Shown here one piece after another: positions 1 through 42,294 of a stretch of 42,294 nucleotides of DNA. This stretch comes from a virus, in IMG/VR virus record IMGVR_UViG_3300045931_000283, positions 1 to 42,294 of that record; one strand, 5' to 3'. A program made the translations under genes and the position numbers. The notes beneath the pieces were generated by a model. That model was not told where the DNA came from. It worked only from the letters and a program-made list of their open reading frames with translations, and ran no database searches. Numbering within the stretch: the stretch's first letter is position 1; each line of letters starts with the position of its first letter.

Positions 1-1328
1 GTGAAATCGATGCACTAAGTTTTGAGGTTGCAGGATTTCCGTTTCATACTTCCGTGAATCAGGGTGCGCCAAACTCAAACGATACCAATACCGACAAGAA
101 ACTTGCCTGTATCACAAACTGTTATGAGGCGTTTTTAAATGCGGAAACAATTTACTTGGCAACTGACAACGATGTGAACGGGTTGAATCTGCAAAAGGAA
201 CTCATACGACGATTAGGTGCAGAGAGGTGTAAAATCGTCGATTTCCAAGACTGTAAGGATGCAAATGAGTATTTGGTCAAGTACGGTGCTTTTGAACTCT
301 CTACAGCCCTTAAAATGGCTAAAGATGTCAGGGTGGAAGGAATCTTCACTTTGCAGGACAATTTTGAAAGTATGATGAATGGTTTCAAAAACGGTCAGAA
401 CAGGGGAGAGAGTACCTACATCGATGATGTTGACAGGGCTTGGAAGTGGAGAAAAGGGGAAGTTACGGTTTGGACTGGCTATGAAAATGAAGGGAAAACT
501 TTGTTCCTGAATCAACTTTCTGTTTTGAAAGCATACATCGACAAAGATAAGTTTGCGCTTTTTTCGCCTGAGAATATGCCGATGGACGATTTTTATAATG
601 ACTTAATCGAAATGTTTATCGGAAAGACCACAGACCCGTATTACGGTGATATGCAAATGAGCGAGAATGAGTACCTTGAGGCGATGAATTTCATTGATAA
701 GCATTTTTTTATGATTTATCCTGAAGCAGATTTCAAGTTAGAAACGATATTCGAGAAAGCCTTGTTCTTGGTTCGCAAGGAAGGGATTGACCATTTGATA
801 ATCGACCCGTACAATACCGTCGAACATTTGATGGTAGGTGGAGAGCGTGAGGAACTTTACATATCACGATTTATGGCGCGGTTGAAAAGATTTGCTGTGG
901 ACAACAATATTTCGGTTCACTTGGTAGCACATCAAAATACACCAAGACAGAACAAGGAAGATGGTGGCAGGTCATTCAAGCCAATGCTTTCCAATATCAA
1001 AGGGGGTGGAGTATTTGCACAGAAAGCAGATAACGTATGCTACATTTGGCGACCTAACCGATTGTTGGATTTCCGTGACCCTGAAGTGATTTTTGGCAGC
1101 CAAAAGATTAAGAAACAGAAATTGGTTGCACGACCAATGGACATTGATAATATTACGTTTGAATTTAGTGAGAACCGTTACTATTTCGGTGATGAGTGTG
1201 CTTTTGAAAAGATTGACCTTTCAAGGAATGTTGCCCCTAAATCAAAGAGGGTGGAAGAAGAACAATTGACAGTTTTTGATAAAGACCCCCATTTTGTTGG
1301 TAGTGATAAAGAAGACGAACCATTTTAA
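1..1328 (+). CDS. Primase-helicase, C-terminal part (TOPRIM end plus DnaB/gp4-like helicase); 5' end outside window
   Basis: The reading frame is open from base 3, before any start codon, so the gene enters from outside the window. The first residues, GEIDALSFEVAGFP, are the TOPRIM glutamate motif of bacterial and phage primases. ATDNDVNG shortly after is the TOPRIM DxD motif. A RecA-like helicase core follows, with Walker A GYENEGKT, Walker B HLIIDPYN and a sensor-like LVAHQNTPRQ. The order TOPRIM then helicase matches T7 gp4-type primase-helicases, which unwind DNA and make primers at the fork. A GTG at base 54 could be read as a start, but it would delete the TOPRIM glutamate, so I reject it. 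The zinc-finger primase start at 41813 is the likely missing N-terminus. The helicase assignment is firm; the junction is inferred. Confidence 0.9.
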   Translation, partial: EIDALSFEVAGFPFHTSVNQGAPNSNDTNTDKKLACITNCYEAFLNAETIYLATDNDVNGLNLQKELIRRLGAERCKIVDFQDCKDANEYLVKYGAFELSTALKMAKDVRVEGIFTLQDNFESMMNGFKNGQNRGESTYIDDVDRAWKWRKGEVTVWTGYENEGKTLFLNQLSVLKAYIDKDKFALFSPENMPMDDFYNDLIEMFIGKTTDPYYGDMQMSENEYLEAMNFIDKHFFMIYPEADFKLETIFEKALFLVRKEGIDHLIIDPYNTVEHLMVGGEREELYISRFMARLKRFAVDNNISVHLVAHQNTPRQNKEDGGRSFKPMLSNIKGGGVFAQKADNVCYIWRPNRLLDFRDPEVIFGSQKIKKQKLVARPMDIDNITFEFSENRYYFGDECAFEKIDLSRNVAPKSKRVEEEQLTVFDKDPHFVGSDKEDEPF

Positions 1329-1339
1329 AAACTATAAAT

Positions 1340-1852
1340 ATGAGAAATGTAATTTTGTTATTCGTAATTTTATTTACCGTTAGTACAAATGCACAATACG
1401 GTATTGATTGGGGAAGTGATAAATACTTCACGGCATCTGTTTTTAGCAATGCAACTGGAACAATCAGGGATGAAAAGATTGATGTCGGTGCAGAATTTGA
1501 ATGGGTATCTGAACGGGATTATGTCAAGATGGGAGTACAGTATTCACCTGTGCTAAAAGGAGATTCTTATTATACAACTGGAGCGTATGGGCTTAACTTT
1601 AAATCAACCCCGTTTGAGGACTGGAGAGGTTATACAGGAATCCGATTTGGTTTTATCCACAGGGATTTAGGCAGGGGTAAAGCCACAAGTTACGGACTGT
1701 TCGGTTTAGAAGCAGGGGTTGACTATAACATCAATGACAAATTTTTTGTCGGAGCAAGTGCCATCTACGATTACAGAACGGATTACGCTCATACGGATGA
1801 AAGGCTGCGATGGGATTTCTCAGCAAGGGTTAGGGCAGGAATTAAATTTTAA
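1340..1852 (+). CDS. Outer-membrane beta-barrel-like protein with signal peptide
   Basis: This 170-aa protein starts with a typical signal peptide (MRNVILLFVILFTVSTNAQ, likely cleaved after the Ala at about residue 18). The mature part alternates hydrophobic and polar residues in short amphipathic strands (for example GYTGIRFGFIH, SYGLFGLEAGVDYNI, FFVGASAIYDYR). It ends in a terminal phenylalanine (RAGIKF), the usual beta-signal of outer-membrane barrels. An 8-strand barrel would fit the length. It lies 11 bp after the helicase and 9 bp before a small membrane protein, so it is probably co-transcribed with both. A phage-borne barrel could change the host surface, for example to block superinfection, but that role is inference. 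No specific family was recognised. Confidence 0.7.
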   Translation: MRNVILLFVILFTVSTNAQYGIDWGSDKYFTASVFSNATGTIRDEKIDVGAEFEWVSERDYVKMGVQYSPVLKGDSYYTTGAYGLNFKSTPFEDWRGYTGIRFGFIHRDLGRGKATSYGLFGLEAGVDYNINDKFFVGASAIYDYRTDYAHTDERLRWDFSARVRAGIKF

Positions 1853-1861
1853 TATAAATAT

Positions 1862-2119
1862 ATGATGGACTTAAAGAGTGGAATCAAGAAAGCGAAAAAG
1901 AGAAGAATGTTTTATTTATTTGTGGCTACCTTGTATGTGGCTGTAGGTATGGTTACTTGGTATTATCGGGAAGAAGGTGATGGATTTTTTGATAAATACC
2001 TTGTGTCGATTTTTGGATTGGTTTTTATATTCATCTTTCTTGGTTATCATAGTTTGGTAGATGATTTAGAGCAAATTGAAAAGCAATTTGAGGAACTACA
2101 TAAAAGAAAGAAATTATGA
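1862..2119 (+). CDS. Small two-TM membrane protein
   Basis: The 85-aa product has a basic N-terminus (KKAKKRR), a first membrane segment (MFYLFVATLYVAVGMVTW), a short acidic loop (REEGDG), a second membrane segment (YLVSIFGLVFIFIFLGY) and a charged helical tail (DDLEQIEKQFEEL). An ATG three bases downstream is an equally possible start. It overlaps the next gene by 4 bp (ATGA), suggesting translational coupling. The next gene has the same architecture. Two small two-TM proteins in tandem could be holin-like or could be inner-membrane partners of the barrel just upstream. There is no sequence signature to choose between these. Confidence 0.7.
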   Translation: MMDLKSGIKKAKKRRMFYLFVATLYVAVGMVTWYYREEGDGFFDKYLVSIFGLVFIFIFLGYHSLVDDLEQIEKQFEELHKRKKL

Positions 2120-2370
2120 ATTTAGAACAAACACAGAGAGCGTTGGAAACATTGAAATCAATGCGGAAGACTTTGATATTTATCACATCGTTTTATTTTA
2201 TTATAAATGCGGTATTGATTTGTATGATTGATGATTACGAATTTGACATAGCTAACGTAATTTTAATTATCGGCACGTTGTTTTTTTTAGTAGCTTTATT
2301 GTTAGTACACAAGTTGATACATCGATATGAGAGAATTGAAAAAGAAATTATTGATAGGGATAGACCCTGA
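2116..2370 (+). CDS. Small two-TM membrane protein, possible paralogue of the preceding one
   Basis: The 84-aa product has an N-terminal helix (LEQTQRALETLKSMRK), a TM segment (TLIFITSFYFIINAVLICMI), a short acidic loop (DDYEFD) and a second TM segment (VILIIGTLFFLVALLLV), then a charged tail (HRYERIEKEIIDRD). The layout is close to that of the protein before it. Its start overlaps the previous stop (ATGA), and its last 44 bp overlap the following RuvC-like gene in another frame. Function is unknown; holin-like is one possibility from size and topology only. Confidence 0.65.
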   Translation: MNLEQTQRALETLKSMRKTLIFITSFYFIINAVLICMIDDYEFDIANVILIIGTLFFLVALLLVHKLIHRYERIEKEIIDRDRP

Positions 2371-2764
2371 CGTTCATAAATCAGGGTTCTCTATGATTAA
2401 TAATGGCAGCACCATCATAACAAATCACACCTTCTTTGAGATTTTTGATATTCTGAAATATTACAAGGAAAGGGAAGTTAAGCCTACAGTTTACATCGAG
2501 TGCGGTTTTCTGAACAATTCCAACTGGCACAAAATAGCAGGGGAATCTTCTGCAATAAATGCCAAGATAGGAGAGCGCACAGGCGCAAACTTTGAGGTTG
2601 CCAAGAAACTGTGTGAGATGTGTGAGTATCTGAAAATTCCTTACGTTCAAATTAAGCCGACAAGACATAAGGTGAACGCTAAGGAATTCAAGGTGCTGAC
2701 TGGAATCAAGCAAAGGACGAATCAGGATGAGCGTGACAGTTTTATGTTGATATTTGGAAGATAA
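2327..2764 (+). CDS. RuvC-like Holliday junction resolvase / RNase H-fold nuclease
   Basis: The 145-aa product has the RuvC-type catalytic layout: Asp13 in LLIGIDPDVHKSG, Glu58 in TVYIECGF, and a C-terminal acidic pair in QDERDSF (Asp134 and Asp137). RuvC-family enzymes cut four-way junctions with two metal ions. Phage versions resolve recombination or replication intermediates before packaging. The length (about 145-170 aa) fits the family. The start lies inside the previous gene, but the first catalytic strand begins at about residue 8, so little could be trimmed. It follows replication genes, which fits the role. The exact subfamily is uncertain. Confidence 0.75.
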   Translation: MRELKKKLLIGIDPDVHKSGFSMINNGSTIITNHTFFEIFDILKYYKEREVKPTVYIECGFLNNSNWHKIAGESSAINAKIGERTGANFEVAKKLCEMCEYLKIPYVQIKPTRHKVNAKEFKVLTGIKQRTNQDERDSFMLIFGR

Positions 2765-2783
2765 ATAATTTTGTTTATATTTG
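2753..2783 (+). promoter_or_regulatory. Bacteroidota-type promoter
   Basis: TTTG at 2753-2756, a 19-nt spacer and TATATTTG at 2776-2783 match the Bacteroidota sigma-A consensus (TTTG/TAnnTTTG). The -33 element lies within the last codons of the RuvC-like gene. It would start a transcript about 15 nt ahead of the alpha-CTD-like gene at 2805. It lacks the palindrome found at the early promoters. Confidence 0.6.
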
Positions 2784-2804
2784 CGTATAACTCAAACATA
2801 AATT

Positions 2805-3131
2805 ATGATAACCGAAGAAGAATTTTTAAAAGCTATCGAAACCGTGAACAATTATAAACTTCAGGTTTCAAACTCATATCGTGAAATGCAAAAGGTTCTT
2901 AATGAAAACCATTTCAGTTCCATATCGCTGACTGAAGACACACATATAAATGAATCAGGGTTGTCTGTCCTGCAAAGGAATATTTTAAAAGCGCAGGGAT
3001 TTGAAAAACTGAGTGATTTAAAGAACATCACAGAGAAAGAACTAAAAATGTTCAGGTATTGCGGAACAAAAGCGTTTGTAGATATAACCGAATGTCTTTT
3101 TCAGGCAGGAATAATTTTAAGAAAAGAATAA
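2805..3131 (+). CDS. RNA polymerase alpha-subunit C-terminal-domain-like protein
   Basis: The 108-aa product has an N-terminal helical part (residues 1-45) and a C-terminal domain (about 50-105) that follows the alpha-CTD pattern of bacterial RpoA: LSVLQRNILKAQGF, then LSDLKNITEKEL, then MFRYCGTKAFVDI. The helix-hairpin-helix signature in RpoA is usually LG-KSL-EI; here it is CGTKAFVDI. In the host the alpha-CTD binds UP elements, activators and sigma region 4. A phage copy could bind DNA or compete for regulators, but this is inference. It has its own promoter at 2753-2783. The domain similarity is clear by eye; the function is not. Confidence 0.65.
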   Translation: MITEEEFLKAIETVNNYKLQVSNSYREMQKVLNENHFSSISLTEDTHINESGLSVLQRNILKAQGFEKLSDLKNITEKELKMFRYCGTKAFVDITECLFQAGIILRKE

Positions 3132-3133
3132 CT

Positions 3134-3622
3134 ATGGAAGAATGGAAATTTATTTATGAATCTAAAATTTACCAAATTTCAAATACAGGTAAAGTAAGGT
3201 CAATCGGAAGGGCAACCAAAATAATCAGAAACGGTGTGAAGTATGATGCTTGGCATCAAGGCAAGGAAATAGCCTCACGCTGCACTAAGATGAATCCTCA
3301 TTATTTTGTGTACATAAACCATCCTGACAAGAACGGTGATGATAAGAGGAAAATCTTTTACATACACAGGTTGGTGGCTGACCACTTTATCGAGAAACCG
3401 CCAAGAATTGTTGACAGGGAAGAAGCAGGGGGTACTGTTTATGCAAGCCATATTGAGAAAGATTACACCAATAATCACTACACCAATATCAGATGGATTA
3501 CGCACCGTGACCTGATAAACAGCCAACCCAAAAGATTAGCAGACCCAACTAAGGCTTGGCGCACAAGACGGGAGAAATACGGAAAATCCGGCTCACCTGC
3601 TAAAGAACTGGAAATCAAATAG
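3134..3622 (+). CDS. NUMOD4/HNH homing-type endonuclease
   Basis: I start this at 3134 (MEEWKFIYESKIYQISNTG) because the opening residues are the NUMOD4 motif that begins HNH homing proteins; an upstream in-frame start would overlap the preceding gene. The 162-aa product then has the HNH region FYIHRLVADHF (residues 75-85), followed by SHIEKDYTNNHYTNIRW, the counterpart of the usual NHIDGNKxNNxxxNLxW. The first Asn of the usual NH pair is Ser here. The basic tail fits DNA binding. Such free-standing nucleases nick or cut DNA and spread between phages. No split gene surrounds it, so it appears to be free-standing. Confidence 0.8.
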   Translation: MEEWKFIYESKIYQISNTGKVRSIGRATKIIRNGVKYDAWHQGKEIASRCTKMNPHYFVYINHPDKNGDDKRKIFYIHRLVADHFIEKPPRIVDREEAGGTVYASHIEKDYTNNHYTNIRWITHRDLINSQPKRLADPTKAWRTRREKYGKSGSPAKELEIK

Positions 3623-3629
3623 TTATGTT

Positions 3630-3815
3630 ATGAAATTCACTCACCTATATGACAGGGTTTTGGGATGGTCTTCGACAAATATAAAACCGTCCGATTTTGA
3701 CGTTGTAGAGGAACTTGGATGGAATCGTTTTGATGGAATAGTTTACTTGGCAATTTCAGCCACAGGACGAAGATACATTTTCCGTGATAACTCAAATGTA
3801 AAAGTCATAGGGTGA
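3630..3815 (+). CDS. Small hypothetical protein (61 aa)
   Basis: This short product has no recognised motif. It contains a beta-rich second half (GIVYLAISATGRRYIFRD). It follows the HNH gene by 7 bp and its TGA stop overlaps the ATG of the next small gene (TGATG), so the two are probably translated together. Function unknown. Confidence 0.55.
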   Translation: MKFTHLYDRVLGWSSTNIKPSDFDVVEELGWNRFDGIVYLAISATGRRYIFRDNSNVKVIG

Positions 3816-3976
3816 TGTTGCTGCCTGACACCGAAATAGAGATAATCGCAATCAAGAACGGGAAGTACTATAAGCAGATTATGACTGTTTGGCAATGGCA
3901 GCATTTTAAGAAGAAAAAAGGATTTAGATACAAAGCATACGAACTGGGATTTTCGCAATACAAAACTGAAAATTAA
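3815..3976 (+). CDS. Small hypothetical protein (53 aa)
   Basis: The ATG at 3815 overlaps the previous stop by one base, and the frame stays open to TAA at 3974-3976. The product begins MLLPDTEIEIIAIKNGKYYK and is basic in its second half (QHFKKKKGFRYKAY). The tight coupling to the upstream gene and the lack of another use for these bases support it. No family recognised. Confidence 0.5.
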   Translation: MLLPDTEIEIIAIKNGKYYKQIMTVWQWQHFKKKKGFRYKAYELGFSQYKTEN

Positions 3977-3992
3977 TTAAAATCTAAACATT

Positions 3993-4253
3993 ATGTATGG
4001 TGGTGAATTATTTGCAAAACAACTGAATATCGACGTTATGTCTTTAGCTGAGAGATGTTCAAAATATACTGTCTTTTATTGTGAACTTTGGGAAGACAAA
4101 AGTGGTAAAGTCAACAATGAATTATTGATGGATTTCGTCGTCAATAACTTCACGCCCCGTGAAATCTTGTTCCTTGCCATAAATCATTTATCTGACCAAA
4201 GTGACAGGATTATAAACGGGATAATTGAACAAAATGAGAGTGGTAAATATTAA
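3993..4253 (+). CDS. Small hypothetical protein (86 aa)
   Basis: The product is a soluble, mixed-charge protein (MYGGELFAKQLNIDVMSLAE...) with no motif I recognise. The A-rich sequence before the ATG (TTAAAATCTAAACATT) is a usual start context here. Its end overlaps the following small gene by 20 bp. Confidence 0.55.
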   Translation: MYGGELFAKQLNIDVMSLAERCSKYTVFYCELWEDKSGKVNNELLMDFVVNNFTPREILFLAINHLSDQSDRIINGIIEQNESGKY

Positions 4254-4407
4254 AATACAAAAACCCCCTTTTGTTATCCTTGTCACTCAATTTGACAACG
4301 AACCCGATGTTTTGTATCACTATCATTTAGAATCGGTGAAATCAAAGAACCGCTACAATGACATAGGATGTTGGCATATAAAATATAAAGTGGCTGCATT
4401 GAATTAA
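4234..4407 (+). CDS. Small hypothetical protein (57 aa)
   Basis: I choose the ATG at 4234 (MRVVNIKIQKPPFVIL) over a TTG nine bases upstream. The product is short, beta-rich and has no known motif. It is the last gene of the plus-strand group; its TAA stop merges into the terminator stem at 4406. Confidence 0.5.
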   Translation: MRVVNIKIQKPPFVILVTQFDNEPDVLYHYHLESVKSKNRYNDIGCWHIKYKVAALN

Positions 4408-4437
4408 AAACCCTGTATTGAGAAATACAGGGTTTTT
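4406..4437. terminator. Bidirectional intrinsic terminator between convergent operons
   Basis: A perfect 14-bp inverted repeat (AAAAACCCTGTATT at 4406-4419 and its complement at 4424-4437) encloses a GAGA loop. The A/T flanks give a U-tract when read from either strand. It sits between the last plus-strand gene and the end of the minus-strand late block, where a two-way terminator is expected. Confidence 0.9.
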
Positions 4438-4486
4438 GTTGGAGTAGTTCACCGAAATGTCACATACTAAAGTTAACGGGGTAAAT

Positions 4487-4813
4487 TTACGATTTTTTTC
4501 TGTCTTTATCCGTATGATTTTTTTCTAACTTCATATTCCTTAAATCGGCAATCCTGTTTTCTTTTAACGGGTCTAATTGCAATCCTAATTTTTCCAATAC
4601 CAAATCATCAAGATAAGTATTGCTTTTCCCCCATTCAGCGAATTCTTCTTCAGTCAGGTTAATGTTCCCTTCTGCCAGTCTTTCTTCTTTATCGGTAATA
4701 ACTTCATAGTACAGAGTACAACTAACGGCATCCGTATCAAAAGACACTACTCTGATTTTTAGTTCAGTTCCTACTTTGGCAGGTAATCCCAATGATATAG
4801 GTTTTATTCTCAT
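4487..4813 (-). CDS. Hypothetical protein at the end of the late block (108 aa)
   Basis: The product begins MRIKPISLGLPAKVGTELKI and has a beta-rich first half (LKIRVVSFDTDAVSCTLYYEVI), then an acidic helical part and a charged tail. It is the last gene of the minus-strand structural block, right after the fibre genes. In similar phages this slot often holds a small fibre-associated or assembly protein. The sequence gives no direct sign of function. Confidence 0.6.
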   Translation of the reverse strand: MRIKPISLGLPAKVGTELKIRVVSFDTDAVSCTLYYEVITDKEERLAEGNINLTEEEFAEWGKSNTYLDDLVLEKLGLQLDPLKENRIADLRNMKLEKNHTDKDRKKS

Positions 4814-4861
4814 AATATTGATTATTAGATTGATAGCATAAATATAATAAAAATTACTTTA

Positions 4862-6175
4862 TTAAGTCAAAGTATTTGGTGGTAATCCTAAATTTACAAG
4901 AAACGTATTGTAATTATCCCTTAGAGATGTTGCTTGAGCAAGTGTAAGTGATGAGCCAATGGCATAAAATGCAAAGGTGTGTAGTCCATATCCTGTTGAG
5001 TTCCTGCCAATCCATTGGGCTACTGTAGGCATTACATCTGCTGTTTGGGTTCTTCCTGTAGTTTCTGTTAATCTCTTTATAATCCTGATAACTGTATTGC
5101 TATCCCTGTAGATACCGCCCATTCCTGCACCACCTAAACTGACGTTACCGCCTGTCAAAGCTAATGTGGCATTTATTTTATGGTTAGATGTTGCCGTTGA
5201 AAACATCGCATTGTTATTTGATGAGTTGCCATCAATTGTTGAACCACCACCCCCTGTTGCATAAAGCATAGCGGTTCTACCTGCATTATTCAATGTATAA
5301 TTAACTGCGTGAGTTGAAGGAATAAAACCTGTATCTAAATATCCTGTTGTTCCATCTAAAGAAAATCCTGTTTCAATGTAAGTCATTGTTCCATTAATGG
5401 TAATCAAGGGAGAAGTAGCAGGATTCTTCCAATCTATCCTGCTGAAATTTTGCAATAATGTTGTAGGGGTAGCTTGATATGTTGTGGCAGTATTACCATA
5501 TTCTATTTGAACTCCCCACAGATAAAAACCTGCAAGACCGTCACCAATATAAGCACCTGCCTGAGTGTAAAATGCAGGTTGTAAAGTTGTGGCAGCAGCA
5601 CCAGTCTGTCTTGTCATTGTGCAGTAATACCATCCATTACCCACACTTGTTATAGTTGTTCCTGTTCCAATATCCACAGTACCATTTGTAAGGTTAAAAA
5701 CCCTTATCATACCAGTAACACCATCATTAAAATTGACTTGTGGATTCATTTTTTCCTGACCTTTCAGATAAAATGATAATGTATAATTTGTATTAGCAAG
5801 ACAAGCTACGTTTTGTTGTACATAATGCGTAAAATTGGCTGTATTATCTATTATCTTATCCGCAGAAGTGGTTGAATCGGGAGCAAGACCACTATTTCCT
5901 GTAACTGTACTATTTGATTTTAACCATTCTGCATTATCAATTTGCTGACTATATCTAATCAGGTTTGGTGAATTGTTGAATGCAAAATTATAAATCCTAT
6001 CCATTTTGCTCCAAAGACCCGAACTTTTCAAGGTAGCAATAAAAGCATCAATACTTTGCAATTGTCTTGTTGCTGGCAATGTAAATCCTGATGATTGTGC
6101 CTTATTGATTATAGCGGTCAATTCTGTAGAATAACCTGCTTTTCTTGTTGTCAGATATAATGCTACGGGATTCAT
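4862..6175 (-). CDS. Lectin-like tail protein, probable receptor-binding or adhesin subunit
   Basis: The 437-aa product starts with a short helical region (residues 1-60). A beta-sandwich-like domain follows, with the run NLIRYSQQIDNAEWLKSNST and, later, YTLSFYLKG, GWYYCTMTRQTG and FYLWGVQIEYGNTATTYQAT. This set is characteristic of carbohydrate-binding/concanavalin-type domains found in phage fibre and spike proteins. The C-terminal half (about 235-437) is a second Gly/Ser/Thr-rich beta domain. It lies 3 bp downstream of the big fibre gene, so it is likely a tip or decoration of the fibre that binds surface glycans. The lectin fold is inferred from pattern only. Confidence 0.65.
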   Translation of the reverse strand: MNPVALYLTTRKAGYSTELTAIINKAQSSGFTLPATRQLQSIDAFIATLKSSGLWSKMDRIYNFAFNNSPNLIRYSQQIDNAEWLKSNSTVTGNSGLAPDSTTSADKIIDNTANFTHYVQQNVACLANTNYTLSFYLKGQEKMNPQVNFNDGVTGMIRVFNLTNGTVDIGTGTTITSVGNGWYYCTMTRQTGAAATTLQPAFYTQAGAYIGDGLAGFYLWGVQIEYGNTATTYQATPTTLLQNFSRIDWKNPATSPLITINGTMTYIETGFSLDGTTGYLDTGFIPSTHAVNYTLNNAGRTAMLYATGGGGSTIDGNSSNNNAMFSTATSNHKINATLALTGGNVSLGGAGMGGIYRDSNTVIRIIKRLTETTGRTQTADVMPTVAQWIGRNSTGYGLHTFAFYAIGSSLTLAQATSLRDNYNTFLVNLGLPPNTLT

Positions 6176-6178
6176 AAC

Positions 6179-9100
6179 TTAATAATTTGTGATGTAAACA
6201 TAATCGGTCATTCCTACACTTATGACTGATGCGGTACTACCTACTGCTCCAGTCATTTGTAAAGTTCCATTCATTGCAACCATTGTTCTTCCTGAGAACT
6301 GGACAAAGGTTATTGTTCCTGTGCCTAATTTTGTTACAGTACAGGTTATTGCAGAATCCACAGTAAATGTCACCGCATTTGCACCATTGTCAAAAACAAC
6401 GTTTTTACCATACAACAATATACCGTTAGCATCTGTTTGTGAAGGTCTGACATCTGCACTTGCTCCCAATGTTAGTGTCACCTGTGTAATATCAGGTGCA
6501 TACCATCCGCCAGCACCCCTTATACAAATACTTGTTGGGTAATCAGTACAAAACACCATCAATCCTCCTGTTGGCGAACTTATTGCCTGACGTTGTGCGT
6601 GTGTCATTCTTGGTGGCAGGAATCCTTTTGTTGTGCTGTCAACCTGTAACTGAGCAGAGGTTCTTTCAAATGAAGGGTTTATTGCTACAGTACCGCTTGT
6701 GTATAAAACAAGTTGTTTAGTGTTGACGGTATAGTTAGCTGCAATCGTTAAATTGCCTAATATGCCTGACCCACCTGAAGTTGTTCCTATTATAAATTGT
6801 GTATTTGTTGCTCTGAATGTTGCTAAACCATAATTTGTTGTATCAGCGACACCATCATTGATGTGAAGGATTATTTCTGAGCGAACAGCCTGAGATAATG
6901 ATGCTCCTTTTGGCGACAATACCAATACAGTTCCAACATCTGTTCCTGATGTTGGATATAGCGTTTGTTGGGCGATATTATCTACCGTGCTATTGTTGTA
7001 CATTTTCAGGTTTCTGTTTGTTCCTGCTGCTGTCAATGTGAAAGCGGTTGCGGAAACAGACCCACCAACTTGCAAATAATCTACACCATTATCTGATGTA
7101 TTAATCATAACGTGACCATTTGTTTCTAATAGCATTTGCGTTGGTGGGAACGCATTTGTTGTTCCTGTACCAAAAGCAATACCGCCCATCGTACTGTTCA
7201 TACGAATATCTGCCCTTCCGCTTGTTATTCCTGCGAGTAAAATTCCTACATTTCCGCCAGGTTGTGCGAGGCTAATTAAGCCTATATCAGCAGTTCCATT
7301 GCTTATAAATGCTGAGTAGTGTCCTTTTGCATTAAAGTTAAATCTTTGCACTCCGTTTGCTGTGACATTAATCAAATCTGTGGTCGAATGTTCGGATGCA
7401 GGATTTGCGATTGAAAGACTACCTACAGTTGAAAATGATTGAGCGAAGAACATTGCATTATCATCAATGTATGCTTTTTCTACCCCTGCCTTAGTAAACA
7501 CAAATGGTTTTGCATAACCTGTTCCTGAAGGACTATCAATCAATATACCTGCACCGCCTATCCTGTTTTGTATTTTTAAAGCTGTACCTGCGCTATAATT
7601 ATCAAGATACACACCTATTGTATCATATACGTTAAGAACCCTTAAACCATATCCTGTTCCGTAATTTTCTATGCTTATACCATCTCCTGACCCGTTATTG
7701 TATGTAAATATACCTACACCTGCTGCATTGTTATAGGTGAAGATACCACTACCTGTGTTTGTGTTGTAAGTGGCTAAAGCATAAGAACTTGCAGGTGTAC
7801 CTGCTATTGGGTTCTGAAGGCTTATACATCCCTGATTTGTTCCTGCATTTGTGCTCGCTTTTGTACCTGAGAATGTTTCACCGCCAGTTTTATGTAAGGC
7901 GTTTGAATCTAAAGCATAAGTATTGCCATCTAAGCTACCGTCACCTTTTGTGAACTGTGTTGCCGTACCGCCTAATGTCTTGAAAGCATTTGCTTTTATA
8001 TTCCCGTTCACATCAAGTTTTTCGGCAGGGTTTGTTTTCCCAATCCCGATATTTGTTCCTGTATCGAAAATCAATGAATCACCTATCACATTAGCAGTAG
8101 TGAATTTTGGAACGTAACCAACATTACCACCGCCCCCCATACCGCTTGGTATAGAATTGTAAATCGTTTGCCAAGTTACAAATGACATTACTTTTCCGTT
8201 TGTGCTGCTGCCAACCGCAAATACATCACTTGGATTTAATGCCACCTGATAATTGATGGCAGACCAATTGAACAGGGTCATCTGAATCCAAGATGTCATA
8301 CCGCCAACTGAAGGGTATTTCAAGGTGCTGTTTTCACTTCCTGCAAGGTTTTGTGACTTATTAACTTTGTCCTCTTTCAGTTCCAGTCCTTCCGCACCGA
8401 CCTGAACCAAGTTTATGTTTTTTCTAATTATCCTAAAGTAGAACTTAAACACTTTAAATTCACCACTACCATCTGAAAGTAAATAAAGTTCAGCAGGGAA
8501 ATCTCTAACATTCTCATCTGCTATTGGGAATGATACAGAAAATGTATTTGGGTTTGAGCCCGAAGATTTGGCGGTCAATGTAAAAGCGGTTATTTCATTT
8601 TCGTCTGCTGAACCTATTCCTGTCTTGAAAAGTATTTGGTATTTTTGATTGTTTGCCATTGTACTTACATCCAATGTAATCCTTAAATCCACAGTATCAC
8701 CAATATCCAAATCCGTGAAATCCATTTGGCTGTCATCTGCTCTCCAAATATTAGCCACTCCCAAAGGTGCATTTGTTGAATCTGAATCAAGACCTTCACC
8801 ATCATTCGGAATAAGAGTAGGAACTGCATTTCCAAAGAAAACAGGGGTTTCCTGTGTGAGCAAATCCTCATATATGAAGTAGCCCACAGTATTCATAAAC
8901 GTTTCGGGAGTTTCAGGAATTGGCGCAAAGATGTAATTTGTTCCTGTGGGGTCAGTTATCAGCATTTTATCGGCAACCAAACTATGAGGCATATCTTCCA
9001 GTTCAGTTGTTCTTGATACGTTATGGAATGGAACTGCAATCAATCTCAATTGGTTTTCATCTACAACCACAGCCATTCCATCCTTGCCAATATATTTGAA

Positions 9101-9430
9101 GGTATCTGTCAATTCATCGAATCTGTCAACACCACCTGTTCCCCCACCGTCACCTTCGGTAATCCAATCGAAATAACCTTCAGCAATCAGGATTGCGAAC
9201 AGATTGTGCTTGTCAGTCGGATGGAACAATTGAGAGCCAATGATGGTCACATCAGTAGGGGTGATTTCCTGCGTTTTAACGATGTTTGCGCCATTTGCTG
9301 TCTTGAAGTGACATTGCTCCCCAACAACCAACAAATCGTTCCTTGTATTGAGTATTTCGTTGTCGAAATCTCCATCAACAACAAAAGACCAATAACCACC
9401 TGTCTGTTTTGTTAAAGTTAACTGTGCCAT
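6179..9430 (-). CDS. Large tail fibre protein (1083 aa)
   Basis: The N-terminal 100 residues (MAQLTLTKQTGGYWSFVVDG...) form a compact domain likely to attach to the baseplate. A mixed region to about 430 follows. A stalk with NIGIGKTNPAEKLDVNGNI is the common hallmark of beta-helical fibre and adhesin shafts. Then comes a series of imperfect repeats around residues 555-650 (GIFTYNNAAGVGIFTYNN, GDGISIENYGTGYGLRVLN). Near the C-terminus TKGFLPPRMTHAQRQAI resembles the junction before many bacteroidetal fibre tips. It is the longest gene in the window and lies in the baseplate/fibre position of the tail block. The host-recognition role is inferred from position and composition. Confidence 0.8.
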   Translation of the reverse strand: MAQLTLTKQTGGYWSFVVDGDFDNEILNTRNDLLVVGEQCHFKTANGANIVKTQEITPTDVTIIGSQLFHPTDKHNLFAILIAEGYFDWITEGDGGGTGGVDRFDELTDTFKYIGKDGMAVVVDENQLRLIAVPFHNVSRTTELEDMPHSLVADKMLITDPTGTNYIFAPIPETPETFMNTVGYFIYEDLLTQETPVFFGNAVPTLIPNDGEGLDSDSTNAPLGVANIWRADDSQMDFTDLDIGDTVDLRITLDVSTMANNQKYQILFKTGIGSADENEITAFTLTAKSSGSNPNTFSVSFPIADENVRDFPAELYLLSDGSGEFKVFKFYFRIIRKNINLVQVGAEGLELKEDKVNKSQNLAGSENSTLKYPSVGGMTSWIQMTLFNWSAINYQVALNPSDVFAVGSSTNGKVMSFVTWQTIYNSIPSGMGGGGNVGYVPKFTTANVIGDSLIFDTGTNIGIGKTNPAEKLDVNGNIKANAFKTLGGTATQFTKGDGSLDGNTYALDSNALHKTGGETFSGTKASTNAGTNQGCISLQNPIAGTPASSYALATYNTNTGSGIFTYNNAAGVGIFTYNNGSGDGISIENYGTGYGLRVLNVYDTIGVYLDNYSAGTALKIQNRIGGAGILIDSPSGTGYAKPFVFTKAGVEKAYIDDNAMFFAQSFSTVGSLSIANPASEHSTTDLINVTANGVQRFNFNAKGHYSAFISNGTADIGLISLAQPGGNVGILLAGITSGRADIRMNSTMGGIAFGTGTTNAFPPTQMLLETNGHVMINTSDNGVDYLQVGGSVSATAFTLTAAGTNRNLKMYNNSTVDNIAQQTLYPTSGTDVGTVLVLSPKGASLSQAVRSEIILHINDGVADTTNYGLATFRATNTQFIIGTTSGGSGILGNLTIAANYTVNTKQLVLYTSGTVAINPSFERTSAQLQVDSTTKGFLPPRMTHAQRQAISSPTGGLMVFCTDYPTSICIRGAGGWYAPDITQVTLTLGASADVRPSQTDANGILLYGKNVVFDNGANAVTFTVDSAITCTVTKLGTGTITFVQFSGRTMVAMNGTLQMTGAVGSTASVISVGMTDYVYITNY

Positions 9431-9442
9431 AATACAATTTGT

Positions 9443-10219
9443 TTAAATTTTTGTTGGGTCTAATACATCACTTTCTTTTGGTGAAAGATTGTAATTAAAC
9501 GCACCGATATTTGAATTTCCTTTGGCATCGGGAAAGGTTATCGCCTCTACCAATGATGCCCTGATTAAATTCACATACAGGTACGCACTTCTTAAAACCA
9601 TCGATAACATCTTCAGTTCGTGAGTTGCCATCGGTTCGGTTTGGAACGATTCTAAATCATCAACCCTAACAGCCTGAGTTACAGTATGTTGAGTTGATTC
9701 TTCGTAATATGTTACAAGTTCTGTTTTCTCTGTTTCGTTTCTGAACCAAGTCTTAAATCCAATCGATTGATATAAGTCGTTCCTGTTCTGTTTGTAGTGG
9801 AACTGTGTTGTTTTGTCGGCATAGATATTTGTCAACATAAACGGACTGGAATAGAATGTTTCGCCTAATGATTGACTTATTTCTAAGTAAACCATATTGT
9901 ACCCCATATCAGCAGGAATGTTTTTAAGTTGCCATACGATTTGTGGGTCACCATTATCAGAATTTGTCAATGCCTTTACCAAGAATGAAGGTGATATGTT
10001 TTGGCTCTTTTTCCCATCAAGAGTTTTCACAATCACAACCCAATCTTCAAGATTTATTCCATTCGGTGTATTTGTGACCTGAATGTATGGAGTTGGATTA
10101 TTTGGCAAAAGATGGACACCACCGAACACATAAATATTGTTCAGTTGACTATTTCTGAATCTAAACGCTTCATCTGTAGTCCTATACAAATTTATAACAG
10201 GTAGTATCATATCATACAA
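9443..10219 (-). CDS. Tail/baseplate-associated structural protein (258 aa)
   Basis: The product (MYDMILPVINLYRTTDEAFRFRN...) has a beta-rich body with YIQVTNTPNGINLEDW and VYLEISQSLGETFYSSPFMLTNI, and no transmembrane or enzymatic motif. It lies between the 873-aa tail protein and the fibre gene, 2 and 12 bp from its neighbours, in one transcription unit. That position suggests an adaptor between baseplate and fibre. An ATG at residue 4 is an alternative start. No named family recognised. Confidence 0.6.
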   Translation of the reverse strand: MYDMILPVINLYRTTDEAFRFRNSQLNNIYVFGGVHLLPNNPTPYIQVTNTPNGINLEDWVVIVKTLDGKKSQNISPSFLVKALTNSDNGDPQIVWQLKNIPADMGYNMVYLEISQSLGETFYSSPFMLTNIYADKTTQFHYKQNRNDLYQSIGFKTWFRNETEKTELVTYYEESTQHTVTQAVRVDDLESFQTEPMATHELKMLSMVLRSAYLYVNLIRASLVEAITFPDAKGNSNIGAFNYNLSPKESDVLDPTKI

Positions 10220-10221
10220 AA

Positions 10222-12843
10222 TTAATCATTTATACTCTGTATCAATCTCATTAAATCGTCTAACTCTTGTTCACTATTTGCAAACTCTCCGTTAATTTCG
10301 ACTTTATCCCAAAACACACCATTGTACAATCTTTGTCGATGATTGTCAAATAAGTACAACTTATGTTCAACTATTTCGTAATCTATATGATATAGTGATG
10401 TTTCATCATTTATCACAATATCTTGGTGAGCAGTTGATATTTTCATTTGACTTGGTTCAAATTTTTCTTCTGCAATTATTTTAAGTTCCCTGCTTGGAAT
10501 CTTGTACTGCATACTCTTTGGATAGAGTTTTATGACATTTCCATTCTTGTCAATGGTTCTTATGAATCCCCTTGTGCTTTGGATGGCTGAAATCAATGTA
10601 AAGAAATCAGCCAATTCAACGTTGGCAAATACCACATCCTCATACATATAAGGCGACAACAATTTGTTTGTCGGGAAGTAATCACCGTTCTCAACTGTTG
10701 TTAAATTCTGATAGGTTGCCTTGAAATCAGGATTGTTTTTATAGAACGTTGTTGTTACTGGCTTGTCGCTCCAATAAGTGTTGCAGGTTGCGATGTATTC
10801 TGAAAAGTAATTTTCAATGTTTCTTCTGACCGAAAACCGCATATTTGAATAGCTGCTTGGGTCATTGATGTTGGCAATATTTGTGAATCCTTCGGTTGTA
10901 TAGTTTTTCAATGGAACGCTTGTGAATTTTATCACATAATCAAAGAATGTCTTTCTAACTCCGTTGTTGTTTGTTGTTGGGTTAGCTGCTATTTTTGTGA
11001 GTTCAACATTAGCAGGTGTGACCGCAACGACATTATAAGTTCCTGCGTTGTTATCAGGTGCTTTTATCGTGAAAGTAGTGTTTACCTCAATCCCCAACAA
11101 CGCAAAGTTTATTGTGGCTGATTTCAATGTCAAACGTCGAGTAACCGCATCATAATTGTGCAGCAACTCGGCAGTTTCAGAATATGTCTGATTTGCCGTT
11201 TGTATGATGGTGTCAATCGCAAATATCTTGTTGTCGTCCTGATAAACTGTTTTCTCCGAAATCTTCAATGCCTTGCCTCTTGCTTCTTCAAACAGGAATC
11301 CATCTCGAACCCACTCTATCTGAATTTCTTTCTTGTTCTCGACGTTCTTATTGTAGAAGGACATAGTGTTTTCACCGTGAACCGTATCTGCGGTCTGAGG
11401 AATCTCATTTTCCTTTAATGCCTGATAGTTTTTGTATTTGTAAGAGAACTGATTTATGCACATACGGGGATTGAATGTCTTCTGAAACTCCTTGAACTGG
11501 ATGGTGTCAAAGAACCAACACTCGGTAGGCGTATAGAAATCCTTTTCAGTTCCAAAGAAGACTGTATCGCCAATTTCATAATCGGCATTACATTCCGTGA
11601 TGGAATCTTCGATGTCTTCCAATGACAGATAGAAAGGCTTATCCTTCAGACCACGCAGCAGATTACCATTGAGAAGGAATGTATTCCAATAAACACTTTG
11701 ATTGTCGAAGATAGGTGCGCTTATCGGTAATCCCGATATTGATTTAACTACCTGTCTTACTGCATCTATCAGTCTAATACCTTCAGAGATTGATGAAGTG
11801 GTTGATGCTACTGTTGAAACATTGATTTCCATATTTCGTATGGTTGTTCGGCAATAAGCCTTTCCTGCTGACAAATCCCTGCTCTGTCTTACTTTCCATT
11901 CAAAATAAACCCAAATCTTGTCACTTCTTTGCAGGAACGGAATATCAATCACATAATCCTTTGTGGTGGTCATTGTAAAGGTTTCGTCAGGGCTGATATT
12001 TACAGTAGTGCTAAACAGGGTTCTCCACGTTCCTGAATCCTCACTTCTGCCATAAACACAGTACAGTTTCAAATCCACATAACCATTTCCTCTGTCCTGT
12101 CCTGTTCTACAATTAACATACAGTCCTTTATTGATGACAACCCTTGTATTGGTCATATTGTTGACCGCTTCAATGATGTAGTAGTTACTTGGTCGTTTCC
12201 AACTGTCTGAAGGGTAAAGTGAAATCAAGGTGTCCTGAATTTCATCCTGAACTATTATTTGGCAAGGGTTGGCTTGGAAATATTCACTACCCTTGCCTTT
12301 TCTTTCCATATACACCCCTTCAAAGTCAACCTGTCTTAACTGTGATTTCTGCACAATCGATTTCGGTTTCATCAAGATTTTTGTTGTCTGTATCGGGGTG
12401 ATGGGGTTGCCATAAATATCTTTATCGCTGAACAAATCTACTTTGGTTTCCGATTTTCTTTTCACAATCAAGACATCGCTGCGCTGTGCCATTTTGCATT
12501 TGAACCATCTGAAATCATCTGTAGTTGCTTTGGCAAAATCCAAATCGTGAATAACTGTCACCCCATTGGAAAATACAATCTTCATTTCAACCTTGCTTTC
12601 ATATCCGTAGTGATGATAGTAGTACAGGATTTTGTCGAGATAGTGGTTTCTCATATAGCTGAATTCCATTTCTGCCTCACCGCTATTGAACAGGATGTCA
12701 CGACCATACCCTTTGTCTTTTTGTTTGAAATCCCAAGACAGGGTGGTATAGCCTATTGGTTCGTCGATTTGTATTTCACCGAACCCGTCAGAAACAAAGT
12801 TTAGATAGAATTTTTCCCCTGCCATATACGAAATTTTTTGCAC
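10222..12843 (-). CDS. Large baseplate / tail-tip protein (873 aa)
   Basis: This 873-aa product follows the tape measure gene and precedes the fibre genes, the place of distal tail, tail-tip and tail-associated proteins in siphoviruses. It opens with MQKISYMAGEKFYLNFVSDGFGEI. It contains long beta-strand stretches, including a segment around 140-350 with VKRKSETKVDLFSDKD and TVNISPDETFTMTTTKDYVI. No lysozyme, peptidase or other catalytic motif stands out. It probably forms the tail tip that holds the fibres; this rests on gene order and length. Confidence 0.65.
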   Translation of the reverse strand: MQKISYMAGEKFYLNFVSDGFGEIQIDEPIGYTTLSWDFKQKDKGYGRDILFNSGEAEMEFSYMRNHYLDKILYYYHHYGYESKVEMKIVFSNGVTVIHDLDFAKATTDDFRWFKCKMAQRSDVLIVKRKSETKVDLFSDKDIYGNPITPIQTTKILMKPKSIVQKSQLRQVDFEGVYMERKGKGSEYFQANPCQIIVQDEIQDTLISLYPSDSWKRPSNYYIIEAVNNMTNTRVVINKGLYVNCRTGQDRGNGYVDLKLYCVYGRSEDSGTWRTLFSTTVNISPDETFTMTTTKDYVIDIPFLQRSDKIWVYFEWKVRQSRDLSAGKAYCRTTIRNMEINVSTVASTTSSISEGIRLIDAVRQVVKSISGLPISAPIFDNQSVYWNTFLLNGNLLRGLKDKPFYLSLEDIEDSITECNADYEIGDTVFFGTEKDFYTPTECWFFDTIQFKEFQKTFNPRMCINQFSYKYKNYQALKENEIPQTADTVHGENTMSFYNKNVENKKEIQIEWVRDGFLFEEARGKALKISEKTVYQDDNKIFAIDTIIQTANQTYSETAELLHNYDAVTRRLTLKSATINFALLGIEVNTTFTIKAPDNNAGTYNVVAVTPANVELTKIAANPTTNNNGVRKTFFDYVIKFTSVPLKNYTTEGFTNIANINDPSSYSNMRFSVRRNIENYFSEYIATCNTYWSDKPVTTTFYKNNPDFKATYQNLTTVENGDYFPTNKLLSPYMYEDVVFANVELADFFTLISAIQSTRGFIRTIDKNGNVIKLYPKSMQYKIPSRELKIIAEEKFEPSQMKISTAHQDIVINDETSLYHIDYEIVEHKLYLFDNHRQRLYNGVFWDKVEINGEFANSEQELDDLMRLIQSIND

Positions 12844-12859
12844 CTATGCAAGCACAGGT

Positions 12860-12896
12860 ATGTACCTTTTTGGGTGCGTTATGTACCCGTTTGGGT
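12860..12896. repeat. Two 16-bp direct repeats just downstream of the tape measure gene
   Basis: ATGTACCTTTTTGGGT (12860-12875) and ATGTACCCGTTTGGGT (12881-12896) lie 21 bp apart in the short gap between the tape measure stop and the next gene. Each copy can also form a tiny ACC(C)/GGGT hairpin. The role is unknown; a transcript-stability or partial-termination element inside the tail operon is possible. Confidence 0.7.
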
Positions 12897-12897
12897 A

Positions 12898-15800
12898 TTA
12901 AACATTTATTCCTATTCCACTACCACGATTTTCAGCCTGTCTTGTGATATTCCCGTTTCTGTTTACAGAACTTGAGAAACCGTCACTATCCCATCTGTTT
13001 ATGATTTTTGGTTGGCTGGCAATGTGTTTTTCAAGCATATTATCCATTTGCGCTGCTGTTATGCCATTATTTACCACTATGGTATGGTTTATATCATTGG
13101 ATGATAAAAGATGGCTTAAATTGCGCTCAAAATCGTTTTTAAGTATTTTACTTGTTTCAGAGGCAGTATAGATTCTATCTCCTTTATCCAAGTATTTTAA
13201 TCTCGCTCCTTTGTTGCTACCAAAATCCTTGATGTTACCGTATTTATCTGTGTGTAACTCAGCACCTTTTTCATCTGTGTAAGCAAGACCTCTCGGAGCG
13301 TTCTGAGTACCTTTTTCAAATGCAGGTGGTTTCTGAGCAGCAACCATTGCTATCTGTGCCAATCCGATGGCTGCGATGATTGCTCCAAACACAATACCTG
13401 CAATCCCTGCCTGACCGATTGCAGCCATAACACCCTGAGCAGTATTCATAATGATGTTTATGATTGCAAATTTTTGTTTTCTCCTGAATTCCTTGAGTTC
13501 CAAAGCACGTTTCTTTTCTTCGTACTCCCTTTCAATTTTTTCCTGTGCTGCTTTGTTGTCACCTGCGAATTTCATCGCAATTTCTTTTTGTTTTTCCAGT
13601 TCTTCAAGTTTTCGCTCTGTCTGCTCTGCCTGTGCCTTGTCAATCATTGCAAATGTTTCTTTGGCAATATCCATAGCAACCGTGAAAGCCAGTTTGAATT
13701 TCTCCCCTGTGGTTTCTGCTCCGACCCAAAGTTTCTGAAAGGTGGATTCCCCTGCCTTGTCGATGTCCAAGAACATATTCAAGGAACTTAAACCGATGGC
13801 ATCCAATCCGTTTTTGATTGTATCTCCAGTAAGGTCAGCAAAGTAATCAAGCAATTTTTGATGTGCTTTCTCCAATGAAGTTTCCATATCGTCCAATGCT
13901 TTGTTCAGGTCTTTGTATTTCTGTTCGATTTTACCAAGTTCCTCTACACTTGTGGCGTTCATCATTTCTCGCATCTCGGCAACCGCAAGTTCTTTTTTAG
14001 CTATATCATAATACTGCTCAAAAGCGAATTGTTTTGCCATTATAGAGTTTGTGTCGGCTTCCATTTGTTTTTTGTAAAACGCCTTTTGGCTCTCGATAAT
14101 CATCTTTTCGGTTTCCTCTACGTGCTTTTTCTTTTCATCCGCAATCTTCTTGTTGAAAGCGAGATTGTTTCTTGCAAGTTCTTCGGTTTTTGTTTGGGCT
14201 TCAACTGCTATTTTTTTAATTTCATTTGAGTTTCTTTTCTCAATATCTTGGATGTTTTTTGCGTGTTGCGCTCTTGTTATGTCTTTATTTCTGAGTGCCA
14301 CATTATTTTTCTCAAAATCCTCAGCCATTTGCAGGTTTGACACAGCAGCCTGTTTATCTGCTTCCAGTTGTATCAACTGCATTACCCTGTCACTATATTC
14401 TTCTCTTGCTTTTAGTCGAAGGTCTAATGCAACCCTGTCATCATTCATACGGCTTTCAAACTCGGCTTTCTGACGTTCCAAGATGGCTTTTTTAAGAGCA
14501 TATTCACTTTCAACTTCCTCAAATGACAAAGCGATTCTTTCCCTTCTCTGATGGATATGTTTCTCTCTTGTTTTTAGTTCTTTTGCATTTAACTCTGCTG
14601 AATCCACCGCTAATTTGTTTTGGATTCCCAACATATCGTTTGCTTTCTCTACAAGTTTGTTTTTATCTCTCTTTAACTGATTTAAAGAGGCTTCTTTCAT
14701 CCCTTCGTCTTTAAGCCCTTCGATTCGGTTTTCTTCTGTTTCTTTTAGTTTTTTTATGGAATTTTGCAATTCTTCAATTCCTTGAACTGCGTGACCTGAT
14801 GCACGTAAATCCCACATTTTTTTCAATCGTTGTTCCGCTACTTGTATTTCCCTGTTGTTTCTTTCACGCATTTTGATTTCTCCTTCAAGCGCACCGATTT
14901 GTTCAAATGTAGCGTTCATAGCGGTTTTGTTGGCAGCCATTTTTTCCTTCGCTCCCATCGCTTTTGTGAGTTCTTCCATCACTTTTTTGTTGTCCAACAA
15001 TTTGATGTTTTCAAGTGATAAACTCATCAAATAGCTACCCCCTAAATTTTTCAGTTTATTGATGGCATCTATCCTTGCCAAATCAGTAAGGTTCTTGTCT
15101 TTGGCTACCGCAATTAATTCATTTAAGGAACGGATTTCTTTTTTGTACTCACCTGATGCTTTCCCTTGAGCATCTTGGAATTTTGTCAATGCTGCGGTTG
15201 TGCTTTCCAGTTGCTTTTCACCTTCAGCTAATTCCATCACCCACTCAATCAATTTAGCACCATAAATCGTTAGAAGTGTTACTCCAACTGACAAGGCGGT
15301 TTGCCAAGAGAATAAGGCTGTTGCCAATTGTGAAAATATGCTTGGTGCTTTTTTACCTTCTTCGTGTAGTCGTCTTGTTTGTGCGTGTGCCTCTTTAACT
15401 GAATCAATAAACATTGGGATGTTGTTTGATAATGCCAAGAATCCTGTGGACATTGACACAGCAAATGCAGGTGCTTCCCTTGTTAGTTGGTTTAGGTTGT
15501 GTTGTAACGGATTAAATGCCCCTGCGTAATTACCGACATTTCGGGTGTATTTCCCCATCGAACCATCAACGGCTTTCAATGCCCTGTCATACTTGGTTAT
15601 CTGACCCAACAATTGCCCCATTTTTGTGGTTTCCTCTGCGGTCAAATCATTGTTCAGTTCTTTTTTAAGGGCAATATTTCTGTACTCATTTTGAAGTTCC
15701 GTTAGTTTTCTTTGAATCTGACCATAATAGCTTTCAGCTAATGATAGTTTTTGCTGTTCCCTTTCGTATGCTTTGGTCTGTCTGTCGGTGGCTGCCTCAC

Positions 15801-16089
15801 TTCTTATCTTGGCTTGAGTAAGTTTTTCTTCCTCAATCTCAAGTTGTTTGGTGAGTATTGCGTTCTTTTTGAGTTCGTTTTGGATTTCAATGTACAATCT
15901 GCGTTGTTCTGCCAGTTTTTGATTGAGTTCGCCCATAGCACTCTTGCCACCACTCGGTGTCTTGATTGACCCCATAAGGACATTGACCTGTTTTACAGAT
16001 TCAACCGTCTTTAGTAATTCGTCATTGAGTTTGTTCAGGTCGGATAGTGCGCTTGGCGACAATATCTCGATAAATTCTCCCTGTGCCAT
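12898..16089 (-). CDS. Tail tape measure protein (1063 aa)
   Basis: The product is long and mostly helical. It has extended charged coiled coil (for example residues 60-150 and 500-770), a hydrophobic segment near 255-280 (ALSVGVTLLTIYGAKLIEWV) and a second long one near 890-935 (GIAGIVFGAIIAAIGLAQIA). This is typical of tape measure proteins, which set siphovirus tail length and help eject DNA. At roughly 1.5 angstrom per residue, 1063 residues predict a tail near 160 nm (family rule of thumb). No C-terminal peptidase or lysozyme domain is visible. It sits between the chaperone-like genes and the tail-tip genes. Confidence 0.9.
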   Translation of the reverse strand: MAQGEFIEILSPSALSDLNKLNDELLKTVESVKQVNVLMGSIKTPSGGKSAMGELNQKLAEQRRLYIEIQNELKKNAILTKQLEIEEEKLTQAKIRSEAATDRQTKAYEREQQKLSLAESYYGQIQRKLTELQNEYRNIALKKELNNDLTAEETTKMGQLLGQITKYDRALKAVDGSMGKYTRNVGNYAGAFNPLQHNLNQLTREAPAFAVSMSTGFLALSNNIPMFIDSVKEAHAQTRRLHEEGKKAPSIFSQLATALFSWQTALSVGVTLLTIYGAKLIEWVMELAEGEKQLESTTAALTKFQDAQGKASGEYKKEIRSLNELIAVAKDKNLTDLARIDAINKLKNLGGSYLMSLSLENIKLLDNKKVMEELTKAMGAKEKMAANKTAMNATFEQIGALEGEIKMRERNNREIQVAEQRLKKMWDLRASGHAVQGIEELQNSIKKLKETEENRIEGLKDEGMKEASLNQLKRDKNKLVEKANDMLGIQNKLAVDSAELNAKELKTREKHIHQRRERIALSFEEVESEYALKKAILERQKAEFESRMNDDRVALDLRLKAREEYSDRVMQLIQLEADKQAAVSNLQMAEDFEKNNVALRNKDITRAQHAKNIQDIEKRNSNEIKKIAVEAQTKTEELARNNLAFNKKIADEKKKHVEETEKMIIESQKAFYKKQMEADTNSIMAKQFAFEQYYDIAKKELAVAEMREMMNATSVEELGKIEQKYKDLNKALDDMETSLEKAHQKLLDYFADLTGDTIKNGLDAIGLSSLNMFLDIDKAGESTFQKLWVGAETTGEKFKLAFTVAMDIAKETFAMIDKAQAEQTERKLEELEKQKEIAMKFAGDNKAAQEKIEREYEEKKRALELKEFRRKQKFAIINIIMNTAQGVMAAIGQAGIAGIVFGAIIAAIGLAQIAMVAAQKPPAFEKGTQNAPRGLAYTDEKGAELHTDKYGNIKDFGSNKGARLKYLDKGDRIYTASETSKILKNDFERNLSHLLSSNDINHTIVVNNGITAAQMDNMLEKHIASQPKIINRWDSDGFSSSVNRNGNITRQAENRGSGIGINV

Positions 16090-16137
16090 CGTAATACTGT
16101 ATTATTGTTATTACTCAGTACAAACGTATTATTGTAG

Positions 16138-16593
16138 TTACCCGATATTCGCAGTACTCTTGATAAGCCTGATATATCTCGGTGCAAGAATCTCCCTTTG
16201 GAATTTATCAAACACAGTTTGGTTCAATCCGAAAATCTTTTTGCTGTATTTGGATTCGAGAAGATTTCTTTTCCAGTCATTGTTCCCAAACAGGTAAACA
16301 TTGCTTCTAATCCTTCTTACGAACATTGCTTCAACAAATGCCCCTGAAAGTATCAAATCGACCATCCCTTGTGCCTGTGGATTCATCCTTGCCTTGAAAT
16401 CGGAGTAAGCAAAACTTTGATATGGAACAGGCGTTCCGTCACCGTAAATATCTCCTTCCAAGAAATCCTGTTCTTTGAGCATCTTGATAGTTTTTTCGTC
16501 CTTGATGATAACCTCAAACGCCAGTTTTTCCAAAGTGGGGGTTCTTCTCACTCGGTTTACCCTTCTTAGATATTCTGCTGCACTTATACTCAT
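16138..16593 (-). CDS. Tail assembly-region protein (151 aa)
   Basis: The product is basic and helical (MSISAAEYLRRVNRVRRTPTLEKLAFEVI...), with no known motif. It overlaps the 195-aa gene upstream by 4 bp (ATGA) and lies just before the tape measure gene. That position between tail tube and tape measure usually holds tail assembly chaperones, so such a role is plausible. I found no shared frame or obvious slippery site linking it to its neighbour. Confidence 0.6.
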   Translation of the reverse strand: MSISAAEYLRRVNRVRRTPTLEKLAFEVIIKDEKTIKMLKEQDFLEGDIYGDGTPVPYQSFAYSDFKARMNPQAQGMVDLILSGAFVEAMFVRRIRSNVYLFGNNDWKRNLLESKYSKKIFGLNQTVFDKFQREILAPRYIRLIKSTANIG

Positions 16594-17177
16594 TTTGCTT
16601 TCTCGCTTTTCTTGTATGCGCTTTTTTCCAAAGCCACAAACACAGATAATACCATTTTGTCATTGATAAGACTGTTGTTAGGCAATGCGTTGGCTAATGA
16701 TACAATCCTATCGTAAAAGTCACCTTCTTCAGTCTTGTTTCCGCTTTTTATGCTGTCCATCTGCATCTTGACTATTGCCATTTCGTTTTCCAACAATCCG
16801 ATTTCAATATCAAGAATCCTCTTTACTTCATCGACAAAAGGAACGTCAGGATTTATTATGATGCCATATCCTTTCTTGACTGCCTCAATGAAAGCCATCC
16901 TCATTTCTTTTGTAGTCTTTTCATAGTAGTAAAACGCCAAACTACTTCTGAGAACGTCGATTTTGTATGCGTTTGCCATCATTTCTGCCTGTAACCGCAG
17001 ATATTCCTTAGCTGTCTGATTATCAGACTTTAAGAAGTAGTCATCATAGATTTGCATAAACACTTCTTCCAACCCTTTTTCTTTCGGTTTGGGTTTTAGC
17101 TGCTGATAGTCTTTTGTTTTCAGAATGTCGAAGAAGACTTTTGCAGGAATGGTTTCTATGCTGTCATATTTTGGCAC
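16590..17177 (-). CDS. Tail assembly-region protein, chaperone candidate (195 aa)
   Basis: The 195-aa product (MPKYDSIETIPAKVFFDILKTKDYQQLKPKPK...) is helical and charged, without membrane segments. It starts after a gap of about 100 bp that contains a terminator-like hairpin. It overlaps the next gene by 4 bp. Gene order (tail tube, 113-aa protein, this protein, 151-aa protein, tape measure) suggests a tail assembly chaperone. This is inferred from position; no family match can be claimed. Confidence 0.6.
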   Translation of the reverse strand: MPKYDSIETIPAKVFFDILKTKDYQQLKPKPKEKGLEEVFMQIYDDYFLKSDNQTAKEYLRLQAEMMANAYKIDVLRSSLAFYYYEKTTKEMRMAFIEAVKKGYGIIINPDVPFVDEVKRILDIEIGLLENEMAIVKMQMDSIKSGNKTEEGDFYDRIVSLANALPNNSLINDKMVLSVFVALEKSAYKKSEKAK

Positions 17178-17194
17178 GGTATCGGTTTAAGCAA

Positions 17195-17222
17195 AGATAG
17201 CTGCCAAATTAGGCAGCTATCT
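17195..17222 (-). terminator. Hairpin between tail genes, partial terminator candidate
   Basis: AGATAGCTGCC (17195-17205) and its perfect complement (17212-17222) enclose a 6-nt loop in the 105-bp gap between the 113-aa and 195-aa genes. Read on the minus strand it is followed by TTTGCTTAAA, a weak U-rich stretch. A leaky terminator here would give more transcript of capsid and tail-tube genes than of the tape measure and fibre genes. The same bases also contain a minus-strand TATCTTTG box (17192-17199) but no matching -33 element. Confidence 0.55.
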
Positions 17223-17282
17223 CATTCGTAGTAATTAACATCGCAAAAATTAAGCTAATGGCGTATAACAATTACAAAGATA

Positions 17283-17624
17283 CTAATTTTCCCGTCCATA
17301 TTTAGGCGGTTTTAATTTCTTTGCATTACGTTTCGTTTCGTGTGGCTTTTTTTCAAAGATAAAGTCCTTGTTTTCAACGTCTTCCATTTCGTTTTCAATG
17401 ACCTCTGTTTCTTGAAATACCTCTAATTCAGAAACAGATTTCTTTTTTCCACCGCAGCCACACCCACAATCGTTATGTTTTGGTGGATTGTCGATAAATT
17501 GCATAATCAACCCAATGTCCTTTTGTTTTGTATTTTTTAAAATCCAATCTACCTTGAACTCGGTTGTCTGTTTGCAAAACGCTTTTGCGCTTTCTCCGTT
17601 TAAGATTACATCAAATATCTTCAT
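17283..17624 (-). CDS. Small protein with Cys cluster, next to tail tube (113 aa)
   Basis: The first half is a compact domain (MKIFDVILNGESAKAFCKQT...). A dense cysteine run, NDCGCGCGGKKK, sits near residues 51-62, and a long acidic/basic tail ends in KLKPPKYGREN. The Cys cluster could bind a metal. It follows the tail-tube gene by 17 bp on the same strand and precedes the hairpin at 17195. A tail assembly chaperone role is possible from its position. Confidence 0.6.
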   Translation of the reverse strand: MKIFDVILNGESAKAFCKQTTEFKVDWILKNTKQKDIGLIMQFIDNPPKHNDCGCGCGGKKKSVSELEVFQETEVIENEMEDVENKDFIFEKKPHETKRNAKKLKPPKYGREN

Positions 17625-17641
17625 AACAATTGTGTTTACCG

Positions 17642-18574
17642 TTACGGTGCAGGTGTAATTTCTGCTGATTTCCCTTTATAGAATCTTGTTCCGATTTTGG
17701 CTACTTCCACACCTGCAACCGCATCATAAAGGGCTACAATGTATTTGTCAGTCACAGTAGGAGCAGTTGTAGGTTGGTACTCATACTCGGCTGTCGCATC
17801 ATTGTAAAGCAAGGAAAGTGCTGTTATTGGGTCGTCCACACCATTTTTGAACGATTTGATATTGGCAATATCAATCGCTTTTAATGGGGTCAACTGATTC
17901 ATAGCAAACACCGCTTTGAAATATACTTTTCCGTCAGCCACACTCGCACGACCTGTGATAACAATGTCGGTAATCGGGCTGATGTCAAAGTTAGGGTTGA
18001 AATCCAATACAGAGGCATCCAATAATGCCACATCACGATTGAACTGAACCTCATTGGTCAATTGCATCGAAACTAAAACGTGAGATGATGCAGAACCATC
18101 CGTGAACATATACGTTCCGTTGTTCAACATACCCAAGTCAAAACCTGTGAAGTTTTTACCATTTGTTGCCCCTGCAATCGCCCCTGATGAGAATACTTTC
18201 AGTACATCAAATGCTTGGAATGAGTTGTAAGTGTATAATGCACTCGCCCATTTCCATCCACCTTTAACGAACTTGTATGTGAACTCAGGAAGACCGTTTC
18301 GGACAACCGTTTTGATTCCACCCTGAAATTCTTCTGTGGTTGCTTCAGGGGTTTTGTTTTCTGCTTGTACGGCTTGAAGGACAGGTACAAAGTTGCCAAG
18401 TTGAATCTGTTCGTTTACATACTCAAGATTGAATTCTTCAGTAGCTAAATCTAAACTCCATCCTTTTGGAACTATGATAAAACCTGTCAATCTACCTTCT
18501 TGAATTATACAGTCAGGCAACCCAAGATTGATGCGGTTCGCAATACAATCTCTTTGATTAATTTTAATTGACAT
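17642..18574 (-). CDS. Probable major tail tube protein (310 aa)
   Basis: I start it at 18574 (MSIKINQRDCIANRINLGLP) because this leaves 11 bp after the preceding stop; an upstream ATG at 18598 would overlap that gene. The product is beta-rich, with long stretches such as TYMFTDGSASSHVLVSMQLTN, and ends in what looks like an Ig-like or beta-sandwich segment (APTVTDKYIVALYDAVAGVEV). It has no transmembrane segment. It lies between the neck proteins and the chaperone-like genes, where the tail tube gene is expected. The assignment rests on order, size and composition. Confidence 0.65.
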   Translation of the reverse strand: MSIKINQRDCIANRINLGLPDCIIQEGRLTGFIIVPKGWSLDLATEEFNLEYVNEQIQLGNFVPVLQAVQAENKTPEATTEEFQGGIKTVVRNGLPEFTYKFVKGGWKWASALYTYNSFQAFDVLKVFSSGAIAGATNGKNFTGFDLGMLNNGTYMFTDGSASSHVLVSMQLTNEVQFNRDVALLDASVLDFNPNFDISPITDIVITGRASVADGKVYFKAVFAMNQLTPLKAIDIANIKSFKNGVDDPITALSLLYNDATAEYEYQPTTAPTVTDKYIVALYDAVAGVEVAKIGTRFYKGKSAEITPAP

Positions 18575-18585
18575 ATTTTTAAAAT

Positions 18586-19149
18586 TTACGTTAAACAATT
18601 GATGTTTGATTTGTTGATTCTTGCCTTGAACTCAAGTCTTCGGGCATCAACAATGTCAACTGTGACTGCTTTGGTCTGTTTTGGAAGATTACTTGTGAAA
18701 TCGAACCTGTCTAAATCAACTCCGTAGTTTGGAATGTCAAACGTTTTGTACACATCCTCAAAGTTTGAGTACACTAACTGCACTACGTTATTGTTCTCCA
18801 CCTCTTGCATTATTTGGTCGGTGAGTTTGTTAAGTATGTTGGTGTAGTTGATAAGTGACCGAGTATCGTTGTAGTATTCGGTCTTTGTCGCTGTAAACAG
18901 TACAAAACAGATATGACCTGTCATTGTTTCTGTCATACTATGCTCCATATTATCAATTATGTACCAAATGAGAGGATATTTTTGTTTACCGTTTCTGCCC
19001 TGAATCCATCGTGCCAACTCTTTGTTGTCACCAAAGTGGAATTGCACAAGTTTAGTAACTTCTGTCTTGGTCTGTAAATCGCTTGAATACTCATCGTATG
19101 TGATTTCCATTCCTTCAAAAATCTTTCTAAATATGCTTGATGCAATCAT
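18586..19149 (-). CDS. Neck / tail-completion-like protein (187 aa)
   Basis: The product (MIASSIFRKIFEGMEITYDEYSSD...) is a mixed alpha/beta protein. It contains PLIWYIIDNMEH and a later VDARRLEFKARINKSN that resembles minor tail or tail-completion proteins of long-tailed phages. It overlaps the connector gene upstream by 4 bp (ATGA) and is followed by the tail tube gene. A head-tail joining or tail terminator role fits this position. No exact family is claimed. Confidence 0.6.
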   Translation of the reverse strand: MIASSIFRKIFEGMEITYDEYSSDLQTKTEVTKLVQFHFGDNKELARWIQGRNGKQKYPLIWYIIDNMEHSMTETMTGHICFVLFTATKTEYYNDTRSLINYTNILNKLTDQIMQEVENNNVVQLVYSNFEDVYKTFDIPNYGVDLDRFDFTSNLPKQTKAVTVDIVDARRLEFKARINKSNINCLT

Positions 19150-19703
19150 AAGAATCTGTTTTCAAAGTCAACAAATACATAATTCGCAGTAGGGTAATCC
19201 TCTCTTTTGTCCATTAGGAACTGATTTAAGCTAACAAAATCACCTTCAGGCATATAAGCTACCATTGCGACAAATTCGTTCCATATCGGGTAAAATTTGT
19301 TGGCTGCATTGCCTAATTTGGCGTTTTTCGGGTCAATGATATTAGCGTTAAGGTTGCCATCTATCCTACTTTTATCGATGAAGTATTTCACCCAAATGTA
19401 GTTAGTGAACAACGACTTAACGTGTTCCCCGATTTTGTAAGCCAGTCCATTCCATTTCTTTCCATCATACTCAACACCATTCACCAAATCCAACCACTTT
19501 TGGGGTGCTTCAGAGGTTAAAACCCCGTCAATCATAAAACTGTCAAATTCATTGAACAGTTCCAATCCCAAAAGGTTCTGCATAAACAACCTAATCTCTG
19601 TATCAATAAGTTGAATGAGAAACTCCTTGTCACCACTTTGACTTTCGTTTATGTTGGCAATCAGGTACTTGCCTGTGAAATATTTCTCATCTATTATATA
19701 CAT
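19146..19703 (-). CDS. Head-tail connector-like protein (185 aa)
   Basis: The product begins MYIIDEKYFTGKYLIANINE and contains a helical core (FLIQLIDTEIRLFMQNLLGLELFNEF) similar in layout to phage head-tail adaptor proteins. It lies two genes after the capsid, before the neck/tail genes. Such proteins form the ring under the portal. The assignment rests on position and helical content. Confidence 0.6.
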   Translation of the reverse strand: MYIIDEKYFTGKYLIANINESQSGDKEFLIQLIDTEIRLFMQNLLGLELFNEFDSFMIDGVLTSEAPQKWLDLVNGVEYDGKKWNGLAYKIGEHVKSLFTNYIWVKYFIDKSRIDGNLNANIIDPKNAKLGNAANKFYPIWNEFVAMVAYMPEGDFVSLNQFLMDKREDYPTANYVFVDFENRFL

Positions 19704-19706
19704 CGC

Positions 19707-19892
19707 TTATTTTTTTTGTTGTCCTTGAGGTTTTGCTTTAGGTTTTTCTTCTTCTTCAGGCTTGATTTTAGCCACTTTCTGTTCTACAAGCATACCTGCT
19801 ATGTCTTCGCTGAAAATAGCTTCATCTCCTGCCTTACGGTTGCTGTAATCTTTGATAAACACAACCATTACGTCACCTTTGTCCATAATCAA
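19707..19892 (-). CDS. Small capsid-adjacent protein (61 aa)
   Basis: The core, VFIKDYSNRKAGDEAIFSED followed by MLVEQKVAKI, follows the small beta-barrel pattern often encoded beside bacteroidetal capsid genes. A Pro/Lys/Gln-rich tail follows. Its ATG lies 4 bp after the capsid stop. An internal ATG at 19868 has a better upstream purine run (AAAGGTGA) and may be the true start. Likely a minor head or connector-associated protein; exact role unknown. Confidence 0.6.
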   Translation of the reverse strand: MIMDKGDVMVVFIKDYSNRKAGDEAIFSEDIAGMLVEQKVAKIKPEEEEKPKAKPQGQQKK

Positions 19893-19896
19893 ATAA

Positions 19897-21084
19897 TTAA
19901 GTTGCCAATGTTGTAAGTGCTGCTGTGATGTCAGTCACTTTTCTGAATCCCGTTCTATCCACGTTACGGATAAGGAATAACATACGTTTACGCCCTTTGA
20001 TGGTAACCATATCTTCAACAAATCCAGTTCCTACATAATCTCTCGATAATGTAACAGCCCCTTTTTCGTAGATTCTTCCGTATCGTGAATCTCCTACTAC
20101 TAATTGGTTGTCAGGAATGTTGTTGTCTTCGATGATTTCCATCGCCCCGATATTGGTTTTGTCAGGGAAGATGTAACCTTTATTCGCATCTTTTTTCAAT
20201 TGCAATCTGTCAATTGTATTGGCGTTCATTGCAACGAAATTTGGCATATATTTTGAACCTCTGTTCAAAACGATGTCGGTTCTCACTTTTTTCACAAGGT
20301 CATAAATGTTAGCATCCACAATCCCTGATGCAACCGCAGTATATGCAGGTGCTTGGGTCATAATGCCCGACATATTATCGCCTGTTCCTGCTCCAGTTGC
20401 AAGTTGTGCATCTCTAACAACCTGAATGTTCACGTTGATAAACATATCCAACTCAGCAGCAGCACTCGCTTCATCTTCTCCGAATTCTTCTGAAACTGGC
20501 AACGTATCACCAATTTTTTTCAAATCCATTGAGTATTTGGCGAATTTCGCAGTAGATTCAGGGAAAACAGCACCTTCAGCAACCATAGCTGCTGCTCTTA
20601 CTGTTGTAGCCTCATCCCAATCGTGATAAACCACTTTCCCTGCATCATTGCCAATCGGCATTTGGATTTTAGGGAAAACATCATATAAACCTACTTTTTT
20701 AACGCCAAGTTGTCCAATACCGTCCAATAGGTATTGTGATGCAGAGTTTGCTATGCTTGCTCTCACAGTATCGGCTTTTATTACGACATCTTCTTTTGAA
20801 TGTCCTTTAACCATATCTATGATTTCTTGCTTTTTCTCTACAACTTGTTCGTACATTGTTTGAGGTTTATTTGGATTACCTTTTAACTCTGCAATTTGCT
20901 GAGTTATCTCAGTACCTAAGAAATCCTTCAGGTCGTCTTGAGCAGTTTTTAACTGCGCTTTGACTTCATCCGTAATTTCTAACTTACGCAACTCTTTTTC
21001 GTGCGCCTGTAGGTCTGTTTTGTATTGGTCTAACTCAGCATTTGTGAGTTTTTCCAATTCTTCTGAAGTTTTGTAAACAAACAT
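19897..21084 (-). CDS. HK97-fold major capsid protein (395 aa)
   Basis: Residues 1 to about 105 are a charged coiled coil (for example ELEKLTNAELDQYKTDLQAH), the delta/scaffold domain that the prohead protease removes. The rest has HK97 capsid features: VYHDWDEATTVRAAAMVAEG, then TAKFAKYSMDLKKIGDTLPV followed by SEEF, and LVVGDSRYGRIYEKGAVTLS near the C-terminus. The protein builds the icosahedral shell. It lies directly after the protease gene (13-bp gap), the usual order portal, protease, capsid. The length is typical of the family. Confidence 0.92.
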   Translation of the reverse strand: MFVYKTSEELEKLTNAELDQYKTDLQAHEKELRKLEITDEVKAQLKTAQDDLKDFLGTEITQQIAELKGNPNKPQTMYEQVVEKKQEIIDMVKGHSKEDVVIKADTVRASIANSASQYLLDGIGQLGVKKVGLYDVFPKIQMPIGNDAGKVVYHDWDEATTVRAAAMVAEGAVFPESTAKFAKYSMDLKKIGDTLPVSEEFGEDEASAAAELDMFINVNIQVVRDAQLATGAGTGDNMSGIMTQAPAYTAVASGIVDANIYDLVKKVRTDIVLNRGSKYMPNFVAMNANTIDRLQLKKDANKGYIFPDKTNIGAMEIIEDNNIPDNQLVVGDSRYGRIYEKGAVTLSRDYVGTGFVEDMVTIKGRKRMLFLIRNVDRTGFRKVTDITAALTTLAT

Positions 21085-21097
21085 AATTTGAATTGTT

Positions 21098-21925
21098 TTA
21101 AATTATACTTTTACGTCTTTTCTGAGTGACTTCTTCTGTCGGCTCTGAGGTTTCCTTCTGAGTACCCGTAGGTGGCTCAGGTATCGATATTACACCTGTG
21201 GAACTGTTTGATGCAAATAGAACCAAACTACTTTCCTTTACGTTTTCCGCTTCGGTCACAACGAAGAAGTACGGGATGTCCTCATAATCTTCCTTGTTTG
21301 CGATTTGGTCATAGAATTCATTATAGGTTTTCATTTCTTCCTTGTCTTCCTCACGGGTACTACGCATCGCCATTTTGATAGTGATGTATCTCATTCGTAC
21401 ACTTGCCTGAATATCATCACCATCCTCTAACCATTCCTTTGCTAAGGGATGGATAATTTTGTCTTTTGCGACTTTGTAAATCAGGGCTTGCGTTTCCCCT
21501 TCGTATGATTTACCGATGGCAGAGAAAGGAATTTCTGCCGTGAACATCTGTATATCGCTTTTCTTGGCGATAACCTTGTCCATCTCAAGTTTGTGGTCGG
21601 CAACAAGGTAATTTTTACCCTGATTGTCCTTGAGAGTTTTTTTCCAAATGCCGTTGGTGTGCATATCCCCGTGAGAATCAAGGATTTTAGTTGCGTTTAC
21701 TACAATGTAGTAGTGGTCGTCATCCGTTGTGAAATCTTTAATGTTTTCCATTGTTTTCAATGAAATTCCTGATTTTATCGGGATTCCGACACCTTTTTCG
21801 CAGGATTTCATAATTTTTGCACGTTTTAATGCAAGAATATCCTCTTTATTGGTCTTTAATTCAGAAAACAACTGTTCTTCCGAATCAAAATGCTTGTTCA
21901 ATTCTCTACAAAATATCATAATCAC
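21098..21925 (-). CDS. HK97-type prohead protease (275 aa)
   Basis: The core runs from about residue 65 to 200: ATKILDSHGDMHTNGIWKKT, then YLVADHKLEMDKVIAKK (catalytic His in ADHK) and DIQASVRMRY (catalytic Ser in ASVR). These match the His/Ser arrangement of phage prohead proteases. The last 60 residues are Pro/Glu/Thr-rich and basic at the end (KRRKSII), possibly a self-cleaved tail. The enzyme trims the capsid protein's N-terminal domain during head maturation. It sits between portal and capsid genes, as usual. Confidence 0.85.
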   Translation of the reverse strand: MIMIFCRELNKHFDSEEQLFSELKTNKEDILALKRAKIMKSCEKGVGIPIKSGISLKTMENIKDFTTDDDHYYIVVNATKILDSHGDMHTNGIWKKTLKDNQGKNYLVADHKLEMDKVIAKKSDIQMFTAEIPFSAIGKSYEGETQALIYKVAKDKIIHPLAKEWLEDGDDIQASVRMRYITIKMAMRSTREEDKEEMKTYNEFYDQIANKEDYEDIPYFFVVTEAENVKESSLVLFASNSSTGVISIPEPPTGTQKETSEPTEEVTQKRRKSII

Positions 21926-21964
21926 TTACATTTATGGTTGAACAATCGTTTTATATCTGAGTTT

Positions 21965-22099
21965 TTAATGTCTTTTTTTGGTGTCCTTGCCACCTTCCAA
22001 ATCTTTTTTCTTCTTCAGCAGTTGTTGTTTTAGTTTCGGGTCTAAGTTTTTTTTCTCCAACTGTCTGTAGATTTCGTTCAATGTTAACCTTGTTCCCAT
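21965..22099 (-). CDS. Very small basic protein overlapping the portal 3' end (44 aa)
   Basis: The ATG at 22099 lies inside the last codons of the portal gene in another frame and follows AAAGGAG by only two bases. The frame runs to TAA at 21965. The product is helical and very basic (LNEIYRQLEKKNLDPKLKQQ, then LLKKKKDLEG). The overlap and purine-rich start suggest coupled translation with the portal. It fills the gap before the protease gene. It could be a minor scaffold-like peptide or nothing; no family recognised. Confidence 0.45.
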   Translation of the reverse strand: MGTRLTLNEIYRQLEKKNLDPKLKQQLLKKKKDLEGGKDTKKRH

Positions 22100-23268
22100 A
22101 TCTCCTTTAATTTTTGTTGTACAATGCTTTGGTCTAATCCTAATTCTGCCGAAACTTTCAGGTTATTTATCTGAGTTTGCTTCACATTGGCACGTTCCTG
22201 TTCAAATATCTTGTTGAACGACAAATGCGTGAACTCCTTCCGCAAATCCTGAAGATTGAATATGTTTTCAAATACGTCTGTCAATTTCTGACCAAGTGGT
22301 TTGAGGCAGTAGTCTATCATCCTTCCCATCGCTTTTTCTTGGTTCTCGAAGGTTGCACCGCCCTTGAGCGACATCTCCACAATATCTTTGGGAACTCCGT
22401 ACATCTTGGCGATGATGTACACCTTTGAGAAGAAGGAATCGTCCAACTTCAAATCGGCAATATTATCCACAAAGTGATGGACATCTACCTTGCTTCCAGT
22501 TGCAAATATGTTCTTTCCGCTACGGGCATTTTTCTCAAGTGAACCCTTCTCATCTTTCCCCATCATCTGTGATGTGATGTCGTTTTGGTCGTGCTGCCCC
22601 GACACCATAAACTTCTGCGAGAACTCAAGGTTCACTTCTTCAGCACTCACCGCCAAATTTGAGTTAGTCACAATGCCATAGAGAGCATCCAAACGGCTCA
22701 CGCCCTGATACCAATCGCCATTGACACCGCTTGTGTCCTGTATGATATGGAGTTTTGCCAAGTCCAATGTCAGGGTAGAACTCCCTGTCTTGTACGTGAA
22801 TGTTCCTTTTTGGATATTTTTCTTGGTTTCCGTGCCGTATTTTGAGAATGAGAGCGTTTTGAAAGCCTCTCTTTGGTCACGGCTCAGTTGTATGTTGTTC
22901 TCGATTAAGAAGTACATCACCCCGTTCTGTTCGTATAGATAGGCATTACCGAGAAGTATGTTAAAGATGTAGTTTTGGTCAAAATCTGACCACGTTTGCC
23001 ATTGGTTCGGATTCCCTATTTTTTCGTACAGGTAATCTTCCTCATCCAGTTTGTTTTCCGTATAGGTGTTGTATTTTCCCATCGCATAGTACTCAGCGAT
23101 GAGTTTAAATACAAATAAGGCAGCAGGACTATCCAAGACGGTCTGCATCTTGTCGTAATCCCTACGTCTTTTACCACGAAAAGCATTGATTATTTTGTAG
23201 AAATAGTTGTTCCGACTATTATCAAATGTCGGAATACCCCCGAATGATATGTTAAAATCGAAATGCAC
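22084..23268 (-). CDS. Portal protein (394 aa)
   Basis: The product has the layout of HK97/SPP1-like portal proteins. A core region includes PNQWQTWSDFDQNYIFNILL, followed by GNAYLYEQNG, and GVSRLDALYGIVTNS. The C-terminal helical part contains TFENQEKAMGRMIDYCLKPL, a pattern typical of portals. Twelve copies form the ring through which DNA enters and leaves the head. It lies between large terminase and protease, as expected. The length is on the short side of normal. Confidence 0.88.
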   Translation of the reverse strand: MHFDFNISFGGIPTFDNSRNNYFYKIINAFRGKRRRDYDKMQTVLDSPAALFVFKLIAEYYAMGKYNTYTENKLDEEDYLYEKIGNPNQWQTWSDFDQNYIFNILLGNAYLYEQNGVMYFLIENNIQLSRDQREAFKTLSFSKYGTETKKNIQKGTFTYKTGSSTLTLDLAKLHIIQDTSGVNGDWYQGVSRLDALYGIVTNSNLAVSAEEVNLEFSQKFMVSGQHDQNDITSQMMGKDEKGSLEKNARSGKNIFATGSKVDVHHFVDNIADLKLDDSFFSKVYIIAKMYGVPKDIVEMSLKGGATFENQEKAMGRMIDYCLKPLGQKLTDVFENIFNLQDLRKEFTHLSFNKIFEQERANVKQTQINNLKVSAELGLDQSIVQQKLKEIWEQG

Positions 23269-23364
23269 TATACATATTTTTCAACCAAAGGTACGAATTT
23301 TATCAAAACATCATAATTTTAACAAAAACTTTAGCGAAAAACTCAAATAAAGTACAACGGATTC

Positions 23365-24642
23365 TCAAATATTTTTTATTATACCTTGATTGAACATCCA
23401 TTGAATACCGTATGAGATTGCATCGATTGTATGATTGTCTGTATCGACTGTCATCTCAGTTGTGTTTCCCCGAATATCGGTGGCATAGCGGTAGTTAGCC
23501 TGCTCATATTCAATGTTCTTGCTTGTAGCGGTGTAATAGATGTTCAGGTTAGAAATCATCCCTATACGGTCAAGTATCTTGCTCTTGTGACCAATCCCCA
23601 CAGCATATTCCCAACCTGCCTTACGGAGCGAGATTATCTTTGATGGTCGGTTGGTATCGCAAATCACATTGCTCTTGAATGGAATCTTCCAAGCAGCGAA
23701 CAGCCAAGTGACCAATCCTTCTTCTTCCATCCCTTTTATCTGCGACAATTGGGTTGTTGTCATCTTGCTTCGTATCTCGTTCTCTGAAGCATAGTTTATT
23801 TCGTGAACATAGACGTTCCCATCGTAGTATTTGAGTTCGACCACCGCAAAGGGGTCAACCATCCCAAAGTCAACGCAGTAAATCGGGGTCGCCACAATCT
23901 TGGCATAGTCTTCCACAGAAACCCGTTTCCAATGGTAAACCCTTCCTTCAACCGAACCGATTTCACCAAGACCATAAACCTTCCATTTGTTCAGCCAAAA
24001 CTCGGAGCGAATCGTTCCGTCATCATTGTAGGCAAGTTCCCTGTACCTTTCGATATTTCGCACCTCTTGAATCGGCAGATACTCATTGTCCTTGTAGGTC
24101 AGGTTGATGAAGTTCTTATCATTCTGCATATCGTTCAGCCAAAACAAGGCATCGGGGTTGTAGTCACAAATCATAACCTTTGCCCTTTGGCTCACATCGG
24201 CATACGCAGACAGCGTTACCCTGTTCGCCTCATTGATAAAGATAATATCCCTTCTCCGACCTTTCCCAATATCGGCTTTGTCCAACCCGATAAACTCACA
24301 ATAACCACCGCTATGAAAATGCACCACCCCTTCCCTTTCGTGTATCGCCCGAACTGGAACGTTCCAATCCCTGAGTATCTTCACGAAATCCCGAAAACAG
24401 GTGTCCATCAATTTGGATTTCTCCGCAGAACAAATGGTCACATCAATCCTTCTGCGCATAAGGGCATCGATGAGTATCATCAAGATAGAAATCGTCTTTG
24501 ATGCACCCTGACCCCCCTGCACAATGTACAACGGCTCACGATTGCGGAACAACCGCATTATCTTCCAAAATGCCGTTGTGGGCTTGTACTTAAAATCTTC
24601 CTTTGGCTCTAATCCAACTTCTTCCGTCATCTCCATAACCAA
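23365..24642 (-). CDS. terL: Terminase large subunit (425 aa)
   Basis: The ATPase domain has Walker A GGQGASKT (residues 43-50) and Walker B IIFINEA (about 133-139). The nuclease domain has acidic residues at Asp258 (IYCVDFGMVDPF), in the DTNRPSK segment, and Asp407 (TIDAISYG), the RNase H-like set of TerL enzymes. The enzyme pumps DNA into the prohead and cuts it. Its ATG is preceded by a gap with a perfect 16-bp inverted repeat. ATGs at residues 3 and 5 are alternative starts. The small subunit is encoded about 1.5 kb upstream with small genes between, rather than next door. Confidence 0.93.
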   Translation of the reverse strand: MVMEMTEEVGLEPKEDFKYKPTTAFWKIMRLFRNREPLYIVQGGQGASKTISILMILIDALMRRRIDVTICSAEKSKLMDTCFRDFVKILRDWNVPVRAIHEREGVVHFHSGGYCEFIGLDKADIGKGRRRDIIFINEANRVTLSAYADVSQRAKVMICDYNPDALFWLNDMQNDKNFINLTYKDNEYLPIQEVRNIERYRELAYNDDGTIRSEFWLNKWKVYGLGEIGSVEGRVYHWKRVSVEDYAKIVATPIYCVDFGMVDPFAVVELKYYDGNVYVHEINYASENEIRSKMTTTQLSQIKGMEEEGLVTWLFAAWKIPFKSNVICDTNRPSKIISLRKAGWEYAVGIGHKSKILDRIGMISNLNIYYTATSKNIEYEQANYRYATDIRGNTTEMTVDTDNHTIDAISYGIQWMFNQGIIKNI

Positions 24643-24651
24643 ATCTTTTTA

Positions 24652-24694
24652 AGTAATATTGGTAACACAGTAATCCTATGTTACCAATATTACT
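24652..24694. repeat. Perfect 16-bp inverted repeat upstream of the large terminase gene
   Basis: AGTAATATTGGTAACA (24652-24667) and its exact complement (24679-24694) enclose an 11-nt loop. It lies 10 bp ahead of the large terminase start on the minus strand. It has no U-tract of ordinary terminator type. Its core, GTAATATT, also occurs beside parA, and TTACTCGGT occurs both here (just after the second arm) and on the opposite strand at the par locus. It could be an operator, a partition site or a packaging-related site. Confidence 0.85.
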
Positions 24695-24720
24695 CGGTTT
24701 ATTTTAACTTTCCCCGAAAT

Positions 24721-24942
24721 TTACCAATCGCAGGTCGGGCAATGCCCCTCATTGTTCAGATAGCTTCCGCAGTTAGGACACTTCTTGAAATCCCCATCGC
24801 TGCCACTATCAACATCCTTTTCTTCCTCTACCAAAGTTTCTGAACAAGAAGGACAATGGCATCTGTGCAACATTGCTGCTTTCGCCCTTGAGATTGCCAA
24901 TGCTGCAAATCCCGTTTCTGCTGTTGTGATACAATTTTTCAT
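24721..24942 (-). CDS. Small zinc-ribbon protein (73 aa)
   Basis: The first 27 residues are helical (TGFAALAISRAKAAML). Two metal-binding-like knuckles follow: CHCPSC at about residue 29, and C-terminal CPNCGSYLNNEGHCPTCDW. The protein shares the ending CPxCG...CPxCD(F/W) with the 73-aa protein encoded at 25371-25592. It lies between the terminase genes on the late strand. Zinc binding is likely; function is unknown. Confidence 0.7.
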   Translation of the reverse strand: MKNCITTAETGFAALAISRAKAAMLHRCHCPSCSETLVEEEKDVDSGSDGDFKKCPNCGSYLNNEGHCPTCDW

Positions 24943-24960
24943 ACTTCAATTATTTAGATT

Positions 24961-24980
24961 ACTAATATTACTAATATTAC
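24961..24980. repeat. Tandem ACTAATATT motif between late genes
   Basis: Two 9-bp copies of ACTAATATT (24961-24978), preceded by a related ATT, lie in the gap after the LRLGNYL-type gene on the minus strand. On the minus strand the motif reads AGTAATATT, the core seen in the 24652-24694 inverted repeat and near parA. Confidence 0.55.
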
Positions 24981-25360
24981 TTTTGTTTTTTCTTTACTCC
25001 TAATTCTTTGCCAGTCATAACGAAATATAGGTTCTGTAATTGGTGAACATATTTTATTGGCGGTGTCTTTACCATACATTGCCCTTCTCCATCCGCAAAA
25101 TACAGATAAGGCGTTCCTTGATACACTACCGTGCCATCATCCAATTCATTAATCTTTTTCCATCCAAGACTTTTAAGCCATCCTGCCGTAATCGGTATCG
25201 GGTCTGTCTGTGATACCCTATACCTGAACAACTGCATAACGTGATTACCCACATCTTTTTGCATATATCCCTGCAATGATGAATCGGATATTTCCACAAG
25301 AACAAACACTTCTCCATCTACTTTGAGATAGTTTCCTAATCTTAATTCTGCTGCTTCCAT
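24977..25360 (-). CDS. Conserved phage/mobile-element protein with LQNLYF motif (127 aa)
   Basis: I start it at 25360 (MEAAELRLGNYLKVDGEVFV); a longer frame upstream only shadows the neighbouring zinc-ribbon gene. The sequence elements LRLGNYL near the start, ITAGWLKSLGW in the middle and VHQLQNLYFVMTGKEL at the end are the hallmark of a small protein family widespread in Bacteroidota phages and mobile elements. No function is known for that family. It lies 10 bp downstream of the zinc-ribbon gene and ends in a basic tail (GVKKKQK). Confidence 0.75.
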   Translation of the reverse strand: MEAAELRLGNYLKVDGEVFVLVEISDSSLQGYMQKDVGNHVMQLFRYRVSQTDPIPITAGWLKSLGWKKINELDDGTVVYQGTPYLYFADGEGQCMVKTPPIKYVHQLQNLYFVMTGKELGVKKKQK

Positions 25361-25370
25361 AACTGCTTCT

Positions 25371-25592
25371 TTAAAAATCACAATCAGGACAACAACCTGT
25401 AGCAAGCATAGGCTTACCACAATCAGGACATAACGGATAATTACCATCATTCTCAATCTCAACTGTCAACCCTGTTTCTATTTCTACCAACAATATGGCA
25501 AACTCTGCTGATTCCGCTTCTGTCTGAGCGAATATCAAAGCGTACTGTAACGCCTGTTTTATTTTCTGCAACTTCTCTTTTGTGAATTCCAT
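25371..25592 (-). CDS. Small zinc-ribbon protein (73 aa)
   Basis: Residues 1-50 are helical (KLQKIKQALQYALIFAQTEA), followed by a C-terminal metal ribbon CPDCGKPMLATGCCPDCDF. The spacing of its two CPxC knuckles nearly matches the C-terminus of the protein at 24721-24942, so the two may be related by duplication of the ribbon. It lies in the late operon between the terminase genes. Function unknown. Confidence 0.7.
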   Translation of the reverse strand: MEFTKEKLQKIKQALQYALIFAQTEAESAEFAILLVEIETGLTVEIENDGNYPLCPDCGKPMLATGCCPDCDF

Positions 25593-25603
25593 AAATGACT
25601 GTT

Positions 25604-25864
25604 TTAATTTGTTGTACTATTATTCTTACAGCGGTCTGTGACTACTTTTGGGTGGTGTGGTAATGAATGGGGGTCGCCTTTCATTCTCTTACGTTCTGCT
25701 CTCTCTCGCTTGCATAGCTCGTTTCTAATGGCATTACGGTTGTGTTTGGCGCTACAGCATAGGATGAGTGCAGATAGTGGTTTATATGGCTTGTATGCAC
25801 GTTGTTTTGTGGTGTGTGTGTGGGGGCTTGGTGTGTGTGTGGTGTGTGTGGTGTGTGTAGTCAT
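25604..25864 (-). CDS. Doubtful ORF in the GT-rich tract (up to 86 aa)
   Basis: The N-terminal 20 residues (MTTHTTHTTHTPSPHTHTT) merely translate a CA repeat. The rest (KPYKPLSALILCCSAKHNRN, then ELCKRERAERKRMKGDP) has a balanced composition with two Cys and many Arg/Lys and ends 11 bp before the next gene's start. It could be a real small basic DNA-binding protein starting inside the repeat. I could not recognise a family. Downstream spacing is the best argument for it; the repeat is the best argument against. Confidence 0.35.
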   Translation of the reverse strand: MTTHTTHTTHTPSPHTHTTKQRAYKPYKPLSALILCCSAKHNRNAIRNELCKRERAERKRMKGDPHSLPHHPKVVTDRCKNNSTTN

Positions 25865-26030
25865 TGTGTTAGTGTGTTAGTGTGTGTAGTGTGTGTGTGG
25901 GTTCTGCTGCTGCTGCTCTGCTGCTGTCCTGCTCTGCTGCTGTTACTGGTGTGTGTGTGGTGTGTGTGTTACTGGTGTGTGTGGGGGCTGCTGCTCTGCT
26001 CTGTTTACACAATGTATATTGTGTAAACAT
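25780..26030. repeat. GT and CTG simple-sequence tract between small terminase and downstream genes
   Basis: The plus strand here is a long run of GTGTGTG blocks alternating with CTGCTGCTG / TGCTCTGCTG blocks (about 25808-26002), unlike any other part of the window. Cys/Val/Leu-only plus-strand frames are artefacts of the repeats. The tract lies just after the small terminase gene on the minus strand. This may be part of the packaging initiation region; other explanations are a replication-slippage tract or a recombination hotspot. Confidence 0.75.
26003..26028. repeat. Perfect inverted repeat beside the small terminase gene
   Basis: GTTTACACAAT (26003-26013) and its complement (26018-26028) flank GTAT. 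A degenerate second copy (GTTTACTCAATG from 26088, and ACATTGTGTTAC ending near 26121) runs into the end of the small terminase gene. Two related inverted repeats near terS could be the recognition site of its product, or a terminator. Confidence 0.65.
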
Positions 26031-26118
26031 AATGATATAGTTAATATACTGGTTATCAGGCTGTTACTGTATAGGCTATTTATCTTGTTTACTCAATGTC
26101 GTATTACTGTACATTGTG

Positions 26119-26586
26119 TTACTCTAATACTTCAAACTCTGCATCTGTTATATTGCCTAATAACGGGTTATTACTGAAGATAGGCGTTACGGGGTGCAGG
26201 GTCAAATCTGTTTTAACGGGGGCTTTATAACCGTTAACATCACATATTAATTTTAATGCGTTTATTTTGTCGCGGTCTTGTTTTCCCTTTTCTACAATGT
26301 ATAACAGTTCTTTTAATACTCTTTCTTTGCTAATTAGCCCCGTTTTAATAGACGCTTTTGTTTTTTTGGTGGTTTCCTTCATTACTTTCTTTCTGATTCC
26401 TTCAGAGGCTTTTAAATACATTTCTTTGCCATCCTTCCAAAATTTACAAAAGGTTCTTTTGCTACAGCCGAATTTTGCGTTAATCTGCACAAATGTATTT
26501 TCGTAATTTGTGTTACATTCGAGTAAATCAATTATATTATTTATAATGTTTTCCCGTTGCTCTGTATAATTTTGCTTTTTTTCCAT
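26119..26586 (-). CDS. terS: Probable terminase small subunit (155 aa)
   Basis: The N-terminal 70 residues form a helical DNA-binding region with a helix-turn-helix-like segment (VQINAKFGCSKRTFCKFWKD). A coiled-coil middle (RVLKELLYIVEKGKQDRDKI) and a loose tail with acidic end (ITDAEFEVLE) follow. This arrangement is that of phage small terminases, which bind the pac/cos site and recruit TerL. It is the first gene of the late minus-strand block, next to unusual repeats. TerL is encoded further down the same strand. The call rests on architecture and position. Confidence 0.75.
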   Translation of the reverse strand: MEKKQNYTEQRENIINNIIDLLECNTNYENTFVQINAKFGCSKRTFCKFWKDGKEMYLKASEGIRKKVMKETTKKTKASIKTGLISKERVLKELLYIVEKGKQDRDKINALKLICDVNGYKAPVKTDLTLHPVTPIFSNNPLLGNITDAEFEVLE

Positions 26587-26799
26587 TGTTTACAGCGTTT
26601 GCGAAAACAGCAGTTTTCCAGTTAATCATTGCTTTATCAGTAATAACGGCAGTTAAAGTTTGAATTTTCTGCACTATTTTAACTGTTTAACTCAAAATTA
26701 CGGTTTTTTGTGCAAATGAATTATTTATTTTTTCTTAAATAGTTGATTTTGTACTATTTAAGAACCTGCGGAGCAGTCGAAAATGTTAAAATTTAATTT
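26587..26799. promoter_or_regulatory. Divergent control region between late and early blocks, with 12-bp inverted repeat
   Basis: This gap separates the minus-strand late block from the plus-strand early block. It holds TTCTTAAATAGT (26732-26743) and its perfect complement (26753-26764) around a 9-nt loop, an operator or hairpin candidate. A smaller inverted repeat, GAAAAC/GTTTTC, lies at 26603-26618 in the small terminase leader. A minus-strand TAATTTTG box (26693-26700) has a TTTG only 12 nt away, too close for the consensus, so no late promoter can be assigned with confidence. Confidence 0.5.
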
Positions 26800-26844
26800 A
26801 ATTACATAATTAATTTTGTAATTTAAAATATAGCTTTATATTTG
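26800..26844 (+). promoter_or_regulatory. Early promoter with overlapping palindromic operator, copy 1
   Basis: A 24-bp near-perfect palindrome (26800-26823; left half AATTACATAATT) overlaps the TTTG at 26815-26818. After 18 nt comes TATATTTG at 26837-26844. The palindrome thus covers the -33 element, the place for a repressor. It serves the gene at 26890. Similar palindrome-promoter units recur at 27459 and 27703. Confidence 0.8.
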
Positions 26845-26889
26845 CATCAGAATTGAAACAAACAACAACAATTTTTAATACTTATCATT

Positions 26890-27039
26890 ATGAAAGTTTT
26901 ATTTTCAAAAGAATATTCTAAAAACAAATTTATTGTATTACACGATAAAATAAATTTTCGAGTTTGCGACATTGTTAAAATGCAAATGACAGAAAGAAAG
27001 GATTTTAAAAACTGTTTACAAATCATTAATTTTTTATAG
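26890..27039 (+). CDS. Small early protein (49 aa)
   Basis: The frame from ATG 26890 to TAG 27037-27039 encodes a basic peptide beginning MKVLFSKEYSKNKFIVLHDK. It is the first open frame after early promoter copy 1, about 45 bp from its -7 box, and is followed after 2 bp by the next gene. The position and context support it. Function unknown. Confidence 0.6.
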   Translation: MKVLFSKEYSKNKFIVLHDKINFRVCDIVKMQMTERKDFKNCLQIINFL

Positions 27040-27041
27040 TT

Positions 27042-27350
27042 ATGAATTCAGCAAATTTTGATGCAGCAGTTGAAAAAACTGAAGTAACTGAAGTTACTGA
27101 AGTAACTGAAAATACAATTATTGTAATAGAAGATAATAGTATTATTGTCAGTGCTATTGCGAAAAATGATATTTTTGGTTCTAATGGCAGAATTTACACA
27201 ACGTTAATTTATGAGAATCAAAATATTAAAGATATTGAAACAATCATTAAAATCATTAAAGCCGATAAAGGCGAAAATTTAGATTATTTTGATAAGTATG
27301 GTAATAAGTTTGATTTTTCAGAAATAACCATTAAAAACGTAAAATTATGA
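27042..27350 (+). CDS. Small acidic early protein with EVT repeats (102 aa)
   Basis: The N-terminal region has three EVT units (KTEVTEVTEVTENT), encoded by 9-bp direct repeats of GAAGTAACT type. The rest is a mixed alpha/beta region (RIYTTLIYENQNIKDIETII). It lies 2 bp after the previous small gene and overlaps the next by 4 bp (ATGA). No family recognised. Confidence 0.6.
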   Translation: MNSANFDAAVEKTEVTEVTEVTENTIIVIEDNSIIVSAIAKNDIFGSNGRIYTTLIYENQNIKDIETIIKIIKADKGENLDYFDKYGNKFDFSEITIKNVKL

Positions 27351-27433
27351 GTAATAAAAGGCAATCCAGTGTAGGTATGTTTTATTTATATACCTTTTTA
27401 ATCTTCATTCTTTTAAACTGGTTATTTTGGTAA
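27347..27433 (+). CDS. Tiny membrane peptide (28 aa)
   Basis: The ATG overlaps the previous stop (ATGA). After nine mostly polar residues the peptide is a single hydrophobic helix (MFYLYTFLIFILLNWLFW). The coupling and the clean TM profile support translation, but the size leaves doubt. Function unknown. Confidence 0.4.
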   Translation: MSNKRQSSVGMFYLYTFLIFILLNWLFW

Positions 27434-27458
27434 AATGCAAATGTTAAAAGAATGTTAA

Positions 27459-27503
27459 AATTACAATATTAATTTTGTAATTTAAATTATAAACGTATCT
27501 TTG
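27459..27503 (+). promoter_or_regulatory. Early promoter with palindromic operator, copy 2
   Basis: A near-perfect palindrome lies at 27459-27482 (left half AATTACAATATT; right half AATTTTGTAATT). TTTG is at 27474-27477, and after 18 nt comes TATCTTTG at 27496-27503, followed by C. It drives the 35-aa gene at 27580, with a leader of about 70 nt. Confidence 0.8.
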
Positions 27504-27579
27504 CTTCAGAATTAAAAACAACAACAAATTTTAAAACAGTTTAACGGTGAGTTTTTCACCCCTATAAAATTAAATCATT

Positions 27580-27687
27580 ATGAATTCAATTAAATCAAAT
27601 TTAGGTCAGTACATTTTTTTAGCAATCGCAGGGTCTGCAATTTTAGTAATGTTAGTTACGTGCATCGCAAACGGTGGCGACATCTAA
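27580..27687 (+). CDS. Tiny single-TM protein (35 aa)
   Basis: After a short polar N-terminus (MNSIKSNLGQ) there is one clear membrane helix (YIFLAIAGSAILVMLVTCIA) and a short tail (NGGDI). It sits alone between two early promoters. Single-TM micropeptides from phages can modify host membrane proteins; here the role is unknown. Confidence 0.5.
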   Translation: MNSIKSNLGQYIFLAIAGSAILVMLVTCIANGGDI

Positions 27688-27702
27688 AAAATAAAATGTT
27701 AA

Positions 27703-27747
27703 AATTACAAAATTAATTTGGTAATTAAAATTAAGTTACTATATTTG
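27703..27747 (+). promoter_or_regulatory. Early promoter with palindromic operator, copy 3
   Basis: Left half AATTACAAAATT and right half AATTTGGTAATT form a near-perfect 24-bp palindrome (27703-27726). TTTG lies at 27717-27720 and TATATTTG at 27740-27747 after 19 nt. It drives the ArdA-like gene at 27823. Confidence 0.8.
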
Positions 27748-27822
27748 TATCACAATAACAGAGAAACAAAATCTTAAAAACAACAAAGGCGAATTTAACA
27801 CACCTTACAAAACATCAAAATT

Positions 27823-28365
27823 ATGTCAACAACTGCAAAATTATTCGTAACAGATTACAACAGCTACAACAACGGAACGCAATTTCAATTTGGTCATTGG
27901 GTTGAATTAAACCAATTTTCTGATGCAGATGAATTTAACGACTATTTAACTGCTCATTTTGAAAGTGTGGGAATTTCTGACCCCGAACCAATGTTCACAG
28001 ATTTTGAAGGTTTTCCTGCCGATTTATACAGCGAATCATTGAGTAATTCAGATTTAGAGAAAATCTTTAAATATATTGAGTTAGACTATGAAAATTTGGA
28101 TGACAATGATAAATTAAACCTTTGGAATGAGTACTGTAGCGAAAACAGCTATTTTGATGATGAAATTTTTAATTTTGATGATGAATTTTTTAGTGTGTTT
28201 TTTGAAGGTAAACCAATGGAAGCAGCCCGCGCAGCTTCATTCGGTTCTTTGAATTGGTCAGATGATTACATTCGTTTTAACGGTTATGGCAATTTAGAAA
28301 GTACTAACAATGTAATGGACTGGATTGATGAAAGCCCTATGTTAGAATGGTTGATGACCCGATAA
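27823..28365 (+). CDS. ArdA-like antirestriction protein (180 aa)
   Basis: The N-terminal half follows the ArdA pattern: KLFVTDYNSYNNG, then GHWVELNQFSDADEFNDYL and EPMFTDFEGFPADLY. ArdA proteins are acidic DNA mimics that block type I restriction enzymes. This protein is very acidic throughout. The second half (MEAARAASFGSLNWSDDYIR, then FNGYGNLEST) is a module often found at the end of such proteins in phages and conjugative elements. It is preceded by early promoter copy 3, as expected for a protein needed on entry. The ArdA-like call is from sequence pattern; activity is inferred. Confidence 0.75.
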   Translation: MSTTAKLFVTDYNSYNNGTQFQFGHWVELNQFSDADEFNDYLTAHFESVGISDPEPMFTDFEGFPADLYSESLSNSDLEKIFKYIELDYENLDDNDKLNLWNEYCSENSYFDDEIFNFDDEFFSVFFEGKPMEAARAASFGSLNWSDDYIRFNGYGNLESTNNVMDWIDESPMLEWLMTR

Positions 28366-28408
28366 AAAACCCGTAAAAAAATCAGTAAAAAAATTAAATA
28401 AAAAAGCT

Positions 28409-28873
28409 ATGAAAATATTTTACAAAATCACAGAAAACAAAGGAGCAAAATATAATAACTTACATATTGATTTATATGTCGGTTCGGAACGTTGGACAAA
28501 TTTAATCGGTTGTATAACTTTTCAGCAGGATGCAGACGGTTCAGAAAATTGGTATGCAATGCGTTTTGAAGTAAATTCTGATAAATTTGAAGACTTTCAA
28601 AATATGGCTAAAATCGCCAAAAAAATTAAAGATAACTGTATTTACAGAGCGCAACCCGTCGAAATATTGCACGTATTAGAGGCAAAAGAAATTTATTTGT
28701 TTATGGGTGAAAACGTTCTAATGTCGGACAAAGGGAAGTACTTATTTGCTGTTAATCAAAATGATTCTGTTTATACTTACATTGTTGCAGCTAATGAAAT
28801 GACAGCCCAAAAACAAGTTAATAAATTGAAAGCCTTAAATTTAACGCTTGGTAACTCATTTTTGATTGAATAA
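28409..28873 (+). CDS. Hypothetical early protein (154 aa)
   Basis: The product is a soluble alpha/beta protein (MKIFYKITENKGAKYNNLHI...) with no recognised motif. The C-terminal 45 residues look like a separate small domain (YLFAVNQNDSVYTYIVAANE). It lies 43 bp after the ArdA-like gene with an A-rich gap and is probably co-transcribed. Function unknown; its position suggests an early accessory or anti-defence role. Confidence 0.6.
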   Translation: MKIFYKITENKGAKYNNLHIDLYVGSERWTNLIGCITFQQDADGSENWYAMRFEVNSDKFEDFQNMAKIAKKIKDNCIYRAQPVEILHVLEAKEIYLFMGENVLMSDKGKYLFAVNQNDSVYTYIVAANEMTAQKQVNKLKALNLTLGNSFLIE

Positions 28874-28900
28874 AAAAATCGTAAAAAAAAGTAAAAAAAA

Positions 28901-28943
28901 AATCGTAATTAATTTTGTAATTCAAATTAAAAGCGTATCTTTG
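28901..28943 (+). promoter_or_regulatory. Early promoter, copy 4 (half palindrome)
   Basis: TTTG (28914-28917), 18 nt, then TATCTTTG (28936-28943). The right half of the shared palindrome (AATTTTGTAATT) is intact, but the left half has drifted (AATCGTAATT). It drives the gene at 28974. The degraded left half suggests weaker control here. Confidence 0.75.
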
Positions 28944-28973
28944 AAGTATAAATAAAACGAAAAAAAAACAGCT

Positions 28974-29570
28974 ATGAAAACACAACTTAATTCAAACCTA
29001 TTCCCGATTATTTCAGTTGCAATGTATGGCACGTTCTTAGATGCTGCCGAAATGTTTGACGATTACCAAATTAATGCGGATTTTGAAAACGGGGATTCTG
29101 ATTTTAACGCTTCAGAATTTTGGGAGCGTTTTAATAATCAACGTTATGTTAAAAGCATAGAAAAATTAGCTGCTGACTTTTTAGACGGTCAAATTACTGC
29201 TGAGAATTACGATTTTGAAATAACTGTAAAATGTGGCGAATTATACAGCCCTAAATTTTACAACTTTGCCAATGACCAAATTGAATTGGATGTTGAATTT
29301 GACCGTGCAAAGGTTCTGCAAATAATCGCAGAGAATGAAAACGAATTTAACCAGTTTTTAAAAGAAAATTATTCGTCTTATGATGGTTTTATAAGTCATA
29401 CGGCTAACAACCTGAGCCAATGGTATAACGATTTTGCAGACGAAAATGTTCAGGCAATCGGGGCAGTATTAACGTTCTTATTTCAGGACGAAATAAAAGA
29501 GAATGACGAAAATTTGAAATTTTACTACCATTGCAGCGAAAATTTGTTTTATTCTGAATTTATCGATTAA
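28974..29570 (+). CDS. Acidic early protein, possible DNA mimic or anti-defence factor (198 aa)
   Basis: The product is strongly acidic, with aromatic residues spread along it (for example DDYQINADFENGDSDFN). The segment ELYSPKFYNFANDQIELDVE is a motif I associate with small phage early proteins in Bacteroidota. No enzyme motif is visible. It has its own early promoter (copy 4). A DNA-mimic role is possible given the charge and its ArdA-like neighbour; this is inference. Confidence 0.6.
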   Translation: MKTQLNSNLFPIISVAMYGTFLDAAEMFDDYQINADFENGDSDFNASEFWERFNNQRYVKSIEKLAADFLDGQITAENYDFEITVKCGELYSPKFYNFANDQIELDVEFDRAKVLQIIAENENEFNQFLKENYSSYDGFISHTANNLSQWYNDFADENVQAIGAVLTFLFQDEIKENDENLKFYYHCSENLFYSEFID

Positions 29571-29606
29571 AAAAGAGGCGAATATTACACACTAAATCAA
29601 AGAACT

Positions 29607-29807
29607 ATGAAAAATATTAAAATTCTTTCTTTCTGTCTTCTTACTGCTGCAATCGGGTTTTATTGCGGTCAAAACAATAGACAAAATGCAATTGAAAAAA
29701 GAGCAGAAGAACAGCCCGTAAAAAAAAGCTATAGCAATGCAGATTTGGAAAAAATTATTTTCGGTTCTGTTCAGGGCTGCGAATGTGAAAAATGTATTTC
29801 GCAGTAA
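29607..29807 (+). CDS. Small membrane-anchored protein with C-terminal Cys motif (66 aa)
   Basis: The N-terminus is a signal or anchor helix (KILSFCLLTAAIGFYCGQ). The Cys at about residue 20 is not preceded by a typical lipobox, so a lipoprotein is doubtful. The soluble part ends CECEKCIS, a possible metal site. It lies between two early genes. Function unknown. Confidence 0.5.
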   Translation: MKNIKILSFCLLTAAIGFYCGQNNRQNAIEKRAEEQPVKKSYSNADLEKIIFGSVQGCECEKCISQ

Positions 29808-29852
29808 TTAAGTTACAAAAAAATCACGAAAAAAACAACTAAAAAAATCATT

Positions 29853-29963
29853 ATGAAAACAAAAATAATACACTATTTATCTGAATCAGGTGACAGCGTA
29901 ATAACTGAAAAAATCGTCACAATTTTAGGAATCACTATCTTTAAAAAAATCATTTCTTTATAA
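29853..29963 (+). CDS. Tiny protein (36 aa)
   Basis: The frame MKTKIIHYLSESGDSVITEK continues to TAA at 29961-29963 and ends in a hydrophobic helix (IVTILGITIFKKIISL). The start context (AAAAAAATCATTATG) is almost identical to that of the next gene at 29999. Size makes it uncertain. Function unknown. Confidence 0.4.
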   Translation: MKTKIIHYLSESGDSVITEKIVTILGITIFKKIISL

Positions 29964-29998
29964 AAAAAATTACTCCCAAACTTTAAAAAAAAATCATT

Positions 29999-30541
29999 AT
30001 GAAAACAATATCAGTATATAAATTCACAGAATTAACAGAGGCAGCAAAAGAAAATGCAATCAATAGATTTTTAAATGATGACCGTGAATTTTGGCAGTAC
30101 TACGAAATAAAAGCCAGTATAAAAGACGGGCTTAATTTTTTCGGGTTCGGTATGGGTTGCAATTACTCCATCGATTACGGCAGCGCAAACAATTCAGATG
30201 CAAATGTTACAGCCTATCATAATTATGACGAAATTCAGGATTTAAAAGGAGTTAGATTATTTAAATACATTCAAAACAATTATGAAAATATCTTAATACC
30301 GACTGCCGAAAATAGCTGCCCTTTTACGGGTGTGTGTTACGATGAAAATTTTTTGGACGGTATCAGGGAATTTATGCAAAGACCTTCAGAAATTACATTT
30401 CACGAATTGATGGAAAATTGTTGCAAAAAAATCTTTCAAGCAATGGAGCAGGAATTTAATTATTTTAATTCAGATGAATTTGCATCGCAGGAATTAGACG
30501 AATTAGATTATGATTTTTTAGAGGATGGAAGACGAATCTAA
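29999..30541 (+). CDS. Conserved phage protein of the 'FTELxEAAKENA' type (180 aa)
   Basis: The N-terminus (YKFTELTEAAKENAINRFLN) is the signature of a small-protein group common in phages, sometimes labelled as antitoxin-like without evidence. The body is rich in Asp, Asn and Tyr (GMGCNYSIDYGSANNSD). The C-terminal third is acidic and helical. A hairpin terminator follows the stop at once. Function unknown. Confidence 0.65.
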   Translation: MKTISVYKFTELTEAAKENAINRFLNDDREFWQYYEIKASIKDGLNFFGFGMGCNYSIDYGSANNSDANVTAYHNYDEIQDLKGVRLFKYIQNNYENILIPTAENSCPFTGVCYDENFLDGIREFMQRPSEITFHELMENCCKKIFQAMEQEFNYFNSDEFASQELDELDYDFLEDGRRI

Positions 30542-30545
30542 AAAA

Positions 30546-30583
30546 AAACTGCTGCTTCCCACTATGAAAAAAAGCAGCAGTTT
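30546..30583 (+). terminator. Hairpin after the 180-aa early gene
   Basis: AAACTGCTGCTT (30546-30557) and its exact complement (30572-30583) around a 14-nt loop, immediately after the stop codon. The second arm ends in TTT followed by AAAAGC, a weak U-tract. Likely a terminator or mRNA 3'-end hairpin. The CTGCTG core recurs in another hairpin at 30856. Confidence 0.65.
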
Positions 30584-30665
30584 AAAAGCTATTGTAAAAT
30601 ATAAACCTTTATAAAGCTACAAAAAAAATCGTAAAAAAAAACAATCAAAAAAAAATCAAAAAAAA

Positions 30666-30848
30666 ATGAGTTACATAAAAGAAATAAACGTCATAATGGA
30701 ACGGTTAAAAAAAGAGGATAATTTGACAATTGACCAAATTTTAAATATGTCTATGTTAGAGTATTATGATAATCTATTCAAAAGAGCCGTAATAATTCAC
30801 AAAGAAGAAAAAAATGCTGCTGAAAAAAATGCTGCTGCTGATGGTTAA
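30666..30848 (+). CDS. Small helical protein (60 aa)
   Basis: The product is helical (MSYIKEINVIMERLKKEDNL...) with an alanine-rich end (EKNAAEKNAAADG), encoded by GAAAAAAATGCTGCTG-type repeats also seen at the end of the gene at 31317. An A-rich stretch precedes its start. No family recognised. Confidence 0.45.
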   Translation: MSYIKEINVIMERLKKEDNLTIDQILNMSMLEYYDNLFKRAVIIHKEEKNAAEKNAAADG

Positions 30849-30855
30849 AAAAAAA

Positions 30856-30890
30856 TACTGCTGCATAATTTATAAAAAAATGCAGCAGTA
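30856..30890 (+). terminator. Second CTGCTG hairpin
   Basis: TACTGCTGCAT (30856-30866) and its exact complement (30880-30890) enclose an A-rich loop just after the 60-aa gene. A long A-run precedes it, but no U-tract follows. It resembles the hairpin at 30546-30583 in core sequence and loop. It may be an mRNA end or leader structure. Confidence 0.5.
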
Positions 30891-30942
30891 CAAAATGCAA
30901 AAAATTCTACTTCCGTATAAAGATAAAAAAAATCATAAAAAA

Positions 30943-31209
30943 ATGGATTCAATTCAAAAAATTATTTACGTGCCATTGGAAGAAATTCAGAGCAAAAATT
31001 ACGATGCAAACGTATCAAAGTACGGTGAACATTCTGATACCTGCTTAATTTGTGGCAAAAGAACAGCCAATAAAAAAAATACCAAATCTGTTCACTACCT
31101 TACAACTGGCGAAATTGTTTCTACAATGGAAGACCACGAAAATTCACAAGGCTGTTTTCCAGTAGGAGCAGAATGTGCAAAAAAACTGGTGATAAAATTT
31201 GCGTTCTGA
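30943..31209 (+). CDS. Small Cys-containing protein, zinc-finger-like (88 aa)
   Basis: I start it at 30943 (MDSIQKIIYVPLEEIQSKNY), because the upstream in-frame part crosses the hairpin at 30856-30890 and is low-complexity. The product has CLICGK and, later, CFPVGAECAKKL, a spacing that could bind zinc. The middle (VHYLTTGEIVSTMEDHENSQ) recalls small phage proteins of unknown role that often carry this pattern. Function unknown. Confidence 0.6.
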   Translation: MDSIQKIIYVPLEEIQSKNYDANVSKYGEHSDTCLICGKRTANKKNTKSVHYLTTGEIVSTMEDHENSQGCFPVGAECAKKLVIKFAF

Positions 31210-31316
31210 TTACCCCCCGTAGCAAAGTGGGGATTTAAAAACAGCCTACACTCCCACCCTGCCGAGCCTCACTAACAAATTACGATTTTAATTTTTTAAC
31301 ACTAAATAAAAAAAAT

Positions 31317-31712
31317 ATGCCGTACCTTTCATCAAAAATCAAAATAGAAAAAACAGAATTTGACCGCAGAGTTAAATTAACTGAAGACGATAAAAAATTA
31401 ATCATTTGGTTATCTGAAGAAGAAAAACTGTCACAGCGCAAATTAGCTGCTCAGTTCAATGTTAGTCGTCGTTTGATACAATTTGTACTCGACCCTGAGA
31501 AATTGGCTAAAAACAACGAAAAAAGAGCAGAGAGAGGCGGTTCAAAACAGTACTACGATAAAGAAAAGCATAGGGAGTATATGAAAGACCATCGCCACCA
31601 TAAGCAGGACTTAAAATTGAAAGGTCTGATACATTTGGATTCTGAAAAAAATCCTGCTGCTGATGGACTGGAAAAAAATAATCCTGAAAAAAATCAGGAA
31701 AAATCAAAATAA
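31317..31712 (+). CDS. Helix-turn-helix protein (131 aa)
   Basis: Residues about 36-60 (EKLSQRKLAAQFNVSRRLIQ) form a clear helix-turn-helix. A conserved basic middle follows (RGGSKQYYDKEKHREYMKDH). This combination is a recurrent small phage protein in Bacteroidota. The C-terminal 20 residues (NPAADGLEKNNPEKNQEKSK) are low-complexity and share a 24-bp identical DNA segment with the end of the gene at 32332. It could be a DNA-binding regulator and is one candidate for binding the early palindromes. Function unproven. Confidence 0.65.
   Translation: MPYLSSKIKIEKTEFDRRVKLTEDDKKLIIWLSEEEKLSQRKLAAQFNVSRRLIQFVLDPEKLAKNNEKRAERGGSKQYYDKEKHREYMKDHRHHKQDLKLKGLIHLDSEKNPAADGLEKNNPEKNQEKSK
31680..31703 (+). 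repeat. 24-bp repeat, copy A (hairpin with A-loop)
   Basis: This segment is identical over 24 bp to 32548-32571. Each contains TCCTGA or CCTGA and the complement around a six-A loop, and each encodes the tail PEKNQEK at the end of an unrelated gene. A related hairpin with arms AACCGA/TCGGTT and an A7 loop lies at 31717-31735. Confidence 0.75.
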
Positions 31713-31781
31713 AAAAAACCGAAAAAAAATCGGTTGAAAAAAAAGCTAAAAAAAAATTCGTAAAAAATTAATTCAGAAATT

Positions 31782-32078
31782 ATGGCACTAACTAAGTTTA
31801 TAATGAGAATAGAGGCTGAACAGCATTTTTTAATGCCCCGTAGAGGATAGGGTCAGGGCTATGTACACCTGCCACCAAATCACAAATATTGGGGAGTTGA
31901 TAAAAAAGATTTACCTGACCACATTCAGGTTCACGGGGGAGTAACTTATTCTAAGCAGGAAGATGAATACTGGGTTTTTGGTTTTGACACTAATCACGCA
32001 TTTGACACTATTGAAAATTGCACAGAGGAATATGTACTGGAGCAAACATTGAAATTGTCGGAGCAACTGGAACTCTAA
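31782..32078 (+). pseudogene. Small conserved phage gene interrupted by an in-frame TAG
   Basis: From ATG 31782 the frame reads MALTKFIMRIEAEQHFLMPR, then RG, then TAG at 31848-31850. The same frame continues without any shift, GQGYVHLPPNHKYWGVDKKD and on, to TAA at 32076-32078. With the stop bridged it is a 98-residue protein of a kind I associate with Bacteroidota phages (FIMRIEAEQHFLMP...GQGYVYLPP). In that pattern a Trp sits where the TAG is, so TGG to TAG is the simplest change. Several other genes here stop at TAG, so the code is not reassigned. It is either a fresh nonsense mutation or a read-through/suppressor-dependent gene. Confidence 0.7.
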
Positions 32079-32092
32079 AAAAAAAATCGGTT

Positions 32093-32320
32093 ATGGAAGA
32101 CGGGGAAAAAATAAAAAAGGGTGATGAATTTCTATGTATAAAAACATACGCAATGATTCACGGGGAAATAGCTTTTTTTGAAGGCAGGATATATAAATCA
32201 GTTGATGACGGTTCTTTGAAAAGTGAAATTGCCAAGCATCATCTGATGGATTTAAACGATGATTTTTATACTCATTTCAAAAAAAATGGTCTAAAAAAAA
32301 ATGGTTTTTGTTTTAACTAA
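32093..32320 (+). CDS. Small conserved phage protein (75 aa)
   Basis: I start it at 32093 (MEDGEKIKKGDEFLCIKTYA), just after the previous stop; a longer frame would only overlap the interrupted gene. The pattern KKGDEFLCIK, then GEIAFFEGRIYKSVDDGSL, fits a small beta-barrel protein common in Bacteroidota phage early regions. It ends in an A-rich, Asn/Lys-rich tail. Function unknown. Confidence 0.65.
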   Translation: MEDGEKIKKGDEFLCIKTYAMIHGEIAFFEGRIYKSVDDGSLKSEIAKHHLMDLNDDFYTHFKKNGLKKNGFCFN

Positions 32321-32331
32321 AAAAAAATTGT

Positions 32332-32577
32332 ATGAAAAAAATTGTGGATTTTATAGACGAACTCCCTGAGCCATACCGCAGCAAAGCATTGCACAATGTT
32401 CAGACGATGGCAGGAGCAGCCCCCAATACAGAGGCAGAAAACCATCACAGCGCAATAAGTAGGGCTTTTATTTGGGGTTTAAGTCCTGAAGGTCAGGAAT
32501 ATTGGGAAGATTTTTTTAATAGCCTGAGAAAAGAACATTTTAAAAAAAATCCTGAAAAAAATCAGGAAAAAAATTAG
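32332..32577 (+). CDS. Small conserved phage protein (81 aa)
   Basis: The product opens IVDFIDELPEPYRSKALHNV and contains HSAISRAFIWGLSPEGQEYW, a pattern known from small phage proteins without function. The tail KKNPEKNQEKN is encoded by a 24-bp repeat shared with the HTH gene at 31317. It is the last gene of the early block. Confidence 0.65.
   Translation: MKKIVDFIDELPEPYRSKALHNVQTMAGAAPNTEAENHHSAISRAFIWGLSPEGQEYWEDFFNSLRKEHFKKNPEKNQEKN
32548..32571 (+). repeat. 24-bp repeat, copy B (hairpin with A-loop)
   Basis: Identical to 31680-31703, again at the 3' end of a gene and again encoding PEKNQEK. The shared DNA, not just the shared peptide, suggests recent copying or selection on the RNA hairpin. 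Confidence 0.75.
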
Positions 32578-32588
32578 TCAAAAAAAAA

Positions 32589-32611
32589 TCCAATAGTTTG
32601 TGACTATTGGA
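32589..32611. terminator. Hairpin at the end of the early block
   Basis: TCCAATAGT (32589-32597) and its complement (32603-32611) enclose TTGTG right after the last early gene. On the plus strand the following bases are CTTCCACTC, not a good U-tract. An A-run lies on the other side, so it would work better as a minus-strand terminator. It may still end or stabilise the early transcript. Confidence 0.5.
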
Positions 32612-32677
32612 CTTCCACTCTTAACTTAACAAACAACAATTTTCGCTATTTCAAATATAGTAATTTTTATTAATAAG

Positions 32678-33280
32678 ATGAAAAAAATATCTGACTTCTA
32701 CCAAAATAATTCTGCTGACTTAGACCGTGCAACAAAAGAAATTCTACCTGCCCTGATGAGAGTGCAGCAAAAATACGGCAATGACGGGCTTATCCAGTAC
32801 GCATACCAAATGAATGACGAAATTCAAAAGAAAATCGGTCTGTCCGAACTGACAACCTGCTCCAAGCAACAATGTTCTTTCTGCTGCCATTCCACAATAA
32901 ATATTTCGCACGGAGAGGCAAAATACATCCGAAAAAAAATCAAGGAAAATGGGATTAAGCCCGACAAAAAGCGGTCAAAAATTCAGAACTCAGCTAATAT
33001 GAGCGCAGAGAATGAGCAATCGCTAAAATGGGTAGATAGAGCCTGTCCATTCCTCTCATCCACCGATGGCAAAGGTGACTGCACCATTTACGAAATTAGA
33101 CCCCTACTCTGCCGTAATCACAATTCTATGCAGGAAAATTTCAATGACTGCAATAAAGAGGACGATTACCACCGATGGATAAAGGAAGGTCGCCACGTTG
33201 CGTTAGAGGCTGTCACAATAGCTGTTATGCTGCTAACTCAGGAAGAAACCCCTATGACCCCTATTCATAAGATTTTCTAA
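32678..33280 (+). CDS. YkgJ-family cysteine-cluster protein (200 aa)
   Basis: The Cys cluster CSKQQCSFCC (residues 61-70), followed by RACPFLS, CTIYEIRPLLCRNH and DCNKEDDY, matches the YkgJ (UPF0153) pattern, proposed to bind zinc or an iron-sulphur cluster. In the wider family the C-terminal part PxxCRxxP is typical; here it is RPLLCRNH. The protein is preceded by an AT-rich gap and followed by the partition locus. Its role in a phage is unknown. It may be host-derived cargo. Confidence 0.75.
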   Translation: MKKISDFYQNNSADLDRATKEILPALMRVQQKYGNDGLIQYAYQMNDEIQKKIGLSELTTCSKQQCSFCCHSTINISHGEAKYIRKKIKENGIKPDKKRSKIQNSANMSAENEQSLKWVDRACPFLSSTDGKGDCTIYEIRPLLCRNHNSMQENFNDCNKEDDYHRWIKEGRHVALEAVTIAVMLLTQEETPMTPIHKIF

Positions 33281-33288
33281 TAATATCA

Positions 33289-33378
33289 GTAATATTATAT
33301 TTTTTGTGTTATTTATATTTTTTATAAAATAATATTACCGAGTAACATAAAAAATACTTTAATTTGTAGTAATATAAT
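33289..33378. repeat. Candidate partition site / par operator upstream of parA
   Basis: Three related AT-rich motifs lie in the 111-bp gap ahead of parA: GTAATATTAT (33289-33298), its exact complement ATAATATTAC (33329-33338), and GTAATATAAT (33369-33378). CGAGTAAC follows the second. Type Ib plasmid partition systems usually have their centromere and operator as repeats upstream of parA. This is inferred from position and repetition only. Confidence 0.6.
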
Positions 33379-33391
33379 TAACATCAAAAAT

Positions 33392-34138
33392 ATGAGTAAA
33401 GTAATCGCATTATCAAATCACAAAGGTGGAGTTTCAAAAACAACATCCACCGCAAATATCGGAGCAGCATTAAATATCTTGAAAAAAAAAGTGCTGCTGA
33501 TTGATTTAGACCCACAAGCAAACCTATCACAAAATTTCGGGTTTACTGACCAAGAAAAAAATGTCTATACAGCTATGAAGGGAAAAGATTCTTTTGAGCC
33601 TGTAGAAATAAAAAAAGGATTCCATATTGTTCCGTCCGTACTGGACTTGTCAGGGGTTGAAATTGAACTGGCAATGGAAGCAGGTAATCAATACATCCTG
33701 AAGGAATTGATTGATGAAGTTTCAGAGCAATACGATTACGTTCTGATTGACTGCCCCCCATCATTGGGATTACTGACCATTAATGCGTTCACGGCTGCCA
33801 ATGAAATTATCATTCCTTTGCAAGCGGAGTATTTTGCGTTGCAGGGCTTGGCAAAAATGATTGACGTAATCGATAAGGTAAAAAAGAGGCTGAATAAGGA
33901 ACTAAAAATAGGTGGGGTGCTGATTACCCAATACAGCCATAGAAAAGTTCTTAATCGTGAGGTTGTTGATGCTGCTGAGGACTATTTTGGTAGCATTGTC
34001 TTCAAGACAAAAATCAGGGATAACATTTCATTAGCTGAAGCACCTGCACACAAGATGGATATTTTTAACCACAATCCATACAGTCACGGGGCTACCGATT
34101 ATATGGCACTTTCAAAAGAAATACTTAAAAATAAATAA
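33392..34138 (+). CDS. parA: ParA-type partition ATPase (248 aa)
   Basis: The deviant Walker A motif KGGVSKTT (residues 11-18) with Lys11 and Lys16, the Walker A' LLIDLDPQAN (Asp38/Asp40) and Walker B YVLIDCPPS (Asp120) are all intact. At 248 aa with no N-terminal helix-turn-helix extension, it fits the short Soj/type-Ib class. ParA ATPases move plasmids or chromosomes along the nucleoid with a centromere-binding partner. The RHH protein at 34211 is the probable partner. Related AT-rich repeats lie on both sides of the gene. Its presence suggests that the lysogen is an extrachromosomal plasmid. Confidence 0.93.
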   Translation: MSKVIALSNHKGGVSKTTSTANIGAALNILKKKVLLIDLDPQANLSQNFGFTDQEKNVYTAMKGKDSFEPVEIKKGFHIVPSVLDLSGVEIELAMEAGNQYILKELIDEVSEQYDYVLIDCPPSLGLLTINAFTAANEIIIPLQAEYFALQGLAKMIDVIDKVKKRLNKELKIGGVLITQYSHRKVLNREVVDAAEDYFGSIVFKTKIRDNISLAEAPAHKMDIFNHNPYSHGATDYMALSKEILKNK

Positions 34139-34140
34139 TA

Positions 34141-34179
34141 CAATATTATTGCGTAATCAAATATTATTTAGTAATATTG
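34141..34179. repeat. Second candidate par site, between parA and its partner
   Basis: CAATATTA (34141-34148) and its complement TAATATTG (34172-34179) flank further ATTATT/GTAAT copies in the 72-bp gap between the two par genes. The motif matches the GTAATATT repeats upstream of parA. It could be a second RHH-binding site or an operator for the partner gene. Confidence 0.5.
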
Positions 34180-34210
34180 CATTATTAAAGAATATAAAAA
34201 ATACGATATT

Positions 34211-34483
34211 ATGGCAAAACAATTAAAAGGTGCGTTGAGTGCATTGTTACAAGACCCCGTAGAAAAAAATACTGTAGAAAAAAAGAGCGTAGAAAAAACT
34301 GAAATACGTTCTACTTTCATAGTTGACAAAGAAAAGTTGGAGCAGTTGAAAGCCATTGCTTTTAACCACAACATCCTGATTAAAGATGTAGTTGATTCTG
34401 CTTTTACAAAATACATTACTCAGTATGAAAAAAAGCACGGGAAGGTACAACCTATTCCTGATAAAAAAGAAATGCCTATTTAG
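34211..34483 (+). CDS. Ribbon-helix-helix centromere-binding protein, ParA partner (90 aa)
   Basis: The N-terminal 35 residues are low-complexity, with repeated VEK units (DPVEKNTVEKKSVEKT), and may interact with ParA. Residues about 36-78 (RSTFIVDKEKLEQLKAIAFN, followed by HNILIKDVVDSAFTKYI) form a ribbon-helix-helix domain: beta strand, helix, turn, helix. This is the architecture of ParG/ParR-like partners of type Ib ParA. It starts 72 bp after parA. RHH domains bind short AT-rich repeats, and such repeats flank parA. The DNA-binding target is inferred. Confidence 0.8.
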   Translation: MAKQLKGALSALLQDPVEKNTVEKKSVEKTEIRSTFIVDKEKLEQLKAIAFNHNILIKDVVDSAFTKYITQYEKKHGKVQPIPDKKEMPI

Positions 34484-34484
34484 T

Positions 34485-34823
34485 ATGGAGCAGGAAACGG
34501 TATTAAAAGTAGCTGCTGAAGAAATAAAAGAAATTCTTCGGAAGTATGACATAGCAGGAATTGTTTCCCTGCACAATGTTGGATTTGGTGAGTACTTTAT
34601 GCACCTTCGGACATCTTACTCTTGTGCTTATCAAATTTCTGACGAAACGATGGTATTCAAATCCAAGAGAGAGGACTATAAAACGCAAGAAGAACACATC
34701 AAAAAACTGAGCGACACCGCAAATATGTTGGAAATATTGAAATACTGTGTAGGGATGAATTATATGTCAATTCACGGTATGGCAGAAGATATGAATAAAA
34801 TAACAAACGCAGAACACTCTTAG
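34485..34823 (+). CDS. Hypothetical protein in the plasmid-maintenance operon (112 aa)
   Basis: I take the ATG at 34485 (MEQETVLKVAAEEIKEILRK), one base after the previous TAG; a longer frame would overlap the RHH gene. The product is helical at both ends with a short beta middle (FGEYFMHLRTSYSCAYQI). It lies between the RHH partner and the recombinase, with spacings of 1 and 2 bp. Co-translation with these suggests a role in maintenance. No family recognised. Confidence 0.65.
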   Translation: MEQETVLKVAAEEIKEILRKYDIAGIVSLHNVGFGEYFMHLRTSYSCAYQISDETMVFKSKREDYKTQEEHIKKLSDTANMLEILKYCVGMNYMSIHGMAEDMNKITNAEHS

Positions 34824-34825
34824 AA

Positions 34826-35443
34826 ATGAAAAAAACAGACAAAGTTAACTTTAACGCATCAATGAAATTCGCAAACGACAATATCAATGTTGTTGTAGCA
34901 AGCAATCCGAGAAAAGAAAGCAGTCAAAACGCACTTGGGCTATTAGTGAAGATTTGTCTGAAAACATCAATGAGAGTATCGGATATTTTGGATTTGGAGT
35001 ACAGCCAGTTCTCAGAGGACAAAAACCATCCAAATACTTTTATCTTGGTTTACAAGGTAAAAAAAGCAGGGATTACCAATACAGTTCCGATTAACTACGA
35101 ACTGATGCAGGACATCTTAAAACATAGGGATAACTGCATCAAAAAATTCAAGGACGTTCACCCAAAAATTTTCTTCAACTACCATAGCAAATGCCTGTTC
35201 ACAAGGGTATGGGCTTCAAATAAAATTGCTGATGCCAACAAAAAAGGGTTGCTTGGTAGTGTGGTTAATGTGGCAGGAACGCACTCACTTAGAAAGGCTG
35301 CTGCCAATGAACTATTCGACAAGACCCAAGACCTGAAACTGGCAAAAACATTTTTGGGTCACAAGAACATTCTGACAACATCCATTTATCTTGAAGACAG
35401 TCATAAAAGTACTCAAGATAAATTAAGAGAATTGTTATGTTAA
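34826..35443 (+). CDS. Minimal tyrosine recombinase (205 aa)
   Basis: The catalytic set of tyrosine recombinases is present: Arg50 (KTSMRVSDIL), Lys80 (YKVKKAG), His153 and Arg156 (GTHSLRKAAA), His179 (FLGHKN) and Tyr188 (TTSIYLED). At 205 aa it has only about 25-30 residues before the catalytic domain, so it lacks the usual core-binding and arm-binding domains. In the ParA operon, 2 bp after the previous gene, it more likely resolves plasmid multimers (as Cre does in P1) than integrates. No attachment site was seen. It could also be a fragment, but the active site is complete. Confidence 0.85.
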   Translation: MKKTDKVNFNASMKFANDNINVVVASNPRKESSQNALGLLVKICLKTSMRVSDILDLEYSQFSEDKNHPNTFILVYKVKKAGITNTVPINYELMQDILKHRDNCIKKFKDVHPKIFFNYHSKCLFTRVWASNKIADANKKGLLGSVVNVAGTHSLRKAAANELFDKTQDLKLAKTFLGHKNILTTSIYLEDSHKSTQDKLRELLC

Positions 35444-35506
35444 TATTTTTATAATTAAAATTAATTTCGTAATATCGTAATACTATTAATTAAACATCAA
35501 AAAATT

Positions 35507-36118
35507 ATGAAAAAACTTGAAGTAACTTTAAATGAAAGCCCTACAGATTTGTATCACCATTTAGGGCTTGTGTATGCTGAAGGAGAGCCTGACGTAAACC
35601 AAAAAATCACCGACACTTTCACTAAAATCTATTCGGACGAAATAGAAACTCAAGGTGACATTGTAGAACATATCGTCAAAACTTTCTCTCAGGAAGAATT
35701 AGTGGCAATAACTGCTACATCATTAAAGAAAATGTTCAAGAAATATCATAAACGCAGACTGATGGCATTGGGTGCAGATTCACCATCGCCTGAACCAAAT
35801 ATGATGAATGTCATAAAAGCATTGGGAATGTTTGCCACAATTATGACAAAATCTAATAATTTCTTTGCATCGAATCGGGAAGAAATGATTGATAAATTGG
35901 TTGCGTTTTTCGGTGCAAGGGATGTCACAATAGACAAAGAGCCATTGCTTAACGCAAAGAGCAAAGACGAATTTATGGATGCCTTGCAAAAACAGATTAA
36001 CTCAAGCGGTTTTATGGCAGCCAATATGAACTTCCCTGATGCACATTTTTCAACCGAAACTTCAACCGAAAAGTCAAGTGAAGAATCCCCTGTGGCAGAG
36101 CAATCAGATAAAGAATAA
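35507..36118 (+). CDS. Hypothetical protein (203 aa)
   Basis: The product is soluble and helical (MKKLEVTLNESPTDLYHHLG...), with VKTFSQEELVAITATSLKKM in the middle and a Ser/Thr/Glu-rich tail (FSTETSTEKSSEESP). A strong terminator follows. It lies after a short gap that holds a degenerate copy of the early palindrome (around 35455-35475), so it may have its own control. Function unknown. Confidence 0.6.
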   Translation: MKKLEVTLNESPTDLYHHLGLVYAEGEPDVNQKITDTFTKIYSDEIETQGDIVEHIVKTFSQEELVAITATSLKKMFKKYHKRRLMALGADSPSPEPNMMNVIKALGMFATIMTKSNNFFASNREEMIDKLVAFFGARDVTIDKEPLLNAKSKDEFMDALQKQINSSGFMAANMNFPDAHFSTETSTEKSSEESPVAEQSDKE

Positions 36119-36126
36119 ATCTTTAG

Positions 36127-36160
36127 TTGCCGTTCCTAAGTGAACGGCAATGCTCTTTTA
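36127..36160 (+). terminator. Intrinsic terminator after the plasmid-maintenance operon
   Basis: TTGCCGTTC (36127-36135) and its perfect complement (36142-36150) enclose CTAAGT and are followed by TGCTCTTTTA, a U-rich tail. It closes the parA to 203-aa gene operon. This is the most GC-rich hairpin in the plus-strand half. Confidence 0.85.
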
Positions 36161-36178
36161 AAAAAAACTAAAATTAAT

Positions 36179-36208
36179 TTTGTAATTCAAATTAAAACGC
36201 TATATTTA
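36179..36208 (+). promoter_or_regulatory. Promoter with half operator, copy 5
   Basis: TTTG (36179-36182), 18 nt, then TATATTTA (36201-36208). The right half of the shared palindrome (AATTTTGTAATT) is intact; the left side is TAAAATT and only partly matches. It drives the recombination operon starting at 36234. Confidence 0.75.
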
Positions 36209-36233
36209 CAACTATAACTTAACAAATAACATT

Positions 36234-37025
36234 ATGTCAGAATTAACGCAAATCCTTGAGCAGAACGAAATAAAAGAAAGCACACCTAAAAAGAGAACCA
36301 TCAAATCGGTTAGGGTATTGGTAGAAAAACTGGATAACGGTTTTATTTCAGATGCAGAAGGTAAAAGAAGAATTTACAACGACACCACAGAAATTATTCA
36401 AGCAGTAGGGATGAATAGTATCTTAGACAAGATAGACCAAAATGAATATCGATTGAATATCGATTTAATCCCGAAGGAAGAATATGAAGATTATGTGGAT
36501 GCTGTTGCTTTTGGCGAGAAGATGAAAGAGGAAGAAACCTTGAGTTTGCAAAAAGCCAAAGAACAAGGAATAATCGAATGTGAAAAGTTCTCGCCTTTTA
36601 AAATTAAACACGAAGTAGAACCTGATACAGAAATCAAGATTACTGCTGCAAATTGTTATACGGTTGCCCGATTGAGAGCAATCAATTTTAGTGAACTGGA
36701 TGCACAACTTCCGTTGACAAATACCGAGAAAGCTAAAATATGCGGTATAAGTATTGGCACTATGTATGGACTGTGGAAGAAAGTAATATCAGGAAACTCA
36801 AAATATCAATTGTCTTCCACAAGGATTGCAATGACTATACTGGCAAAATATTATGAGAAGAACCTAAATATCAGGACTTCTACAAAAGACCAACACGAAC
36901 AATTAAAAAGCAGTTTACTTGAATCTATTCGTGAAATCGAATTAATGACAGATGGAAACAAATTCATTAAATCGAGCGAATTAAGCAAGAAAATAAATGA
37001 AATGCGTAAATTACTAATGAAATAA
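36234..37025 (+). CDS. Helix-turn-helix-containing hypothetical protein (263 aa)
   Basis: The N-terminal 100 residues are charged and helical. The middle (ITAANCYTVARLRAINFSEL) leads into a helix-turn-helix-like segment at about residues 160-185 (LTNTEKAKICGISIGTMYGL). The end is a coiled coil (LLESIREIELM...). It is the first gene after promoter copy 5 and leads the recombination operon. It might be a regulator or a DNA-binding replication protein. It is one candidate for binding the early palindromes. Confidence 0.55.
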   Translation: MSELTQILEQNEIKESTPKKRTIKSVRVLVEKLDNGFISDAEGKRRIYNDTTEIIQAVGMNSILDKIDQNEYRLNIDLIPKEEYEDYVDAVAFGEKMKEEETLSLQKAKEQGIIECEKFSPFKIKHEVEPDTEIKITAANCYTVARLRAINFSELDAQLPLTNTEKAKICGISIGTMYGLWKKVISGNSKYQLSSTRIAMTILAKYYEKNLNIRTSTKDQHEQLKSSLLESIREIELMTDGNKFIKSSELSKKINEMRKLLMK

Positions 37026-37029
37026 TATT

Positions 37030-37191
37030 ATGGCTGTAAATGAAAGAAATGCAGGGAGAAAGTCAAAATTTTCTGTGCCATCTAAATCAAAAACGTTTAG
37101 AATCCCTGTGGAATGTGAAGCGGAAATTACAGAAGCAATAAACAAAATCACGAAGAAATATTTAATCAAAAAAGCAACTAAAAAGCAATAA
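37030..37191 (+). CDS. Small RHH-like protein (53 aa)
   Basis: The frame from ATG 37030 to TAA 37189-37191 encodes a basic peptide. Its middle (SKTFRIPVECEAEITEAINK, then ITKKYLI) fits the strand-helix pattern of small ribbon-helix-helix DNA-binding proteins. It lies 4 bp after the 263-aa gene and is probably co-translated. A regulatory role is possible but unproven. Confidence 0.55.
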   Translation: MAVNERNAGRKSKFSVPSKSKTFRIPVECEAEITEAINKITKKYLIKKATKKQ

Positions 37192-37216
37192 ATATTTCCG
37201 ATATTAAACCATAGCT

Positions 37217-37567
37217 ATGGTAAATCGAGAAGAAATATTCAGAAGCATTGTTGACACTATTTTGGTAGGTATTTATCATTATTGCAATTATGTTTATTAT
37301 GACCAAAGCAGGATTGAAAGTGACATTGAAATCCTGTACAAAAAAGATACTTTTGGTTTAGTATGTTTCAGAGTGTTTATTGATGTGAAGGAGAAAGGAT
37401 TTATGGGTGATTACGATTACCCACCTTTCTCAGACATCATCGCCTTTGTACTGGAGAACGCAACAATAGTTACCCTGTTTAACTGCAATGGAAGGGAAAT
37501 GCGGAACATTAAATCAAAATTGAATCAATTACTCAAAGAATCAGAAGGAAGTGTTTTAAAGCCTTAA
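37217..37567 (+). CDS. Hypothetical protein (116 aa)
   Basis: The product has an N-terminal aromatic-rich helix (VDTILVGIYHYCNYVYYDQS) and a beta-rich middle (TFGLVCFRVFIDVKEKG). No transmembrane topology is convincing. It sits in the recombination operon, 1 bp before the next small gene. Function unknown. Confidence 0.55.
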   Translation: MVNREEIFRSIVDTILVGIYHYCNYVYYDQSRIESDIEILYKKDTFGLVCFRVFIDVKEKGFMGDYDYPPFSDIIAFVLENATIVTLFNCNGREMRNIKSKLNQLLKESEGSVLKP

Positions 37568-37568
37568 T

Positions 37569-37727
37569 ATGAAACAGAATTTTTCAATAGAGAAACTTAA
37601 CGGCAGATGGATGGTTAACGGGAAACACTTCATAGATTTATCGGATTCTGAAAAACTGCTCTTGGATGAGTTTATTTCAGAGGCGAAACAAAAAGAAGAA
37701 AACCAAAATAATCAATCAGATGGCTGA
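37569..37727 (+). CDS. Small hypothetical protein upstream of the ERF gene (52 aa)
   Basis: The frame opens MKQNFSIEKLNGRWMVNGKH and ends in a polar stretch (KQKEENQNNQSDG). It starts 1 bp after the previous stop, and its last 8 bp overlap the start of the ERF gene (ATGGCTGA), so translation is likely coupled. Similar tiny genes often precede phage annealing proteins. Function unknown. Confidence 0.55.
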   Translation: MKQNFSIEKLNGRWMVNGKHFIDLSDSEKLLLDEFISEAKQKEENQNNQSDG

Positions 37728-38421
37728 GAAAAAACTAAGTCTGTATCAAAAACTACTTTGCATACAGCAGGAAGTAATCGGGTTAGGAAAAGATAGTGCA
37801 GGGTTCGGGTACAGATATGTATCGGGTGGAAAGATTATAGACCACATAAAACCCCTGATGAATAAGCACGGTATTCTGCTCAAACAGGAAACAATTGAAA
37901 TTGAAAACAGCAGGATAGATTATACCAACAAAAAAGGCGAACCGAAAAGTGAAATGTTCACCAAAGCAAGATTCAAGTTCACTTGGATTGATACCGAATC
38001 AGGAGAAACTGATGTAAATGAAATCTTTGCCAATGGAATGAATGAGTGGGAGAAAGGTTTAGGTTCTGCGATGACGTATGCAGAGCGATATTTCTTATTG
38101 AAATACTTCCATATTAATACAGATGAAGATGACATCGATAATCCTGAGCGCAAGCAAAATGAGGCGAACCCACAAAGCCCACCACAAAACCCACAAAACC
38201 CACAAATTTCAAAAGAACAGGCTGACCGTGACAAGGCAAGGGAAATTGCCTTGAAATATGAAGCTAATTTGAAGAAGTTGGAAGACAAATTGAATAGCTG
38301 CAAAACACTTGAGGAACTTACTGTGGTTTATAATTCTTTGCCACCAAAATGGAAGAAAGCAGCACTTGACCTAAAAAATAAACTGAAGAACGAATTAACT
38401 CCCAAGCAAGCAGCAAAATAG
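37720..38421 (+). CDS. erf: ERF-family single-strand annealing protein (233 aa)
   Basis: I start at 37720 (MAEKKLSLYQKLLCIQQEVI), which is the family's usual N-terminus; an upstream in-frame start would overlap the previous gene. The ERF core spans about residues 5-140: GYRYVSGGKIIDHIKPLMNK, FKFTWIDTESGE and GLGSAMTYAERYFLLKYF. A Pro/Gln/Asn-rich linker (NPQSPPQNPQNPQ) and a helical C-terminal domain follow. ERF proteins anneal single strands and drive phage recombination, often helping circularise the genome. It leads a recombination/replication cassette with NinB-like and SSB-like genes. Confidence 0.88.
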   Translation: MAEKKLSLYQKLLCIQQEVIGLGKDSAGFGYRYVSGGKIIDHIKPLMNKHGILLKQETIEIENSRIDYTNKKGEPKSEMFTKARFKFTWIDTESGETDVNEIFANGMNEWEKGLGSAMTYAERYFLLKYFHINTDEDDIDNPERKQNEANPQSPPQNPQNPQISKEQADRDKAREIALKYEANLKKLEDKLNSCKTLEELTVVYNSLPPKWKKAALDLKNKLKNELTPKQAAK

Positions 38422-38477
38422 CGTAACTTTATGTATTGCCCTGAATATCAATGATTAAATAATTAATTTTTTCGTTT

Positions 38478-38927
38478 ATGGGAAGTACAAAGAAAATGCT
38501 ATTGCAGATGAGAGAGGACGAAATCGCAAACTTATACCCAAGCGATTTTAAGAAGAAAGAGGCGTTATCGGGAGCAACACAGTTTGTTGCCAATCTTATA
38601 AAAAGTGGGAATGTATCAGTAGAATTAGTGATGACAAATATCATCAAGCTAAAAACCGTAGTTGATACAATTGAAAGCCAGTTAAGAAATCATATACCGC
38701 ACGAAAAACTTGAACTAAATGGGGTTGAATTTACACCTGTAGATGGTGGATTCACCCTTGATTATGAGGATGACGAAATCTACCGCATCCTTAAAAAAGA
38801 TTTGGAAAACCGAGTTGAACTGCTAAAATTAGCACAGCATCAAGAAATCATTGATGGTTATGGTAATGCAGTTCCGAAGGTTGGGAAAACTCCACGTAAA
38901 TCATCCATCCAAATCAGATTCAAATGA
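38478..38927 (+). CDS. Hypothetical recombination-cassette protein (149 aa)
   Basis: The product is mainly helical (KKMLLQMREDEIANLYPSDF...), with a beta segment near the middle (LELNGVEFTPVDGGFTLDYE) and a basic tail (KVGKTPRKSSIQIRFK). It lies between the ERF and NinB-like genes and overlaps the latter by 4 bp (ATGA). Coiled-coil proteins in this slot often accompany annealing proteins. No family recognised. Confidence 0.55.
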   Translation: MGSTKKMLLQMREDEIANLYPSDFKKKEALSGATQFVANLIKSGNVSVELVMTNIIKLKTVVDTIESQLRNHIPHEKLELNGVEFTPVDGGFTLDYEDDEIYRILKKDLENRVELLKLAQHQEIIDGYGNAVPKVGKTPRKSSIQIRFK

Positions 38928-39355
38928 TTTACAATGCTATGAATGAATTCGACTGCAACAAGGCGTTGGAGCGAATCAAATACTTTATTGCCAACAAAAA
39001 GAAGTTTGAACTGATAGAGAAGAAACCTTTGCGTTCCTTATCCCAAAACAATTACCTTCACCTGATACTATCATACTACGCATTGGAGTACGGGGAAACG
39101 ATGGAGTACATCAAGGAAGAAGTTTTCAAACGTCAAGTCAATTTAGAAATCTTTTATGGCGAGTATGTGAACCAAAAGACTGGCTTAATTAGAGCGCAGT
39201 TACGCAGCACTTCAGACTTGGATTCAAGGGAAATGACCGAAGCTATAAATCGGTTCAGGGATTACGCCTCAAAAGAGGCAGGGATATATTTACCCACACC
39301 TGAAGATATGCTGCACTTAGAGGAAATCGAAAAGGAAATAACTAACAATAAATAA
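38924..39355 (+). CDS. NinB-like recombination protein (143 aa)
   Basis: The core PLRSLSQNNYLHLILSYYAL and, later, RSTSDLDSREMTEAINRFRD, then EAGIYLPTPED, matches the NinB/Orf-like protein common in phage recombination cassettes. These bind DNA and SSB and help recombination start. The SQN segment and the C-terminal helix are the most recognisable parts. The start overlaps the previous stop (ATGA). It sits between the ERF and SSB-like genes, as expected. Confidence 0.7.
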   Translation: MIYNAMNEFDCNKALERIKYFIANKKKFELIEKKPLRSLSQNNYLHLILSYYALEYGETMEYIKEEVFKRQVNLEIFYGEYVNQKTGLIRAQLRSTSDLDSREMTEAINRFRDYASKEAGIYLPTPEDMLHLEEIEKEITNNK

Positions 39356-39366
39356 TATTTATAGTT

Positions 39367-39675
39367 ATGGGAAAATCAATCAGGGTGCAAGGATTGAAAA
39401 AGATGAAAATCGGTCTTGTCACAATCACAGATGATGATGATAATGAAATGTACTGCATTGGAGTAAAGCATAATCTACCAAGAAAAGCGTTTCAGTATTT
39501 TGTGAAGAACTATGGTAATTGCGTTCCGAACCAAGACCTGAGTTCCGATGAATTGGTTCGGTTGATTAATACCGCACCTGAAGACCTAAACTACAGGGCA
39601 GATTCTCTGACTGTAGATGACAAGATAATGATAGAGAAAACATTTGAACCTAATGTAGAAATAGTATGGAAATAA
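39367..39675 (+). CDS. Hypothetical protein (102 aa)
   Basis: The product opens MGKSIRVQGLKKMKIGLVTI, then TDDDDNEMYCIGV, and is alpha/beta with an acidic loop and a mixed C-terminus. It overlaps the SSB-like gene by 10 bp. Function unknown; context suggests recombination or replication. Confidence 0.55.
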   Translation: MGKSIRVQGLKKMKIGLVTITDDDDNEMYCIGVKHNLPRKAFQYFVKNYGNCVPNQDLSSDELVRLINTAPEDLNYRADSLTVDDKIMIEKTFEPNVEIVWK

Positions 39676-40088
39676 TAGGCTATATTAAAACAATTTTTCC
39701 TGAAACACAAGTGAGCGCATCATTCAGGAAAAGAGAGTTAGTGGTCAGCACTAACGAACAATATCCGCAGCATATCCTGATTGAATTCAACCAAGATAAG
39801 TGCGACATCCTAAACAGTTACGGTATTGGTGAGGAAGTGAAAGTTAGCATAAATATACGGGGCAGGGAATGGATTAATCCGCAGGGTGAGGTTAAATACT
39901 TCAACCAAATACAGGGATGGAGAATGGAAAGAGTTACTGATAACCAAAGTAATAATGGTAATACTGGTAATGCTAATAACAATAATAACAGAGCAAACAC
40001 AAGCAATACAGGTAATACAGGTAATACACAAACTCATAATGCAGTTCCTTTGAGTACAGAGGAAGAAGGAGATGATTTGCCATTTTAA
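39666..40088 (+). CDS. DUF3127/SSB-like single-strand-binding protein (140 aa)
   Basis: Residues 1-90 match the DUF3127 OB-fold pattern: MEIIGYIKTIFPETQVSASF, QYPQHILIEFNQDKCDIL and GEEVKVSINIRGREW, ending QGWRMERV. A long Asn/Gly/Thr linker follows (TGNTGN-type units), then the acidic tip EEGDDLPF, which mirrors the SSB C-terminal DDIPF used to recruit partners. This suggests it replaces a conventional SSB in the cassette. The acidic tip is a strong hint; DNA binding itself is inferred. Confidence 0.8.
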   Translation: MEIIGYIKTIFPETQVSASFRKRELVVSTNEQYPQHILIEFNQDKCDILNSYGIGEEVKVSINIRGREWINPQGEVKYFNQIQGWRMERVTDNQSNNGNTGNANNNNNRANTSNTGNTGNTQTHNAVPLSTEEEGDDLPF

Positions 40089-40109
40089 TTAAATAAATTT
40101 CATAATTAA

Positions 40110-40140
40110 TTTGGTATTCTAAATTATGATTGTATATTTG
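40110..40140 (+). promoter_or_regulatory. Promoter ahead of the candidate structured RNA, copy 6
   Basis: TTTG (40110-40113), 19 nt, then TATATTTG (40133-40140) followed by C. The upstream ATAATTAATTTGGTA resembles the early palindrome but is degraded. The predicted start point near 40147 lies a few bases ahead of the RNA described next. Confidence 0.75.
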
Positions 40141-40146
40141 CACTTG

Positions 40147-40250
40147 TAATGAGGTCAGAGCCATTGCAAAACATACCGAAAACATTATACAATCCCTATT
40201 CTTGAGTGCGCTCTGACATTTAGCACGATGGAATAGGGATTCTTTGTTTA
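40147..40250 (+). ncRNA. Candidate structured RNA with interleaved helices (pseudoknot)
   Basis: There is no open frame here. GTCAGAGC (40154-40161) pairs with GCTCTGAC (40210-40217), and AATCCCTATTC (40191-40201) pairs with GAATAGGGATT (40231-40241). The order A, B, A', B' is that of an H-type pseudoknot. A third helix, GTGC/GCAC (40206-40209 and 40223-40226), closes the inner loop. The second helix is followed by CTTTGTTTAA, a weak U-tract. The RNA starts within about 10 nt of the predicted promoter start. It may be a regulatory leader, a trans-acting small RNA or an antisense-type control. No known class was recognised. Confidence 0.65.
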
Positions 40251-40333
40251 ACAATTTTTAGTATCCTTATACTGATTTTCAGGTACTTACTTCCCCCACA
40301 AGTATCTTTTTCGATTGCCTAATAAATTACTTT

Positions 40334-40687
40334 ATGAAAACAATAGAAGAACTTCAATCAATCATTGATGCAAATCTCGACCTTATAAGAGTTGAATCCA
40401 AAACTATGAGGCAGAGTAAAAGAAACAGTCTTTTGCGTGAGAACGAAAAACTGGCTGAAATAATCAATTACTTAAAATGCAGTCCGAGTGAAAATTTCGT
40501 TTCTTCAGAGAAGGTACGACTTGAGAGAATTATTCACTCTAAAAACACACAATACCACTACTGGCTTGAAAACTGTTGCCCTAATGATGTGCCTGATAAA
40601 AGCAAGCGTACATTATTCAACAAGGAAACAGGTTTAGTTACACTTAAACGGCAGTTAAAAAACCTTAATTTAATTTTAGCGTTATGA
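40334..40687 (+). CDS. Hypothetical protein (117 aa)
   Basis: The product is helical and charged (MKTIEELQSIIDANLDLIRV...), with long amphipathic stretches and two adjacent Cys (LENCCPNDVP). It is the first gene downstream of the structured RNA, about 84 bp after it, and overlaps the next gene by 4 bp (ATGA). A role in replication control is possible but has no direct support. Confidence 0.55.
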   Translation: MKTIEELQSIIDANLDLIRVESKTMRQSKRNSLLRENEKLAEIINYLKCSPSENFVSSEKVRLERIIHSKNTQYHYWLENCCPNDVPDKSKRTLFNKETGLVTLKRQLKNLNLILAL

Positions 40688-40827
40688 ATACCGAGAAAAA
40701 AATATATATGCCTGTAAAGGAATATGCTGATAAAAGAAAATGCTCAGTTCAGTATGTTTACAGATTAATAAGCAACGGTACATTGGAAAGCAAGAAAATC
40801 GGAACTTACACTTTGGTGCGAGCCTAA
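40684..40827 (+). CDS. Small excisionase/MerR-like HTH protein (47 aa)
   Basis: The frame from ATG 40684 to TAA 40825-40827 encodes YMPVKEYADKRKCSVQYVYR, then LISNGTLESKKIGTYTLV. This is the short winged HTH of excisionase/AlpA-type regulators. It is coupled to the previous gene (ATGA) and precedes the replication initiator. Such proteins bend DNA and regulate transcription or recombination. The fold is recognisable; the target is unknown. Confidence 0.65.
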   Translation: MNTEKKIYMPVKEYADKRKCSVQYVYRLISNGTLESKKIGTYTLVRA

Positions 40828-40878
40828 TTTTTTTTATCTAATCTGTTGAACACATTCAACCAAACAAAAACGAATCTT

Positions 40879-41667
40879 ATGGATTATTTCAAAGTTATGC
40901 GAACCTTTTGGGATTTTGCGTTTGAAAACCCCGAAAAAATAAAACCGAACCATATTGCAATTTTTGCCTTTGCGGTGGAACATTGCAATCGTTTAGGATG
41001 GAAAGAAAAGTTTGGTTTTCCCACATCTATGGCTATGGAAGCCACAGGGATTAAAAGTTATTCTGTGTATAAGAAAAACTTAGATGATTTGATAAACTAT
41101 GGTTTGATTGATATAGTAGAATGGTCGAAGAACCAATGGTCAAGTAATATAATTGCTTTGAAAGAAAATTACAAAGCAAATGATGAAGCAAATTACAAAG
41201 CACTTGATACTGCTTTTGCCAAGCATAATGAAAATCATAGTGAAGAAGAAGTTGAAAAAGAAGATAGCTTTGAAAGATTATTACAAAGCAAATTAGAAAG
41301 CACCTATCAAAGCACCTATCAAAGCACCTGTCAAAGCACCTGTGAAAGCACCAGTAGTATAATAAAACAAAATACAAATAACAAATTACCAATTACTAAG
41401 GGCAAAAACCAAAAAATTGAAATTCCTGATTTTGCAGAATTCTTGGCTTTTGCTAAAAGCGAAGTTCCAAACGTCAATGAATATTCAGTCAAGGCAAAGT
41501 ATGAATCTTGGATTGAGAACAAATGGCACGATGGAAACAATTCGCCAATTATCCGATGGAAATCAAAACTTAGAAACACTTTGCCACATCTCAAAGTTGA
41601 TGCTTTGCCTGTGGATAAAATTATTTCGGCAAAAACAAATCAACGCTTAAATCTTTATCCCAAATAA
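40879..41667 (+). CDS. Phage replication initiator, O/DnaD-like (262 aa)
   Basis: I start at 40879 (MDYFKVMRTFWDFAFENPEK); a TTG at 40846 is the alternative. Residues about 20-95 form a winged helix (EKFGFPTSMAMEATGIKSYS, then VYKKNLDDLINYGLIDIVEW). A low-complexity linker with SxxQSxxQ repeats (about 140-160) follows, then a C-terminal DnaD-like region (ESWIENKWHDGNNSPIIRWK). Such proteins bind the origin and load the helicase. The linker is encoded by 12-bp tandem repeats that may themselves be the origin. It lies just upstream of the primase gene. Confidence 0.75.
   Translation: MDYFKVMRTFWDFAFENPEKIKPNHIAIFAFAVEHCNRLGWKEKFGFPTSMAMEATGIKSYSVYKKNLDDLINYGLIDIVEWSKNQWSSNIIALKENYKANDEANYKALDTAFAKHNENHSEEEVEKEDSFERLLQSKLESTYQSTYQSTCQSTCESTSSIIKQNTNNKLPITKGKNQKIEIPDFAEFLAFAKSEVPNVNEYSVKAKYESWIENKWHDGNNSPIIRWKSKLRNTLPHLKVDALPVDKIISAKTNQRLNLYPK
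41168..41355 (+). repeat. Iterons inside the initiator gene, candidate replication origin
   Basis: Five tandem 12-bp units of the form (G/C)AAAGCACC(T/A)(A/G)T run without gaps from 41296 to 41355. Three copies of ATTACAAAGCA lie just upstream (41168-41178, 41192-41202, 41280-41290). An AT-rich stretch (41356-41400) follows, like a DNA-unwinding element. In lambda-type phages the origin iterons are also within the initiator gene. No experiment can be read from the sequence, so the origin call is inference. Confidence 0.6.
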
Positions 41668-41812
41668 CTCATACTTATTTTAAGGCGATTTAAGACATTA
41701 AAAATAGTCAAGATATATATTATATCCACTTTTATACGAAAGTGTCAGAATCGCAAGGAAAAGCAGGAAAAACAACTATATAACAATAAACTTTTAAACG
41801 CAAAACAACACA
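41668..41812. other. Gap before the primase gene, no gene seen
   Basis: These 145 bp hold no convincing gene and no TTTG/TAnnTTTG promoter. A small hairpin, CACTTT/AAAGTG, lies around 41729-41746. The bases before the primase ATG are A-rich (AAACAACACA). Confidence 0.4.
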
Positions 41813-42294
41813 ATGAATCAAATAATAGCAGATTTGAATAGTCTTGGCATCAATTTGAAAAGCGATACCCGAAATGTTCAGAAAGTGAAATGCCCGAACT
41901 GTGCAACACTTGGAAAGAAGAATTTGAAAGACCCTTCACTTTTGGTAAACCTTCAGACAGGGGTTTACAAATGCTTTAAATGCGATTGGAAAGGGTGTGT
42001 TAAGAAACAAGAAAATTTCAGCAGAGAAGTGATACAGACATACAAGATACCGCAAAAACCAAATATCAGCAAACTGACTAATTATGCTTTGCAGTACTTC
42101 CAGTCAAGGGCTATTCCGCAGGAAATTTTAATCAAGAACCACATCGCATCATCAAGCGATGGGAAGAAGGTTATTTTCCCGTATATGAGAAACGGGGTTC
42201 TTGTGAATTTCAAGACCCGTAGTTTGGAAGAAAAGATATTTTATCAGGCTGCTGAGGCTGAACCGATTATGTTTAATCTTGACAGGATTTACGG
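41813..42294 (+). CDS. Primase-helicase, N-terminal part; runs off window end
   Basis: The product starts MNQIIADLNSLGINLKSDTR. It has a CHC2-type zinc ribbon with CPNC (about residue 27) and CFKCDWKG (about residue 54), which reads the primer start site, and then the beginning of the primase core (GKKVIFPYMRNGVLVNFKTR). It ends mid-codon after FNLDRIYG, just where a TOPRIM glutamate motif is expected; that motif (GEIDAL) is the first thing in the window. The gene is thus very likely the 5' part of the gene at position 1. Confidence 0.9.
   Translation, partial: MNQIIADLNSLGINLKSDTRNVQKVKCPNCATLGKKNLKDPSLLVNLQTGVYKCFKCDWKGCVKKQENFSREVIQTYKIPQKPNISKLTNYALQYFQSRAIPQEILIKNHIASSSDGKKVIFPYMRNGVLVNFKTRSLEEKIFYQAAEAEPIMFNLDRIY

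Follow-up and report, generated by a model that had tools for sequence, protein, structure and literature searches.

A kissing-hairpin RNA behind a Bacteroidota-type promoter in phages: a candidate leader attenuator of replication and other genes

The locus and the predicted fold

The window, meaning the whole 42,294-nt stretch of DNA that was analyzed, comprises IMG/VR virus record IMGVR_UViG_3300045931_000283 from position 1 to position 42,294. The genes, promoters, and RNA parts located below all lie on its plus strand. Toward the right end are a gene for a DUF3127 single-strand DNA-binding (SSB) protein (39666-40088; PF11325, E value of 2.5e-28; phrog_4932, E value of 6.6e-38), a 117-aa ORF for which no family was matched (40334-40687), a replication-initiator-like gene (40846-41667), and a DNA primase/helicase gene that is cut by the window end (41813-42292; phrog_47, E value of 2.7e-16). 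Other phages have relatives of the initiator-like gene immediately downstream of the RNA element described below, and their start matches the ATG at 40879 in the alignment; in L028, L021, L004, and L071, the RNA is found 12 to 20 nt 5' of this gene. The primase/helicase frame exits the right end of the window and an open frame (3-1328) opens the left end, as if the record were circularly permuted.

As the initial sequence-only reading had proposed, the gap between the DUF3127 gene and the 117-aa ORF (40089-40333) is free of genes and contains a promoter. This promoter is of the Bacteroidota type, TTTG-N19-TATATTTG at 40110-40140, and its −7 box, TAnnTTTG, accompanies the RNA in the homologues. 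Transcription in the window would be expected to start a few nucleotides after it, at about 40144-40148. Five window promoters (26814, 27473, 27717, 28913, and 40110) share an extended consensus around AATTAATTTGGTAATT...TAnnTTTG, and among them only the one at 40110 precedes a kissing-hairpin RNA.

The same reading had described 40147-40250 as two perfect helices of 8 and 11 bp, interleaved in the order A B A' B', with a 4-bp helix inside, and all three were found to be exact. The 8-bp helix joins gtcagagc (A, here K; 40154-40161) to gctctgac (A', here K'; 40210-40217), and the 11-bp, terminator-like stem joins aatccctattc (B, 40191-40201) to gaatagggatt (B', 40231-40241). The inner stem, gtgc (C, 40206-40209) with gcac (C', 40223-40226), closes the loop of the second hairpin, in which K' is located. 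That description had, however, missed a fourth helix, P1, which is indicated by both folding and covariation and moves the start of the element to about 40144. P1 is a 5' hairpin (40144-40169) in which 40144-40151 pairs with 40162-40169 around a loop of AG followed by GTCAGAGC; K is its apical loop, and the fold is therefore one of two hairpins kissing via their loops. Also overlooked was that B' runs into a U-rich tract, ttctttgttt (40240-40249), at a position where T is enriched across 57 members. Between the hairpins is an A-rich linker, GAAAACATTATA (40178-40189), which forms conserved columns in our alignment A3 and is similar in divergent members. The RNA would be about 100 nt long. No strand is shared between helices, and all of them can therefore coexist.

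The earlier judgment that the interleaving was unlikely to have arisen by chance was borne out, since none of 20,000 dinucleotide shuffles of the region produced two interleaved perfect helices with minimum lengths of 8 and 11 bp. Two interleaved perfect helices both of at least 8 bp were obtained in 7 of 5,000 shuffles. The nested part alone had a z score of −3.9, with none of 200 shuffles folding as well, and the duplex energies were about −12.6 kcal/mol for K:K' and −14.2 kcal/mol for B. With its 11-bp stem B and, family-wide, a U tract of about 8 nt, the element has the stem and U tract of an intrinsic terminator; in the window the tract is interrupted.

Two other assignments were considered and rejected. 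An HDV-like ribozyme fold would place P3 after the 5' strand of P2 and before the 3' strand of P1, whereas here the 3' strand of the interleaved helix lies inside C. An ATG in P1 of the window opens an 18-codon frame that might encode a leader peptide; this ATG is missing in L228 and L355, and in L101 it is followed by a near-immediate stop.

Homologous elements and covariation

Searches of the first fetched loci by blastn and nhmmer revealed related elements, several of which immediately follow a DUF3127 gene. A detector with the −7 box, P1, the kissing helix, B, and C as its criteria was then run on 243 loci. At a score of at least 32 it returned 57 matches, compared with 1.0 in dinucleotide shuffles, and at a score of at least 36 it returned 23, compared with 0; the window scored 39.0. 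A covariance model, R1, also scores divergent members such as L201, L004, L109, L009, and L028. The K:K' pairing was demanded by the searches that collected most of the members and played a part in how most of the metagenomic ones were found, a selection effect that the shuffle comparison and two further controls limit rather than remove.

For the first control, regions behind DUF3127 genes were picked by protein only, and a promoter was not required. The fold was present 50 to 90 nt after the gene in 9 of 37 such regions, including the window, with a score that no more than 1 in 40 shuffles of that region reached; a score of 28 was reached in 0.4% of all shuffles. L088 also has the fold, 254 nt after its DUF3127 gene. 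The second control was a scan of IMG/VR with a promoter-anchored pattern (TTTG plus the P1 stem) that left most of the loop free. An exact 7- to 8-nt downstream complement of the site's own loop occurred at 17 of 72 distinct sites, where about 1.5 were expected when downstream regions were swapped. L315, which is among the 17, sits in a different, GC-rich context and resembles a chance match. The TA of the −7 box, which was absent from the search pattern, was found at 15 of the 16 counted loop-complement sites compared with 4 of the 55 sites lacking a complement.

Several searches delimited the family. Direct blastn of the window element against phage records gave chance matches only, and elements of the L130 and L148 types had no match in phages, nor did the L130 type in plasmids. 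No credible member was seen in seven related cultured phages (Fpv5, Danklef_1, P12024L, phi18:3, phi13:2, Gundel_1, and FL-1), the last four of which were covered over 15 to 20 kb around the SSB gene. Sampling of 251 genomes from the family of G024 (Flavobacterium sp. ALJ2) yielded no real member, under the stricter filters that apply to more than 40 genomes and can lose weak matches. Matches of the covariance model in Flavobacteriaceae chromosomes were weak, lacked the kissing helix, and were rejected as resembling ordinary terminators. Rfam 15 gave no match at the gathering threshold in the window or in 18 homologous loci and gave chance-level matches only at E values up to 10.

Alignment A3, comprising 22 sequences and 29 pairs over the four helices, was used to assess covariation. 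Overall, 98.7% of its cells were paired, and double compensatory changes were present at 20 of the 29 pairs (99 cells). None of 500 shuffles reached any of five covariation measures, and sliding the partners by 1 to 3 columns lowered pairing to 34 to 44%. P1 was paired in all 22 sequences. The kissing helix was 100% paired with double changes at 6 of its 8 pairs, and double changes were also found at 8 of the 11 pairs of B and at all 4 pairs of C. RNAalifold recovered P1, B, and C when the structure was not supplied. Two cultured phages, hemulen6-1 and mumin6-1, have nearly identical elements except for the loop pair, which changes from GTGAGACG/CGTCTCAC to GTGGAACG/CGTTCCAC between them. The test that the sequence-only reading had proposed, covariation in related phages, was thus strongly positive for all four helices, in support of its suggestion that the element is a cis leader of the replication operon. 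No alternative, antiterminator-like helix with covariation was detected in A3; the 5' strand of P1 can pair with the linker (columns 17 to 22 with 55 to 60) in 15 of the 22 sequences, and this helix was rejected for showing zero covariation.

U·G pairs recurred at fixed positions of the plus strand (12 of 22 sequences at pair 70:109 and 7 of 22 at pair 18:37), as would be expected of an RNA made from that strand rather than of a DNA structure. The element adjoins replication genes and might in principle act as DNA, whether as an origin, a single-strand structure, or a protein site. We consider this very improbable given the strand-specific U·G pairs, the orientation fixed behind a promoter, the U tract on the same strand, and the copies that also precede homing endonuclease genes.

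Distribution and anatomy across members

Cultured Baltic Flavobacterium phages of hosts LMO6 and LMO9, a group described as lytic muminphages (PMC7077304), carry the element in 46 GenBank records, and it was also found in many metagenomic viral contigs. In the GenBank records looked at, it was either unannotated or lay under a small hypothetical ORF. There are one or two copies per record, and copies in one phage differ in their loop pairs, indicating that the pairing occurs within one molecule. The suggestion that it might be an antisense-type copy-number regulator was accordingly not upheld: each copy pairs with itself, the loop pairs differ within one phage, and nothing points to an RNA from the opposite strand.

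Among 57 distinct members, B ended about 98 nt past the end of the −7 box (10 to 90% range, 87 to 108). T made up 58 to 79% of positions +1 to +8 after the B stem and then dropped, against a background of about 30% upstream of other genes; the tract was weak in a few members, such as L229, and interrupted in L148. The upstream gene mostly ended 0 to 50 nt before the −7 box, and no second −7 box was found between the RNA and the start codon in 71 of 73 members. With no other promoter and an upstream gene that ends near the −7 box, the downstream gene would be reached only by read-through of the stem. Comparison of the sequences shows the structure, its orientation, its linkage to promoter and U tract, and its place before genes without another promoter.

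These features also bear on whether the element is a standalone phage small RNA that ends at the U tract and acts in trans, the adjoining gene being a bystander. The dedicated promoter, the compact and stable fold, the terminator-like end, and the constant length of about 100 nt would all suit such an RNA. If the RNA ended at the U tract, however, the next gene would have to be reached by read-through, since it is separated from the RNA by only a short spacer with no other −7 box. Furthermore, the loops are paired internally and differ between copies in one phage, and there is little conserved unpaired, seed-like sequence beyond the linker and the stretch that flanks the second loop. We therefore regard this explanation as doubtful.

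The next start codon lies 6 to 23 nt after the stem in 39 of the 57 members, a spacing that would also be compatible with a translational operator, in which a protein such as the neighboring SSB protein binds the pseudoknot and then covers the A+U-rich initiation region, as gp32 does in T4. A DUF3127 gene is indeed present 46 to 80 nt upstream of the element in the window and several other loci, of which L252 and L262 were found without using that gene, and the pseudoknot of T4 gene 32 mRNA provides a precedent: it is likewise in a phage leader linked to replication genes and is combined with an A+U-rich sequence that adjoins the start codon (PMC3014915). The T4 pseudoknot, however, controls the SSB gene itself and has a different topology, whereas in the present loci the RNA usually comes after the SSB gene, if there is one, and is followed by varying genes. 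The RNA follows the SSB gene in the window and in most SSB-linked loci; in L116, another copy precedes an AAA-SSB pair. In addition, the DUF3127 gene was often absent from the fetched locus, from which we conclude that the element is not tied to it, the spacing is loose in about a quarter of the members (41 to 53 nt in 12 and 92 nt in the window), and the conserved U tract is better suited to a terminator. A translational operator is accordingly unlikely in our estimate, although we place it next after attenuation, ahead of the standalone small RNA and, last of these, the antiterminator discussed below.

The products encoded downstream were diverse and included helicases of the ResIII/DEAD, PIF1, and UvrD types, DUF6291 and initiator-like proteins, a DUF3987/Prim-Pol protein, NUMOD4/HNH and GIY-YIG nucleases, and small unknown ORFs. 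This variety points to a general expression device rather than to autoregulation of one product. HNH/NUMOD4 and GIY-YIG homing endonuclease genes with their own promoter and kissing-hairpin leader were observed in L009, L013, L094, L096, L103, L109, L171, L275 (6442), and G001:27515.

A candidate attenuator and the nearest known RNAs

We propose that the element is a cis-acting, promoter-proximal leader with a conditional terminator, that is, an attenuator, a reading to which we give about an even chance on the strength of the sequence comparisons. In this model, a 5' leader of about 100 nt would be transcribed directly after the phage promoter and would fold into two hairpins locked by the 8-bp loop-loop helix, and the second hairpin together with the U tract would constitute an intrinsic terminator ahead of the replication operon. 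RNA polymerase would then either stop at the U tract, leaving a short RNA, or continue into the replication genes. The efficiency with which the terminator forms would most likely depend on the kissing fold, and read-through would be permitted by a factor, from phage or host, acting on that fold. Termination itself, regulated read-through, and the trigger for it are steps that we infer from this architecture. Since the helices coexist and have no covarying competitor, regulation would act on the whole kissing fold, for example through a bound factor, and not by two-state refolding.

Some features fit this attenuator model less well. An efficient terminator would be expected to have a shorter loop than that of the second hairpin, the next ORF in the window is farther away than in other members, and a classic two-state switch with a mutually exclusive antiterminator helix is not visible. 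Attenuators do not all contain such a helix, and its absence is compatible with membership of the class.

No description of such an RNA was found in the open-licence literature, and we know of no precedent for a fold of this kind as a phage cis leader RNA. The nearest published kinds each differ from it in at least one defining feature. Attenuators based on intrinsic terminators share the order of promoter, short leader, stem with U tract, and gene; here, nested within the terminator stem is a 4-bp stem, the loop of which kisses that of the 5' hairpin, and no alternative antiterminator helix was found. In the ColE1 RNA I/RNA II kissing complex, the hairpins have about 7 complementary loop bases. 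The loop complementarity is alike, whereas the two loops of the present element sit in one molecule. The STAXI motif is also a pseudoknot RNA near genes for DNA-binding or DNA-manipulating proteins, but it is tandemly repeated and often has UUCG loops (PMC2864571), in contrast to the single pseudoknot per site, with promoter and terminator and without an Rfam match, seen here.

The put RNA of phage HK022 is likewise a nascent phage leader that forms two hairpins immediately downstream of an early promoter, putL RNA being about 70 nt long (PMC9378689). By analogy, the nascent fold might bind RNA polymerase and render it resistant to later terminators, and its promoter-proximal position before diverse early genes, as two hairpins in one or two copies per phage, would be in keeping with this. 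However, put promotes read-through and, as described, has no terminator of its own (PMC9378689), whereas the present element conserves the loop-loop kissing and ends in its own terminator-like U tract. The small number of copies per phage and the other early promoters of the window, which lack the element, also argue against put-like antitermination, which we hold to be improbable.

The element is probably a widespread RNA switch in viruses of Bacteroidota-type bacteria that decides whether genes are read. Beyond this, it may represent an undescribed class of leader RNA, widespread among phages, whose kissing loops join within one molecule around an intrinsic terminator to serve as a portable on/off device for replication, recombination, and homing endonuclease genes under Bacteroidota-type promoters, although we would put the case for and against such a class at roughly equal weight. 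If correct, this would add a new structured-RNA family with strong covariation, with members in isolated lytic Flavobacterium phages as well as many metagenomic viruses. It raises the testable questions of how Bacteroidota phages, whose early gene control is little known, time their replication genes and of whether a kissing-loop fold can gate an intrinsic terminator. The occurrence of the element before homing endonuclease genes suggests a portable expression module.

Further structural features were noted in subsets of members. A variant class, represented by L093, L094, L095, L100, and L106 (4327), carries one more hairpin within the linker that joins P1 to B, and the base of its terminator stem is extended. 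In L009, L013, L028, L059, and L109, an internal loop beside the kissing loop, AGTA / GAA, resembles the bulged-G (loop E) motif. A second conserved element, AATAGTTTAT-GGTATCTTAAAACCT, with a possible AGGT/ACCT hairpin, was observed before the start codon, 10 to 50 nt past the stem, in L252, L262, L272, L347, L364, L394, L396, and others; at several of these loci a small ORF of about 70 aa, bearing the motif LDKSTAIKFAKTL, came next.
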